NCBI GenBank assembly: GCA_030730585.1
Contig: JANQUV010000005.1
Span: 1 to 50,031, forward strand
Source of the DNA: Haliea sp.
GTDB taxonomy: Bacteria > Pseudomonadota > Gammaproteobacteria > Pseudomonadales > Halieaceae
Length of the DNA: 50,031 bases
Direction of reading: 5' to 3'
Part shown: piece by piece, positions 1-50,031 of the stretch
Numbering within the stretch: position 1 is the first letter of the stretch
Layout of the letters: each line of letters begins with the position of its first letter
Notes under the pieces: model-generated
The model's database searches: none
The model's input: only the letters and a program-made list of their open reading frames with translations
What the model was told of the DNA's origin: nothing
Program-made: the position numbers and the translations under genes

Positions 1-60
1 CAGCCGCCGGACGGCAGCGCAAGAAGAAACACGGTTAGCGAGTCGCATGCGCCCGCAGTG

Positions 61-88
61 GAGCAAAAAGAGCCTCCGGGCCCCGGAG
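61..88 (-). terminator. Intrinsic terminator after rsmI
   Basis: On the minus strand a 6-bp GC-rich stem (74-79 pairing with 83-88, three-base loop) is followed within two bases by a run of five T. It lies 25 bases past the rsmI stop codon. Stem and T-run are seen directly, and the role as rsmI terminator is the natural reading. In Pseudomonas the RNase P RNA gene lies beyond rsmI, but nothing in bases 1-60 matches its conserved core, so I do not call it. Confidence 0.75.
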
Positions 89-112
89 CGACGCAGCGGC
101 CCAGCGGGCCGC

Positions 113-943
113 CTACCGCTGCTCCAACAAAAAGTCATACAGCTGCTTCTTCCGCAACCCGGTCAACTCGGCGACCACCGCCGCCGCCCGTTTCGCCGGC
201 AGCTCTTGCGCAAGGCGCTGTAACAGACGTGCAGTATCTGCCGAGAGGGTGTCATCACGCTCACGCTGCCCACTCACCACCAGCACGATCTCGCCCCGCT
301 GCTGGTTACTATCAGCGGCAACGAAACTCGCCAGCTCGCCGAGCGAGGCTCGCTTGAGCGTTTCAAACGTTTTTGTAAGCTCGCGGGCCAACAGGCCCTC
401 ACGCTGTTCACCCAGCGTGGCCACCATGTCATTGAGGGTGTCTGCCACGCGGTGCGGCGCTTCATAAAAAACCAGTGTTGCAGACTCTGAGGCGAGGTCT
501 TGCAAGCGCCGAGTACGCGCACCCGCCTTGGCCGGCAAAAAACCTTCGAATAAAAAGCGGTCGGTGGGCAAACCGGAGGCACTGAGTGCCGCGATGGCCG
601 CGCAGGGGCCGGGCAATGGCACTACACGGTGCCCTGCCTCCTGTACTTCGCGCACCAGCCGATAACCCGGGTCGGAGATCAGCGGGGTACCCGCATCCGA
701 CACCAAAGCCACCACACCACCGCCGGCTATACAGGCCATAATACGCTGTTGCGCGCGGGCATCGCTGTGCTCGTGATAAGCAAACAGGGGCGAGGCAATC
801 GAGAAGTGCTGCAGCAAGCGGGAGGTATGCCGTGTATCCTCAGCCGCAATGAGATCTGCGGCCCTCAGCACTTCCAGCGCACGCGCTGTAATGTCTCCCA
901 AGTTGCCGATTGGCGTGGCAACAACATATAGTCCGGATTCCAC
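113..943 (-). CDS. rsmI: 16S rRNA 2'-O-ribose methyltransferase RsmI (C1402)
   Basis: RsmI uses S-adenosylmethionine to methylate the ribose of C1402 in 16S rRNA, in the decoding centre of the small subunit. The 276-residue protein has the full tetrapyrrole-methylase-like fold signature: YVVATPIGNLGD near residues 6-17, AAEDTRHTSRLL near 33-44, SDAGTPLISDPG near 82-93, PGPCA near 111-115, a YEAPHR motif near 160 and RELTK near 187. Length is normal for the family. The start is GTG at 943 with an AAGG Shine-Dalgarno sequence upstream; the next residues ESGLYVVATPIGN fit the family N-terminus. It is divergent from lpoA, as in Escherichia coli and Pseudomonas, and an intrinsic terminator follows. 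Identity is secure. Confidence 0.96.
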   Translation of the reverse strand: MESGLYVVATPIGNLGDITARALEVLRAADLIAAEDTRHTSRLLQHFSIASPLFAYHEHSDARAQQRIMACIAGGGVVALVSDAGTPLISDPGYRLVREVQEAGHRVVPLPGPCAAIAALSASGLPTDRFLFEGFLPAKAGARTRRLQDLASESATLVFYEAPHRVADTLNDMVATLGEQREGLLARELTKTFETLKRASLGELASFVAADSNQQRGEIVLVVSGQRERDDTLSADTARLLQRLAQELPAKRAAAVVAELTGLRKKQLYDFLLEQR

Positions 944-1027
944 TGGTCACCCTTGGCCTTGTATGATTCACCCAAGCTTGGACGGCGCCGCTACTGGCAA
1001 CCATCCCCTTGCAGCCCGAAGGATACC

Positions 1028-2839
1028 ATGACGAGCACAATCACCTTGCCCTGCGCTTATGCAAAAAGGCTATCGTTAGCGGCACTGGTCGTACTGGCCA
1101 GCGCGTGCACGACGGCACCACCCGAGCCCGCCCCCCCGCTAGCCATGGATACAGTGGCAGAAGCAGCACCAGAGGCCACGCCGGATGTGCCTGCAGTGAT
1201 GCCAGCCAGCCGATGGGACGCCACGTTTACAGAAGCCAGAGCGGCCTTGGACACGTTCGACTGGATGGCAGCAGACCAAGCCCTCTCGCAGCTGCCGCTG
1301 AACCTTGAACCGGCGGACGATGCGCGTAAAACTTTCTTGCTCGCACGTTCCGCATTCCTGCGCGGAGACCTTTCGCAGACGCGCGCGCTGCTTACAGCCT
1401 CTGGGTTGCGGGCGGCGCCCGAGGCGCTGCAAGCTGAACAGATGCGCTTCGCCCTGGAGTTGGCGCAGCTAGGCGGAGAGTGGCTAACCAGCGCCCGCCT
1501 GGGCGCCGATATACTGGCGAATCAGCCACCTGATGCGCAGCTGCGCCGGGACGTGTGGAAAAATCTGAACCGTGCCAGTGAGGCTGAATTGACAGCGGCA
1601 CTGCTGGAGTCCGAGCCAGGTGACTGGCGCGGCTGGCTGGAGCTGACGCTACTGGATCGGGGCGCGCAAAGCGTCGCGGCTTTGCGCGAGGGCCTGTTGC
1701 AATGGCGTGAACAATACCCTGCACACGCAGCTGCCACACCACTTCCCGGGGGATTGGAGTACATCGCGCAATTGGCTCGGGGGCCGAACAAGGTTGCCCT
1801 CCTACTGCCCCTCAGCGGCCGCCTCGCACCGGCAGCACGGGCGGTGCAAGACGGCTACCTGGCGCATTACTTTGCCGCCAACGCTCGGGGTGAGACGGCT
1901 CACGCCATCAGCTTCATTGACACCACAACCTTCGAATCCGCCACCGCTGCCTACGCGCAGGCAGTCGCCGAAGGCGCTGAGATCGTGATAGGACCGCTGA
2001 GCAAGGAGTCGGTCACTGAACTAGGAGCCATGGCACAGCGATCAGTCCCAATATTGGCGCTGAACCGCACGGACAACACAGCGCTCCAAGGCGGGAGCGC
2101 ACTGGTGCAGCTGTCTCTGACCCCGGAGGATGATGCGCAACGTATTGCCGAGCTGGCTTTCGGCCAGGGCGCTCGACAAGCGTTGGTGCTGCGGCCATCG
2201 GGTGAACGCGGCGCTCGGCTGGAGGAGATAGTGCGCGAGCGCTGGGCCGCCTTGGGCGGTAGCGTGGTGAGCACCGCAAGCTATAGCAGCGCCGAGGCGT
2301 ATTCCGACAACATTAAAAACGCCTTAAACCTCAGTGCAAGTGAGCAGCGGGCAGCAAGCATGCGCAGCATGCTGGCAACCAATGTCGAGTTCACCCCGCG
2401 TCGCAGAGAAGATTTTGATGTCGTATTTTTGCTCGCCGACTCCCCCGCCGAGGCACGCTCGCTGAAACCGCTGCTGGCGTTTCACTACGCAGGCAAGGTG
2501 CCCGTGTATGCGACGTCGAGTATCTACAGCGGCGTTCCCGACGCGCGTGACCGGGACCTCAATGGGACCCACTTGGTTGAGCTACCGTGGTTGCTGGGGA
2601 GTAGCCCGGGGCTGCGCGTAGCCATCGCCGCCGGGGACACCGGCAGTGACAATTTATCACGGCTAAATGCACTGGGTGCGGATGCATGGCTGGTGCAGTC
2701 TCGCTTTGCCCAGCTGCAGGCCGGGGCGGACGCACTGCTGCGCGGCGACACAGGGCTACTGCGCCTGGATCCGGGCCTGCGCTTGTTGCGAGAGCCCGCT
2801 TTGGCGGTTTTTGATGGCAGCAATCTGGCACGCCCCTAA
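1028..2839 (+). CDS. lpoA: Outer-membrane lipoprotein LpoA, activator of penicillin-binding protein 1A
   Basis: LpoA is an outer-membrane lipoprotein that reaches through the periplasm to stimulate the peptidoglycan synthase PBP1A. The protein has 603 residues. A lipoprotein signal ends in L-A-S-A-C with the lipidated Cys at about residue 27, then a Pro/Ala-rich linker, a helical TPR-like N-terminal half (about 45-240) and a C-terminal periplasmic-binding-protein fold (about 250-600) opening with VALLLPLSGRLAPAA. The frame is open from 953, but I chose ATG 1028 because GAAGGA lies just upstream and it places the signal peptide at the N-terminus. The minus-3 residue of the lipobox is Ala rather than the usual Leu. 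It leads the lpoA-yraN-diaA-dolP string, the same order as in E. coli and Pseudomonas. Confidence 0.92.
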   Translation: MTSTITLPCAYAKRLSLAALVVLASACTTAPPEPAPPLAMDTVAEAAPEATPDVPAVMPASRWDATFTEARAALDTFDWMAADQALSQLPLNLEPADDARKTFLLARSAFLRGDLSQTRALLTASGLRAAPEALQAEQMRFALELAQLGGEWLTSARLGADILANQPPDAQLRRDVWKNLNRASEAELTAALLESEPGDWRGWLELTLLDRGAQSVAALREGLLQWREQYPAHAAATPLPGGLEYIAQLARGPNKVALLLPLSGRLAPAARAVQDGYLAHYFAANARGETAHAISFIDTTTFESATAAYAQAVAEGAEIVIGPLSKESVTELGAMAQRSVPILALNRTDNTALQGGSALVQLSLTPEDDAQRIAELAFGQGARQALVLRPSGERGARLEEIVRERWAALGGSVVSTASYSSAEAYSDNIKNALNLSASEQRAASMRSMLATNVEFTPRRREDFDVVFLLADSPAEARSLKPLLAFHYAGKVPVYATSSIYSGVPDARDRDLNGTHLVELPWLLGSSPGLRVAIAAGDTGSDNLSRLNALGADAWLVQSRFAQLQAGADALLRGDTGLLRLDPGLRLLREPALAVFDGSNLARP

Positions 2840-2845
2840 CGTACA

Positions 2846-2868
2846 CTGTCTCCGGAACCGGAGGACAG
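2846..2868 (+). promoter_or_regulatory. Hairpin covering the yraN ribosome binding site
   Basis: Bases 2846-2854 can pair with 2859-2868 around a small loop, with one bulged G at 2863. The GGAGG Shine-Dalgarno sequence of yraN (2860-2864) is inside the 3' arm. The hairpin starts seven bases after the lpoA stop codon. The pairing is seen directly; that it limits yraN translation, or makes it depend on ribosomes finishing lpoA, is inference. Confidence 0.5.
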
Positions 2869-2872
2869 CAGC

Positions 2873-3232
2873 ATGCAAACGCAGGGGCGTCACTATGAAG
2901 ACACCGCAGCCCACTGGCTGCAAGCGCGGGGCTGGCGCATACTACAGCGCAATTTTCGCTGCAAAGTGGGCGAAATCGACATCATTGCTCTGGACGGAGT
3001 GCAGCTCGTGTTTGTCGAGGTTCGCTCGCGCAGCAACCCGCGGTTTGCCTCAGCGGCAGCCTCAGTGGACCGCCGCAAACAACAAAAGCTGCTGCGCACT
3101 GCAAACGTGTTCCTGCAACGCAATGCCTGCTGGCAAGGTAACTCCTGCCGATTTGACGTGCTTGGCTTTGACCCGCGACAATCGGCAGCTGATTCAGCGC
3201 CACAGTGGATACGTGCCGCGTTTTGCGCCTGA
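2873..3232 (+). CDS. yraN: UPF0102/YraN family nuclease-fold protein
   Basis: This is a 119-residue member of the UPF0102 (YraN) family. The core reads G-E-I-D-I-I-A near residues 38-44 and V-F-V-E-V-R-S-R near 52-59. Asp, Glu and basic residues spaced this way form the catalytic arrangement of the PD-(D/E)XK nuclease fold, so a nuclease-like or Holliday-junction-resolvase-like role has been proposed for the family. The cellular function remains poorly defined. Its position between lpoA and diaA is conserved in gammaproteobacteria. The ATG has a strong GGAGG Shine-Dalgarno sequence, but this lies in a hairpin described separately. Confidence 0.9.
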   Translation: MQTQGRHYEDTAAHWLQARGWRILQRNFRCKVGEIDIIALDGVQLVFVEVRSRSNPRFASAAASVDRRKQQKLLRTANVFLQRNACWQGNSCRFDVLGFDPRQSAADSAPQWIRAAFCA

Positions 3233-3255
3233 CTTTCACCCCGCGGATATTGCAC

Positions 3256-3858
3256 ATGGATGACAACTACGGGTTTATCGCCGATACCGTTCAAGAAACG
3301 ATCAGCGCCCTTGCGATGGCGATAGACGACTTGGCCGATCCGATACAGCGGGCCGCTGCCAGCTTGGTCGCCACACTGCTGCAGGAAGGGAAAATCATGG
3401 CCTGCGGCAATGGTGTTGATGCCAGCCTGAGCCAACTTTTCTGCACGGCGTTGCTGGCAGGCATTGAGCAAGATCGCCCCGCGCTGCCCGCGCTTGCGCT
3501 GGCAGCAGACAGCGCAAGCCTCACTGGTATCGCCAGTGAACGGGGCATCGACGAACTATGGGCCTGCCAAATACGTGCTTTGGGGCAGCCCGGCGACACA
3601 CTCGTTTGTTTCAGTAGCGCCACTGTGGCTGGCAACCTGCTGCGCGCCGTTGAGGCGGCACAAGAAAGAGACGTCACGGTAGTTGTGTTGTCCAATGCCG
3701 CAGAGACCGCTTTCAACGCGCTGCTCAGGAGTACAGATGTCTCGATTCAATGCCCCGCTGCACGCCGGCCGCGGGTGATAGAATTACACACGGTGGTTAT
3801 TCACTTGCTTTGCGAGCTGATTGACCGCAGCCTGTTCGGTAACTACAACGGAAACTGA
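3256..3858 (+). CDS. diaA: SIS-domain protein, DiaA-type DnaA initiator-associating factor
   Basis: DiaA binds the replication initiator DnaA and promotes timely assembly at oriC; it belongs to the phosphosugar-isomerase (SIS) fold, close to GmhA. The protein has 200 residues and keeps the overall DiaA layout, including I-M-A-C-G-N-G near residue 49, a Q-I-R-A-L-G-Q-P-G-D-T stretch near 107 and an L-C-E-L-I-D-R-S-L-F C-terminus. The two ligand loops have drifted: GNG is followed by VDASLSQLF rather than the usual Ser/Ala/His-containing loop, and the second loop reads FSSATVAGN where relatives read ISTxGNSxx. Binding of a sugar phosphate is therefore doubtful. I chose ATG 3256 over the longer frame from 3205 because homologues begin here; its Shine-Dalgarno sequence is weak. 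Confidence 0.85.
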   Translation: MDDNYGFIADTVQETISALAMAIDDLADPIQRAAASLVATLLQEGKIMACGNGVDASLSQLFCTALLAGIEQDRPALPALALAADSASLTGIASERGIDELWACQIRALGQPGDTLVCFSSATVAGNLLRAVEAAQERDVTVVVLSNAAETAFNALLRSTDVSIQCPAARRPRVIELHTVVIHLLCELIDRSLFGNYNGN

Positions 3859-3860
3859 CC

Positions 3861-4433
3861 ATGAAACAGATTGCACCACTTTTTATCTTCCTCGCCAGCC
3901 TGCTACTCGCCGGTTGTGGCAGTATTCTGGCAACGGTTGAAGCGGATTCGATTGAGGACCAGCCCGATCAACGTACCATGGCACAGCGGCTTGAGGATGA
4001 AAGCATCGAGATAAAGGCCATCGTCAACATCCATGCCGCAAACACGGCGTTTGATGACGCCCATCTGATTGCCGTTAGTTACAACGGTTTTGTGTTGCTC
4101 GCCGGGCAGGTCGGTACACCTGAACTCAAGGCTCAGGCCGCCGAGGAAGTCCGCAAGATACGAGGGGTCAGGCGCATCTATAACGAAATTGACTTAGAGG
4201 CCCCTACCGGGGCCCTTGTTCGCACCAGCGACGCCTGGATTACCACCAAGATCAAGTCATGGCTGCTGGCCAATATGGACACACCCGGGGTTCGCACCAA
4301 GGTGGTGACTGAAAACAGCGTGGTGTACCTGATGGGCTTGGTATCGGAAGAAGAAGCGCTAAGAATAACTGACGTGGCCGCCTCAGTGTCCGGCGTTACC
4401 CGCGTGGTGCAGCTGTTTGAAACTCTGCCCTGA
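3861..4433 (+). CDS. dolP: Dual-BON-domain outer-membrane lipoprotein DolP (YraP)
   Basis: DolP (YraP) is an outer-membrane lipoprotein that helps keep the envelope intact and associates with division sites and the BAM machinery in E. coli. The 190-residue protein starts with a lipoprotein signal ending L-L-A-G-C (Cys19). Two BON domains follow, about 47-114 and 122-190; each carries the usual pattern of an alpha-helical lead-in, a V-x-L-x-G-x-V strand (VLLAGQVG, VYLMGLVS) and a conserved final G-V-x-R-V. It begins two bases after the diaA stop, so the two genes are surely cotranscribed. Downstream it converges on sspB. Confidence 0.92.
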   Translation: MKQIAPLFIFLASLLLAGCGSILATVEADSIEDQPDQRTMAQRLEDESIEIKAIVNIHAANTAFDDAHLIAVSYNGFVLLAGQVGTPELKAQAAEEVRKIRGVRRIYNEIDLEAPTGALVRTSDAWITTKIKSWLLANMDTPGVRTKVVTENSVVYLMGLVSEEEALRITDVAASVSGVTRVVQLFETLP

Positions 4434-4463
4434 ATACAACGCAATACCCCCGGGGGCACGGCG

Positions 4464-4865
4464 CTACTTAACGATTTTTAGCGCCGGGCGCCCCTCCGAC
4501 TTTGAGCCGGCAGAACCACCGCCAGTATCTGGCGGATCGTTGGGAGGCTCCGGGGAGATCTCAGGCTCAAACACCATGCCTTGCCCATTTTCCCGTGCGT
4601 AAATCCCCAACACAGCGCCGACGGGGAGCAGAATATCGGTTGGAGCACCGCCGAAACGGCCATTAAAGCTGATCCACTCATTACCTACCAAGAGCTCTAC
4701 AACGGCGCTCGGGCTGATATTCAACACAATCTGCCCATCCTTCACGTACTGCGTGGGCACCTCGACGCCGGGCCGCTTGGCGTCTACCAGCAAATACGGC
4801 GTGCAGTCGTTATCGACGATCCACTCGTACAGGGCCCGCATGATATACGGGCGGCTCGGGGTCAT
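4464..4865 (-). CDS. sspB: ClpXP specificity-enhancing factor SspB
   Basis: SspB is an adaptor that tethers ssrA-tagged and some other substrates to the ClpXP protease. The protein has 133 residues: a substrate-binding domain (about 1-105, with S-R-P-Y-I-M-R-A-L-Y-E-W-I-V-D-N-D near the start and a W-I-S-F-N-G-R-F-G-G strand-loop), a Pro/Gly/Ser-rich flexible linker, and a short C-terminal tail ending P-A-L-K-I-V-K. That tail is the ClpX-binding peptide of the family. I chose ATG 4865 by comparison with known SspB N-termini. A GTG at 4886 would add seven residues, and neither start has a good Shine-Dalgarno sequence. It follows sspA closely, as in E. coli and Pseudomonas. Confidence 0.93.
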   Translation of the reverse strand: MTPSRPYIMRALYEWIVDNDCTPYLLVDAKRPGVEVPTQYVKDGQIVLNISPSAVVELLVGNEWISFNGRFGGAPTDILLPVGAVLGIYARENGQGMVFEPEISPEPPNDPPDTGGGSAGSKSEGRPALKIVK

Positions 4866-4904
4866 TGTGGGAGTATCATCGCTCACGGCTCAGCTCAGAG
4901 CGCC

Positions 4905-5537
4905 CTAAGGGCGCATCTCGCGCTCCTGCTCGGAGAGGCTTTCCTGGAATGACTCACGGCCAAACAGCGCATCCATATAAGCCAATAGTGGCTTGGTTTG
5001 CTTACCTGGGCGCACATCAATCCCCAGTGAAGGCAGGCGCCACAAAATAGGGGCCAAACAACAATCCACCAGAGTGAACTCCTCACTCATGAAAAACGGT
5101 TTTTCAGCAAAGATGGGTGCAATGCCTACCAGGCCATCGCGGAGCTCTTTAGTCGCTTTGCTCACTACATTGTCGCTGCGCGAATGCTGAATAGAGTCGA
5201 CCAGAGAGCACCAGTCTTTTTCAATCCGGTGAATATACAGGCGGCTTTCAGCACGTGCTACCGGATACACCGGCAACAGCGGGGGGTGCGGAAACCGCTC
5301 GTCCAGATACTCCATCATGACCTTGGATTCATACAGCACAAGGTCGCGGTCAACCAGCGTTGGCAGAGAATTGTAAGGATTCAGATCAGCCAGCTCAGCC
5401 GGCGGATGAGCGCTGTCCGACTCGATCATATCAACAGTGACACCTTTTTCAGCGAGTACGATACGTACCCGGTGGCTATACTGGCTGGTACTGTCGGAAA
5501 AAAAGGTCATGGAAGATCGTTTCGCCACCACACCCAT
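4905..5537 (-). CDS. sspA: Stringent starvation protein A, SspA
   Basis: SspA is a glutathione-S-transferase-fold protein that binds RNA polymerase and alters promoter choice in stationary phase and stress. The 210-residue protein has the N-terminal thioredoxin-like domain (about 10-90, with [14 protein letters not shown] and the S-L-P-T-L-V-D turn) and the all-helical C-terminal domain (about 95-205, with [13 protein letters not shown] near its start). I chose ATG 5537, which gives the family start M-G-V-V-A-K-R-S; longer starts at 5561 (ATG) and 5594 (TTG) add residues without counterparts. It sits downstream of the cytochrome bc1 genes and upstream of sspB, a common gammaproteobacterial order. 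Confidence 0.93.
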
Positions 5538-5585
5538 TGCGTTGTCATCAGCTCGTTTCATAGTGCAATCCAGAACAGTGAGGGA

Positions 5586-5604
5586 GGCCGGCAAGACGCC
5601 GGCC
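5586..5604 (-). terminator. GC-rich hairpin after the cytochrome b/c1 gene
   Basis: A perfect 7-bp inverted repeat (5586-5592 with 5598-5604, five-base loop) lies eleven bases past the stop codon of the fused cytochrome gene. No T-run follows on the minus strand, so it may be a weak or Rho-assisted terminator, or an mRNA-stabilising 3' end. The repeat is seen and the role is inferred. Confidence 0.4.
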
Positions 5605-5615
5605 CCGGGGGCGTA

Positions 5616-7655
5616 TCAGTGTATGTCTTTCCAATATTCGCGATTCAGCAGCCACGCAAAAATAAAGAACAGCACGATGAACAACAAAACATACACACCG
5701 ATGCGCTGCCGGTCAGCGGCGCTCGGCTCAGCGGTGTAGGCCAGGAAATTCACCAGATCATACATCGCGCCATCAAACTCTTCAGGCGACATCGACCCTT
5801 CCTGCGCCAGATCGAACTGACCGCAGGGCTCTTCCAGCAGCGGCTCGCCCGTCAGAGGATCACGGCGGACCCCCCCATTATGGGCCTTGGAAGGGCCCAT
5901 AGCGCAGGTTTGCAAACCCTGCAGCTCAAGCAGGATGTGCGGCATGCCCACATCCTTGAACACCTTGTTATTCACGCCGTAAGGACGGCTTTCATCCAGG
6001 TAAAACGTGCGCAAATAGGTATACAGCCACTCCGGTTGACGGGCGCGTGAAATCAACGTCAAATCTGGCGGTGCTGCACCAAACCAGACCTTGGCCAAAC
6101 GGTCGTCCATCGCGTTTTCCATCAACGACCCAATGCGCACTGCGGGGTCAAAGATCAGGTTCTCGCTGAACAAATCTTCAGGGATACCCAGATCTGCCGC
6201 CGTACGGTTATAACGTGCGTATTGCAGCGAATGGCAGGCCATACAATAGTTCATAAAAACCTTGGCGCCATTCTGCAGTGATTCCTTGTCATGAGGATTC
6301 ACGCTGATTTCATCGCAAGGAATGGAACCGCAGTTGTACTCACCAGCGGCGCCCACGGCCTTCAGCGGCAAAATAGTCAAGGCGAGAATGATCGCCAAGC
6401 CAGCAATACTGCCCCAGAAGCCAATACCGCCGTCCATGGTCACCCGTTCTGGCACTGGCTTGGTTTTATCCAAGGTGGACCAAATAGGCATCAGCAGGAA
6501 GAAGGCGAAGTAGAACACTGAACAAATCTGCGCCAGCACTGTGCGCTCGGGGGTGGGCGACTTCACACCCAACACACCGAGGATCAGGAAGCAGGCAACG
6601 AACAAGACCAGCATCACCTTGTTCAGGTTACCTCGGTAGCGCCAGGATTTAACCGGGTTGCGATCCAACCAAGGTAGCAGGAACGGAATCGCGACCGAGG
6701 CTGCGAAGGCAATAAAACCCCAGAACTTGTCCGGCACTGCACGCAGCACCGAATAGAAGGGGGTGAAGTACCACACGGGGGCGATATGATTCGGAGTTTT
6801 CAGTGCATCAGCTTGTTCAAAGTTGGCGTATTCCAAAAAGAATCCGCCCATTTCCGGCATGAAGAACATGATGCCACAGAAGATGAACAAGAACACGCCG
6901 ATCGCCTGAAGATCGTGCACCGTGTAGTAAGGGTGGAAGGCTACGCCGTCGAGCGGAATACCATCCGGACCCTTGGTTTTCTTGATATCAACACCGTCAG
7001 GGTTGTTCGAACCCACTTCGTGCAAAGCCAGCAGGTGCAGCACAACCAGGGCGAGCAAAACGATAGGCAGCGCCACGACATGCAGTGCAAAGAATCGATT
7101 CAGCGTGACGCCGGAAATCAGGTAGTCGCCGCGAATCCACGTCACCAGGTCGTCGCCAACGACAGGGATAGCGCCGAACAGTGAGATAATCACCTGCGCA
7201 CCCCAGTAGGACATCTGCCCCCAAGGCAGCACGTAGCCTACGAAGGCTTCGGCCATCAACACGACGAAAATAAGCATACCGAACACCCAGATCAGCTCAC
7301 GCGGCTTCTTGTAAGAACCGTAGATGAGTGCCCGGAACATGTGCAAATACACCACCACAAAGAAAGCAGAGGCGCCGGTGGAATGCATATAACGCAGTAT
7401 CCAACCGTAATCGACATCACGCATGATGTACTCAACGGAGGCGAAAGCTTCCTCCGCGCTGGGCGTGTAGTTCATCGTCAACCAGATGCCGGTAAGCAGC
7501 TGATTCACCAACACCAATAACGAGAGGAAGCCAAAGTAATACCAGAGATTAAAGTTCTTAGGCGCGTAGTATTGGCCCATGTGAGTATTCCACGCGCGCA
7601 TGATCGGCAGGCGTTCATCTACCCAATCGCGCAATCCTACCAACATATTGATCAT
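5616..7655 (-). CDS. fbcH: Fused cytochrome b / cytochrome c1 of the ubiquinol-cytochrome c reductase
   Basis: One 679-residue frame holds both membrane haem subunits of complex III, which oxidises ubiquinol and reduces cytochrome c at the inner membrane. Residues 1-405 are cytochrome b: haem ligands H91, H105, H192 and H207, and the quinol-oxidation motif P-V-W-Y at 293-296 (the beta/gamma-proteobacterial form of PEWY). Residues 409-430 are hydrophobic and end in a V-G-A-A signal-peptidase-like site. Cytochrome c1 follows with C-M-A-C-H at 471-475, a probable axial Met571, and a C-terminal membrane anchor (about 653-670). In Pseudomonas these are two genes. The fused form resembles fbcH of Bradyrhizobium, which is cut by signal peptidase after translation. 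An internal ATG at 6437 could start c1 separately but lacks a clear Shine-Dalgarno sequence. The start overlaps the petA stop. Confidence 0.93.
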   Translation of the reverse strand: MINMLVGLRDWVDERLPIMRAWNTHMGQYYAPKNFNLWYYFGFLSLLVLVNQLLTGIWLTMNYTPSAEEAFASVEYIMRDVDYGWILRYMHSTGASAFFVVVYLHMFRALIYGSYKKPRELIWVFGMLIFVVLMAEAFVGYVLPWGQMSYWGAQVIISLFGAIPVVGDDLVTWIRGDYLISGVTLNRFFALHVVALPIVLLALVVLHLLALHEVGSNNPDGVDIKKTKGPDGIPLDGVAFHPYYTVHDLQAIGVFLFIFCGIMFFMPEMGGFFLEYANFEQADALKTPNHIAPVWYFTPFYSVLRAVPDKFWGFIAFAASVAIPFLLPWLDRNPVKSWRYRGNLNKVMLVLFVACFLILGVLGVKSPTPERTVLAQICSVFYFAFFLLMPIWSTLDKTKPVPERVTMDGGIGFWGSIAGLAIILALTILPLKAVGAAGEYNCGSIPCDEISVNPHDKESLQNGAKVFMNYCMACHSLQYARYNRTAADLGIPEDLFSENLIFDPAVRIGSLMENAMDDRLAKVWFGAAPPDLTLISRARQPEWLYTYLRTFYLDESRPYGVNNKVFKDVGMPHILLELQGLQTCAMGPSKAHNGGVRRDPLTGEPLLEEPCGQFDLAQEGSMSPEEFDGAMYDLVNFLAYTAEPSAADRQRIGVYVLLFIVLFFIFAWLLNREYWKDIH

Positions 7656-8251
7656 CAGGCTGCCTCCGTGTCCACGCCAATAACCAGAACCGACTCAGTC
7701 TCATAGGAGTACGGCGGCACCACCAGATTGGTGGACGCCGGGACGCCAGCGTAGACACGCCCGGACAGATCGAACTTTGAACCATGGCAGGGGCAGAAAA
7801 AACCGCCAAGCCACGCATCGCCACCCAAATCGGCGGCGCCAACCTCCGGCCGGAACTTGGGAGCACAGCCAAGATGGGTACACAGGCCTTCAACCACCAG
7901 CATTTCAGGCCGCAGCGCTCGCGCCGCACCTTCGATATAGTCTGGTTGGCTTGAAACCAACGACTCAGGATCTTTCAATTCGCCGGTCAACAGATCCAGG
8001 CTAGCGAGCTGAGCTTCAGTGCGATGAACAACGTAGACAGGCTTACCCCGCCATTCCACCACAACCATCTGGCCCGGCTCCAGTTTGCTGATATCGGCCT
8101 TGACAGGCGCACCAGCGGCCTTGGCCTTGGCTGAGGGGTTCCAGGATCCCACGAAGGGCACCGCAATACCTACCGCGCCCGCAACGCCGACTACGCTCGT
8201 TGCGGCCGTCAGGAAACGCCTCCTGCCGGTGTTCACGCCATCGCTACTCAT
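7655..8251 (-). CDS. petA: Rieske iron-sulfur subunit of the cytochrome bc1 complex
   Basis: This is the Rieske subunit, which carries electrons from ubiquinol at the Qo site to cytochrome c1. It has 198 residues. The N-terminus carries a twin-arginine-type sequence (G-R-R-R-F-L near 9-14) ahead of a hydrophobic helix, which serves as uncleaved membrane anchor. The cluster-binding motifs are both present: C124-T-H126-L-G-C129 and C153-P-C155-H156-G-S158. H126 and H156 with C124 and C153 hold the 2Fe-2S cluster; C129 and C155 form the stabilising disulfide. A good Shine-Dalgarno sequence (AGGAGT) precedes the ATG. It is first in the operon petA-cytochrome b/c1, and sspAB may be read from the same transcript. 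Confidence 0.97.
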   Translation of the reverse strand: MSSDGVNTGRRRFLTAATSVVGVAGAVGIAVPFVGSWNPSAKAKAAGAPVKADISKLEPGQMVVVEWRGKPVYVVHRTEAQLASLDLLTGELKDPESLVSSQPDYIEGAARALRPEMLVVEGLCTHLGCAPKFRPEVGAADLGGDAWLGGFFCPCHGSKFDLSGRVYAGVPASTNLVVPPYSYETESVLVIGVDTEAA

Positions 8252-8327
8252 GCTCTTTACTCCTGATTACCGGCTCGAATACTGACGTTTCCAAGCGCAG
8301 GTGACGACTTTGCAAAAAATGCTGCAA

Positions 8328-8356
8328 ATAGTAATGAGTTTGCCCGTTGCTGGCAA
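8328..8356 (-). promoter_or_regulatory. Candidate sigma-70 promoter for the bc1 operon
   Basis: On the minus strand TTGCCA (8351-8356) and TACTAT (8328-8333) are separated by exactly 17 bases. They match the sigma-70 consensus at five and four of six positions. The site lies about 77 bases before petA and downstream of the rpsI terminator, where a promoter is needed. Found by eye, not by scoring. Confidence 0.45.
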
Positions 8357-8412
8357 CATAAAGCCCCAAAAAGAGCGGGGGAATTGCAGCTAACTGGCTG
8401 TTTTTTCAGCAC

Positions 8413-8447
8413 AAAAAAACGCCCGGCCTGCAAACCAAACCGGACGT
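8413..8447 (-). terminator. Intrinsic terminator after rplM-rpsI
   Basis: On the minus strand an 8-bp stem (8440-8447 with 8419-8426, one G-T pair) with a 13-base loop is followed directly by seven T. It lies about 40 bases past the rpsI stop codon and separates the ribosomal operon from petA. This is the clearest intrinsic terminator in the window. Confidence 0.85.
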
Positions 8448-8488
8448 TCTCGAAACACTGCAGCCGGCCCGTTCGGCCAACCGCACAC

Positions 8489-8881
8489 TCAGCGCTTGGA
8501 GTACTGCGGACGCTTGCGCGCTTTGCGCAAACCCACTTTCTTACGCTCCACTTCACGTGCATCGCGGGTAACATAACCCGCCCGCCGCAGTGCGCCACGC
8601 AGTGCTTCGTCGTAGTCCATCAGTGCGCGAGTGATACCGTGACGGATGGCGCCTGCCTGGCCGAAGCTGCCACCGCCTTCGACTGTCACATTCACGTCGA
8701 ACTTGTCTGCAAGCTCGACCAACTCAAGCGGCTGGCGAACAATCATGCGCGCCACTTCACGGCCAAAATACTGGTCGAGAGGGCGCTTGTTGACCGTGAT
8801 GTTGCCGCCACCGGTCTTGATGAAAACACGCGCCGTTGAGGTCTTGCGGCGGCCGGTTCCGTAGTACTGGGTTACTGACAT
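8489..8881 (-). CDS. rpsI: 30S ribosomal protein S9
   Basis: S9 is a small-subunit protein whose basic C-terminal tail reaches into the P site and touches the tRNA anticodon stem. The 130-residue protein is the standard length, has the family N-terminus ([16 protein letters not shown]) and the conserved end K-R-P-Q-Y-S-K-R. It lies 13 bases after rplM, the near-universal rplM-rpsI operon. Confidence 0.99.
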
Positions 8882-8894
8882 AGGAATAATTCCG

Positions 8895-9323
8895 TTAAAT
8901 GTTCAATGCTTGCGGCTGCTGCGCGGTATGCGGATGCTCTGCGCCCGCGTATACCTTCAGCTTCTTGAACATGGCACGACCCAGCGGGTTGCGGGGCAGC
9001 ATGCCCTTCACCGCCGTCTGGATGACACGCTCAGGCGCCTTGTCGATAAGCTTCTCAAACGAGATGGACTTGATCCCACCAATAAACCCGGTGTGATGGT
9101 AGTACATCTTATCTTTGGCCTTGGCACCGGTCACATGAATTTTCTCCGCATTAATCACCACGATATAATCACCGGTATCGACGTGGGGAGTAAATTCAGC
9201 CTTGTGCTTGCCGCGCAGGCGGCGGGCGATTTCGCTGGACAGGCGCCCGAGGGTTTTGCCTGAGGCGTCGACGACAAACCAGTCGTGGCGCACATCTTCG
9301 GCTTTGGCACTGAAAGTTTTCAT
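8895..9323 (-). CDS. rplM: 50S ribosomal protein L13
   Basis: L13 is an early-assembling protein of the large subunit. The protein has 142 residues, the usual length, starting M-K-T-F-S-A-K and containing the conserved [12 protein letters not shown] near the middle and [12 protein letters not shown] after it. I chose ATG 9323 because it has an AAGAGG Shine-Dalgarno sequence and matches the family start; the frame stays open to 9350. It is the first gene of rplM-rpsI and has a strong promoter directly upstream. Confidence 0.99.
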
Positions 9324-9364
9324 GAATAAACGCCTCTTGGAGGGCTCCAATTTCGAGAGCGCGA

Positions 9365-9393
9365 ATACTACTGCTTCGCGCCCAGCTTTTCAA
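9365..9393 (-). promoter_or_regulatory. Sigma-70 promoter for rplM-rpsI
   Basis: On the minus strand TTGAAA (9388-9393) and TAGTAT (9365-9370) stand 17 bases apart, matching consensus at four or more positions each. Transcription would start about 35 bases before rplM. A strong housekeeping promoter is expected here because zapE, upstream, is an unrelated gene. Confidence 0.6.
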
Positions 9394-9434
9394 GCACTGC
9401 TAAAAATTCTAATTACCAACAGATTCAACGACGC

Positions 9435-10535
9435 CTAGGGACGATGCTCCCTGGCAAGATACTCGTGAGACTGCATTTCCTGCAAACGTGACACGGTGCG
9501 CTGAAACTCGAACCGCAGGCGGGCGCCATCATACAGGTCTAATAGCGGCCTGTCAGCAGCCATAACAAGCTTTACGTTACGATCGTAGAATTCATCGACC
9601 AAATTGATAAACCGGCGAGCTGCATCGTCGTTGCCAGCACCCAGCGCAGGCACCCCCGACAGTATTACCGCGTGGAATTCACGGGCGAGTTCAATATAGT
9701 CGTTCTGCGACCTCGGCCCGAGGCACAACTCGGCAAAATCAAACCAGACAACGTCGTCGGCAACACTGCGAGTGCGAATATCGCGCCCATTGACTTGCAG
9801 GCTTTCGCCTTCACGTGCCGCGTGCGGGGCCAGCCGCTCAAAGCTCTGGCGCAGGCTAACATCCGCGCCGCCATCCAGTGGATAGTGATACAGCTCGGCT
9901 TTTTCCAGCGTGCGCAAGCGGTAATCGACGCCCGCGTCAACATTCACCACACGGGTATGCTGCTCGATCAGCGCAATCGCGGGCAAAAATCGCTGCCGCT
10001 GAAGCCCGTTTTCGTATAGGCGTGCCGGCACGATATTCGACGTAGCCACCAGAGTAACACCACGCGCAAACAAGGCTTCCATGAGGCCGCCAAGGATCAT
10101 GGCATCAGCGATGTCGGTGACGAAGAACTCGTCAAAACAGACCACTTTAGCTTCAGCAGCGATTCTATCCGCAACGTGCTCCAGGGGATTTTTCTTGCCT
10201 GCCAGCTGCCGGAGATCCGCGTGCACACGCTGCATGAAACGGTGAAAGTGCACTCGCAGCTTGGCCTTCAGCGGCAGGCACTCAAAAAAAGTATCCATCA
10301 AATAGGTTTTGCCGCGGCCCACACCGCCCCATAAATACAGCCCCTGCTCGGGAGCGAGGGGATGACGCCGCCATCGCTGCCACCATCGCGTACCGTGCTC
10401 CTCTCGCCGCAGAAGCCTGTCAAACACGTCCTGCAACAGACGCACCGCGGCCTCTTGCGCAAGATCATGAGAAAAACCAGGTGACTGCAGATCCGCCTGA
10501 TAGCGCTGCCACGGATTCTGTTGAGGTTTGTTCAC
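9435..10535 (-). CDS. zapE: Cell-division ATPase ZapE (AFG1-like)
   Basis: ZapE is a cytoplasmic P-loop ATPase that acts at the Z ring in E. coli late in constriction and is related to mitochondrial AFG1/LACE1. The 366-residue protein has Walker A G-G-V-G-R-G-K-T at 70-77, a Walker B-like V-V-C-F-D-E-F-F-V near 131-139 with the D-I-A-D-A-M sequence after it, and a sensor-type T-S-N near 166. The length is normal for the family. The start is GTG 10535 with a poor Shine-Dalgarno sequence; the following residues N-K-P-Q-Q-N-P-W-Q-R-Y fit ZapE N-termini. It is divergent from zapG and lies upstream of rplM. Confidence 0.92.
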   Translation of the reverse strand: MNKPQQNPWQRYQADLQSPGFSHDLAQEAAVRLLQDVFDRLLRREEHGTRWWQRWRRHPLAPEQGLYLWGGVGRGKTYLMDTFFECLPLKAKLRVHFHRFMQRVHADLRQLAGKKNPLEHVADRIAAEAKVVCFDEFFVTDIADAMILGGLMEALFARGVTLVATSNIVPARLYENGLQRQRFLPAIALIEQHTRVVNVDAGVDYRLRTLEKAELYHYPLDGGADVSLRQSFERLAPHAAREGESLQVNGRDIRTRSVADDVVWFDFAELCLGPRSQNDYIELAREFHAVILSGVPALGAGNDDAARRFINLVDEFYDRNVKLVMAADRPLLDLYDGARLRFEFQRTVSRLQEMQSHEYLAREHRP

Positions 10536-10574
10536 GCCGGGGTACGGCCTCTAGTGGGGAAAACTTGGCGTGCC

Positions 10575-10603
10575 ACTTTATCCATGCAACGCCGCATTGG
10601 CAA
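10575..10603 (-). promoter_or_regulatory. Candidate sigma-70 promoter for zapE
   Basis: On the minus strand TTGCCA (10598-10603) and TAAAGT (10575-10580) are spaced by 17 bases, about 40 bases before the zapE start codon. Five and four of six positions fit consensus. Judged by eye only. Confidence 0.4.
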
Positions 10604-10683
10604 CGCTTTAGCAGCGCTCGCTAGAGTCAGCGCCCGTTTGCGGTATACTGCACTCGCATGAGAGACAGCAATGAGGTATCCAC

Positions 10684-11142
10684 GTGTACAGTCTGACTAT
10701 TCTGATCACCATCGGCGTTATCGCTCTACTTCTTGGCGGTGCTATTGGCCTGTTGTTGGGCCGACGTTTGTCCGCCGATGGCCAGCGCCTGCGTGACACT
10801 GAACGCAAGCTGGACCAGATGACTCAAGACAAGCGAGCCTACGAAAATGAAGTCGTGGAGCACTTTTCCCAAACAGCAGGCCTGCTCAACGCGCTCACCG
10901 ACAGCTACCGCAATGTCCACAATCATCTCGCCTCAGGCGCAGAAGCGTTGTGCCAAGAGAAAGGGCCTGTCGCATTGGAACGGCTACAAGGGGGCAGTAA
11001 GGACGACACCGAAATTCCTGCGCATCTTGCACAAATCCAGCCCCCGCTCGACTATGCACCGAAAACCTCGCCCAGCGAAAAGGGCATGTTGAATGAGGAA
11101 TTTGGCATCGAGCGCAAACGGCAGCCCGTCGAGGAGAGCTAG
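10684..11142 (+). CDS. zapG: YhcB/ZapG family (DUF1043) inner-membrane protein
   Basis: YhcB/ZapG is a small inner-membrane protein that links cell division and envelope growth in E. coli and related bacteria. This one has 152 residues: one transmembrane helix (about 4-24, rich in Ile, Leu and Gly), a short basic G-R-R-L segment, then a cytoplasmic coiled coil (about 32-60) and the conserved H-F-S-Q-T-A-x-L-L-x-x-L-T-x-S-Y-R-x-V-x-x-H-L block near 58-82. The tail is charged and poorly conserved. The start is GTG 10684 with GAGG six bases upstream. A TATACT at 10644-10649 could be its -10 element, but no -35 is clear. It diverges from zapE. Confidence 0.88.
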   Translation: MYSLTILITIGVIALLLGGAIGLLLGRRLSADGQRLRDTERKLDQMTQDKRAYENEVVEHFSQTAGLLNALTDSYRNVHNHLASGAEALCQEKGPVALERLQGGSKDDTEIPAHLAQIQPPLDYAPKTSPSEKGMLNEEFGIERKRQPVEES

Positions 11143-11513
11143 CTTACCGCGATTTACCGACAGCAAAGCCCGGCCGTGTTTGCTGCTTACTCAGGCAAGC
11201 AACTGACCCGGTTATCAATGTCAAAAAAATGGTGTTACGGATCAAATCGGGCCGCCCGCCGGGTGTTCGCCCAACGCCTGCACACCAAACGTTCGGTGGC
11301 GTGATGCCCCGCTGCGGCGAAATGAATGGGCTGTTCACGCGCCATGTGCACTTTGGGCTCTGACACTTCTCCCATAAGGAGCAAATAAGCAAGAAGGTCG
11401 TTAAGCGCGACAGGCATAGGCTGAAATCCGGGGATTTGTCAGGTTTCGTGGCTGTGGTCGGGCAGGCCATCATATACAATGGCCGGGCGATACAACACAC
11501 GGCCGCTTTCCTT
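11143..11513. other. 371-base stretch before algW without a convincing gene
   Basis: No gene here can be supported. A 7-bp inverted repeat (11161-11167 with 11179-11185) follows zapG but has no T-run, so it is at best a weak terminator. On the minus strand a frame free of stops runs from 11438 to 11235 and could encode about 60 residues from ATG 11417 (M-P-V-A-L-N-D-L-L-A-Y-L-L-L). Its Shine-Dalgarno sequence is poor and I recognise no family. A 135-codon frame in another minus-strand phase overlaps the algW start and looks accidental. It could be a gene remnant, an unrecognised small protein or regulatory leader. Confidence 0.5.
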
Positions 11514-12626
11514 ATGCTCAACAGCCTGCGCTTTTTTATCTGGCCCGTCATTGCCGGCCTTCTGGCAGCGCTGCTAATTCTTGACCGCTGGGTATTGCCG
11601 CGCGTTGCAATAACAGCAAATGGCGACCCAGTGATGAGTTACGCGGCGGCCGTACGCAGTGCAACGCCCGCCGTTGTCAACATTTACACCGCCAAACTGA
11701 TCACCTCGCGCAGCAACCCGCTGCCCGCAGACGTGTTCAGCGCACTATCCAACCCTCCCCCTGCAGAGCGCCAGCGTATTGAGCGGTCCCTGGGTTCCGG
11801 CGTGATCATGAGTGCGGAGGGACATATTCTTACCAATAATCACGTTATTCACGAAGCCGACGCGATTCAGGTGTTGTTACAGGACGGCCGTTCGGCCAAT
11901 GCAGTGGTGATAGGCACTGACCCCGCTACCGATCTGGCGGTTCTCAAGATCAACCTGCCCGACCTGCAGCCGATTACACTGGGGAACTCGGACATTGCAC
12001 GCGTTGGGGATATCGTACTGGCTATCGGCAATCCCCTGGGTTTCGGCCACTCGGTCACCCAAGGCATTGTCTCTGCACTGGGCCGCTATGGCTTGCAGCT
12101 GTCTGCTTACGAGGACTATATTCAGACCGATGCCATTATTCACTTGGGCAACTCCGGGGGTGCTCTGGTCAATGCGCGTGGCGAGCTACTAGGCATCAAC
12201 ACGCTCATTTATACCGGCGCTGATCAATCTCGAGGCACCCCTACAGGCATCGGCATCAGCCTCGCCACACCGGTCAACATGGCCTTATTTGTGATGGAAG
12301 ACCTGATTCGCTACGGGGAGGTGATTCGCGGCTGGCTTGGCGTTAGCGTGGCGCCGGTGAGAGGGTTGAATGAGCGCCAGCCTGGCATGCAGTTGCTTGA
12401 GGTTACCGCGATGGCGCAAGACAGCCCCGCACAGCGCGCCGGAATTCAGGTTCGCGACATTATCACCCATATCGACGGGGAACCGGTACAAGACGGCCGC
12501 ATTACCATGCACCGCATCGCGCAGCTAAGGCCTGGAGACAATATTGATATTACCGTGCAGCGCGGCCAGCAGTCGATTGACCTGCGGGCGATTGTCGGCA
12601 CGCTGCGCCACTCGCCGACCCTCTAA
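11514..12626 (+). CDS. algW: Periplasmic serine protease AlgW/DegS (trypsin-like plus PDZ)
   Basis: AlgW/DegS senses misfolded outer-membrane proteins with its PDZ domain and makes the first cut in the anti-sigma factor that holds sigma-E/AlgU. The 370-residue protein has an N-terminal membrane anchor (about 8-29), a trypsin-like domain with catalytic H110 (T-N-N-H-V), D140 (T-D-L-A-V) and S214 (G-N-S-G-G), and one PDZ domain (about 270-365). A single PDZ domain and an anchor point to the DegS/AlgW class, not DegP. Before the catalytic Ser the sequence is D-A-I-I-H-L-G-N-S-G-G; the usual motif is D-A-A-I-N-P-G-N-S-G-G. I chose ATG 11514 because the anchor then starts the protein. It converges on hisD. 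Confidence 0.93.
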   Translation: MLNSLRFFIWPVIAGLLAALLILDRWVLPRVAITANGDPVMSYAAAVRSATPAVVNIYTAKLITSRSNPLPADVFSALSNPPPAERQRIERSLGSGVIMSAEGHILTNNHVIHEADAIQVLLQDGRSANAVVIGTDPATDLAVLKINLPDLQPITLGNSDIARVGDIVLAIGNPLGFGHSVTQGIVSALGRYGLQLSAYEDYIQTDAIIHLGNSGGALVNARGELLGINTLIYTGADQSRGTPTGIGISLATPVNMALFVMEDLIRYGEVIRGWLGVSVAPVRGLNERQPGMQLLEVTAMAQDSPAQRAGIQVRDIITHIDGEPVQDGRITMHRIAQLRPGDNIDITVQRGQQSIDLRAIVGTLRHSPTL

Positions 12627-12641
12627 CCTGTCATCAAGCCG

Positions 12642-12675
12642 ACGTTAATAAACCGGCTCGACCCTTGATTAACGT
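12642..12675. terminator. Perfect 8-bp inverted repeat between convergent algW and hisD
   Basis: ACGTTAAT at 12642-12649 and ATTAACGT at 12668-12675 are exact inverted copies with an 18-base spacer, in the 54 bases between two convergent stop codons. The loop also carries CCGGCT able to pair with AGCCG at 12637-12641. A shared bidirectional terminator is likely by position, but there is no T-run. Confidence 0.4.
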
Positions 12676-12680
12676 GAGCG

Positions 12681-13979
12681 TTAGTCCGTCTCGCGCAGAC
12701 GCAACTCTGCACTGCGAGCATGGGCAGTGAGCTGCTCGCCACGCGCAAGCGTTGAGGCGATGCGGCCCAGCGACTGAACCCCAGCCTCACTGCACATTAT
12801 TAACGAACTGCGCTTTTGGAAGTCGTAAACACCCAGCGGTGAAAAGAAGCGTGCGGTGCGCGACGTTGGCAACACATGGTTCGGCCCGGCGCAGTAGTCG
12901 CCGAGGCTTTCCGATGTGTAGGCGCCCATAAAGATGGCGCCGGCGTGTCGTATATCCGGCAACAGCGCTTCAGGATCCTCGACAGACAACTCCAAATGCT
13001 CTGGAGCAAGCCGGTTACTCAAGGCCACCGCCTCCGCTATATCTCGCGTCAACACCAACGCACCGCGGCCCGCCAGGGAGGCGCGAATAATACTCGCCCG
13101 CTCCATGGAGGGCAGCAGGCGCTCAATACTCTCAGCAACGCGTTCGATATAGGCCGCATCCGGGCACAACAGAATGGCTTGGGCATTTTCGTCATGCTCA
13201 GCCTGAGAAAACAGATCCATGGCAACCCAGTCAGGGTCGGTAGACCCATCGCAGATCACGAGTATTTCAGAAGGTCCGGCAATCATGTCGATGCCAACCC
13301 GGCCAAACACCTGGCGCTTGGCTGTTGCTACATAGATATTGCCGGGGCCGACAATTTTGTCGACCGCGGGCACCGTAGAGGTACCGTATGCCAGCGCTGC
13401 CACCGCCTGCGCACCGCCTACAGTGAATACACGATCAACTCCGGCGATGGCCGCTGCCGCCAGTACAAGGTCATTAAGTTCGCCGCCAGGGGCCGGCACC
13501 ACCATGATGATTTCACCTACACCTGCAACCTGCGCCGGCAGTGCGTTCATGAGCACCGAAGAGGGATAGCTTGCCTTGCCGCCAGGGACATAAATACCCA
13601 CGCGATCAAGCGGCGTAATTTTTTGGCCGAGCAAATTACCTTCGCTGTCGAGGTACTGCCAACTCGCTTGGTGCTGATGCTCATGGTAGCTGCGCACTCT
13701 CGCCGCGGCCTGCTCCAGTGCAGAGCGCTGCAGCGGAGAGATCGCAGCCAGTGCCTGCTGCAAACGCTCGGGGGGGACTTCCAGATCAGCCGCTTGAGGC
13801 AAGGTTAGCTGGTCAAACCGCGCTGTATATTCCAGCAGGGCGCTATCACCTCTTGCGCGCACATCCGCAAGAATTCCTGTAACCGCCGCTTCAACGGACG
13901 CGTCGAGCGCCTCATCCCAAGCGGTCAGAGTTTCCAGGCGCTGGTCAAAATCCGCATCGCGAGTGTCCATGCGCTGCAT
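12681..13979 (-). CDS. hisD: Histidinol dehydrogenase
   Basis: HisD carries out the last two steps of histidine synthesis, oxidising histidinol to histidine with NAD and zinc. The 432-residue protein has normal length and the expected landmarks: [10 protein letters not shown] near 123-132, [10 protein letters not shown] near 208-217, G-P-S-E-I-L-V near 235-241, Q-A-E-H-D near 261-265 (zinc and catalytic residues) and L-A-P-E-H-L-E near 328-334, with a C-terminal [12 protein letters not shown]. It lies two bases after hisG, so the pair is cotranscribed. hisC, its neighbour in Pseudomonas, is not in this window. Confidence 0.97.
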
Positions 13980-13980
13980 A

Positions 13981-14616
13981 TCAACCCCCTGCAGCGGCTT
14001 GCGCCAAACGGCTGGTGATGTCCTGAATGACCCGATAATGACCGCGCATCGACGCCTTGTTAACGATCAACCGGGAACTGATGCAGGCAATTTCATCAAT
14101 CGGCTCCATGCCGTTGGCACGCAGGGTGTTGCCCGTGTCGACAATATCCACAATCAAATCCGCCAGATTCATCATCGGTGCCAACTCCATTGCGCCGTAC
14201 AGTTTGATGACGTCGGCGTGGACACCCTGCGCCGCAAAGTGGCGTCGAGCGATATTCACAAACTTGGTGGCAACCCGCACACGTGCGCCTGATGGTGCCC
14301 AGCCCACCGGCCCCGCGGTCATCAAGCGACAGCGGGCTATCCCCAAATCCAGGGGCTCGTAAAGGCCCTCCGCTCCATGCTCAAGCAGAATGTCCTTACC
14401 CACTACGCCCAGGTCCGCGGCGCCGTGACGGACATACGTGGGCACATCGGTACCCCGAATGACCACCAGCTGAATATCGTCGCGGGAGGTGGCAAAAATC
14501 AACTTGCGGCTACTATGGATGTCCTCGAGCGGCTCAATGCCGGCCTTGGCTAGCAAGGGCAAGGTTTCTTGCAGGATTCGGCCTTTGGTCAGGGCCAGAG
14601 TCAAGGGCTGCCGCAT
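13981..14616 (-). CDS. hisG: ATP phosphoribosyltransferase catalytic subunit, short form
   Basis: HisG catalyses the first committed step of histidine synthesis, joining ATP and PRPP. At 211 residues it is the short form, which lacks the C-terminal regulatory domain and by family knowledge needs the HisZ partner for activity and feedback control; hisZ is not in this window. The sequence has the N-terminal [10 protein letters not shown] and the PRPP-binding block [12 protein letters not shown] near 149-160. I chose ATG 14616 by the family start; the open frame runs on to 14748 inside murA. It sits seven bases after murA. Confidence 0.95.
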
Positions 14617-14623
14617 GGTGACC

Positions 14624-16151
<1,528 letters not shown>

Positions 16152-16192
16152 ATTATTCCCCAAAAACTGACCAAAACCATGTTACGCGGCGC

Positions 16193-16221
16193 ATTCTAGG
16201 CGAATATCCGCATAGTGGCGA
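16193..16221 (-). promoter_or_regulatory. Candidate promoter for ibaG-murA-hisGD
   Basis: On the minus strand TCGCCA (16216-16221) and TAGAAT (16193-16198) are 17 bases apart, about 40 bases before ibaG, in the 112-base gap after mlaC. The -10 fits five of six positions, the -35 four of six. It would let ibaG-murA-hisG-hisD be transcribed apart from mlaC. Confidence 0.4.
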
Positions 16222-16263
16222 GAACTCTAACCAGTGCACGCTACACGCTGCACCACTTACAGC

Positions 16264-16926
16264 TCAACCCTCGATGCCAACCGTGGCCCACTCGGCAATG
16301 ACTGAGTCGAGGTTGCCATCATGCTTACGCGCAGCAGCTTCAAACTGGTTACGATAAATTTCGCCCAGGTTGACATTCTCGATCACCAAATTGCGCAACT
16401 TCCAGCTGTCGTCTCTGTCGCGCCCCATGTGATACACCAGCACGTAAGGCTCTGCAGCGTTGCTGTAGATAAGCTGACGCACCGCCACGCGAGGCCCGGA
16501 GGCTTCGCTTTCACTCAAATCGGGCACTTCAATGCGTGAGCCACCGAAGGCTATCAGGCCCTTGCCATAGGTGCGCACGAGGCCTTTACGCATCACTTCG
16601 GTGAAGCGTTCCAACTGTTCTCGGAGTTGATCACGGCCTGCGGCATCCAGAGCGCGATAGCGTTCAGTGCTGGCGTAGGGCCCCATAATGCCCCGCGCAA
16701 AACCGCGAAAATCCACCACACCATCCAGAATATCTTCCAAGCTGTCATAGAAGCGTTCAGGCTCGCTATCCATATAGCCCTCCGCATCGGTCACCGCGGA
16801 CATCACCTGGTTTGTGGCTACCCGCACCACCTCGTGAGGCCCTACAGATGCCGCCGACTCGGCAGCCTGAACGTTAACTGTCACCACCAGGAAAAAAGTG
16901 GCAGCCCATTGCAGCAATTGCGTCAT
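16264..16926 (-). CDS. mlaC: Periplasmic phospholipid-binding protein MlaC
   Basis: MlaC shuttles phospholipids through the periplasm between the outer-membrane MlaA complex and the inner-membrane MlaFEDB transporter. The 220-residue protein begins with a signal peptide (hydrophobic stretch about 8-20, A-x-A site near residue 20) and continues with the all-in-one Tgt2/MlaC domain, including F-Y-D-S-L-E-D-I-L, Y-A-S-T-E-R-Y-R-A-L and the C-terminal N-L-G-E-I-Y-R-N-Q-F. The frame stays open upstream to 17859 only as an antisense shadow of the antiporter gene; ATG 16926 gives the signal peptide. Here mlaC stands alone: the mlaF, mlaE, mlaD and mlaB genes usually found beside it are absent. Confidence 0.9.
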   Translation of the reverse strand: MTQLLQWAATFFLVVTVNVQAAESAASVGPHEVVRVATNQVMSAVTDAEGYMDSEPERFYDSLEDILDGVVDFRGFARGIMGPYASTERYRALDAAGRDQLREQLERFTEVMRKGLVRTYGKGLIAFGGSRIEVPDLSESEASGPRVAVRQLIYSNAAEPYVLVYHMGRDRDDSWKLRNLVIENVNLGEIYRNQFEAAARKHDGNLDSVIAEWATVGIEG

Positions 16927-16944
16927 ACCGATTCCTTGAATGTC

Positions 16945-16973
16945 ATTACATGCTGGCCGGCGCTCTGTATACT
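16945..16973 (+). promoter_or_regulatory. Candidate promoter for the yrbG-kds-lpt cluster
   Basis: ATTACA (16945-16950) and TATACT (16968-16973) are separated by 17 bases; they match sigma-70 consensus at four and five of six positions. Transcription would begin about 100 bases before yrbG, in the intergenic region divergent from mlaC. Confidence 0.45.
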
Positions 16974-17083
16974 GCGCCCTTGCAAAGCTCGTATCACGAA
17001 CACCATAGCTGCTTTCGACATCGCAATGGTGCCTACAGTTCAACGACTCTGCAGCCCTCCACTTTAACAGGATTTGCCATTTT

Positions 17084-18061
17084 ATGCTGTTAGCAACGGC
17101 CGCCATCGTCATCGGCTTTGTGATTCTCATCTGGAGTGCCGATGTCTTCATTGCGGGTGCCGCCTCAATTGCAGCCAACCTGGGCATGTCGCCGATCATC
17201 ATCGGGCTAACGATCGTGTCAATCGGTACATCGGCACCGGAAATTCTCGTTTCACTCACCGCCGCACTGACCAATGCCGGGGCTCTGGCCATTGGCAACG
17301 CACTGGGGTCGAATATTGCGAATATCGGGCTCGTCCTGGGGGTTACCCTGCTTATCGCCCCTCTGCATATAAACCCGGGTTGCATGAAGCGTGAGCTTCC
17401 CACCCTCTTGCTGGTCACGCTTGGGGCGTCCGTGCTGCTTATCGACGGTGAACTATCCCGCCTCGACGGCGTGGTCATGCTGGCAACGCTGGCACTGATC
17501 ATGGCGGGCATATTGCGCGGAGAAGCAACAGATCCGGAGCTGCTGCTAGAGGCCGCCACCCTCCCCCAACAGACCGCCGCACTGAGCAGCGCCTGGCTTA
17601 AATTTATCATCGGCTTGCTGCTGCTGGTGGCCAGCTCACGTTTGCTGGTGTGGGGAGCAACCGATATCGCCGAGCAACTGGGTGTGTCCCAACTGATTAT
17701 CGGCTTGACCATCGTAGCCGTCGGCACCAGCCTGCCCGAGCTCGCCGCTACCGCGGCCAGTGCGCTGCGCGGCCACGCTGATATTGCGGTAGGCAATGTC
17801 ATCGGCTCCAACCTGTTTAATCTGCTGGCGGTCATGGCAATTCCCGGCTTGATTGACACCCAGGTTCTGGATCCCTTGGTGCTGTACCGGGACTATCTGA
17901 CCATGGCCGGCATGACGCTGATGCTGGGCGCCGCCATTTACCTTAGCCGCGGGCGCCGCAAGTCCGGGACGGAGGGGCACGCCTACATTGGCCGCGCTCT
18001 GGGCCTACTGTTACTCGCCGTGTACGGGCTGTACTATTACTGGCTTTACCGCACCCGCTGA
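17084..18061 (+). CDS. yrbG: Calcium/sodium antiporter family protein (YrbG)
   Basis: YrbG belongs to the CaCA cation-antiporter superfamily and is expected to exchange calcium for sodium or protons across the inner membrane. The 325-residue protein is almost wholly hydrophobic, with about ten membrane helices in two inverted halves. Each half carries the alpha-repeat motif: G-N-A-L-G-S-N-I-A-N near 80-89 with S-I-G-T-S-A-P-E-I-L before it, and G-N-V-I-G-S-N-L-F-N near 237-246 with A-V-G-T-S-L-P-E-L before it. The acidic residues that bind calcium are kept in both. It precedes kdsD, as in E. coli. The true substrate in vivo is unproven for this family. Confidence 0.92.
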   Translation: MLLATAAIVIGFVILIWSADVFIAGAASIAANLGMSPIIIGLTIVSIGTSAPEILVSLTAALTNAGALAIGNALGSNIANIGLVLGVTLLIAPLHINPGCMKRELPTLLLVTLGASVLLIDGELSRLDGVVMLATLALIMAGILRGEATDPELLLEAATLPQQTAALSSAWLKFIIGLLLLVASSRLLVWGATDIAEQLGVSQLIIGLTIVAVGTSLPELAATAASALRGHADIAVGNVIGSNLFNLLAVMAIPGLIDTQVLDPLVLYRDYLTMAGMTLMLGAAIYLSRGRRKSGTEGHAYIGRALGLLLLAVYGLYYYWLYRTR

Positions 18062-18075
18062 GTTAACAGACCGCC

Positions 18076-19053
18076 ATGCCAGCACACAAATACGATGCTC
18101 ATGTTGCCTCGGCGCAGCGCACCATTCGCATGGAGCGCGACGCCATCGCTGAACTGGAAGCCCGCATAGATGAAGGGTTTATTCACGCGTGTGAGCTGTT
18201 GCTGGGGGTTCGCGGCAGAGTGATTGTGACCGGCATGGGCAAGTCTGGGCACATTGCGAGCAAGATTGCGGCGACATTAGCCAGCACCGGCACACCAGCG
18301 TTCTACGTGCATCCAGCGGAAGCCAGCCACGGAGACATTGGTATGATCACCTTGGACGACGCAGTAATTGCCCTGTCCAACAGTGGCCGATCACCTGAGG
18401 TTATTACGCTGCTGCCGCTGCTAAAGCGGCTCGGCATACCGCTGGTCAGCATGACCGGCAACCCGGGCTCACCGCTGGCGGAAGCCTCTGACGCGCACCT
18501 GAACACCGGGGTTGAGACGGAGGCCTGCCCGCTGAACCTGGCGCCCACCTCCAGCACGACCACAGCACTGGTGATGGGCGATGCACTGGCCATCGCCTTG
18601 CTTGAAGCCCGCGGCTTTACCGCCGAAGACTTCGCCTTCTCACACCCCGGTGGCACGCTGGGCAAGAAGCTATTGCTGAAAGTTGAAGACATCATGCTCA
18701 CCGGTGCAGCGATCCCGAAGGTCACAGCGACCACCCGCCTCGGTGAGGCACTGATGGAGATCAGCCGCAAAGGCTTGGGAATGACTACCGTCACCGGGCC
18801 CAGCGACGTGCTACTGGGCATTTTCACTGATGGCGACCTGCGTCGCGCTCTGGATGCCGATATAGACGTGCGCAATACGCCCATCGGTGGCCTGATGACC
18901 TGCGGCGCCAAAACCATTGCTCCCAACCTGCTGGCCGCAGAAGCGCTGCGCATTATGGAAGAACACAAGATTACCGCGTTGGTGGTGCAACGCGGGGAAC
19001 AGATGGTCGGCGTGGTCCACCTGATGAATCTGCTGCACGCGGGGATTGCCTGA
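18076..19053 (+). CDS. kdsD: D-arabinose 5-phosphate isomerase KdsD
   Basis: KdsD converts ribulose 5-phosphate to arabinose 5-phosphate, the entry point to Kdo for lipopolysaccharide. The protein has 325 residues: an N-terminal SIS domain (about 35-190) with G-M-G-K-S-G-H-I near 54-61, a S-N-S-G-R-S-P-E-V phosphosugar loop near 101-109 and the S-H-P-G-G-T-L-G-K motif near 192-200, followed by a pair of CBS domains (about 205-325). It is followed by kdsC with a one-base gap, so consecutive enzymes of the Kdo pathway are made together. Confidence 0.97.
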   Translation: MPAHKYDAHVASAQRTIRMERDAIAELEARIDEGFIHACELLLGVRGRVIVTGMGKSGHIASKIAATLASTGTPAFYVHPAEASHGDIGMITLDDAVIALSNSGRSPEVITLLPLLKRLGIPLVSMTGNPGSPLAEASDAHLNTGVETEACPLNLAPTSSTTTALVMGDALAIALLEARGFTAEDFAFSHPGGTLGKKLLLKVEDIMLTGAAIPKVTATTRLGEALMEISRKGLGMTTVTGPSDVLLGIFTDGDLRRALDADIDVRNTPIGGLMTCGAKTIAPNLLAAEALRIMEEHKITALVVQRGEQMVGVVHLMNLLHAGIA

Positions 19054-19054
19054 G

Positions 19055-19576
19055 ATGCCAGCCAGCGCAAACCCGGCCTTGGCCATCAAGCTGCTGGCAC
19101 TGGACGTTGACGGCGTGCTGAGCGATGGGCGTATCACCTACAGCAGCGATGGACAGGAACTGAAGACCTTCAATATCAAGGATGGGTTAGGCATAAAACT
19201 GCTGCAGCGAGCCGGCGTGAAAGTCGCCATCATCACTGGTCGCCGCTCCGAGATGGTGGCGCGTCGCGCCCGTGAGTTGGGCATTGCCAACCTCATTGAG
19301 GGCCGTGAGGACAAGCTGACCGCACTTAATGAACTCTGCGATCAACTCGGCCTGCGCTTGGACGAATGTGCTTACATGGGTGACGATCTGCCAGACCTCG
19401 CTGCGATACGCGCTGCCGGCCTGGGCCTGACCGTGGCCGATGCCGTCAGCGAGGTGCGGGCAGCGGCGGACTGGTGCAGCCAGGCTGCAGGTGGCGCGGG
19501 AGCGGTGCGCGAGGCCGCAGAATGGCTGCTGCGCGCACGCCAGCAATGGCATGGCCTGGTCGAGGCCTTTCACTGA
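19055..19576 (+). CDS. kdsC: 3-deoxy-D-manno-octulosonate 8-phosphate phosphatase KdsC
   Basis: KdsC removes the phosphate from Kdo-8-phosphate in the cytoplasm. It has 173 residues and is a small HAD phosphatase without a cap domain, so it works as a tetramer. The motif L-A-L-D-V-D-G-V-L-S-D-G near 14-25 provides the nucleophile and acid Asp, I-I-T-G-R-R is motif II near 55, and Y-M-G-D-D-L-P-D near 107-114 is motif IV. I chose ATG 19055, just past the kdsD stop; a TTG three codons upstream is an alternative start inside kdsD. Its stop overlaps the lptC start. Confidence 0.96.
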   Translation: MPASANPALAIKLLALDVDGVLSDGRITYSSDGQELKTFNIKDGLGIKLLQRAGVKVAIITGRRSEMVARRARELGIANLIEGREDKLTALNELCDQLGLRLDECAYMGDDLPDLAAIRAAGLGLTVADAVSEVRAAADWCSQAAGGAGAVREAAEWLLRARQQWHGLVEAFH

Positions 19577-20133
19577 TGGAGCGCGGCAAGCGTACCTTGC
19601 TGCTGGCCGCGGCGCTGCTGGTTGTGTCTACCTGGTACCTGGGCACCGGCGGCGGCCCCCTTGAACGCCCCCCTGCTGCAAGCGAGTTCGATATCGTGCA
19701 AACGTATCTGATAAACTCACGCAGTCAGACTTACGCCATCGACGGCGTACTCGCGCAGGTGATGGAAGCAGCTCGCGTGGAACATTTACAAGACACCGAT
19801 GTCTCTGAACTGCAGCTACCCCGTTTCTATTCGCATGACGGCAACAACCAAACCTGGTCCGCCAGTGCCGAATACGGCGAGCTAACGCACCGCACCGGCG
19901 TCTTGACTCTGCGCCAAGACGTTGTGCTGACTAACGACAAAGCTGGCGGGGTGCTGGAATCCAGCGTCATGACAGTAGATTTAAAAGCGCGCATCGCGAA
20001 GTCGGTAGTCCCGGTAAAGATTACTCTGGACGACAACGTGCTAACCGCTGATGGCATGTATGCAGACCTCAAAGGCCAAACTATACGCTTGGCACCCAAT
20101 GTGGAGGGTACTTATGTTCCGGAAGGCTCCTGA
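19576..20133 (+). CDS. lptC: LPS export bitopic protein LptC
   Basis: LptC is an inner-membrane protein whose periplasmic domain receives lipopolysaccharide from the LptB2FG transporter and passes it to LptA. The 185-residue protein has one N-terminal transmembrane helix (about 7-23) and a beta-jellyroll domain (about 40-185), with the Y-S-H-D-G-N-N-Q-T-W-S-A region and the L-T-A-D-G-M-Y-A-D end typical of the family. The start ATG shares its A with the kdsC stop, and the 3' end overlaps lptA by 20 bases, both signs of translational coupling. Confidence 0.94.
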   Translation: MERGKRTLLLAAALLVVSTWYLGTGGGPLERPPAASEFDIVQTYLINSRSQTYAIDGVLAQVMEAARVEHLQDTDVSELQLPRFYSHDGNNQTWSASAEYGELTHRTGVLTLRQDVVLTNDKAGGVLESSVMTVDLKARIAKSVVPVKITLDDNVLTADGMYADLKGQTIRLAPNVEGTYVPEGS

Positions 20134-20692
20134 ATGGAGTCGCGTAGCCCGTCATGGGCTGCGCGCCACGCTAATGGCCAGCTGCCTGCTATTGGCCTCT
20201 GCTGCGCAAGCGCTGCCCAGTGACCGCGAGCAACCCATTCGCATAAGTGCAGACCAAGCGCTGCGCGATGAACGCCAGGGCTTTACTGAATACACCGGCA
20301 ACGTTCGCCTGCAGCAGGGTAGCCTGCAAATACAAGCCAATAAACTGACCATATTTCACCAGACCGAAGCGGCAGACCGAATTCTTGCGGAGGGCAGCCC
20401 GGCCCGTTTGCAGCAACAGCCTAGCCAGGACAAAGCCATTATCCATGCGGCGGCACTCAGTATTGAGTATTTCAAATCGCAAGAGCGGGTGAAGCTAATT
20501 CGCAAAGCTCGTATTGAACAAGAAGGGTCTATTGTGACCGGCGATACGATCGACTATTTCATGGCCGAACAGCGCGTTAGGGCAGATGCCGGGCGCCGCG
20601 AAGATGGAGGCCGGGTAGAAGTAGTGATTCCCGCGGACACCCTGCAGGGAAATCGTGAAGAGGATGAGCGTGGCACAACTCAAGGCGAGTAA
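20114..20692 (+). CDS. lptA: Periplasmic LPS-bridge protein LptA
   Basis: LptA polymerises head to tail to form the periplasmic bridge that carries lipopolysaccharide to the outer membrane. The 192-residue protein has a cleavable signal peptide (hydrophobic part about 18-32, cut near A-Q-A-L), then the OstA/LptA beta-jellyroll with the recurring pattern [11 protein letters not shown] near 59-69 and the G-D-T-I-D-Y strand near 150. The C-terminal tail is acidic and Glu-rich. ATG 20114 lies inside the lptC end with GGAGGG nearby. It overlaps lptB at its own 3' end. Confidence 0.94.
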
Positions 20693-21395
20693 TCTGGCAA
20701 AAGCCTATCGCGGTCGCAAGGTTGTCATCGATGTCTCGCTGGAACTTTCCAGCGGTCAGATCGTTGGCTTGCTGGGACCCAATGGTGCAGGTAAAACCAC
20801 GTGTTTCTATATGGTAGTGGGCATTATCTCGGCGGATGCTGGGCGTATCGAGCTGAATGGGGAAGACATAACCTCCCTCGCGATGCATGATCGCGCACGG
20901 CGCGGCCTGGGCTATTTGCCGCAAGAGGCGTCAATCTTTCGCAAGCTAAGCGTGCAGGACAACCTGCTCGCCATCCTGGAAACGCGCCCCGACCTGAACA
21001 AAGCGGATCGCAAGGCACACTGCGACCGGCTGTTGGAGGAATTCCATCTTACCCACCTGCGCAACAGCCTTGGCCAAGCCTTGTCTGGCGGCGAGCGCCG
21101 TCGTGTTGAAATTGCCCGCGCACTGGCAACCGAACCGGACTTTATTCTTCTCGATGAACCCTTCGCTGGTGTAGACCCTATTTCGGTGTCCGATATCAAG
21201 GACATTATTATCCACCTGCGCAAACGGGGCATCGGCGTACTCATCACCGACCACAACGTGCGCGACACACTGGACATCTGCGAGCGCGCCTATATTGTTG
21301 GTGAAGGACATATTATCGCCGAAGGCAATGCTCAAGAAGTATTGGATAACCCACGAGTTCGACAGGTCTATCTGGGCGAACACTTTCGTTTATAA
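20670..21395 (+). CDS. lptB: LPS export ABC-transporter ATPase LptB
   Basis: LptB is the cytoplasmic ATPase that drives extraction of lipopolysaccharide from the inner membrane by LptFG. Walker [10 protein letters not shown] is near residues 38-46, the Q-loop at P-Q-E-A near 87, the signature L-S-G-G-E-R-R-R near 138-145, Walker B F-I-L-L-D-E-P near 156-162 and the switch His in I-T-D-H-N near 192-196. I chose GTG 20670: it has AAGAGG six bases upstream and gives 241 residues starting A-Q-L-K-A, like known LptB. ATG 20664 and GTG 20655 are possible. lptF and lptG are not in the window, as usual. Confidence 0.95.
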
Positions 21396-21538
21396 CGGAC
21401 TTGCTTTCGTTACTCGCCTGCCCATCCCTGCCTAACAAGCAAATTTCGCGCCATCCTGTTGCACGCCTGCATACCCCGGCGCTACACTGCGCTCAGTAGC
21501 CAACCCGAGGCGGTACCCGGGATGAATCCAGCACACTG

Positions 21539-23044
21539 ATGAAACAATCGCTTCAACTCAAACTTGGCCAACAGCTGACCATGACGCCTCAGCTGCAGCA
21601 GGCTATCAAGCTTTTGCAGCTCAGCACGCTGGATCTACAGCAGGAAATCCAGCAGGCGCTCGATAGCAACCCATTGCTGGAACTGGCCGAAGACGAATAT
21701 GAGTCCGAGGCGCAAAAGCCTGATGGGCTTGACCAAGACCTTGCCTCTGGCGATGGTTCGATGGAACGCCTTGAGCGAGGCGAACGAGAAGAGCGCGATG
21801 GCAGCGCGGCCGCCGAGGATTGGCAGTCGAATACACTGCCCGACGAGCTCCCCGTTGATACCCAGTGGGACGATTTATTACCGTCCTCCTCCGCTCCGGC
21901 CAGCCAACAAGGCGACGATGCCTTCGAAGGTGATTTTGACACCCGCAACAATGCGCGCGACAGCCTGCAGGATCAGCTGCTCTGGCAGCTCAACTTAACC
22001 CGGCTATCGGACACCGACCGCGTCATAGCCATGGCGATCATCGACGCTACTGATGCCAATGGCCGCCTGCAGACCAGCGTAGATGACCTTCACGACGCTT
22101 TGGCACCCGAGCTGGACATCGACCTGGAAGAGATCGTTGCCGTGCTGCACTGCCTGCAGCAATTCGAACCGGCGGGCGTCTGCACTCGGGATCTACAGGA
22201 ATGCTTGCTGGTGCAGCTACAGCAGCTGCCCGCAGATACGCCATGCCTGGAGCAGGCGCGGCTAATGATCAGCCGCCATATGGCTCAACTCGGCAACGGC
22301 GATTACAAGCAGATCATGCGCCGCATGCGCCTGAGCGAGGTACAGCTGAGGGCGGTGCTCGACCTGATCCGCACGCTGGACCCCAACCCCGGACAGGGCT
22401 TCGGTGAAGACACCACCGAGTATGTGGTCCCCGATGTCTTTGTCAGCAAGCGCAATGGCCGCTGGCTGGTGGAACTCAATCCAGACATCGCGCCTAAACT
22501 ACGTATCAACGACAGTTATGCGAGCATGATACGCCGCGCAGACAGCAGCGCAGATAACACCTTCCTGAAAGACAACTTGCAGGAAGCCCGCTGGTTCCTC
22601 AAAAGCCTGCACAGCCGCAACGAAACCTTGATGAAAGTGGCCAGCAAAATTGTCGAGCACCAGCGTAACTTCCTTGAATTGGGCGAAGAGGCCATGAAGC
22701 CCCTGGTGCTGCACGATATCGCTGAAGCGATAGACATGCATGAATCGACCATTTCACGTGCCACCACACGCAAGTATATGCACACACCACGAGGCATTTT
22801 TGAGCTCAAGTATTTCTTCTCCAGCCACGTCAGCACCACCGAGGGCGGAGAGGCATCTTCTACCGCAATCAAAGCCTTGATTCGCAAACTGGTCTCCGCC
22901 GAAAACCCCCGCAAGCCTCTCAGCGACAGCAAAGTCGCCACCTTGCTTGAGGAACAGGGCCTGCAGGTCGCACGCCGCACGGTCGCCAAGTATCGGGAGA
23001 TTCTCATGATCCCGCCATCGAACGAGCGCAAGAGATTGGTCTAG
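21539..23044 (+). CDS. rpoN: RNA polymerase sigma-54 factor
   Basis: RpoN directs RNA polymerase to -24/-12 promoters and needs AAA activators; it controls nitrogen use, motility and more. The 501-residue protein has a Gln/Leu-rich region I (about 1-50, opening [12 protein letters not shown]), an acidic region II (about 50-145), the core-binding domain (about 145-330), a helix-turn-helix region (about 385-420) and the RpoN box [10 protein letters not shown] at 478-487. Length is at the usual value. A 143-base gap separates it from lptB. It heads the rpoN-hpf-ptsN-rapZ-ptsO string known from E. coli and Pseudomonas. Confidence 0.98.
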
Positions 23045-23053
23045 ACTAGAAGA

Positions 23054-23127
23054 GTGCTGCCTGAAAGCACGCTGGCGGTGAGCCGCCGGTAAAAAGCGGC
23101 ACACAGGTTCCGGGTACTGCACCCGGA
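23054..23127 (+). promoter_or_regulatory. Three successive hairpins between rpoN and hpf
   Basis: The 107-base gap can form three separate stems: 23054-23058 with 23066-23070, 23074-23078 with 23083-23087 (tetraloop TGAG), and 23109-23115 with 23121-23127. None is followed by a good T-run. They precede a strong AGGAG site for hpf at 23142-23146. They may attenuate read-through, stabilise or process the rpoN-hpf transcript; the stems are seen, the function is not. Confidence 0.4.
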
Positions 23128-23151
23128 TTTCACGTAAAGAAGGAGTCAGAT

Positions 23152-23439
23152 ATGCAATTGAATGTCAGCGGCCATCACGTTGAGGTTACCGACGCACTGC
23201 GTGAATATGTAGAAAGTAAGTTCGAACGCCTGCAACGACATTTCGACCAGATCACCAAAGTCGAAGCAATCCTGACCGTTGAAAAATTGGTACAGAAAGC
23301 TGAAGCCCGTATTCACATCGCAGGCGCCGATCTGTTCGCCGCCGCAGACTCAGAGGATATGTACGCTGCGATAGACGCACTTGCCGACAAGCTCGACCGG
23401 CAACTCATCAAGCACAAGGAAAAGGCGAGAGCCCGCTAG
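23152..23439 (+). CDS. hpf: Ribosome hibernation-promoting factor, short form
   Basis: Hpf binds the decoding region of the 30S subunit in stationary phase and, in its short form, works with RMF to form 100S dimers. The 95-residue protein has the S30AE fold: N-V-S-G-H-H-V-E-V-T near the start, Y-V-E-S-K-F-E-R-L-Q-R-H-F near 19-31 and D-M-Y-A-A-I-D-A-L-A-D-K-L near 69-81, ending in a basic H-K-E-K-A-R-A-R. It lacks the C-terminal dimer domain of long forms. The GGAGTCAGAT before its ATG gives strong ribosome binding. Confidence 0.96.
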   Translation: MQLNVSGHHVEVTDALREYVESKFERLQRHFDQITKVEAILTVEKLVQKAEARIHIAGADLFAAADSEDMYAAIDALADKLDRQLIKHKEKARAR

Positions 23440-23448
23440 GGATTTTTC

Positions 23449-23907
23449 ATGCATGTTCTTTCTGAACTGCTGACGCCAGAGCGCACGGTTTGCCGTGCCT
23501 CTGGCAGCAGCAAAAAAAGACTCTTCGAGACGCTCGCAAAGGTGGTCAGCGATGACAACCCCAGCCTGGCGGAAGCCGATATTTTTGCCCAGCTGATCGC
23601 TCGCGAACGCCTGGGCAGTACCGGTTTGGGGGCAGGTATTGCAATACCGCATTGCCGCATTGCACGTTGTAGCGAGCCCATTGGCTGCCTGGTAACGCTG
23701 GAAGAGCCAATAGATTTCGACGCTCCCGACGATCTCCCGGTCGATATCCTGTTCGTTTTGCTGGTACCCGAAGAGGCACACCAAACCCACCTGGATATCC
23801 TGGCGCGCATCGCCAGGCTGTTCAGCCAATCACGTTTTTGCGAGGCTCTGCGCAGCGCGCCCGACGACGGTTCGCTGTTCAAGCTCGCCACCCAATGGGA
23901 CAACTGA
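23449..23907 (+). CDS. ptsN: Nitrogen-PTS EIIA component PtsN
   Basis: PtsN (EIIA-Ntr) is the terminal acceptor of the nitrogen phosphotransferase system; its phosphorylation state regulates potassium transport and sigma-54-linked processes rather than sugar uptake. The 152-residue protein has the PTS EIIA type 2 domain throughout. The phosphorylated His is H68 in G-I-A-I-P-H-C-R. It starts ten bases after hpf and is followed by rapZ, with ptsO two genes on, so the partner pair of the pathway is in one operon. The EI-Ntr gene (ptsP) is not in the window. Confidence 0.96.
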   Translation: MHVLSELLTPERTVCRASGSSKKRLFETLAKVVSDDNPSLAEADIFAQLIARERLGSTGLGAGIAIPHCRIARCSEPIGCLVTLEEPIDFDAPDDLPVDILFVLLVPEEAHQTHLDILARIARLFSQSRFCEALRSAPDDGSLFKLATQWDN

Positions 23908-23915
23908 CAACCACT

Positions 23916-24770
23916 ATGCACCTTGTCATTATCTCCGGGCGCTCCGGATCCGGCAAAAGTACTGCCCTGCATCAACTCGAGGACGAGGGCTTTTACTGCA
24001 TCGATAACCTGCCTGCCGCCCTGCTTCCGGCTTTGGTAGACGAAGCCAGCCGTCCTGGCTTCGAGCATTTCCGCGGCGCTGCGGTGTGTATTGATGCGCG
24101 CAATGCCTGGCGTAATCTGGAAGACTTCAGCGCTATCGTCGAAGCCCTGCCGAGCACAGTGAAAAGCACGATACTATTCCTGGACGCGCAGGACAGTGTG
24201 CTTATCAAGCGGTTCAGTGAAACCCGCCGCAAGCACCCCTTGAGCAGTGAGCAGATGCCGCTGGCTGAAGCGATCGAACGTGAGCGAGAGCTGCTTGAAC
24301 CCATCGCCAGCAATGCTGCGTTAGTACTTGATACCAGCCAGATGACTATTTACGAGCTGCGCGACGCCGTGCGCCAACGCTTGATTGGCGAAGCTTCGGG
24401 CAGCATGTCCATTCTTATCCAGTCATTTGGCTTCAAACGCGGCGTGCCCACCGACGCCGACCTAGTGTTTGATGTGCGCATGCTCCCCAATCCCCATTGG
24501 GTCAAAGAGCTGCGCCTGCAAAACGGCCTTGACCCGGAGGTAGCAACCTTCCTTGAAGCGCAACCGATGACCGGTGAACTGTTCTCCAGTATTTCCGGGT
24601 ATCTGGATCGTTGGCTACCAGACTACCGCGATAGCAACCGCAGCTACATGACGGTGGCGATTGGTTGTACTGGTGGGCAACATCGGTCAGTATACTTGGC
24701 AGCTCGGCTATTTCAGTACTACAAAGCGCTCTATCCGCAAGTTCATATACGGCACCGGGAGCTGCAATAG
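23916..24770 (+). CDS. rapZ: RNase adapter RapZ, P-loop nucleotide-binding protein
   Basis: RapZ binds small RNAs and guides RNase E to the sRNA GlmZ in E. coli, controlling glucosamine-6-phosphate synthase and so cell-wall precursor supply. The 284-residue protein has Walker A G-R-S-G-S-G-K-S at 8-15, a Walker B-like V-C-I-D-A-R near 60, and the conserved C-terminal RNA-binding half with I-G-C-T-G-G-Q-H-R-S-V-Y near 250-261. I chose ATG 23916, eight bases after the ptsN stop. Whether this lineage has GlmY/GlmZ-type RNAs is not shown here. Confidence 0.95.
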   Translation: MHLVIISGRSGSGKSTALHQLEDEGFYCIDNLPAALLPALVDEASRPGFEHFRGAAVCIDARNAWRNLEDFSAIVEALPSTVKSTILFLDAQDSVLIKRFSETRRKHPLSSEQMPLAEAIERERELLEPIASNAALVLDTSQMTIYELRDAVRQRLIGEASGSMSILIQSFGFKRGVPTDADLVFDVRMLPNPHWVKELRLQNGLDPEVATFLEAQPMTGELFSSISGYLDRWLPDYRDSNRSYMTVAIGCTGGQHRSVYLAARLFQYYKALYPQVHIRHRELQ

Positions 24771-24780
24771 CAGCCGCATC

Positions 24781-25050
24781 GTGATTAAGACTCAACTCAC
24801 CATCATCAATAAACTGGGCCTGCATGCTCGCGCGGCAGCCAAGTTCGTCAGTTGCACTGCCGGCTTCAACAGCGCGGTCCGGGCTGGCCGTGATGGTGAT
24901 ATGGTAGACGGCAAGAGCATCATGTCCATCATGATGCTCGCTGCGGGCCAAGGCACCGTGCTCGACATCGAGATTGAGGGCAATGACGAAGGCGCAGCGC
25001 TGGCTGCGCTGAGAGCACTCGTAGAAAACCGTTTCGATGAAGGTGAATAG
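24781..25050 (+). CDS. ptsO: Nitrogen-PTS phosphocarrier NPr (HPr-like)
   Basis: NPr passes phosphate from EI-Ntr to PtsN. The 89-residue HPr-fold protein has the phosphorylated H15 in K-L-G-L-H-A-R-A-A-A-K-F and the conserved S-I-M-S-I-M-M-L-A-A-G-Q-G near 46-58. There is no in-frame ATG near the conserved start, so it begins with GTG 24781, ten bases after rapZ; its Shine-Dalgarno sequence is poor, which suggests coupling to rapZ translation. Confidence 0.93.
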   Translation: MIKTQLTIINKLGLHARAAAKFVSCTAGFNSAVRAGRDGDMVDGKSIMSIMMLAAGQGTVLDIEIEGNDEGAALAALRALVENRFDEGE

Positions 25051-25073
25051 GTCACACTGACCCCCCTGACGCG

Positions 25074-25102
25074 TTGTTCCTTCCGGTGCTTTGCCGGATA
25101 AT
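25074..25102 (+). promoter_or_regulatory. Candidate promoter for mgtE
   Basis: TTGTTC (25074-25079) and GATAAT (25097-25102) are spaced by 17 bases; the -10 fits consensus at five of six positions, the -35 at three. It lies 45 bases before mgtE in the only gap between ptsO and mgtE. I see no magnesium riboswitch in this short leader. Confidence 0.4.
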
Positions 25103-25147
25103 CTGGCTCTAGATACCTCGCCCCTGTCATCCGCGGATCACTGACCC

Positions 25148-26497
25148 ATGGCGCAACCTTCATCATCACAGGCAAGACTGGAACGCCTGTCCCTCGCGCT
25201 GGGGAGCGGCACGTTTGCCGATGTCAAACGTATGCTCAACGGTCTGCCGGCTGCCGATGTCGCGCACCTGCTCGAATCGTCGCCTCCCAAGTTCCGTCAT
25301 ATCCTCTGGCAGATGGTGGAGCTGGAGAACGAGGGTGACGTCATCAACGAGCTTGGTGACGAGCTCCGGGTTCATTTCCTCAGTGACATGGATGCCGCTG
25401 AAGTCGCCCAAATCACCGAGCACCTGCAGGACGACGATCTCGCTGACATTTTGCAGCAGCTGCCAGACCGCATAACCCGCGAAGTTCTGGACTCGATGGA
25501 TCACCGGGACCGTGCTCGACTGGAACAGGTCATGACCTATCCGGACGACACCGCCGGCGGCCTGATGAGCACCGACACCATAACCATCCGTCCGCCGTTA
25601 ACGCTCGATGTGGTGCTGCGCTACCTGCGTCGGCACAATGAAATACCGGCAATGACCGACAACCTGTTTGTGGTCAATCGCAACGACCAGTTTATCGGCC
25701 TGCTATCACTGCACACGCTGCTGGTGTCTGACCCGTCATCTACCGTGCGCGAGATGATGCGAACCGACATCGCCCCTATTCCCGCTTCCTTGCCAGACGA
25801 CGAAGTAGCACGGCTGTTCGAACGCAATGACTGGGTGTCGGCACCGGTCGTCGACGACACCGGCCGCCTGCTGGGCCGCATCACCATTGACGACGTGGTT
25901 GACGTCATTCGGGAAGACGCCGACCATTCGCTAACCTCCATGGCCGGCCTGTCAGAAGATACCGACACCTTCGCCCCTGTCGTGAGCACCGCCAGCCGAC
26001 GCGCTATCTGGCTGGGAATTAACCTGATGACCGCTTTTATCGCGGCGTCGGTAATCAACCTGTTCCAGGACACTATTGAGAAAGTGGTGGCGCTCGCGGT
26101 ACTGATGCCCATTGTCGCCTCAATGGGCGGCATCGCAGGCACACAGACCCTGACCGTGATCGTGCGCGGTATCGCCTTGGGCCAGGTTAGTAAGAACAAC
26201 GAATCCTGGCTCATTCACCGGGAAGTTGGTGCCGGTATCCTGAACGGATTGCTGTGGGCAGCCGTTGTGGCGGTCGCCGCGTCCGCCTGGTTTAAAGACT
26301 GGACCCTGGGGCTGATTATTGCCTTGGCCATTATCATCAATCTGGTGACCGCCGCCTTTACCGGTGCGGCACTTCCACTGCTGTTAAAACGGCTGAAAGT
26401 TGACCCTGCACTAGCCGGTGGGGTGGTTCTGACCACCGTCACCGACGTCGTGGGGTTTTTCTCTTTCCTTGGCTTGGCGACCTGGTTTTATGCCTGA
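25148..26497 (+). CDS. mgtE: Magnesium transporter MgtE
   Basis: MgtE is a homodimeric magnesium channel of the inner membrane, gated by magnesium bound to its cytoplasmic domains. The 449-residue protein has the N-terminal helical superfamily domain (about 15-130, with D-A-A-E-V-A-Q and D-D-L-A-D-I-L), a pair of CBS domains (about 135-260, including the T-A-G-G-L-M-S lead-in) and a membrane domain with five helices (about 285-449). The signature P-I-V-A-S-M-G-G-I-A-G-T-Q-T near 318-331 and the V-D-P-A-L-A-G-G-V-V-L-T-T-V-T-D segment near 418-433 line the pore and its metal site. Its stop codon overlaps the start of the next gene by eight bases. Confidence 0.96.
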   Translation: MAQPSSSQARLERLSLALGSGTFADVKRMLNGLPAADVAHLLESSPPKFRHILWQMVELENEGDVINELGDELRVHFLSDMDAAEVAQITEHLQDDDLADILQQLPDRITREVLDSMDHRDRARLEQVMTYPDDTAGGLMSTDTITIRPPLTLDVVLRYLRRHNEIPAMTDNLFVVNRNDQFIGLLSLHTLLVSDPSSTVREMMRTDIAPIPASLPDDEVARLFERNDWVSAPVVDDTGRLLGRITIDDVVDVIREDADHSLTSMAGLSEDTDTFAPVVSTASRRAIWLGINLMTAFIAASVINLFQDTIEKVVALAVLMPIVASMGGIAGTQTLTVIVRGIALGQVSKNNESWLIHREVGAGILNGLLWAAVVAVAASAWFKDWTLGLIIALAIIINLVTAAFTGAALPLLLKRLKVDPALAGGVVLTTVTDVVGFFSFLGLATWFYA

Positions 26498-27059
26498 TTA
26501 CGACCCCTCTGCAGAACCCGATGAGTTTCAGCCGCCCAGCAAAAGCGAGCTAAAACGGCGCATGACAGCTCTGCAAGACCTCGGTGCCCAGCTGACAGCC
26601 CTGAGCGACAAACAGCTGCAAAAAGTCCCCATCACCGACACTCGACTGCTGGAAGCGATTCATGAGGCCCAGCGCATTGGCTCCAATAGCGCACGACGCC
26701 GCCACATGCAGTTCATTGGTAAATTAATGCGCGACATTAACGCGGAGCCGATCGCCGCCGCTCTTGCCGCCATGGATCAGGAACAGCATCGCAAGGCGGG
26801 GCGCTTTCAGGGCCTCGAAAAGTTAAGGGACGAGCTGCTTGCTCAAGGGCAGGATGGCATTGGTGAGGTAGTCGAGCGTTGGCCGGACACCGATCGCCAG
26901 CACCTGCGCAACCTGGTACTGCAAGCGCAGAGAGAACAACAACGTGGGCAGGCACCCGCCACCGCGCGCAAACTGTTCCGTTACTTGCGCGAACTGGATT
27001 CAGCCTCAGTGGAGGAAACGCCTTCCGACGATGCGGACGGCACTGACGACGCGTCCTGA
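26490..27059 (+). CDS. darP: Ribosome-associated protein DarP (YjgA)
   Basis: YjgA/DarP is a helical protein found with late 50S precursors and thought to aid large-subunit maturation. The 189-residue protein is typical: P-S-K-S-E-L-K-R-R-M near 16-25, A-H/Q-R-I-x-S-x-x-A-R-R-R-H-M-Q-F-I-G-K-L-M-R near 62-83, and L-R-N-L-V-L-Q-A-Q-R-E near 137-147, with an acidic tail ending D-D-A-D-G-T-D-D-A-S. ATG 26490 overlaps the mgtE stop, so translation is likely coupled. The last 79 bases overlap the end of yhdP on the other strand. Confidence 0.9.
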   Translation: MPDYDPSAEPDEFQPPSKSELKRRMTALQDLGAQLTALSDKQLQKVPITDTRLLEAIHEAQRIGSNSARRRHMQFIGKLMRDINAEPIAAALAAMDQEQHRKAGRFQGLEKLRDELLAQGQDGIGEVVERWPDTDRQHLRNLVLQAQREQQRGQAPATARKLFRYLRELDSASVEETPSDDADGTDDAS

Positions 27060-30000
27060 GAAACTGCCTCAGCCGGCCGTGTCAACGGAGCAGGCTGGGG
27101 CTCTGGGGCAACCACGTTACTGGTATCAAATATCCTGTCCAGCCGCACCACTGGCTCCTGCCAGGTTCCCGAAATCGCATAAACCGCACTGGACAGCTGG
27201 GAAACCTGCTTTTCAAACAGTTTGCTAACAACAAATACCCCCGCAGCAACGGGCAGGCCTCCAGCCAACGCGGCAACCCAGGGCAGGTTATTGGCCACCG
27301 GCAGAGTGGCCACCAATTCGCCATCGAGCTGTCGAGACGCGAAGTCAGAGCGGCCGCTAAAGCGAAAACTGGATCCCGCCCCCGCCACTGCCAGCTGCGG
27401 TACGCGAATATCACCCTGCTCCAGGCGCAGCTCACCGGTCATGTTGTCGAAGGGAATACCCGACTCAAACCACTGCGTCAGGCTCAGCCGCTGCACAATA
27501 TCGGCGAGGTTAAGAATGCTAACCACGCGCAAGGCACCTGAAGTGCCTGCAGATGCGCTCAGAAAACGCCCCTTTTGCACGCCGACCGAGAGCACACCGC
27601 GGCCAGCGGCCAAAGAAAACTGCTGCGGCGCACCCGGCCATTGCAGGTCCACGCCAAACCGCCCCTGCTCTGTCTCAAGAATCGCCTCATAACCGAGCGC
27701 TGCGAGCGTATCACCGAGGTCTTCCGCCAGCAGATCCAACTGCACACGCGTGCCCGCATCTGACCAATTAAGCGTGCCTGCCGGCTCAGCAGCAACGTCC
27801 ATGCCCGCCAGTGAGCCCCGCACCGCATTCACCTGCAACTGCCGCTCACCCGGACGCACGGCAAATGCCAGATCGCCTAACGGGCGCCCTCCACGCAGCA
27901 GTTGTGCAATCGATACATCGACATCGGGCCAGCCGCTAACAGCGTCCAAATCAGGATCCTCGCCTCCGCCACCGCCGAGGCCAGACACATCCAACCAGTC
28001 TACAGCAAGGCCTAGTGTCGACAGGTCGGCAGGCGCAGTGCCCACGGCACGCAGCCATGAAGTCTCTGCCTCCGCGCGCCAGCCAGTGGCGGACTGATTA
28101 AGGTCGATCACCGTGTCTTGCCAATCCTGACCGGCAAACATCAGGCTATCCACCAGCAAATCATGCACCGAGATCTGCAGGCTATTCGGTGCAGCCGAGA
28201 CCGCACTGGCGGCCAACATCGGCTGCAGCGTTTCCTGCCACGCATCAAGGTCAAGCGAAGCTGCATGACCCGAAACACGGAACCGACCTGGCACTAACGG
28301 CAAGTGGCTGTCCTGCAAGCCCAACGAGGCCGCGCTAACGCGGCCCGCGTTCAGCCCCAGCCGTGCCTGCCAGAGGGAGCCGGCGCGCGCATCTATCGTC
28401 AGCGGACCGCGACCGAGCGTGGTTTGCAGGACAAACCCCAGGCTACTGGATGCCGGCTTACCCCAGATGTCAGGTAATGCCAGGGTCACACCGCGTAATG
28501 TTGAACGAAGCTCTAGCTCGGGCGCAGCGCCGGGAGCCAAGGTGAGCTTCGCTACCACCGCCGTCTCGCCACTCACCTGCGCAGGCACCACTGTTTCCCC
28601 CAACCAACCACGCAGCGCTTTGATGGCTACGTCGCCCGCCATCACCAGTTCCACCGGAGCCTGTGCATCGGCAGCGAGACTTGTCGGACGCGGCAGTATA
28701 TTCACCTGCAAGTCACGGCCCCATAAACGCGCGGTGGCATCCTCCAGCGCGAAGCCTGTGACGCTGTCGAAGCGTAACTGACCACTCAATCCCTCAACAT
28801 CCAAACCGCCAGGACGAATGGCCAGCGCGCCATCACTGAGCGTAATGTCCACCCCAACCTGAGCTGGCGTTGAGGATGCGCCAAGCGGTAACTCCAAGGC
28901 CAGATCAACCGCCAGCTGCCCTTGGGCGGCCCACTGTTGCAGAGTATCTTGCAGTCCGTCGTTGAGAGGAGATTCATTGAGCAAGCGCATTCCGTCGGCT
29001 GCGCTGCCCGTGGCTTTAGCGGCTACTGCCAGCCGCATGGCGCCCGGCTCGGCAAGCCAGGCTTCCGCGGACAAGCCGCTGACATCTGTCGCATAAAGTT
29101 GGGCACTATCCGCCCACACGCTCACCCGGCGATCGTCAATCAGCACGGTGGCGGCAGGCACAGAGAGAACCGGCCACCGTGGGTGATAAGCGATCTGCGC
29201 ATCCCGCGCCACAAAGAAAAGCTGCACGGTACGTGCCGCGGCTGCCTCGCGCCGCAAGCTTCCCCGCCACAGGAAACCGCCCGCCTCGAGCGTTGCCTGC
29301 TGCACACCAACATCCAGCCACGCCAATAAATTTTCATTAAGAAGGTACGGCAAATAGCGGCTGCGATAAGCGGCATCAACGTCACGCAGCCCCACCCGCA
29401 AGTCCATTTCGATACCATGCGGGGTGGACTTAAAGGGAATCCAGAGCCCGAGCGTCGCATGCGCCGAGCCTTCATCACCGACCGCCGTCAGCAAGCCGCT
29501 GTCGAGCTGCAGCCCTTCAGGAGTCCACCCCAGGTTCAAGCTGCCGAACAGCGCCTGATATGCCAATGCCTCGCGATAAACGGTTGGGAAACTCAGAGTG
29601 ACTGCGTCACTGTCCAGCGTCACCTGCCCACGGCCCGGACCAAGATGCAAGTAACCACTGGCGCCGGAAACGCCCGGTGCGCCTCTCCATGAGGCCAGAG
29701 CAACATCCGCAAAGCCCAGGGCTAAATCCCAGTCCTGTGCCCCCGCGATAAAATCCTCGATGGCAAACTGCCATTCACGCAGCTCGCCCTGAGGCCTGAG
29801 ATCCTCAAGGGCGGTAGACAGACCGGCAGGCAGCGCGTTGGAGGCCTGCAGCAGACTGGCCGTTGCGGCCACTGGCAGCGATTGCCCGCGCAGCCGCAGG
29901 GAATCACCCCACACATCAACCTGCAGCCGCGGCAATGTGACGCGACTATCCCTATGCTCAAGCACGAGATCAGAAACGAACACACTCAGCCGCTGGCCTT

Positions 30001-30913
30001 GCTGCTCCAAGCTCGACTCCAGGCTCACCGAATCCAGCGGCAGTGCCCACTCGCCAGACTCCCCTCGCAGCAACATGTTCTCGCCGGTAACGCGCAGCTG
30101 CACACCCGCAAGGCCATCGTTCCAGTCCACCCAGCCTTCTACCCGCGCCTTCCCGCTAACGTGCAGGGGCAGGCGTCGGCCCCAGAGAGAGCGCCAGCGG
30201 TCAAGGCTGGCCAGGTTGGCAAGCTCAGCGTCGATGTACACCACGCCGTTATAGTCAGCCATGGTTAATGGGTCACCCACACCCTCCGCAAGAAAATGTA
30301 TCCGACTGCCATCCACGGTGTCCAAGGTAGCGCGCAGCTGTCGGTGACTGCCGTCGCGCTGCAATGACACATCGAGCTGTAATACCTCTTGCTCTGCAGA
30401 GGGCGACTGCAAGTGCAGTGTGTTGTCCTCGAGCGTGACGCGCTCGCTATCGAGTAGTAACGCGCGCAAACGTGCCGCTGCATCACCTCCACCCCCCCCC
30501 AGGCCCAGCAGACGAAACTCACCCCTAGACGTCACCTCACCAGAGAGCAACAATTCACTCAGGCGGAGATGTTTAATGCGCAGGGACTGTTGCAGGGCAC
30601 TGCCCCACGCGTCAATCGCCACGCGCCCACGCCCAAGCGTTACCGCCTCGCCGTCAGCAAAAGTCAGATGCAAATCGCGAAACACCAACTCCGGGCCAAA
30701 TCCATGCCATTCAGCGGTCAACTCCCCGCGCTCGATGACAAACGGTACACGGTCGTTCAGCGTCTGCAACAACCACTGCTGATTAGCACCGACCATGCCC
30801 ATCAACAGGCGCCCAACGCTCACGTAAACCGCCAACAAGACAACGGCACCCACTATTAATGCCCACAATAACTGGCTCAGACGGTGGTACACCGAAGCTG
30901 GCGCCTTACTCAT
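26981..30913 (-). CDS. yhdP: AsmA-like envelope lipid-transport protein YhdP
   Basis: YhdP is a large AsmA-family protein anchored in the inner membrane that spans the periplasm and, with TamB and YdbH in E. coli, moves phospholipids to the outer membrane. The protein has 1310 residues. One transmembrane helix is near the N-terminus (about 13-34), followed by a very long repetitive beta-rich region (DUF3971-like) and the C-terminal AsmA-like domain near 1060-1250, with L-R-V-V-S-I-L-N-L-A-D-I-V-Q-R-L-S-L. A Pro/Ser/Glu tail of about 45 residues ends it; it overlaps darP. I chose ATG 30913, which overlaps the rng stop by eight bases. In Pseudomonas tldD and a nitrilase gene lie between yjgA and yhdP; here they are absent. 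Confidence 0.93.
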   Translation of the reverse strand: MSKAPASVYHRLSQLLWALIVGAVVLLAVYVSVGRLLMGMVGANQQWLLQTLNDRVPFVIERGELTAEWHGFGPELVFRDLHLTFADGEAVTLGRGRVAIDAWGSALQQSLRIKHLRLSELLLSGEVTSRGEFRLLGLGGGGGDAAARLRALLLDSERVTLEDNTLHLQSPSAEQEVLQLDVSLQRDGSHRQLRATLDTVDGSRIHFLAEGVGDPLTMADYNGVVYIDAELANLASLDRWRSLWGRRLPLHVSGKARVEGWVDWNDGLAGVQLRVTGENMLLRGESGEWALPLDSVSLESSLEQQGQRLSVFVSDLVLEHRDSRVTLPRLQVDVWGDSLRLRGQSLPVAATASLLQASNALPAGLSTALEDLRPQGELREWQFAIEDFIAGAQDWDLALGFADVALASWRGAPGVSGASGYLHLGPGRGQVTLDSDAVTLSFPTVYREALAYQALFGSLNLGWTPEGLQLDSGLLTAVGDEGSAHATLGLWIPFKSTPHGIEMDLRVGLRDVDAAYRSRYLPYLLNENLLAWLDVGVQQATLEAGGFLWRGSLRREAAAARTVQLFFVARDAQIAYHPRWPVLSVPAATVLIDDRRVSVWADSAQLYATDVSGLSAEAWLAEPGAMRLAVAAKATGSAADGMRLLNESPLNDGLQDTLQQWAAQGQLAVDLALELPLGASSTPAQVGVDITLSDGALAIRPGGLDVEGLSGQLRFDSVTGFALEDATARLWGRDLQVNILPRPTSLAADAQAPVELVMAGDVAIKALRGWLGETVVPAQVSGETAVVAKLTLAPGAAPELELRSTLRGVTLALPDIWGKPASSSLGFVLQTTLGRGPLTIDARAGSLWQARLGLNAGRVSAASLGLQDSHLPLVPGRFRVSGHAASLDLDAWQETLQPMLAASAVSAAPNSLQISVHDLLVDSLMFAGQDWQDTVIDLNQSATGWRAEAETSWLRAVGTAPADLSTLGLAVDWLDVSGLGGGGGEDPDLDAVSGWPDVDVSIAQLLRGGRPLGDLAFAVRPGERQLQVNAVRGSLAGMDVAAEPAGTLNWSDAGTRVQLDLLAEDLGDTLAALGYEAILETEQGRFGVDLQWPGAPQQFSLAAGRGVLSVGVQKGRFLSASAGTSGALRVVSILNLADIVQRLSLTQWFESGIPFDNMTGELRLEQGDIRVPQLAVAGAGSSFRFSGRSDFASRQLDGELVATLPVANNLPWVAALAGGLPVAAGVFVVSKLFEKQVSQLSSAVYAISGTWQEPVVRLDRIFDTSNVVAPEPQPAPLTRPAEAVSQDASSVPSASSEGVSSTEAESSSRK

Positions 30914-32108
30914 CGCGCTGACCAGGAGCATCATCAGCAAAGCTCACCGGCTTCAACACGGATGCCAATGGGAGGCCACGCTGCTTGCGGGTCAGCAAGA
31001 CGACACCAAGCCGATCCACACGATGCACGCGGCTCATTGCGGGATCATCCAACACGGACTGCTGTAAAGCAGCCACGAGCTCACGCCACTGGCTGGCATC
31101 ACTCAAGGAAATGAAGTCAACGGCTATCATGCCCCCGACGCCACGCAAACGCAGCTGACGAGGCAGCGCTTGCACCGCCTCCAGATTAGCCGTGAGTTGA
31201 GCACGCTCCGAGTGCGTGTCGCTGCCACTATTGACGTCTACCGTGGTCATTGCGGCCGTGTGCTCTATCACCAAACTGCCCCCAGAGGGCAGCGACACCT
31301 GGGGACGCAGCAGGGCGCTGATTGCCGCGTCTACACCACGGGCAGCGAACAACGGACGGATGCCGACATAGTGTTCGAGGCTTGGCAGCACTGCAGGACG
31401 ATGCTCCGTACACCAGGCATGCAGCGCAGCAAAGTCGGCGCTGGTATCGACACTAATGCGTTCGGGCAACGCACGGCCCAAGTCCCTGATAACACGCTGT
31501 GCAAACGGCAATTCCGCTAGCAACAGGCGCGGTTCGCCGGAGTACCGCGGGAAACCATGCAGCGCATTCCATGCCTCGGCAAGACGGTGTGCCTCATCAC
31601 GCAACAACGCGTCTGGCGCCTCAGCAGCGGCGGTACGCGCCACAAAAGTTGCGCCAGCCAGCCGCAAATCCTGCGTTATCGCTGCCGCCAGCGACCCCAG
31701 ACGGCGCCGGATTGCGGCGTCCGTAATGCGCCGCGATACGCCACTGCGAGGCTTGCCAGCCACTAATACCCAGTGCGGCCCAGGCAGGTTCACCGCTGCG
31801 CTGAGCTGGGCTTTTTTTGCTCCCGTAGCATCGCGGCTGACCTGTACCAGCAGGCTTTCGCCCAGTTTGAGTGTTGCGCCCGGAGGCTTCGCCTCGGCCA
31901 GAGTCAACAGGCCCTGTAAACCGGGCGCCAAATCGACAAACCCGGCATTCAAGCCCGGCAAGAGCCGCGCCACACGCCCCCGGTAGATATTACCTACCAA
32001 GTACTGCGTACCGGGCTGTTCAATTTCCAGCGCTTGCAGCACACCTCCTGTGAGCCGAGCCATACGCTGCAGCGCGGGCTGCTGGCTAATCAGAAGCTCG
32101 TCATGCAT
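30906..32108 (-). CDS. rng: Ribonuclease E/G-family endonuclease, short RNase G
   Basis: RNase G cleaves single-stranded RNA, trimming the 5' end of 16S rRNA and some mRNAs. This form has 400 residues, against about 485-490 in E. coli and Pseudomonas. It has the S1-like domain (about 36-105, with V-G-N-I-Y-R-G-R-V and the G-F-V-D-L turn), the 5' sensor region and the DNase-I-like domain with both magnesium ligands, D291 in T-V-D-V-N-S-G and D331 in A-V-D-F-I. The loop after VDVN is a few residues short. The protein stops soon after L-L-T-R-K at 371-375, so the zinc-link C-P-x-C and small domain are missing. ATG 32108 overlaps the maf stop. Catalysis seems possible, tetramer formation less so. 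Confidence 0.88.
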   Translation of the reverse strand: MHDELLISQQPALQRMARLTGGVLQALEIEQPGTQYLVGNIYRGRVARLLPGLNAGFVDLAPGLQGLLTLAEAKPPGATLKLGESLLVQVSRDATGAKKAQLSAAVNLPGPHWVLVAGKPRSGVSRRITDAAIRRRLGSLAAAITQDLRLAGATFVARTAAAEAPDALLRDEAHRLAEAWNALHGFPRYSGEPRLLLAELPFAQRVIRDLGRALPERISVDTSADFAALHAWCTEHRPAVLPSLEHYVGIRPLFAARGVDAAISALLRPQVSLPSGGSLVIEHTAAMTTVDVNSGSDTHSERAQLTANLEAVQALPRQLRLRGVGGMIAVDFISLSDASQWRELVAALQQSVLDDPAMSRVHRVDRLGVVLLTRKQRGLPLASVLKPVSFADDAPGQRDE

Positions 32109-32691
32109 CGAGCAATCCCAGCCGGGTAGCGACCCCTCGCGCGGCCAACAGCTGCCAGGTTTCCGCCAGAGGCAGCCCCACCACATTGCTATAGCTGCCC
32201 TCGATACGGCTTACCAATGCGCCACCAAGGCCTTGAATGCCATAGCTCCCGGCCTTATCCCAAGGCTCATCAGTGGCCAGGTAGCGCTCACAAACCTCGC
32301 GGCTGAGAGTAACAAAGGTGACCCGGGTTTCTACCGCTACTTCCACGCATTCGTCTCCCTGCATAAGACACACAGCAGTGAACACGGAATGCGTGCGCCC
32401 GCTGAGGCGAGCCAGCATGCCAAGCCCGGAAAAATGGTCTGTCGGTTTTCCCAGGATATCCCCCTCAAGGACGACGGTGGTATCTGCCGCGAGCACCGGC
32501 AGGCCGTCCTCGCGACGGCACTGAACAGCCGCCGCTTTTTCACGCGCCATGCGCTGCACGTACGCACTGGCACCTTCAGCAGGGCGCACAGACTCATCAA
32601 TATCGGCAGGGTCGACGGTAAAATGCACACCCAACTGCGCCAGAAGCTCCTGACGGCGGGGGGAAGCAGAGGCAAGAATCAGCAGCTGCAT
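32101..32691 (-). CDS. maf: Maf/YhdE nucleoside triphosphate pyrophosphatase
   Basis: Maf proteins hydrolyse dTTP, UTP and modified nucleotides to monophosphates, and are linked to septum control. The 196-residue protein starts with L-I-L-A-S-A-S-P-R-R-Q-E-L-L near 4-17, and has the catalytic A-A-D-T-T-V-V near 68-74, K-P-x-D near 82-85 and D-K-A-G-S-Y-G-I-Q-G near 145-154. This pattern is the YhdE (dTTP/UTP) type rather than YceF. It lies between mreD and rng, the conserved gammaproteobacterial order. Confidence 0.94.
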   Translation of the reverse strand: MQLLILASASPRRQELLAQLGVHFTVDPADIDESVRPAEGASAYVQRMAREKAAAVQCRREDGLPVLAADTTVVLEGDILGKPTDHFSGLGMLARLSGRTHSVFTAVCLMQGDECVEVAVETRVTFVTLSREVCERYLATDEPWDKAGSYGIQGLGGALVSRIEGSYSNVVGLPLAETWQLLAARGVATRLGLLDA

Positions 32692-32692
32692 G

Positions 32693-33181
32693 TTAGCTGA
32701 TCCTGTAGTAGCGACGGACGCTGCGCAACACTTGCAACATCATCGGCCAGAGCAGCGCGCTGGACACGGCAGGCAGCAAAAATAGCAGGCTGCGCGCCCC
32801 GGAACCCTCGAGGTTCTGCACCCACTGCCCCACCAACTGATGTAAGCCAATCACCACAAACACCACAGCACACTGTTGCCAGAGGCTAAACACTCTCAAA
32901 CGCTGGTATAACAGCAACGCGCACAGCGCGAGCACCGTGAGGGAGAAAGCATTCTGACCCAGCACAGCCCCTTCCAGCGCATCTATTAACAACCCAAGCA
33001 GCAAGGCGGTGAAAATGCCAATACGGTGCGGCAGCGCAATACACCAATACAAGAGGGTCAGCGCCACCCATTCCGGGCGCGCCCACTGCAACCATTCAGG
33101 TATTTGCACAACCGCCAGCAAAGCCGCCAGCAAGAAGCTTCCGGCCATCACGCTGAATACCAGAGCATTGTTGGCGTTCAC
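32693..33181 (-). CDS. mreD: Rod-shape-determining inner-membrane protein MreD
   Basis: MreD is part of the elongasome that guides side-wall peptidoglycan synthesis. The 162-residue protein has about five or six membrane helices and the conserved R-P-E-W-V-A-L-T-L-L-Y-W near 35-46 and the G-L-L-I-D-A-L-E-G-A-V-L-G-Q-N near 63-77. It starts with GTG 33181, overlapping the mreC stop in a GTGA, so its translation is coupled to mreC. Confidence 0.94.
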   Translation of the reverse strand: MNANNALVFSVMAGSFLLAALLAVVQIPEWLQWARPEWVALTLLYWCIALPHRIGIFTALLLGLLIDALEGAVLGQNAFSLTVLALCALLLYQRLRVFSLWQQCAVVFVVIGLHQLVGQWVQNLEGSGARSLLFLLPAVSSALLWPMMLQVLRSVRRYYRIS

Positions 33182-34032
33182 GGCACCTGCGACGCGGGCG
33201 CCGCATCCTCTGCCGCCTTGACAAACACGAGCAACACATGACGGCTGCGGTTCAATGCGGCACTAGGCCGTGCCAGCACCCGCGCGAAGGGTTGCCCGGG
33301 ATCACGCTGCACGAGCACAACTTCAGCAATGGGGTAGCCGACGGGGAAACGGCCGCCCAACCCAGAGCTGACCAGCAAGTCACCTTCGCGGATATCGGTG
33401 GTTGCCGAGATATGCTGAACTTCAAGAGCGTCGAGTGAACCGGTACCCTCGGCGATCGCGCGCACCCCATTGCGATTCACTTGCACAGGTACTGAGTGCG
33501 TCAAGTCAGTCAGCAACAACACCCGAGAGGTGACTTCGCCCACTTCAACCACTTGCCCCATAAGGCCATCTGCATCAATCAGCGGCTGCCCCACGTAGAC
33601 ACCATCGCTGGCACCTTTATTGAGCACTAACTGGTGCCGCATGGGATCAGGGGAAACACCGATAAGCTCGGCCACCAACACGTCGCTGCGCAACATCGTC
33701 GTAGAATTAAGAAGGCCGCGCAAGCGTGTGTTTTCAGCCTGCAGAGAGGCCATCTGCAACGAACGCCCCTGCAGAAGGAGATTCTCGCGCTGCAGACGGG
33801 CGTTATCCTCCACCAATCGGGCGCGTGTGCGAATGTGGGTATTTTGCCATTGACCAAGGCGAGCGGGGATATCCGCCACCCAAATGATCGGGGCGACCAA
33901 AGTGTCCAGCACGGCTCGCGTCCGGCCCAGGTTGTTATAGCGCAGATCTGCCGCTATCAGACCAACCACCACTAAGGCAGCAACCAACAGGCGCAGCCCA
34001 AGATGAGATTCCTTGAGAAATAGCGGCTTAAT
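33178..34032 (-). CDS. mreC: Rod-shape-determining protein MreC, with apparent ATT start
   Basis: MreC is a bitopic inner-membrane protein that links MreB to the peptidoglycan synthases PBP2 and RodA. Translating the frame back past 33987 gives I-K-P-L-F-L-K-E-S-H-L-G-L-R-L-L before the membrane helix, which is how I remember gammaproteobacterial MreC starting. No ATG, GTG or TTG lies in that stretch; the codon at the conserved first residue is ATT (34032), twenty bases past the mreB stop, with GGGGG at 34037-34043 as a possible Shine-Dalgarno sequence. TTG 33987 is the first standard start but would cut into the membrane helix. With ATT the protein has 284 residues: helix about 17-34, coiled coil about 60-100 and the twin beta-barrel periplasmic domain (about 110-270). 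The start is uncertain; the gene is not. Confidence 0.85.
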   Translation of the reverse strand: MKPLFLKESHLGLRLLVAALVVVGLIAADLRYNNLGRTRAVLDTLVAPIIWVADIPARLGQWQNTHIRTRARLVEDNARLQRENLLLQGRSLQMASLQAENTRLRGLLNSTTMLRSDVLVAELIGVSPDPMRHQLVLNKGASDGVYVGQPLIDADGLMGQVVEVGEVTSRVLLLTDLTHSVPVQVNRNGVRAIAEGTGSLDALEVQHISATTDIREGDLLVSSGLGGRFPVGYPIAEVVLVQRDPGQPFARVLARPSAALNRSRHVLLVFVKAAEDAAPASQVP

Positions 34033-34052
34033 GACAGCCCCCGCCGGGTTGC

Positions 34053-35099
<1,047 letters not shown>

Positions 35100-35237
35100 C
35101 TACCTTGTGAATGGATCGGGGAACCCCACTAACTGGAGCTCAGCGACACCCCTTGCGACTGCCCTTTTCAGGCCGCACCTGCTCTCCGCTGAGAGCCCGC
35201 CCTGAGGGTTATTTTGCGGTGTGTAACTTAGTCGATA

Positions 35238-35266
35238 ACTGTATCAATGGCAGGGATTTTGGGCAA
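35238..35266 (-). promoter_or_regulatory. Candidate promoter for mreBCD
   Basis: On the minus strand TTGCCC (35261-35266) and TACAGT (35238-35243) are 17 bases apart, each matching consensus at four of six positions. It would leave a leader of about 140 bases before mreB that contains a GCTCTC/GAGAGC hairpin. I saw no equally good promoter for gatC in this 246-base gap. Confidence 0.35.
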
Positions 35267-35336
35267 GGCGCAAATGTGATAACTTTACGCCCCCGCCGCA
35301 GAGGCGCCGGGTTCGTTAATCGCGGTGGAATTAGTG

Positions 35337-35624
35337 ATGACAGTGCACGAGGATGACATTGAAAAGCTCGCCGAACTGGCCCGAGTACGTATCGCCCCAG
35401 AGGAGGTCGCCGAGGTCACCACACGAATCGCCACCATACTGGGATTGGTGGATCAGCTGCAGTCCGTGAATACCGGGGCCGTGGAGCCTATGGCCAACCC
35501 GCTGGACGCAGTGCAGCGCCTGCGGGCAGACGCAGTAACCGAAGGCAACCGGCGTGAAGCCTTTCAGGCCATTGCACCCGCGGTAGAAAATGGCCTGTAC
35601 CTGGTACCCAAAGTCATCGAATAA
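35337..35624 (+). CDS. gatC: Asp/Glu-tRNA amidotransferase subunit C
   Basis: GatC wraps around GatA and stabilises the GatCAB amidotransferase, which converts Asp-tRNA(Asn) or Glu-tRNA(Gln) to the amidated forms. It has 95 residues, the usual length, with [11 protein letters not shown] near 7-17 and V-E-P-M-A-N-P near 52-58. I chose ATG 35337, which has GGTGGA seven bases upstream and matches the family start; a GTG at 35325 would add four residues. It is the first gene of gatCAB, divergent from mreB as in Pseudomonas. Confidence 0.95.
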
Positions 35625-35652
35625 AGCGGCAACACCGCCGGCAGGACACCTC

Positions 35653-37110
35653 ATGCATGATCTTTCAGTCGCCGAACTCGCTCTTGGGTTACGCGCGAAG
35701 CATTTTTCCAGCACCGAGCTCACCCGGCACAGCCTGGCGCGCATCAATACGCTGGACACGCACTACAACAGTTTCATCACCGTGGACGAAACCGGCGCCC
35801 TGGCTGCTGCCGCACAGGCCGATGCCCGGCTGGCGAACGGCGACACTTCCCCACTGCTGGGCATTCCGCTGGCGCACAAAGACATTTTTTGTACTGAGGG
35901 GCTGCGCACCAGCTGCGGCTCAAAAATGCTCGACAATTTCATACCCCCTTACGATGCGACCGTCACACGGCGCCTGCGCGAGGCGGGCACGGTTTTGCTT
36001 GGCAAAACCAACATGGACGAGTTCGCCATGGGTTCATCCAACGAAACCAGTTTTTACGGGGCAGCACAAAACCCCTGGAACACGCAGAGGGTTCCAGGGG
36101 GCTCTTCGGGGGGGTCGGCCGCTGCCGTAGCAGCGCGTCTTGCACCGCTGGCTACCGGCACCGATACCGGAGGCTCAATACGCCAGCCGGCTGCTTTTTG
36201 CGGCATCACCGGCCTCAAGCCCACCTATGGCCGCGTGTCGCGCTTGGGCATGATCGCCTACGCATCCAGCCTGGACCAAGGTGGCCCAATGGCGCGCAGC
36301 GCCGAAGACTGCGCCTTGCTATTGAATGTCATGGCGGGCTTCGACCCTTTGGATTCAACCTCTTCCGAGCGCCCTACTGAGGACTACAGCGCGGGCCTGG
36401 AGAAGCCACTGGCCGGGCTGCGTATCGGCCTGCCGCGGGAGTTCTTTGGGGCTGGCCTTGAGGCCAACACCCACACCCGGATACGCGACGCACTCGCCCT
36501 GCTGGAGCAACAAGGTGCCACCCTGGTGGATATCAACCTGCCACACACCGAACTCAGCATTCCCACCTACTACATCATCGCGCCCGCAGAAGCCTCTACC
36601 AACCTGTCACGCTACGACGGCGTGCGCTATGGCCACCGTTGTGAAGCACCCCGCGACCTGCACGATCTGTATACCCGCAGCCGTCAGGAAGGCTTCGGCG
36701 ACGAAGTAAAGCGGCGTATTCTAGTGGGCACCTACGCGCTATCTGCCGGCTATTATGATGCTTACTATCGAAAAGCTCAGCAGGTGCGTCGCCTGATCCG
36801 GCAAGATTTCCTCGATGCCTTCACCAAAGTCGACATCATTGCAGGGCCCACCACACCCGGGCCGGCCTTTGGCATTGGTGCGAAGACCAGTGACCCTTTG
36901 GCCATGTATCTGGAAGACGTTTATACGCTCGCCGTTAACCTGGCAGGCCTGCCGGCCATGTCCGTACCCGCAGGCCACGTCGAGGGGCTTCCGGTCGGCC
37001 TGCAGTTAATTGGCCAGCACTTTGCCGAAGCGCGGCTGCTCAACGTCGCGCACCAGCTGCAACAGGCCAGCGACTGGCACTTGCAGGCGCCACCGGAGGC
37101 CAACGTATGA
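35653..37110 (+). CDS. gatA: Asp/Glu-tRNA amidotransferase subunit A
   Basis: GatA is the glutaminase subunit that frees ammonia for tRNA-bound Asp or Glu. The 485-residue amidase has the Ser-cis-Ser-Lys triad at K76 (L-A-H-K-D-I), S151 (P-G-G-S-S-G-G-S) and S175 (T-G-G-S-I-R-Q-P), with the spacing known from Staphylococcus GatA. I chose ATG 35653, which gives the family N-terminus M-H-D-L-S-V. The stop overlaps the gatB start as ATGA. Confidence 0.98.
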
Positions 37111-38573
37111 GATGGGACGTTGTTATCGGGTTAGAAGTACACTTGCAGCTGGCCACTGAATCGAAGATTTTCTCCGGCGCCGCCACCCAGTTTGGTGCCG
37201 AACCCAACACGCAAGCCTGCGCGGTAGACCTCGCCATGCCCGGCATGCTGCCGGTACTCAACGAACAAGCCGTGCGTTATGCGGTCATGTTCGGGCTGGG
37301 TATTGGGGCAGACATTGGGCTGCGCTCAGTATTTGACCGCAAGAATTACTTTTACCCCGACCTGCCCAAGGGCTACCAAATCAGCCAGTTTCAGGAACCT
37401 ATCGTGGGGCGTGGCCACTTCGATATCCAGCTTGAGGATGGCAGCGTGCGCCGCATCGGCATCACTCGCGCCCACCTCGAAGAAGATGCTGGAAAATCGC
37501 TGCATGAAGACTTCCACGACCAAACCGGCATTGACTTGAACCGCGCTGGCACGCCGCTGCTGGAAATTGTTAGCGAACCCGACCTGCGCAGCGCAGAAGA
37601 AGCTGTCGCCTACCTGAAAACGCTGCACAGCCTGGTCACCAGCCTCGGTATTTCTGACGGCAACATGGCCGAAGGCTCAATGCGCTGCGACGTCAACCTG
37701 TCGTTACGCCCGGCAGGCAGCGACACGTTGGGCACCCGCGCCGAGATCAAGAACGTGAACTCGTTCCGCTTCGTCGAGAAGGCGATTCACTACGAAATCG
37801 AGCGTCAGGCTGACATCCTTGAATCTGGCGGCACCGTAGTGCAGGAAACGCGGCTTTACGATGCGGACCGCGACGAAACACGATCCATGCGCAGCAAAGA
37901 AGTCGCCAACGACTACCGCTATTTCCCCGAGCCCGACCTGCTGCCCATCATCATTGAGCAAAGCTGGGTAGACAGCCTGCGCGCCCGTCTGCCCGAACTA
38001 CCCAGAGCAAAACGCGAGCGCTTCATTGCCGACTATGGGCTTAGCCCTTACGATGCCACTGTGCTCGCCGCTCAGCGGCCACTGGCTGACTATTACGAAG
38101 CCGTGGTGCAGGCCTGCGGTGATGCCAAGATTGGCGCCAACTGGGTGCAGGGAGAGCTGCTTGGGCAGCTCAACCGCAACGGCCTCGAACTTGCGCAAAG
38201 CCCTGTGAGCGCAGAAGCCCTCGCAGCCCTCATCCAGCGCATTGTGGACGGCAGCATCTCCGGAAAAATCGGCAAACAGGTATTTGAAGCCATGTGGGCC
38301 GGTGAAGGTGATGCCGACAGCATCATCGAAGCGCGCGGGCTACGCCAGGTCAGCGACAGTGGCGCCCTCGAGGGCATGGTGGCCGATGTGATTCGCGGCA
38401 ACCCGGAGCAGGTGGCACAGTACCAAGCCGCCGACGAGGCACGACGCAAAAAGCTCTCGGGGTTTTTTGTCGGTCAGATTATGAAACTGTCCAAGGGGCA
38501 GGCCAATCCGCAGATGGTCAACGATCTGCTTACCCAGCAGCTGGATAGCGCCAGCGCTAACGGAGACTCATGA
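37107..38573 (+). CDS. gatB: Asp/Glu-tRNA amidotransferase subunit B
   Basis: GatB binds the misacylated tRNA, activates the side-chain carboxylate with ATP and receives ammonia from GatA. The 488-residue protein has the N-terminal cradle domain ([10 protein letters not shown] near 5-14, [15 protein letters not shown] near 77-91, L-E-E-D-A-G-K near 126-132) and the helical YqeY-like tail domain (about 340-485) that contacts the tRNA elbow. Start and stop both overlap neighbours by four bases. Confidence 0.98.
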
Positions 38574-38866
38574 GAAAGGATAAAGAAAAGGTCATCGACG
38601 ACGTTTGGACCGAGGATCATGTCCGCAGTTTTCTTGGAGTACGCCCGCACGATGGCTCCGACCACGACTTTCACATGCTGTTAAAGGCCTATCAGAGCAT
38701 GCGCGAATCGGACTTTGAGCTGTTTGTGCGCTTCTTCGTGGAAGATGGGCGCAACCTTGAAGCCTCCGGCAAGGATGGCCGTACCCTCGCCGAGATTATC
38801 AGCGAGCACCGTCACGGTGCGCCTTACGCAGACATTCTGCACAAGGCAAGCACGCAGCAGGCCTAA
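38570..38866 (+). CDS. PA4642-type conserved protein of unknown function
   Basis: This 98-residue protein resembles a family I know as PA4642-like, small cytosolic proteins of gammaproteobacteria with no assigned role. The visible features are an N-terminal K-D-K-E-K-V-I-D-D, a central L-L-K-A-Y-Q-S-M-R-x-x-D-F-E near 43-56, and G-R[12 protein letters not shown] near 61-74 followed by E-H-R-H-G-A-P-Y. The last block looks like an ankyrin-type turn. There is no signal peptide or membrane segment. Its ATG overlaps the gatB stop as ATGA, so it is made in step with the amidotransferase, but a functional link is only suggested by position. Confidence 0.7.
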
Positions 38867-38879
38867 GCCGCGCATGACT

Positions 38880-38905
38880 GCGCCCGGGCTGGCATCGCTG
38901 GGCGC
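38880..38905. terminator. GC-rich inverted repeat between convergent genes
   Basis: GCGCCC (38880-38885) and GGGCGC (38900-38905) pair around a 14-base loop in the 50 bases between the gatCAB string and the convergent Smr gene. There is no T-run on either side, so this is a weak or Rho-assisted terminator at most. Confidence 0.3.
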
Positions 38906-38916
38906 GCGTTGAGAAC

Positions 38917-39522
38917 TCAGCGACCAACCGGAACCCGGCCCTTGGTAAAACGCTCACGGTTCTTGCGCTTCTGTTCTTCGCTTTTACGCAACAACACGTA
39001 AACCGCTCCAGTGCCACCGTGCTGGGGCTGGGCGCTGTGGTAAGCCTGCACAATAGGAATTTCCTGCAGCCAAACATGCACGTATCCCTTCAAGACGGCG
39101 CTGCGTTCCCGCTCAACTTTGCGCTCACCCTTGCCGTGAATGAGCAGTACACTGCGTAAACCCAGCTCATGGCACTGCTCAACAAAGGCAAATAACTCGC
39201 GCCGCGCTATCGCCACCGTCATGCGGTGCAGGTCGAGGCGCGCTTCCTGCTCGTAGCGCCCTTGGCGCAGCTTGCGGTAGACCCCGTTCTGCACCCCGGG
39301 GCGCTTGAATTCCAGCACATACCAGGCGTCCAGCGGCGCAGCATCGCGATCACTGAGCAAGTTGCGGTCGGGCACAGTGCCGGTCACTGCCGCCTGTCGC
39401 CGCGCATCCAGCGAGCTGTCACGCTCGTCCCCCCCAGGCGTCAAAGACACACGCCGCTCACGTTTCAGTGGCAGCACGTCGGCTACCTCTTGAAAAAACA
39501 ACTCTGATTCGTCGTCAATCAT
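38917..39522 (-). CDS. smrA: Smr-domain protein (SmrA-like)
   Basis: Smr domains are endonucleases; bacterial members act on DNA or on mRNA in collided ribosomes. The 201-residue protein has a variable, charged N-terminal half and a C-terminal Smr domain (about 95-185): L-D-L-H-R-M-T-V near 96-103, L-L-I-H-G-K-G-E near 126-133 and H-G-G-T-G-A-V-Y-V-L-L near 168-178, followed by a basic tail. The D-x-H and H-G-K-G motifs are those linked to cleavage. The overall form resembles SmrA/YdaL more than MutS2. It is divergent from cysZ and 81 bases apart. Confidence 0.85.
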   Translation of the reverse strand: MIDDESELFFQEVADVLPLKRERRVSLTPGGDERDSSLDARRQAAVTGTVPDRNLLSDRDAAPLDAWYVLEFKRPGVQNGVYRKLRQGRYEQEARLDLHRMTVAIARRELFAFVEQCHELGLRSVLLIHGKGERKVERERSAVLKGYVHVWLQEIPIVQAYHSAQPQHGGTGAVYVLLRKSEEQKRKNRERFTKGRVPVGR

Positions 39523-39603
39523 GGCTTCCCGCTCCCATGCAGTGCATCATTATAGCGCTCTGCAGCACTGGTTTTCACGCCACACCGAGGAGTTACGTTC
39601 TCT

Positions 39604-40338
39604 ATGGAAGGCAACGTTGTTCGCGGCGCGGACTACCTGGTCCGCGGCGCTCGCATGCTCACGCACCCTGCCCTGCGCCTGTTTGTGATTGTGCCGCTGG
39701 CGGTAAATATTGTGATATTTGCTTCGCTGCTTGGCGTCACCTTTCGGTTTCTCGACAGCACTATCAACAGCTGGATGACCGCGCTGCCGGGCTGGCTGGG
39801 CTTTCTCGAGTGGATTATCTGGCCGCTGCTGGTGCTGCTGTTCGGGCTCATTGCAGGCTATACCTTCACCGCGCTGGCGCTGTTGATTGCCTCCCCGTTT
39901 AACAACCTGCTGGCCGAAAAAACGGAAGAGTTGGTTACCGGCCAGCCTGTGGAGGCCCTGGAAGGCCCACTGGCTGCTCTGCTATCAGTGCCGCGGGCGA
40001 TCTTTCGTGAACTGGCCAAGCTCGCCTACTACGTGCCGATGGCCCTGCTGGTATTGATTCTGAGTTTTGTCCCCGGGATCAACCTCGCCGCACCACTGCT
40101 GTGGTTCCTTCTCGGGGCGTGGATGATGAGCATCCAGTTTGTTGACTACCCAGTAGACAATCACCAGCTGGGCTTTGCCGCCGTGCGGGATGCGGTTGCC
40201 CGCCGCCGCCTCAGTAGTATGGGCTTTGGTGGGCTGGTAGCCATCTGTGCGGGGATACCCGTGGTCAACTTCTTTGTGGTCCCTGCGGCCGTGGTTGGCG
40301 CTACCTTGCTCTGGTGCGAGGAATTACGCGAGCAGTGA
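39604..40338 (+). CDS. cysZ: CysZ-family sulfate transport membrane protein
   Basis: CysZ forms an inner-membrane sulfate channel that supplies cysteine synthesis. The 244-residue protein fits the family (EI24/CysZ) with about four to six membrane segments, the N-terminal [12 protein letters not shown] near 8-19, the central [13 protein letters not shown] near 96-108 and the F-V-D-Y-P-V-D-N-H near 180-188. GAGGAG lies eleven bases before the ATG, slightly far. The gene ends inside the end of rhlB, a 15-base convergent overlap. Confidence 0.88.
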
Positions 40339-41709
40339 TTCGGGGGGGTGCGTGCACTCGAGCCGCTCGCCAAGCAGCGCTTCAATATCCGGCAACAGAA
40401 ACGCGTCGTCTTCACTGGCAAAGCTGATCGAAATACCGGTAGCACCGGCGCGGCCCGTGCGGCCAATGCGGTGCACGTAGTCGTCCGGGTCTTCGGGCAG
40501 GTTGTAATTCACCACGTGACTGACCGCGTCGACGTGAATGCCACGCCCGGCAACATCGGTCGCCACCAGCACTTTAAGCTCGCCTTTTTTGAACTGTGCC
40601 AGGGTACTGGTTCGCTTGGCCTGAGGAATTTCCCCCGACAGAATGCCGCAAGACACACCCGCTTTGCGCAGCCGCTCGTGCAGCTTGCGCACCTGATCCC
40701 GCCGGTTGGCAAACACAATCACGCTGGTGGCTTCCGGGCTGCGCACCAGATTCACCAGCAAACGATAGCGCTGCTCACTGCTCACCAGGTAGACCTTCTG
40801 GTCGACAGAGTCAGTGGCCACGTGATCCGGCTCGATCTCTACCGTAATAGGTTCGAAGGTCCACTGCTCAGACAGGTTGATGATGTCTTGGGTGAACGTG
40901 GCGGAAAAGAGGAGGGTCTGGCGATCCTGTTTGGGCGGTGTGGCACGCACGATGCGTTTCACCTGTGGAATAAAGCCCATGTCGAGCATGCGGTCCGCCT
41001 CATCCAGCACCAGCGTCTCAATGCGGTCCAGGAACAGGTCTCGGCGCTGCATAAAATCAATCAGCCGGCCCGGCGTTGCCACCACCAAATCGACCACATC
41101 GCTATTCAGGCGGTTGAGCTGCTTCTGATAGTCCATACCACCGATCAGCGTCACCACTTTGAGGCCCGAGTACTTGGCCAAATCTTCCGCATCTGCGGCA
41201 ATCTGCATCACCAACTCGCGGGTTGGGGCAATGACCAGCGCACGGGGCTCACCCAAAAAGCGCTCGCCCTCTTGCGGGTGACACAGCAAATCGTTGAACA
41301 CGGTAATGAGGAACGCCGCTGTTTTGCCCGTGCCAGTTTGCGCCTTGCCAATGGCGTCATGGCCCTGCAGAGTCTGCGGGAGGATGGCTGCCTGAATGGG
41401 CGAACAGTAGCTGAAGCCGAGACCGGCAATGCCCTGCATCAGCTCGTCACGCAGGCCGAGGTCATGAAAGCGGGTTTTGCCCTCCTCCGGCGCCACCTGA
41501 AATTCGTCCAGGGTCCAAGGTGTCCGCTCCGCTGCCGCTTGACGCGACCGTTGCCGGCTAGGCTTACCCTGGGCGCCGCGATCGCTATGGCCGGCACTGC
41601 GAGCCGGTTTACCGTGAGTTGAATCGCTGGCAGGGCTTTCGGGGGTTGGCGGGGTGGCAGAGGCGCTGTTGGCGCTCGCGCTGCCACGGCCGAGTAGACT
41701 CTTGATCAA
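40324..41709 (-). CDS. rhlB: DEAD-box RNA helicase RhlB
   Basis: RhlB unwinds structured RNA and, in many gammaproteobacteria, serves the RNase E degradosome. The 461-residue protein has a basic, low-complexity N-terminus (about 1-65), then the helicase core: Q motif near P-I-Q-A (about 102), Walker [16 protein letters not shown] and the late H-R-I-G-R-T-G-R motif. R-F-H-D and P-W-T-L-D-E-F before the core match Pseudomonas RhlB. The start is TTG 41709, supported by an AGGAAG Shine-Dalgarno sequence seven bases upstream and by the residues I-K-S-L-L. No ATG is near. It converges on cysZ with overlap. Confidence 0.93.
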
Positions 41710-41756
41710 GGTTGCTTCCTGTCAGGGTTCAAAGACTTGCACTGGGTAAAGGTACG

Positions 41757-42371
41757 CTAGTCTAGCATTTTTGTCCGCGGCGTGCCGCCGTTAGGAAAGA
41801 GACGCGACAGGAAGTAATCAACACTCACAAACCGCCCACCACCCGTGAACAGAAGCGCCAGCAGCATGATGAAGTAGGTCGCTGCAAACTCTATGCCGTT
41901 GTTCAAAATCACCAGGTTACCGTGCTCGGTCAGCCAGCTGTAGTTGCCATGCTCACGCAAGATGTCCCTGGCCGAGCCCAGCCTCACCGCAATATCCTGA
42001 GCGCCGGAATCGGCAATCGCTGCCCAGCCGTTCTGCCAATGTACCGACAGTGCCGCGACCACCATGGTTACCAGCAATGGCAGCGCAATCCAGCGCGTTG
42101 CCAGCCCCAGCAGCAGTAACAGCGCACCGATAGCTTCGGTATAGGCAGCCAGATATGCCAACAACGTTGGAAATGGCAGGCCCAAGCCCCACTGCGCGTT
42201 GCCAAACCACTCAATAGTACTGTCCATGCCCGCGATTTTTTGTGTGCCGGCCATCCAGAACACCGGCACCAGGTAAAGACGCAACGCCAGCGGTGCCAGC
42301 CAATCGACGTGACGCAATGTACCCATCACACCGTGATGCACGCGGTAATATAGATCGATCAGCGAATTCAT
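41757..42371 (-). CDS. DoxX-family membrane protein
   Basis: DoxX-like proteins are small inner-membrane proteins; some join thiosulfate or quinone redox reactions, but for most the role is unknown. This one has 204 residues with four hydrophobic helices (about 25-42, 68-85, 90-108 and 150-170). Near 30-60 it has R-L-Y-L-V-P-V-F-W-M-A-G-T-Q-K and F-G-N-A-Q-W-G-L-G-L-P-F-P, and a Y-F-I-M-L-L-A-L-L-F-T-G-G-G-R-F segment near 166-181, all typical of the family. It lies between rhlB and moeB; no partner gene is seen nearby to suggest a substrate. Confidence 0.82.
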   Translation of the reverse strand: MNSLIDLYYRVHHGVMGTLRHVDWLAPLALRLYLVPVFWMAGTQKIAGMDSTIEWFGNAQWGLGLPFPTLLAYLAAYTEAIGALLLLLGLATRWIALPLLVTMVVAALSVHWQNGWAAIADSGAQDIAVRLGSARDILREHGNYSWLTEHGNLVILNNGIEFAATYFIMLLALLFTGGGRFVSVDYFLSRLFPNGGTPRTKMLD

Positions 42372-42391
42372 GTTGATTCCTTTTTCAATGC

Positions 42392-43219
42392 CTAGCTCTC
42401 TGACCCTGCCTGCGGCGAAAAGTTTGCCAATGGCACGCCCTGCGCCCCTTGACCTGCATTCTGCGCCGCCGACCCCGGGCCGCAGTCAGCGCAGTCAGGC
42501 CTACGCTGCAAACGCAGCCGATACTGGGACAAACTGCGCAAGTCCATCATCAGCACCTCATCGTGCAACGACTTCAGTCCTGCCAGGAATTTCACTGCCT
42601 CCAGCGCCTGCAACGAACCCAACACCCCCACCACCGGGCCAAGTACGCCGTTCTCGGCACAGGCCAGGCTTTCGTCACCGGCGCCACCCAAAGGATACAG
42701 GCAGCGATAACAGGCGCCACCACCGGGGGTATCGAACAGTGCCAGCTGGCCCTCGAAGCGAATCGCAGCGGCAGATAGCAAAGGCACGCGGGCCTGCAGG
42801 CAGGCCCGGTTCAACGCATAGCGGGTGGCAAATCGATCGCTGGCGTCGAGCACCAGGTCTGCGCCCACTACCGCATCCTGCAAAACAGCGCCCTGTAGCG
42901 ACTGCTCTATGGCGTGCAACGATGTCGCGCTGTTGAGCGCTGCCAAACGCCGTGCCGCTGACACTGCCTTGTTCAGGCCAAGCCCGGCTTCGTCGTGAAT
43001 AACCTGACGCTGCAGGTTACTCACCTCCACGATATCACCATCAGCGAGCCGCAGGTGCCCGACGCCAGCCGCCGTCAGATACAAGGCCGCTGGGCTTCCG
43101 AGGCCACCCAGCCCAACGATCAGCACGGTTGAACGCGCCAATGCCTCTTGGCCGGCAATGCCGAAGTCTGGCAACAGTAGCTGACGGCTATAACGCAGCA
43201 GGTCGGCGTCAGTCAGCAC
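42392..43219 (-). CDS. moeB: MoeB/ThiF-type adenylyltransferase
   Basis: MoeB adenylates the C-terminus of MoaD in molybdopterin synthesis; close relatives do the same for ThiS. The 275-residue protein has the nucleotide-binding V-G-L-G-G-L-G-S-P near 34-42, the A-D-G-D-I-V-E-V-S-N-L-Q-R-Q substrate turn near 58-71 and the zinc ligands C-Y-R-C near 171-174 and C-A-D-C near 247-250. I chose GTG 43219 because GGAGG lies eight bases before it and the protein then starts L-T-D-A-D-L-L-R-Y, as in relatives. It overlaps prmC. MoeB against ThiF cannot be settled from sequence alone; the hemA-prfA-prmC-moeB order favours MoeB. Confidence 0.88.
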   Translation of the reverse strand: MLTDADLLRYSRQLLLPDFGIAGQEALARSTVLIVGLGGLGSPAALYLTAAGVGHLRLADGDIVEVSNLQRQVIHDEAGLGLNKAVSAARRLAALNSATSLHAIEQSLQGAVLQDAVVGADLVLDASDRFATRYALNRACLQARVPLLSAAAIRFEGQLALFDTPGGGACYRCLYPLGGAGDESLACAENGVLGPVVGVLGSLQALEAVKFLAGLKSLHDEVLMMDLRSLSQYRLRLQRRPDCADCGPGSAAQNAGQGAQGVPLANFSPQAGSES

Positions 43220-44042
43220 ACCAGCAGCCTCCAGTAACGCGCTCCAAGCCTGCAAGATCGCAACGGGTTTCAACACCGCTGAAGCCATTTTCCTGCAACG
43301 CCGCACGCACCGCGGCACCCTGTTGGTGGCCATGCTCGAGCAGCAGCCAACCCCCCGCAGTCAGGTGTTGCGGCGCTGCAGCGCACAGCCACAGCAAATC
43401 ATCCAAACCCTGCGCGCCCGAGGTAAGCGCCGCAGAAGGTTCAAAACGCACGTCGCCGCGCGCCAACCAAGGGCTATCGCTTTCTACATAGGGAGGATTA
43501 CTCACCAGCAAGGCGTAATGCTCACCGGCCACCGCGGCAAACCAGTCTGACTGAACGCTGCGCACCCGGCCTGTGCAATGCCTCTCGATATTGGCCTCGG
43601 CCACGGCCAGCGCGGCGGCAGAGGCATCCAGAGCAGTGATTTGCCAGGTACTGCGCTCACTTGCCAACGCAACGGCAATCGCTCCTGAACCCGTACCCAA
43701 ATCGAGCACTCGAGCGTTCGCCGACAGCGGCAGTGCCAATGCCCACTCCACTAGCATCTCCGTCTCGGGCCGGGGAATCAGGGTGGCCTCGGTGACCTGG
43801 AAGGGCAGTGACCAAAACTCGCGCTCTCCCGTCAAATACGCTACCGGAACCCCCGTCCGGCGCCGCCCCAGTAGAGCTGCGTATTCTTGGATTTGCTGTG
43901 GAGTCAGCGGTGCCTCCGGCCAGGTGTAGAGCCAACTGCGCCGTTTATTCACTACGTGACCCAGAAGAATTTCCGCATCGCGGCGGGCGCTGTCGCCAGG
44001 CAAGTCATCGCCCGCACGCAGGCACGCCTCGACCGTCCGCAT
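43209..44042 (-). CDS. prmC: Release-factor glutamine methyltransferase PrmC
   Basis: PrmC (HemK) methylates the Gln of the GGQ motif in release factors. The 277-residue protein has the N-terminal helical domain (about 1-75), then the methyltransferase fold with V-L-D-L-G-T-G-S-G-A-I near 116-126 and the catalytic N-P-P-Y near 183-186. ATG 44042 shares its A with the prfA stop, so enzyme and substrate (RF1) are translationally coupled. The open frame runs further upstream inside prfA without support. Confidence 0.97.
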   Translation of the reverse strand: MRTVEACLRAGDDLPGDSARRDAEILLGHVVNKRRSWLYTWPEAPLTPQQIQEYAALLGRRRTGVPVAYLTGEREFWSLPFQVTEATLIPRPETEMLVEWALALPLSANARVLDLGTGSGAIAVALASERSTWQITALDASAAALAVAEANIERHCTGRVRSVQSDWFAAVAGEHYALLVSNPPYVESDSPWLARGDVRFEPSAALTSGAQGLDDLLWLCAAAPQHLTAGGWLLLEHGHQQGAAVRAALQENGFSGVETRCDLAGLERVTGGCWCAD

Positions 44043-45127
44043 CACTGCCCCGCCAGAGCCGCCAGCTGATCGGCCTGATATTCCTGCCGCAGTGGGCCAA
44101 TGATGCAATCGAGTTCGCCCTCAATCACCTCGTCCAACTTGTACAAGGTGAGGTTGATCCGGTGGTCGGTGACCCGTCCCTGCGGAAAGTTGTAGGTGCG
44201 AATGCGATCTGAGCGGTCGCCCGTGCCCACGAGGTTGCGCCGTTGTTCAGCCTGCTCAGCCGCTTGCTTATCCTGCGCGGCAGTCTGTAACTTGGCCTGC
44301 AACAGCGACATCGCACGGGCACGATTTTTGTGCTGCGAGCGCTCGTCCTGGCACTCCACCACAATGCCACTGGGCAGGTGGGTTATGCGTACCGCTGAAT
44401 CCGTCTTGTTAACGTGCTGGCCACCGGCGCCAGAGGCGCGAAATGTGTCGAGGCGTATATCCGTTTTGCTAATAGCCCCCACTGCCACTTCGTCGGGTTC
44501 CGGCATCACCGCCACGGTGCAGGCAGAGGTGTGAATGCGCCCCTGCGACTCCGTTTCGGGAACCCGCTGCACGCGGTGTGCACCGGACTCAAACTTGAGC
44601 TGCGCATACACATCGCGCCCCTCAATCAAGCTGATGATCTCTTTATAACCGCCGTGCTCACCCGCACGCTCCGAAAGCACCTCAATACGCCAACCCATGG
44701 TTTCGGCGTAGCGGCTGTACATCCGAAACAGGTCGCCGGAAAAAATCGCCGCTTCATCGCCACCCGTACCGGCGCGAATCTCCAGAAACACGTTGCAGGA
44801 GTCCTGTGGATCACGCGGCAAAAGCAGCGTCTGCAGCTCGCGCTCCAGCTGCTCCCGGCGTTCGCTGCCACTGTCGATTTCCTCTTCAGCCATGGCCACG
44901 ATATCGGGGTCGGACTCAGACAGCAGGCCGCGGGCCTCGGCGACGTCGGCACACACCCGCGTGTAAAGGTGATAGCAATTAACGACCTCTTGCAGCTCCG
45001 AGTATTCGCGGGAAAGGTCGCGAAAGCGGTTCTGGTCGGCGATGGTCTCGGCATCACCGAGCATCGCCGAAACCTCCTCGTGACGGTCGGTGAGGGCATC
45101 CAGTTTGGTCAGCAGGGAAGCTTTCAT
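44042..45127 (-). CDS. prfA: Peptide chain release factor 1
   Basis: RF1 ends translation at UAA and UAG. The 361-residue protein has the usual four-domain layout. The catalytic G-G-Q is at 235-237 in G-A-G-G-Q-H-V-N, and the R-I-H-T-S-A-C region near 197-203 is the codon-recognition part, in the RF1 rather than RF2 form. It overlaps the hemA stop as ATGA and leads into prmC. Confidence 0.98.
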
Positions 45128-46497
45128 TGCAGGGTTCGGTCAGCTCGAGTGGGGGCGCGCGGCGCAGGATTGGCAGCACCACCCGCATCATCAGATTGTT
45201 CGGACGTGGAGCCCGGCGCGCTGGGCGCTGCTCCTTCCAGGCCCAGCAGTCGACGAGCGCCGGCGAGCAGGTCTTGGCGGCCTTCGGCACTAGCTCGCTT
45301 CAAACCCGCGGTGGGTGCGTGAATCAACTTCTTGGTAATGCTACGTGCGAGCTGCGCGACGATTTGCTGAGGGTCATCTCCGCGAGCCAAGGCACGCAGT
45401 GCACGCTGCATCTCCAGCTCGCGAATCGCCTCGGCCATCTCGCGATACTGGCGTACGCTATCGACTGCGGCGAGGCTGCGCAGCTCTTCGAGATACTGCG
45501 CCACGCCCTCATCGATCAGCTGGTCTGCCTTGCGCGCCTCGGTCTGGCGGCTGCGCAGGTTTTGCTCCACGATATCGCGCAGGTCATCCACGGTGTACAG
45601 GTAAACATCCGCCAGCTCTGCAACCTGCGATTCGATATCGCGCGGCACCGCGATATCCACCATGAGCATAGGGCGGTGCTTGCGCACTTTAATCGCCTGC
45701 TCAACCGCGCCCTTACCCAAAATCGGTAACTGGCTCGCGGTGGAGGTAATGACGATATCTGCAAAAGGCAGGTACTCGGGAATTTCCGCCAGCAACACAG
45801 CCTCTGCACCAAACTTTTGTGCCAGCTCCCGTGCTCGCCCCAGGGTTCGGTTAGCGATAACAATGCGGCGCACGCCCGCCTCTATCAAATGTCGCGCGAC
45901 CAGTTCAATCGTCTCACCCGCACCGACTAACAGCGCGTCACATTTGCTCAGGTCAGAAAAAATATGCCCGGCAAGGTCGACGGCGGCATAGGCCACCGAA
46001 ACCGGATTCTCTCCAATTGCCGTGTCGGTGCGCACGCGCTTGGCCAAAGCAAACACCTTTTGAAACAGACGCCCAAGATCCGCCCCGATCGTGCCCGCCT
46101 CGGCTGCTACTGCATACGCGGATTTCAACTGTCCAAAAATCTGCGGCTCACCCAGCACCATGGAGTCAAGCCCGCTCGCCACTTTCACCATATGGCGCAC
46201 AGCATCGGCTGCTTCATAGTGATAAGCCGCGCGGCGAAGTTCTTCACGCGACAGGTGATGGTAGTTGGCTATCCAGTCGACCAGCTGCGCCGACTTCTCT
46301 GCCGCGTGAACAGCCTCCGGCACCATGGCGTAGAGCTCGGTACGATTACAGGTGGACAAGATAACCACCTCATCGAGCCCCGCGTGCTCACAAGCGTCTT
46401 CCAGCGCCTCACTGACTTGCTCTGGCGCAAACGCAACTCGCTCGCGCACTTCAACGCCAGCTGAGTTATGGTTGATTCCAAGGGCAATCAAATTCAT
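45124..46497 (-). CDS. hemA: Glutamyl-tRNA reductase
   Basis: HemA reduces Glu-tRNA to glutamate-1-semialdehyde, the first step of C5 haem synthesis. The 457-residue protein has the catalytic C50 in I-L-S-T-C-N-R-T-E, the [14 protein letters not shown] near 107-120, the NADPH-binding V-G-A-G-E-T near 189-194 and the C-terminal dimer helix. A Pro/Ala/Ser-rich tail of about 35 residues makes it longer than the usual 420 or so. I chose ATG 46497 by the family start; the frame stays open to 46830. A run of seven G on the plus strand just upstream means the start has no normal Shine-Dalgarno sequence at close range. Confidence 0.96.
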
Positions 46498-46687
46498 GGT
46501 CGGGGGGGTTGGCTCCGGTGGGCGCGGAACGGAGAGACACCGCAAACCGGACCACATCCAATAGGATAAGCCGCTGATTCTACCAAGATATTTGGCAAAT
46601 AACAGGCGTGTTATGCACCGACCGTCCCGCGGTACTTGGGATTCAGCAGTCGAGTGTGTCAATATTACTCCCCCACGCTGGATACCG

Positions 46688-48451
46688 ATGCCTACCTTGA
46701 TCATGTTTCGATTGCTGCTGACAAGTGCGCTCCTGCTCGCGCTGGCGGGTTGTGCGTCCAATCCAGCCACGCCGCCGGCTTCCCCGCTGCCTGAGATGGG
46801 CGAACAGGACACTGCTGCCGCAGACGCCACCGAGCCACCAGAGCGCGCCTTCCCGCAGGCAAGCTTCTACCCCTTGCTACTTGCAGAATTCGCGCTGCGC
46901 CGTAACGATTACAACACCGCGCTCAACACCTATCTGCAGCAGGCTCCCCTGCTGCGTGACCCGGCCATCAGCTCGCATGCCACGCACCTGGCCCAGTTCA
47001 TGAAACGCGAAGCCGAGGCCTTTGAGGCCGCAGATCTCTGGGTTGAACTGGAACCCGATAGCGCCGAAGCCAACAATACGCTGGCAACATTGTTGATTCG
47101 CAAAGGTCATCCTGCCCGCGCCTTGCCGTTGCTGGCGGTGGTTGCTCGCCACGACTTGCAGGCCAATTTCCCCATGTTACTCAGCGGCTTTCGCGAGCTC
47201 CCGATCAACGAGCAGTCAGACCTGCGCGAAGCTGTGAATACCCTGCTGCTTGAGCGCCCAGACGACACGGGGCTACTGCTTACGCAGGCGCTGATACTCG
47301 ACGAACTTGAAGACACGCCCGGCACACGCGCTGCGCTGAGCCGCTTGCTTGCATTAGAGCCTGCACAAACACAAGGCCTTTTGCTGGATGCCAAGCTGCG
47401 CCTGGAAGCTGAAGAGCCAAAGCCCTTCCAGAGCATCGATAAAGCCCTCGCTGAAAACCCGGACAACAAGGTACTGCGCCTGCAATACGCGCGGCTGTTA
47501 ACCCGCTCCGACATTGATGCGGCGCAACGCCAGTTTGAAATTCTCTCGGCACGCTCGCCACGCGACGGTGATTTGTTGTTATCCCTTGCCCTGCTGAACC
47601 AGGACAATGGAGATCCGCTCGCCGCTAAGGCCTACCTGCGGCAGGTGCTGGCGCTGGAGCAGCGAGTCGACGAAGCACGTTATTATCTTGGCCGTATTCT
47701 GGAGGACGAGGGGCGCACTGGTGAAGCCATCGAGGCCTACCGCAAGGTAGAAGACCCCACCAGCCGCGAGTTTTTCAACGCCAATGGCCGCGTGGGTCGC
47801 CTGCTGATCGAGCAGGGAGATGCCAGCGGCAGCGCTGCATTTTTTGACCAACAGCGCGCGGCTTACCCGACCTTAACAGAACAGTTTTTCGCGCTTGAGT
47901 ATGAATTGCTCACCCGTGCAGGGCTGCATGATACAGGCCTGGCACTGCTCAATCAGGGCTTAAGCAGCCTGCCAGAGGCCACCTCATTGCGCTATAGTCG
48001 CGCCATGCTAAGGGAGCAAGACGGCGACCTGGCCGGCATGGAGGCCGATCTTCGCTACATCCTGCAGCGCGACCCCGACAACGCCACCGCTTTGAATGCG
48101 CTGGGTTATACCTTGAGTAACCGCACCAACCGCTACGTAGAGGCCGAACAGTTAATATCTCGCGCGCTCACCCTGGCACCCGAGGAGCCGGCAATTCTGG
48201 ACAGCATGGGTTGGGTTCTGTTTCGCCAAGGCAGGGCGGAGGAAGCACTGCACTACCTGCGCCGGGCCTGGAGCGGGCTGGAGGACCCCGAGGTTGCAGC
48301 GCACCTCGGTGAGGTGCTTTGGGCCCTGGGCCGCACAGAAGAAGCCTTCGCCATCTGGCGCAGCGGGCTGCAACTGGATGCACAGCACAGCACTTTGCTG
48401 GAAACCTTGCAGCGTTTGCAGATACCCGCCGTCCAGCTCAGTACCGAGTGA
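46688..48451 (+). CDS. TPR-repeat outer-membrane-type lipoprotein (PA4667-like)
   Basis: This 587-residue protein begins with a lipoprotein signal ending L-A-G-C (Cys22) and then carries a string of tetratricopeptide repeats through to about residue 570, for example [14 protein letters not shown] near 66-79 and [17 protein letters not shown] near 470-486. It matches the gene found between hemA and lolB in Pseudomonas (PA4667 type). TPR solenoids bind other proteins; the partner is unknown, and an envelope assembly role is only inferred from lolB next door. ATG 46688 and ATG 46703 are both possible starts. Confidence 0.85.
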
Positions 48452-48462
48452 AGGCCTAACTG

Positions 48463-49059
48463 ATGACGCTCAGTCGCCTTATCTCCCTAGGGGCTGTACT
48501 CTGGCTGGCTGGCTGCGCCATCGCTCCTGCCCCACTACCCGACAGCCCCTGGCAACACCGTGTAGAGCATCTAAGTGCCCTTCAGGAATGGACCGCACAG
48601 GGTAAAATTGCCCTGCGTAATGGAGATCAGTCCGAATCGGCCAATCTCCACTGGCGGCAACAACGCACCCTCACCACGGTACAGCTGAGTGGCCCGCTGG
48701 GATTGCAAGCGACACAGATCAGCAGCGACGGACAAATACTGCAGGTGCTGCAGGGCGACAGCGAACGTCAGTTCGACTTGTCCAACCCGGAGGTGATGGC
48801 TCGCGAAACAGGCTGGGACTTCCCTCTCGCTGCTCTACCCTACTGGCTAAAAGGGATACCCGCACCGCAGCCCGGCCCGGTGAAAATGGACGTCGTCGAT
48901 GATCTTTTACAAACCCTGCAGCAGGCCGGCTGGCAAATCCTCTATGAGCGCTATCAACGGGTCGATGACTACCTGCTGCCGTCTCGCCTCACGCTGGAGC
49001 GTGGTGCCACCCGGGCGAAAGTCATCATCCAGACCTGGCAGCCGGCGGCACTGCCGTGA
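48463..49059 (+). CDS. lolB: Outer-membrane lipoprotein receptor LolB
   Basis: LolB takes lipoproteins from the periplasmic carrier LolA and inserts them in the outer membrane. The 198-residue protein is itself a lipoprotein with W-L-A-G-C (Cys18) and the LolA/LolB half-barrel: W-T-A-Q-G-K-I-A-L-R near 45-54, L-S-G-P-L-G-L-Q-A-T near 73-82 and L-P-Y-W-L-K-G near 125-131. It is twelve bases after the TPR gene and overlaps ispE, the conserved lolB-ispE pair. Confidence 0.96.
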   Translation: MTLSRLISLGAVLWLAGCAIAPAPLPDSPWQHRVEHLSALQEWTAQGKIALRNGDQSESANLHWRQQRTLTTVQLSGPLGLQATQISSDGQILQVLQGDSERQFDLSNPEVMARETGWDFPLAALPYWLKGIPAPQPGPVKMDVVDDLLQTLQQAGWQILYERYQRVDDYLLPSRLTLERGATRAKVIIQTWQPAALP

Positions 49060-49937
49060 CCCAGACAGTGAAATTGCTCTCACCCGCTAAATTAAACCTC
49101 TTTCTGCATATCACCGGGCGCCGGCCCGACGGCTACCATACCCTGCAGACCGTATTCCAGCTGCTGGATTGGGGCGACCGCATGACGTTCACGGCCAATA
49201 ACAGCGGCGTACTGGAACTCGATATGCCCGGTGGCTCGATGCCCGGCAGCTCGATTCCCGCCGCGGACAACCTGATCCTGCGCGCAGCGCGCCTGCTGCA
49301 ACGAGAGCGCTCAGCTTCAAATAAAAGCGCACAGTTGGGTGCGTCCATACGCTGCGAAAAACAGATCCCAATGGGCGGCGGGTTGGGAGGCGGGTCGTCC
49401 AATGCGGCCACCACACTGTTGGCGCTCAACCAACTATGGGGGCTGGGCCTCAGTACAGGCCGCCTGCAGGCCCTGGGGGCCACTTTGGGTGCTGATGTGG
49501 CCGTCTTTGTTGGCGGCCATAGCGCGTGGGCAGAGGGCATTGGCGACGAGCTGACCCGTCTGAGCCTGCCAGACGCCTGGTACCTGGTCATCAAGCCACG
49601 CTGCGCGGTGCCCACCCGGGAAATATTTTCCGACCGGGAATTGACACGAGACAGCCTGCCGATCACAATGGCCGCCTTTTTTCAGGGGGTACACCGCAAC
49701 GACTGTGAAGCAGTTGTTGTGGCGAATTATCCTGAAACAGGTGACGCGCTGAACTGGTTACGGCAAACTGCCGGCCCGCTCGCTGAACCAAGGTTAACAG
49801 GCACCGGATCCTGCGTTTTTGCCACGTTTGGCACTCGGGAAGCGGCGCTCACCGCCCAGCGGCAGGTGCCAGAACCGTGGCTGTCTTTTGTCGCGAAAGG
49901 TACAAACGAGTCACCAGTACTGAGGGCACTAGCCTGA
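49056..49937 (+). CDS. ispE: 4-diphosphocytidyl-2-C-methyl-D-erythritol kinase
   Basis: IspE phosphorylates CDP-methylerythritol in the MEP pathway of isoprenoid precursors. The 293-residue GHMP kinase has the N-terminal S-P-A-K-L-N-L-F-L-H-I near 10-20, the G-R-R-P-D-G-Y-H region near 22-29, the ATP loop P-M-G-G-G-L-G-G-G-S-S-N near 105-116 and G-A-D-V-A-V-F near 146-152, with a G-T-G-S-C-V-F motif near the end. It starts with GTG 49056, overlapping the lolB stop as GTGA. The tRNA-Gln gene follows only 17 bases later. Confidence 0.96.
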   Translation: MTQTVKLLSPAKLNLFLHITGRRPDGYHTLQTVFQLLDWGDRMTFTANNSGVLELDMPGGSMPGSSIPAADNLILRAARLLQRERSASNKSAQLGASIRCEKQIPMGGGLGGGSSNAATTLLALNQLWGLGLSTGRLQALGATLGADVAVFVGGHSAWAEGIGDELTRLSLPDAWYLVIKPRCAVPTREIFSDRELTRDSLPITMAAFFQGVHRNDCEAVVVANYPETGDALNWLRQTAGPLAEPRLTGTGSCVFATFGTREAALTAQRQVPEPWLSFVAKGTNESPVLRALA

Positions 49938-49954
49938 AGTCTACAATGAATTAT

Positions 49955-50029
49955 TGGGGTGTCGCCAAGTGGCAAGGCACCGGGTTTTGATCCCGGCATT
50001 CGTAGGTTCGAATCCTACCACCCCAGCCA
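49955..50029 (+). tRNA. tRNA-Gln (anticodon UUG)
   Basis: The 75-base sequence folds as a full cloverleaf: acceptor stem TGGGGTG with CACCCCA, the anticodon stem CCGGG/CCCGG around loop TTTTGAT (anticodon TTG at 49987-49989), T arm GTAGG TTCGAAT CCTAC, discriminator G and an encoded CCA end. It reads CAA, and CAG by wobble. Position after ispE and, presumably, before prs is as in Pseudomonas. It may be cut from the ispE transcript, as only 17 bases separate them. Confidence 0.98.
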
Positions 50030-50031
50030 TA

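Follow-up and report, generated by a model that had tools for sequence, protein, structure and literature searches.

The locus described here raises the question of whether cytochrome b and cytochrome c1 of a Haliea sp. are truly encoded as one protein, how widely such a fusion occurs, and what becomes of the c1 signal peptide once it lies inside a longer chain. The window, a 50,031-nucleotide stretch at the start of contig JANQUV010000005.1, carries on its minus strand (5616..7655) a single ATG-started open reading frame of 679 amino acids, petBC, in which cytochrome b is followed by cytochrome c1. Within this frame, Pfam places Cytochrome_B at residues 28–215, Cytochrom_B_C at 281–383, and Cytochrom_C1 in two stretches, the best of which spans 453–558. 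The cytochrome b part (residues 1–406; 6438..7655, minus strand), as delimited by Pfam, alignment, and motifs, contains His91, His105, His192, and His207, which we take to be the haem-b ligands, and the sequence PVWY at 293–296, presumably the Qo motif. The mature cytochrome c1 part (residues 437–679; 5619..6347, minus strand; Pfam and motifs) contains CMACH at 471–475 (6231..6245, minus strand), which we take to be the haem-c attachment motif, and GMPH at 570–573, in which Met571 is presumably the axial ligand. It ends in a hydrophobic stretch (residues 647–675; 5631..5717, minus strand), taken to be the c1 membrane anchor, which is found by hydropathy and as helix 646–678 in an AlphaFold2 model.

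The two parts are joined by residues 407–436 (6348..6437, minus strand), which comprise the junction and a ninth helix, recognized by reading the junction, by AlphaFold2, and by hydropathy (hydrophobic stretch 408–439). By comparison, the cytochrome b core has eight helices in known structures. The ninth helix would be the former c1 signal peptide. It ends with PLKAVGA at residue 436, and a signal peptidase I cut is predicted between residues 436 and 437 (6347..6348, minus strand), with Val and Ala at −3 and −1. In an alignment of 28 fused sequences, the window and 27 others, His91, His105, His192, His207, Pro293, Trp295, Tyr296, Cys471, Cys474, His475, and Met571 are invariant (28/28). The whole genome gives two Cytochrom_C1 match pieces, both inside the petBC frame. 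The original prediction of one 679-residue frame holding the b ligands, PVWY, CMACH, and the c1 anchor is thus borne out by the open reading frame, Pfam, and motifs. Sequence features expected of a bc1 complex (petABC) are found, namely two haem-b His pairs and a Qo P-x-W-Y in the cytochrome b part, and CxxCH, an axial Met, and a C-terminal anchor in the c1 part. So are sequence features of a precursor like FbcH, as the gene of the fused Bradyrhizobium precursor is called, which signal peptidase reportedly cleaves: cytochrome b and c1 share one stop-free frame, and an internal helix is followed by a signal peptidase site according to the sequence rule. Mature c1 opens with a CGxIxC Cys pair (window 6309–6347), which is common to many fused c1 sequences and is also present in some split c1 sequences of the order (L192, L193, L195, L197, and L198); the pair possibly forms a disulphide.

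On the minus strand of the window, petBC lies in the gene order rplM, rpsI, petA, petBC, sspA, sspB. The genes for ribosomal proteins L13 (rplM, 8895..9350) and S9 (rpsI, 8489..8881) precede petA (7655..8251), identified by profile matches as the Rieske iron-sulphur subunit and of the proteobacterial type (TIGR01416, scoring 217 bits where the cut-off is 97.4), whose stop codon shares one base with the petBC start. Downstream lie a gene for a GST-fold protein (4905..5594; GST domains), which we take to be SspA from its context, and sspB (4464..4886). Among the named loci, petA, rpsI, and sspA are all in reach in 25/30 fused and 21/49 split cases, the loci without the full set being explained by a contig end, the flank length, or true absence. 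Since the split relatives share this gene order, the petB-petC fusion most likely arose in place at the ancestral locus. Elsewhere in the window, a tRNA-Gln (ttg) is found at 49955–50029 on the plus strand, and no other RNA family reaches its gathering score within the window.

The fusion is a clade-wide trait, as the original prediction had suggested it might be. Close relatives are not all split, and 7/7 relatives in the genus are in fact fused. A single stop-free match runs over the b-c1 junction in 105 of the 115 genomes searched in the window's family. Among the others, one genome (G758) has only a divergent split pair, with 58% and 38% identity (read as L272), six are cut or fragmentary at bc1 (G756, G766, G767, G768, G776, and G788), with the locus running into a contig end on direct reading in G766, G767, and G788, and three (G008, G760, and G802) have no bc1 match of the petBC kind. 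It is vanishingly improbable that the fusion is an assembly or sequencing artefact, since separate assemblies agree in these 105/115 genomes, including the single-contig G190, G743, G761, G762, and G797; an assembly artefact is ruled out by this count. Divergent split bc1 pairs have been observed in two assemblies of family f1, L272 in G758 and L273 in G809, the latter beside a fused copy on another contig. These pairs represent either a second bc1 or contamination, the assemblies being listed at 3–4% contamination. In another, single-contig genome, the cytochrome b part falls into two overlapping matches (G759:C1:3504833-3506868), owing to either a frameshift or a sequencing error.

In the order, 276 of the 293 genomes searched have a match. 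At least 73 (window included) show one stop-free match spanning the junction, and at least 14 further two-piece "long" cases have been read as one frame. Two-piece matches were counted only after stop-to-stop reading, because the open-frame lengths from the match search can cross a stop; family f14, for example, gave 735 aa, yet is split when read directly. Fused loci have been read in 14 family codes (f1, f4, f9, f10, f11, f13, f16, f24, f25, f41, f42, f44, f46, and f47), and the named fused records, several of which are MAGs, include Haliea, Luminiphilus, Seongchinamella, Zhongshania, Gilvimarinus, Marinimicrobium, Cellvibrio, Candidatus Endobugula, Pseudohongiella, and Porticoccaceae. All 20 of 20 Pseudomonas-titled loci are split. 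At the level of the class (203 genomes searched, 166 with a match), the window's is the sole stop-free junction-spanning match among the matches listed, and the listed frames of at least 570 aa are split on direct reading. Every judgeable listed junction of the class outside the order is split, in agreement with the earlier statement that other gammaproteobacteria have two genes. In the phylum (249 genomes searched, 220 with a match), the stop-free junctions outside the order among the matches listed are found in five genomes of one genus (f236 g368, 6.9–8.8 Mb), which are read as Bradyrhizobium-like.

In 24 of the 30 split loci of the order (L177, L190–L216, L228, and L229), a candidate petC start lies in a different frame from petB and shares 1 or 4 bases with its stop; the split petB of the order typically closes with ..PVPERVT and a further one to three residues. 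Fused genes typically continue from ..PERVT into a short stretch (e.g., MDGGIGFW), a hydrophobic segment, and PLKAVGA, after which the predicted mature c1 begins with E. Among 94 unique fused junctions, 87 fit the consensus and the other 7 have AxA. The −3/−1 rule holds in 94/94 fused junctions, the −3 residue being V (80) or A (14) and the −1 residue A (81) or S (13), figures that the locating pattern partly encodes; of cytochrome b body positions, 9.9% fit the rule. The motif P[LIM]KA occurs in 67/94 fused junctions and in 0/116 split loci, the split set not being de-duplicated, and at the sequence level it is a mark of the fused state.

The reading that we regard as probable is that petB and petC of a rplM-rpsI-petA-petB-petC-sspA-sspB locus were joined into one frame in an ancestor of a large part of the order, leaving the old c1 signal peptide inside the protein as a ninth helix, with a cut after residue 436. 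By analogy with the known fold, of which 8smr is the closest solved example, the end of cytochrome b would lie on the cytoplasmic side, and the ninth helix would cross outward and carry c1 into the periplasm. A cut by signal peptidase I after residue 436 is probable and would give a nine-helix cytochrome b and a c1 in equal amounts. A c1 N-terminus near residue 437 had been expected in the original prediction, and our own sequence-based prediction, a cut after Ala436, agrees. Because the ninth helix leads out from the cytoplasmic end of cytochrome b, c1 would be periplasmic whether the chain is cut or not. The topology suggested by hydropathy and the known fold therefore also fits a protein that stays uncut, with b and c1 in one chain and the ninth helix as a tether, and the helix is indeed more alike among fused proteins than signal peptides are among split ones in most of the identity bins given below. 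Such an uncut chain is nevertheless unlikely, given that the −3/−1 site is found in every one of the 94 fused junctions, that the aligned site fails the rule in f14 (4/4), where c1 is a separate gene, and that the Bradyrhizobium precursor, reportedly cleaved, offers a precedent. The cut after residue 436 is favoured because the site is conserved and is lost in f14, where c1 is detached.

A further possibility is that c1 is made mainly by internal initiation at Met407, much like an overlapping gene within the long frame. An in-frame ATG lies at most 19 codons from the PxR in 68/94 fused genes, and the mean best Shine-Dalgarno energy there is −4.35, between the averages for ATGs of the cytochrome b body (−2.21, n = 1050) and for split petC starts (−5.48, n = 110). 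However, the value of −4.35 is the best of several while the body control is not, the Met407 site of the window scores only −3.8, the MDGG of its n-region is acidic, and the continuous frame is kept in 105/115 family genomes. The 26/94 fused genes that have no such ATG rule out internal initiation as a general route, and as the main source of c1 it is very improbable.

Coming back to the fused and probably cleaved protein, the ninth helix may have acquired a role of its own. In the AlphaFold2 model of petBC, a helix spans residues 412–437 and the confidence breaks at 437–440; the model is weak to medium (mean pLDDT 64.7) and supports the helix segment, not its packing. The junction helix of fused proteins was compared with the c1 signal peptide of split ones at matched c1 identity, for which 26 of 28 split loci of the order were usable. 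At c1 identities of 0.45–0.50 the two are alike (0.31 for the fused helix and 0.30 for the split signal peptide), whereas the fused helix is more similar at 0.50–0.55 (0.39 and 0.30), 0.55–0.60 (0.46 and 0.32), 0.60–0.65 (0.49 and 0.32), 0.65–0.70 (0.53 and 0.34, with 5 split pairs), and 0.70–0.80 (0.63 and 0.50, with 7 split pairs). On the other hand, pN/pS is 0.39 and 0.57 for the helix in two fused sets against 0.26 and 0.61 for the signal peptide in two split sets, and pN normalised to the cytochrome b body is ~3.8 and 2.6 against 4.8 and 3.0, a slight difference, with synonymous sites near saturation. Across these two fused and two split sets, pN/pS gives no consistent extra constraint on the fused helix relative to ordinary c1 signal peptides. 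A structural role of the ninth helix in the fused members is plausible, and the best evidence for it comes from family f14.

In f14, c1 is a separate gene in 5/5 loci read (L183–L186 and L265), which cover five of the six genomes listed (G149 was left out). The petB of this family continues through the junction stretch (ERITMNGGIG-like; DRITMNGGIG in L183) and the helix before it terminates, for example at ..PLWLVEWLHSVNQAAAH; the fifth locus, L265, has the helix and the stop like the other four. In the four loci examined, petC has its own signal peptide, and at the aligned cleavage site the −3/−1 rule does not hold in any of the four tested. The locus is otherwise as in the fused relatives, with petA and sspA found in 5/5. 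The cytochrome b-only tree places f14 within a 32-row, otherwise fused group (SH-aLRT 96, starred). A further tree has 140 rows, a chosen part of 230 classified records; L225, whose c1 piece is too short, had been dropped, as had L138, L146, L218, L132, L136, L139, and L141 (partial or redundant). A concatenated tree of 96 rows was made after 20 long-branch or remote rows and 24 near-duplicates, 44 in all, had been removed from the 140. In these two trees, f14 falls in the fused group with a support of 97 (starred) for 96 rows and 93 (not starred) for 140 rows. Over six f14 pairs, the helix varies less than the c1 signal peptide, with pN of 0.28 (pS 0.68) against 0.47 (pS 0.75), and the cytochrome b body has 0.09 (pS 0.74).

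The f14 branch appears to have split the fusion again while keeping the leftover helix. In one account, held tentatively at a little under an even chance, cytochrome b took over the signal peptide for good as a ninth transmembrane helix, which remains built into the bc1 core once c1 has been cleaved off, and f14 underwent fission after fusion, with the helix left behind and the cleavage site lost. It is also quite possible, if doubtful, that a fused-type cytochrome b lost its c1 and that recombination with a relative supplied a split-type c1 with its own signal peptide. Points in favour are that the f14 c1 is more divergent from the window (50–54% identity) than the f14 cytochrome b is (78–81%), and that, by path length in the c1-only tree, the two f14 rows shown have the split f31 and f32 as their nearest neighbours beyond their own family. 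In the same tree, however, the sister of f14 is the fused L180 (f44), followed by the fused f13, with weak supports of 59 and 32, and the c1-only AU test rejects f14 neither as a member of the fused cytochrome b clade (p-AU 0.31) nor as a member of the split clade (p-AU 0.42). Either way, by fission or by replacement of c1, the f14 cytochrome b kept the helix.

The trees also bear on whether the genes were joined once or several times; a single fusion followed by splits fits the data, and so do as many as three fusions. With f14 scored as split, the fused/split label changes 5 times on the 140-row tree. Several independent fusions, in the main clade, in the f44/Pseudohongiella group, and in f46, are conceivable at not quite even likelihood. 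They would account for the split rows that sit between the fused groups in the best trees and for the f44 junctions, which read ERVTGR.. or similar against ERVTMDGG... Against them, a single clade of all 64 fused rows costs 26.9 log units and is not rejected (p-AU 0.165), and the ending PLKAV[GA]A is common to some f44 members and L176, with P[LIM]KA absent from all 116 split loci. In the best tree, the branch that separates the main fused group together with f14 (57 rows) from the other rows has a support of only 34. On the 140-row tree, the fused L145 (f1) stands beside the split f27 on long branches, a placement that the program flags as doubtful. Within f46, one member is fused (L176) and another split (L177), and the L176 cytochrome b is on a long branch.

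Fused proteins also differ in length. Among the 94 unique proteins, 77 have a short form and 17 (L156–L158, L169–L171, L175, L187–L189, L217, L033–L037, and L044) a long form with ~60 extra residues before the junction, apparently two more helices. The long label is scattered, with 10 changes on the 140-row tree. To the eye, the long-form insert looks like the last helix repeated, and a comparable extension is present in L222, a split gene from outside the order.

The fusion is less of a surprise than the original prediction implied, because the fused state is in print for other lineages: PMC4013037 names Bradyrhizobium, all Bradyrhizobiaceae, some Rhodospirillales, and Planctomycetes. The same paper states a tally of fused bioenergetic proteins, including fused cytochrome b, also over the beta- and gammaproteobacteria, so that gammaproteobacterial fused cases may already be counted there. 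A literature search by title or abstract found no description of a b-c1 fusion in the order, with the reservation that this tally may include such cases, and did not find the ninth helix or the f14 state described. As a kind, the fused b-c1 is already known (alphaproteobacteria, Planctomycetes), and the f14 state is the most striking part of the present observations. Few respiratory enzymes are as conserved as cytochrome bc1, and in this clade its two haem subunits are joined and lengthened, and apparently re-separated in place in one family. Nature thus provides a way to test whether a signal peptide inside a fused membrane protein is cut, and how a respiratory complex comes by additional helices. 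As petBC fusions are normal in part of the order, they should not be annotated as frameshifts or artificially split.

Several known systems resemble petBC in part. According to PMC6606698, the complex III cluster CIII_2 of Nitrospira moscoviensis has a single gene for a fusion of cytochrome b with a cytochrome c; the passage does not call the c part a c1, and the systems are compared by description only. In Aquifex aeolicus, c1 has a fused extra N-terminal transmembrane helix, according to PMC10041115. That helix belongs to c1, while the ninth helix here would remain on cytochrome b if the protein is cleaved. The same paper describes subunit IV of the Rhodobacter sphaeroides bc1, a single extra helix with which the activity is threefold higher. 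Subunit IV is the product of a separate gene and provides a model for a possible effect of the ninth helix.

The closest solved relative is the Pseudomonas aeruginosa bc1 in the bc1-cbb3 supercomplex (PDB 8smr), whose cytochrome b is 72% identical over 400 columns and whose c1 matches petBC residues 447–676. The Pseudomonas locus L077 has rpsI, petA, and sspA as neighbours, as in the window. In Pseudomonas, however, the two proteins are separate chains, the petC start overlaps the petB stop (gap −1 in L077 and L085), and cytochrome b is 403 aa long and lacks a ninth helix.

The likeness to FbcH lies in the single frame, with cytochrome b first, then an internal signal-peptide-like helix, and then c1, so that the same order of parts is seen as in the Bradyrhizobium precursor to which the layout had originally been compared. 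The Bradyrhizobium-like genes (f236 g368), on the other hand, are 37–39% identical, have PEWY instead of the PVWY found here, and carry an unrelated linker (e.g., ..AKAAEGG against PLKAVGA). Horizontal gain from a Bradyrhizobium-like donor is ruled out, as identity, Qo motif, and junction all differ. Because the junction is unrelated, the Qo motif is PEWY, and the identity is this low, the two fusions have separate origins as far as sequence comparison goes, which upholds the earlier suggestion of an independent fusion; petBC would work like FbcH, yet was joined separately.
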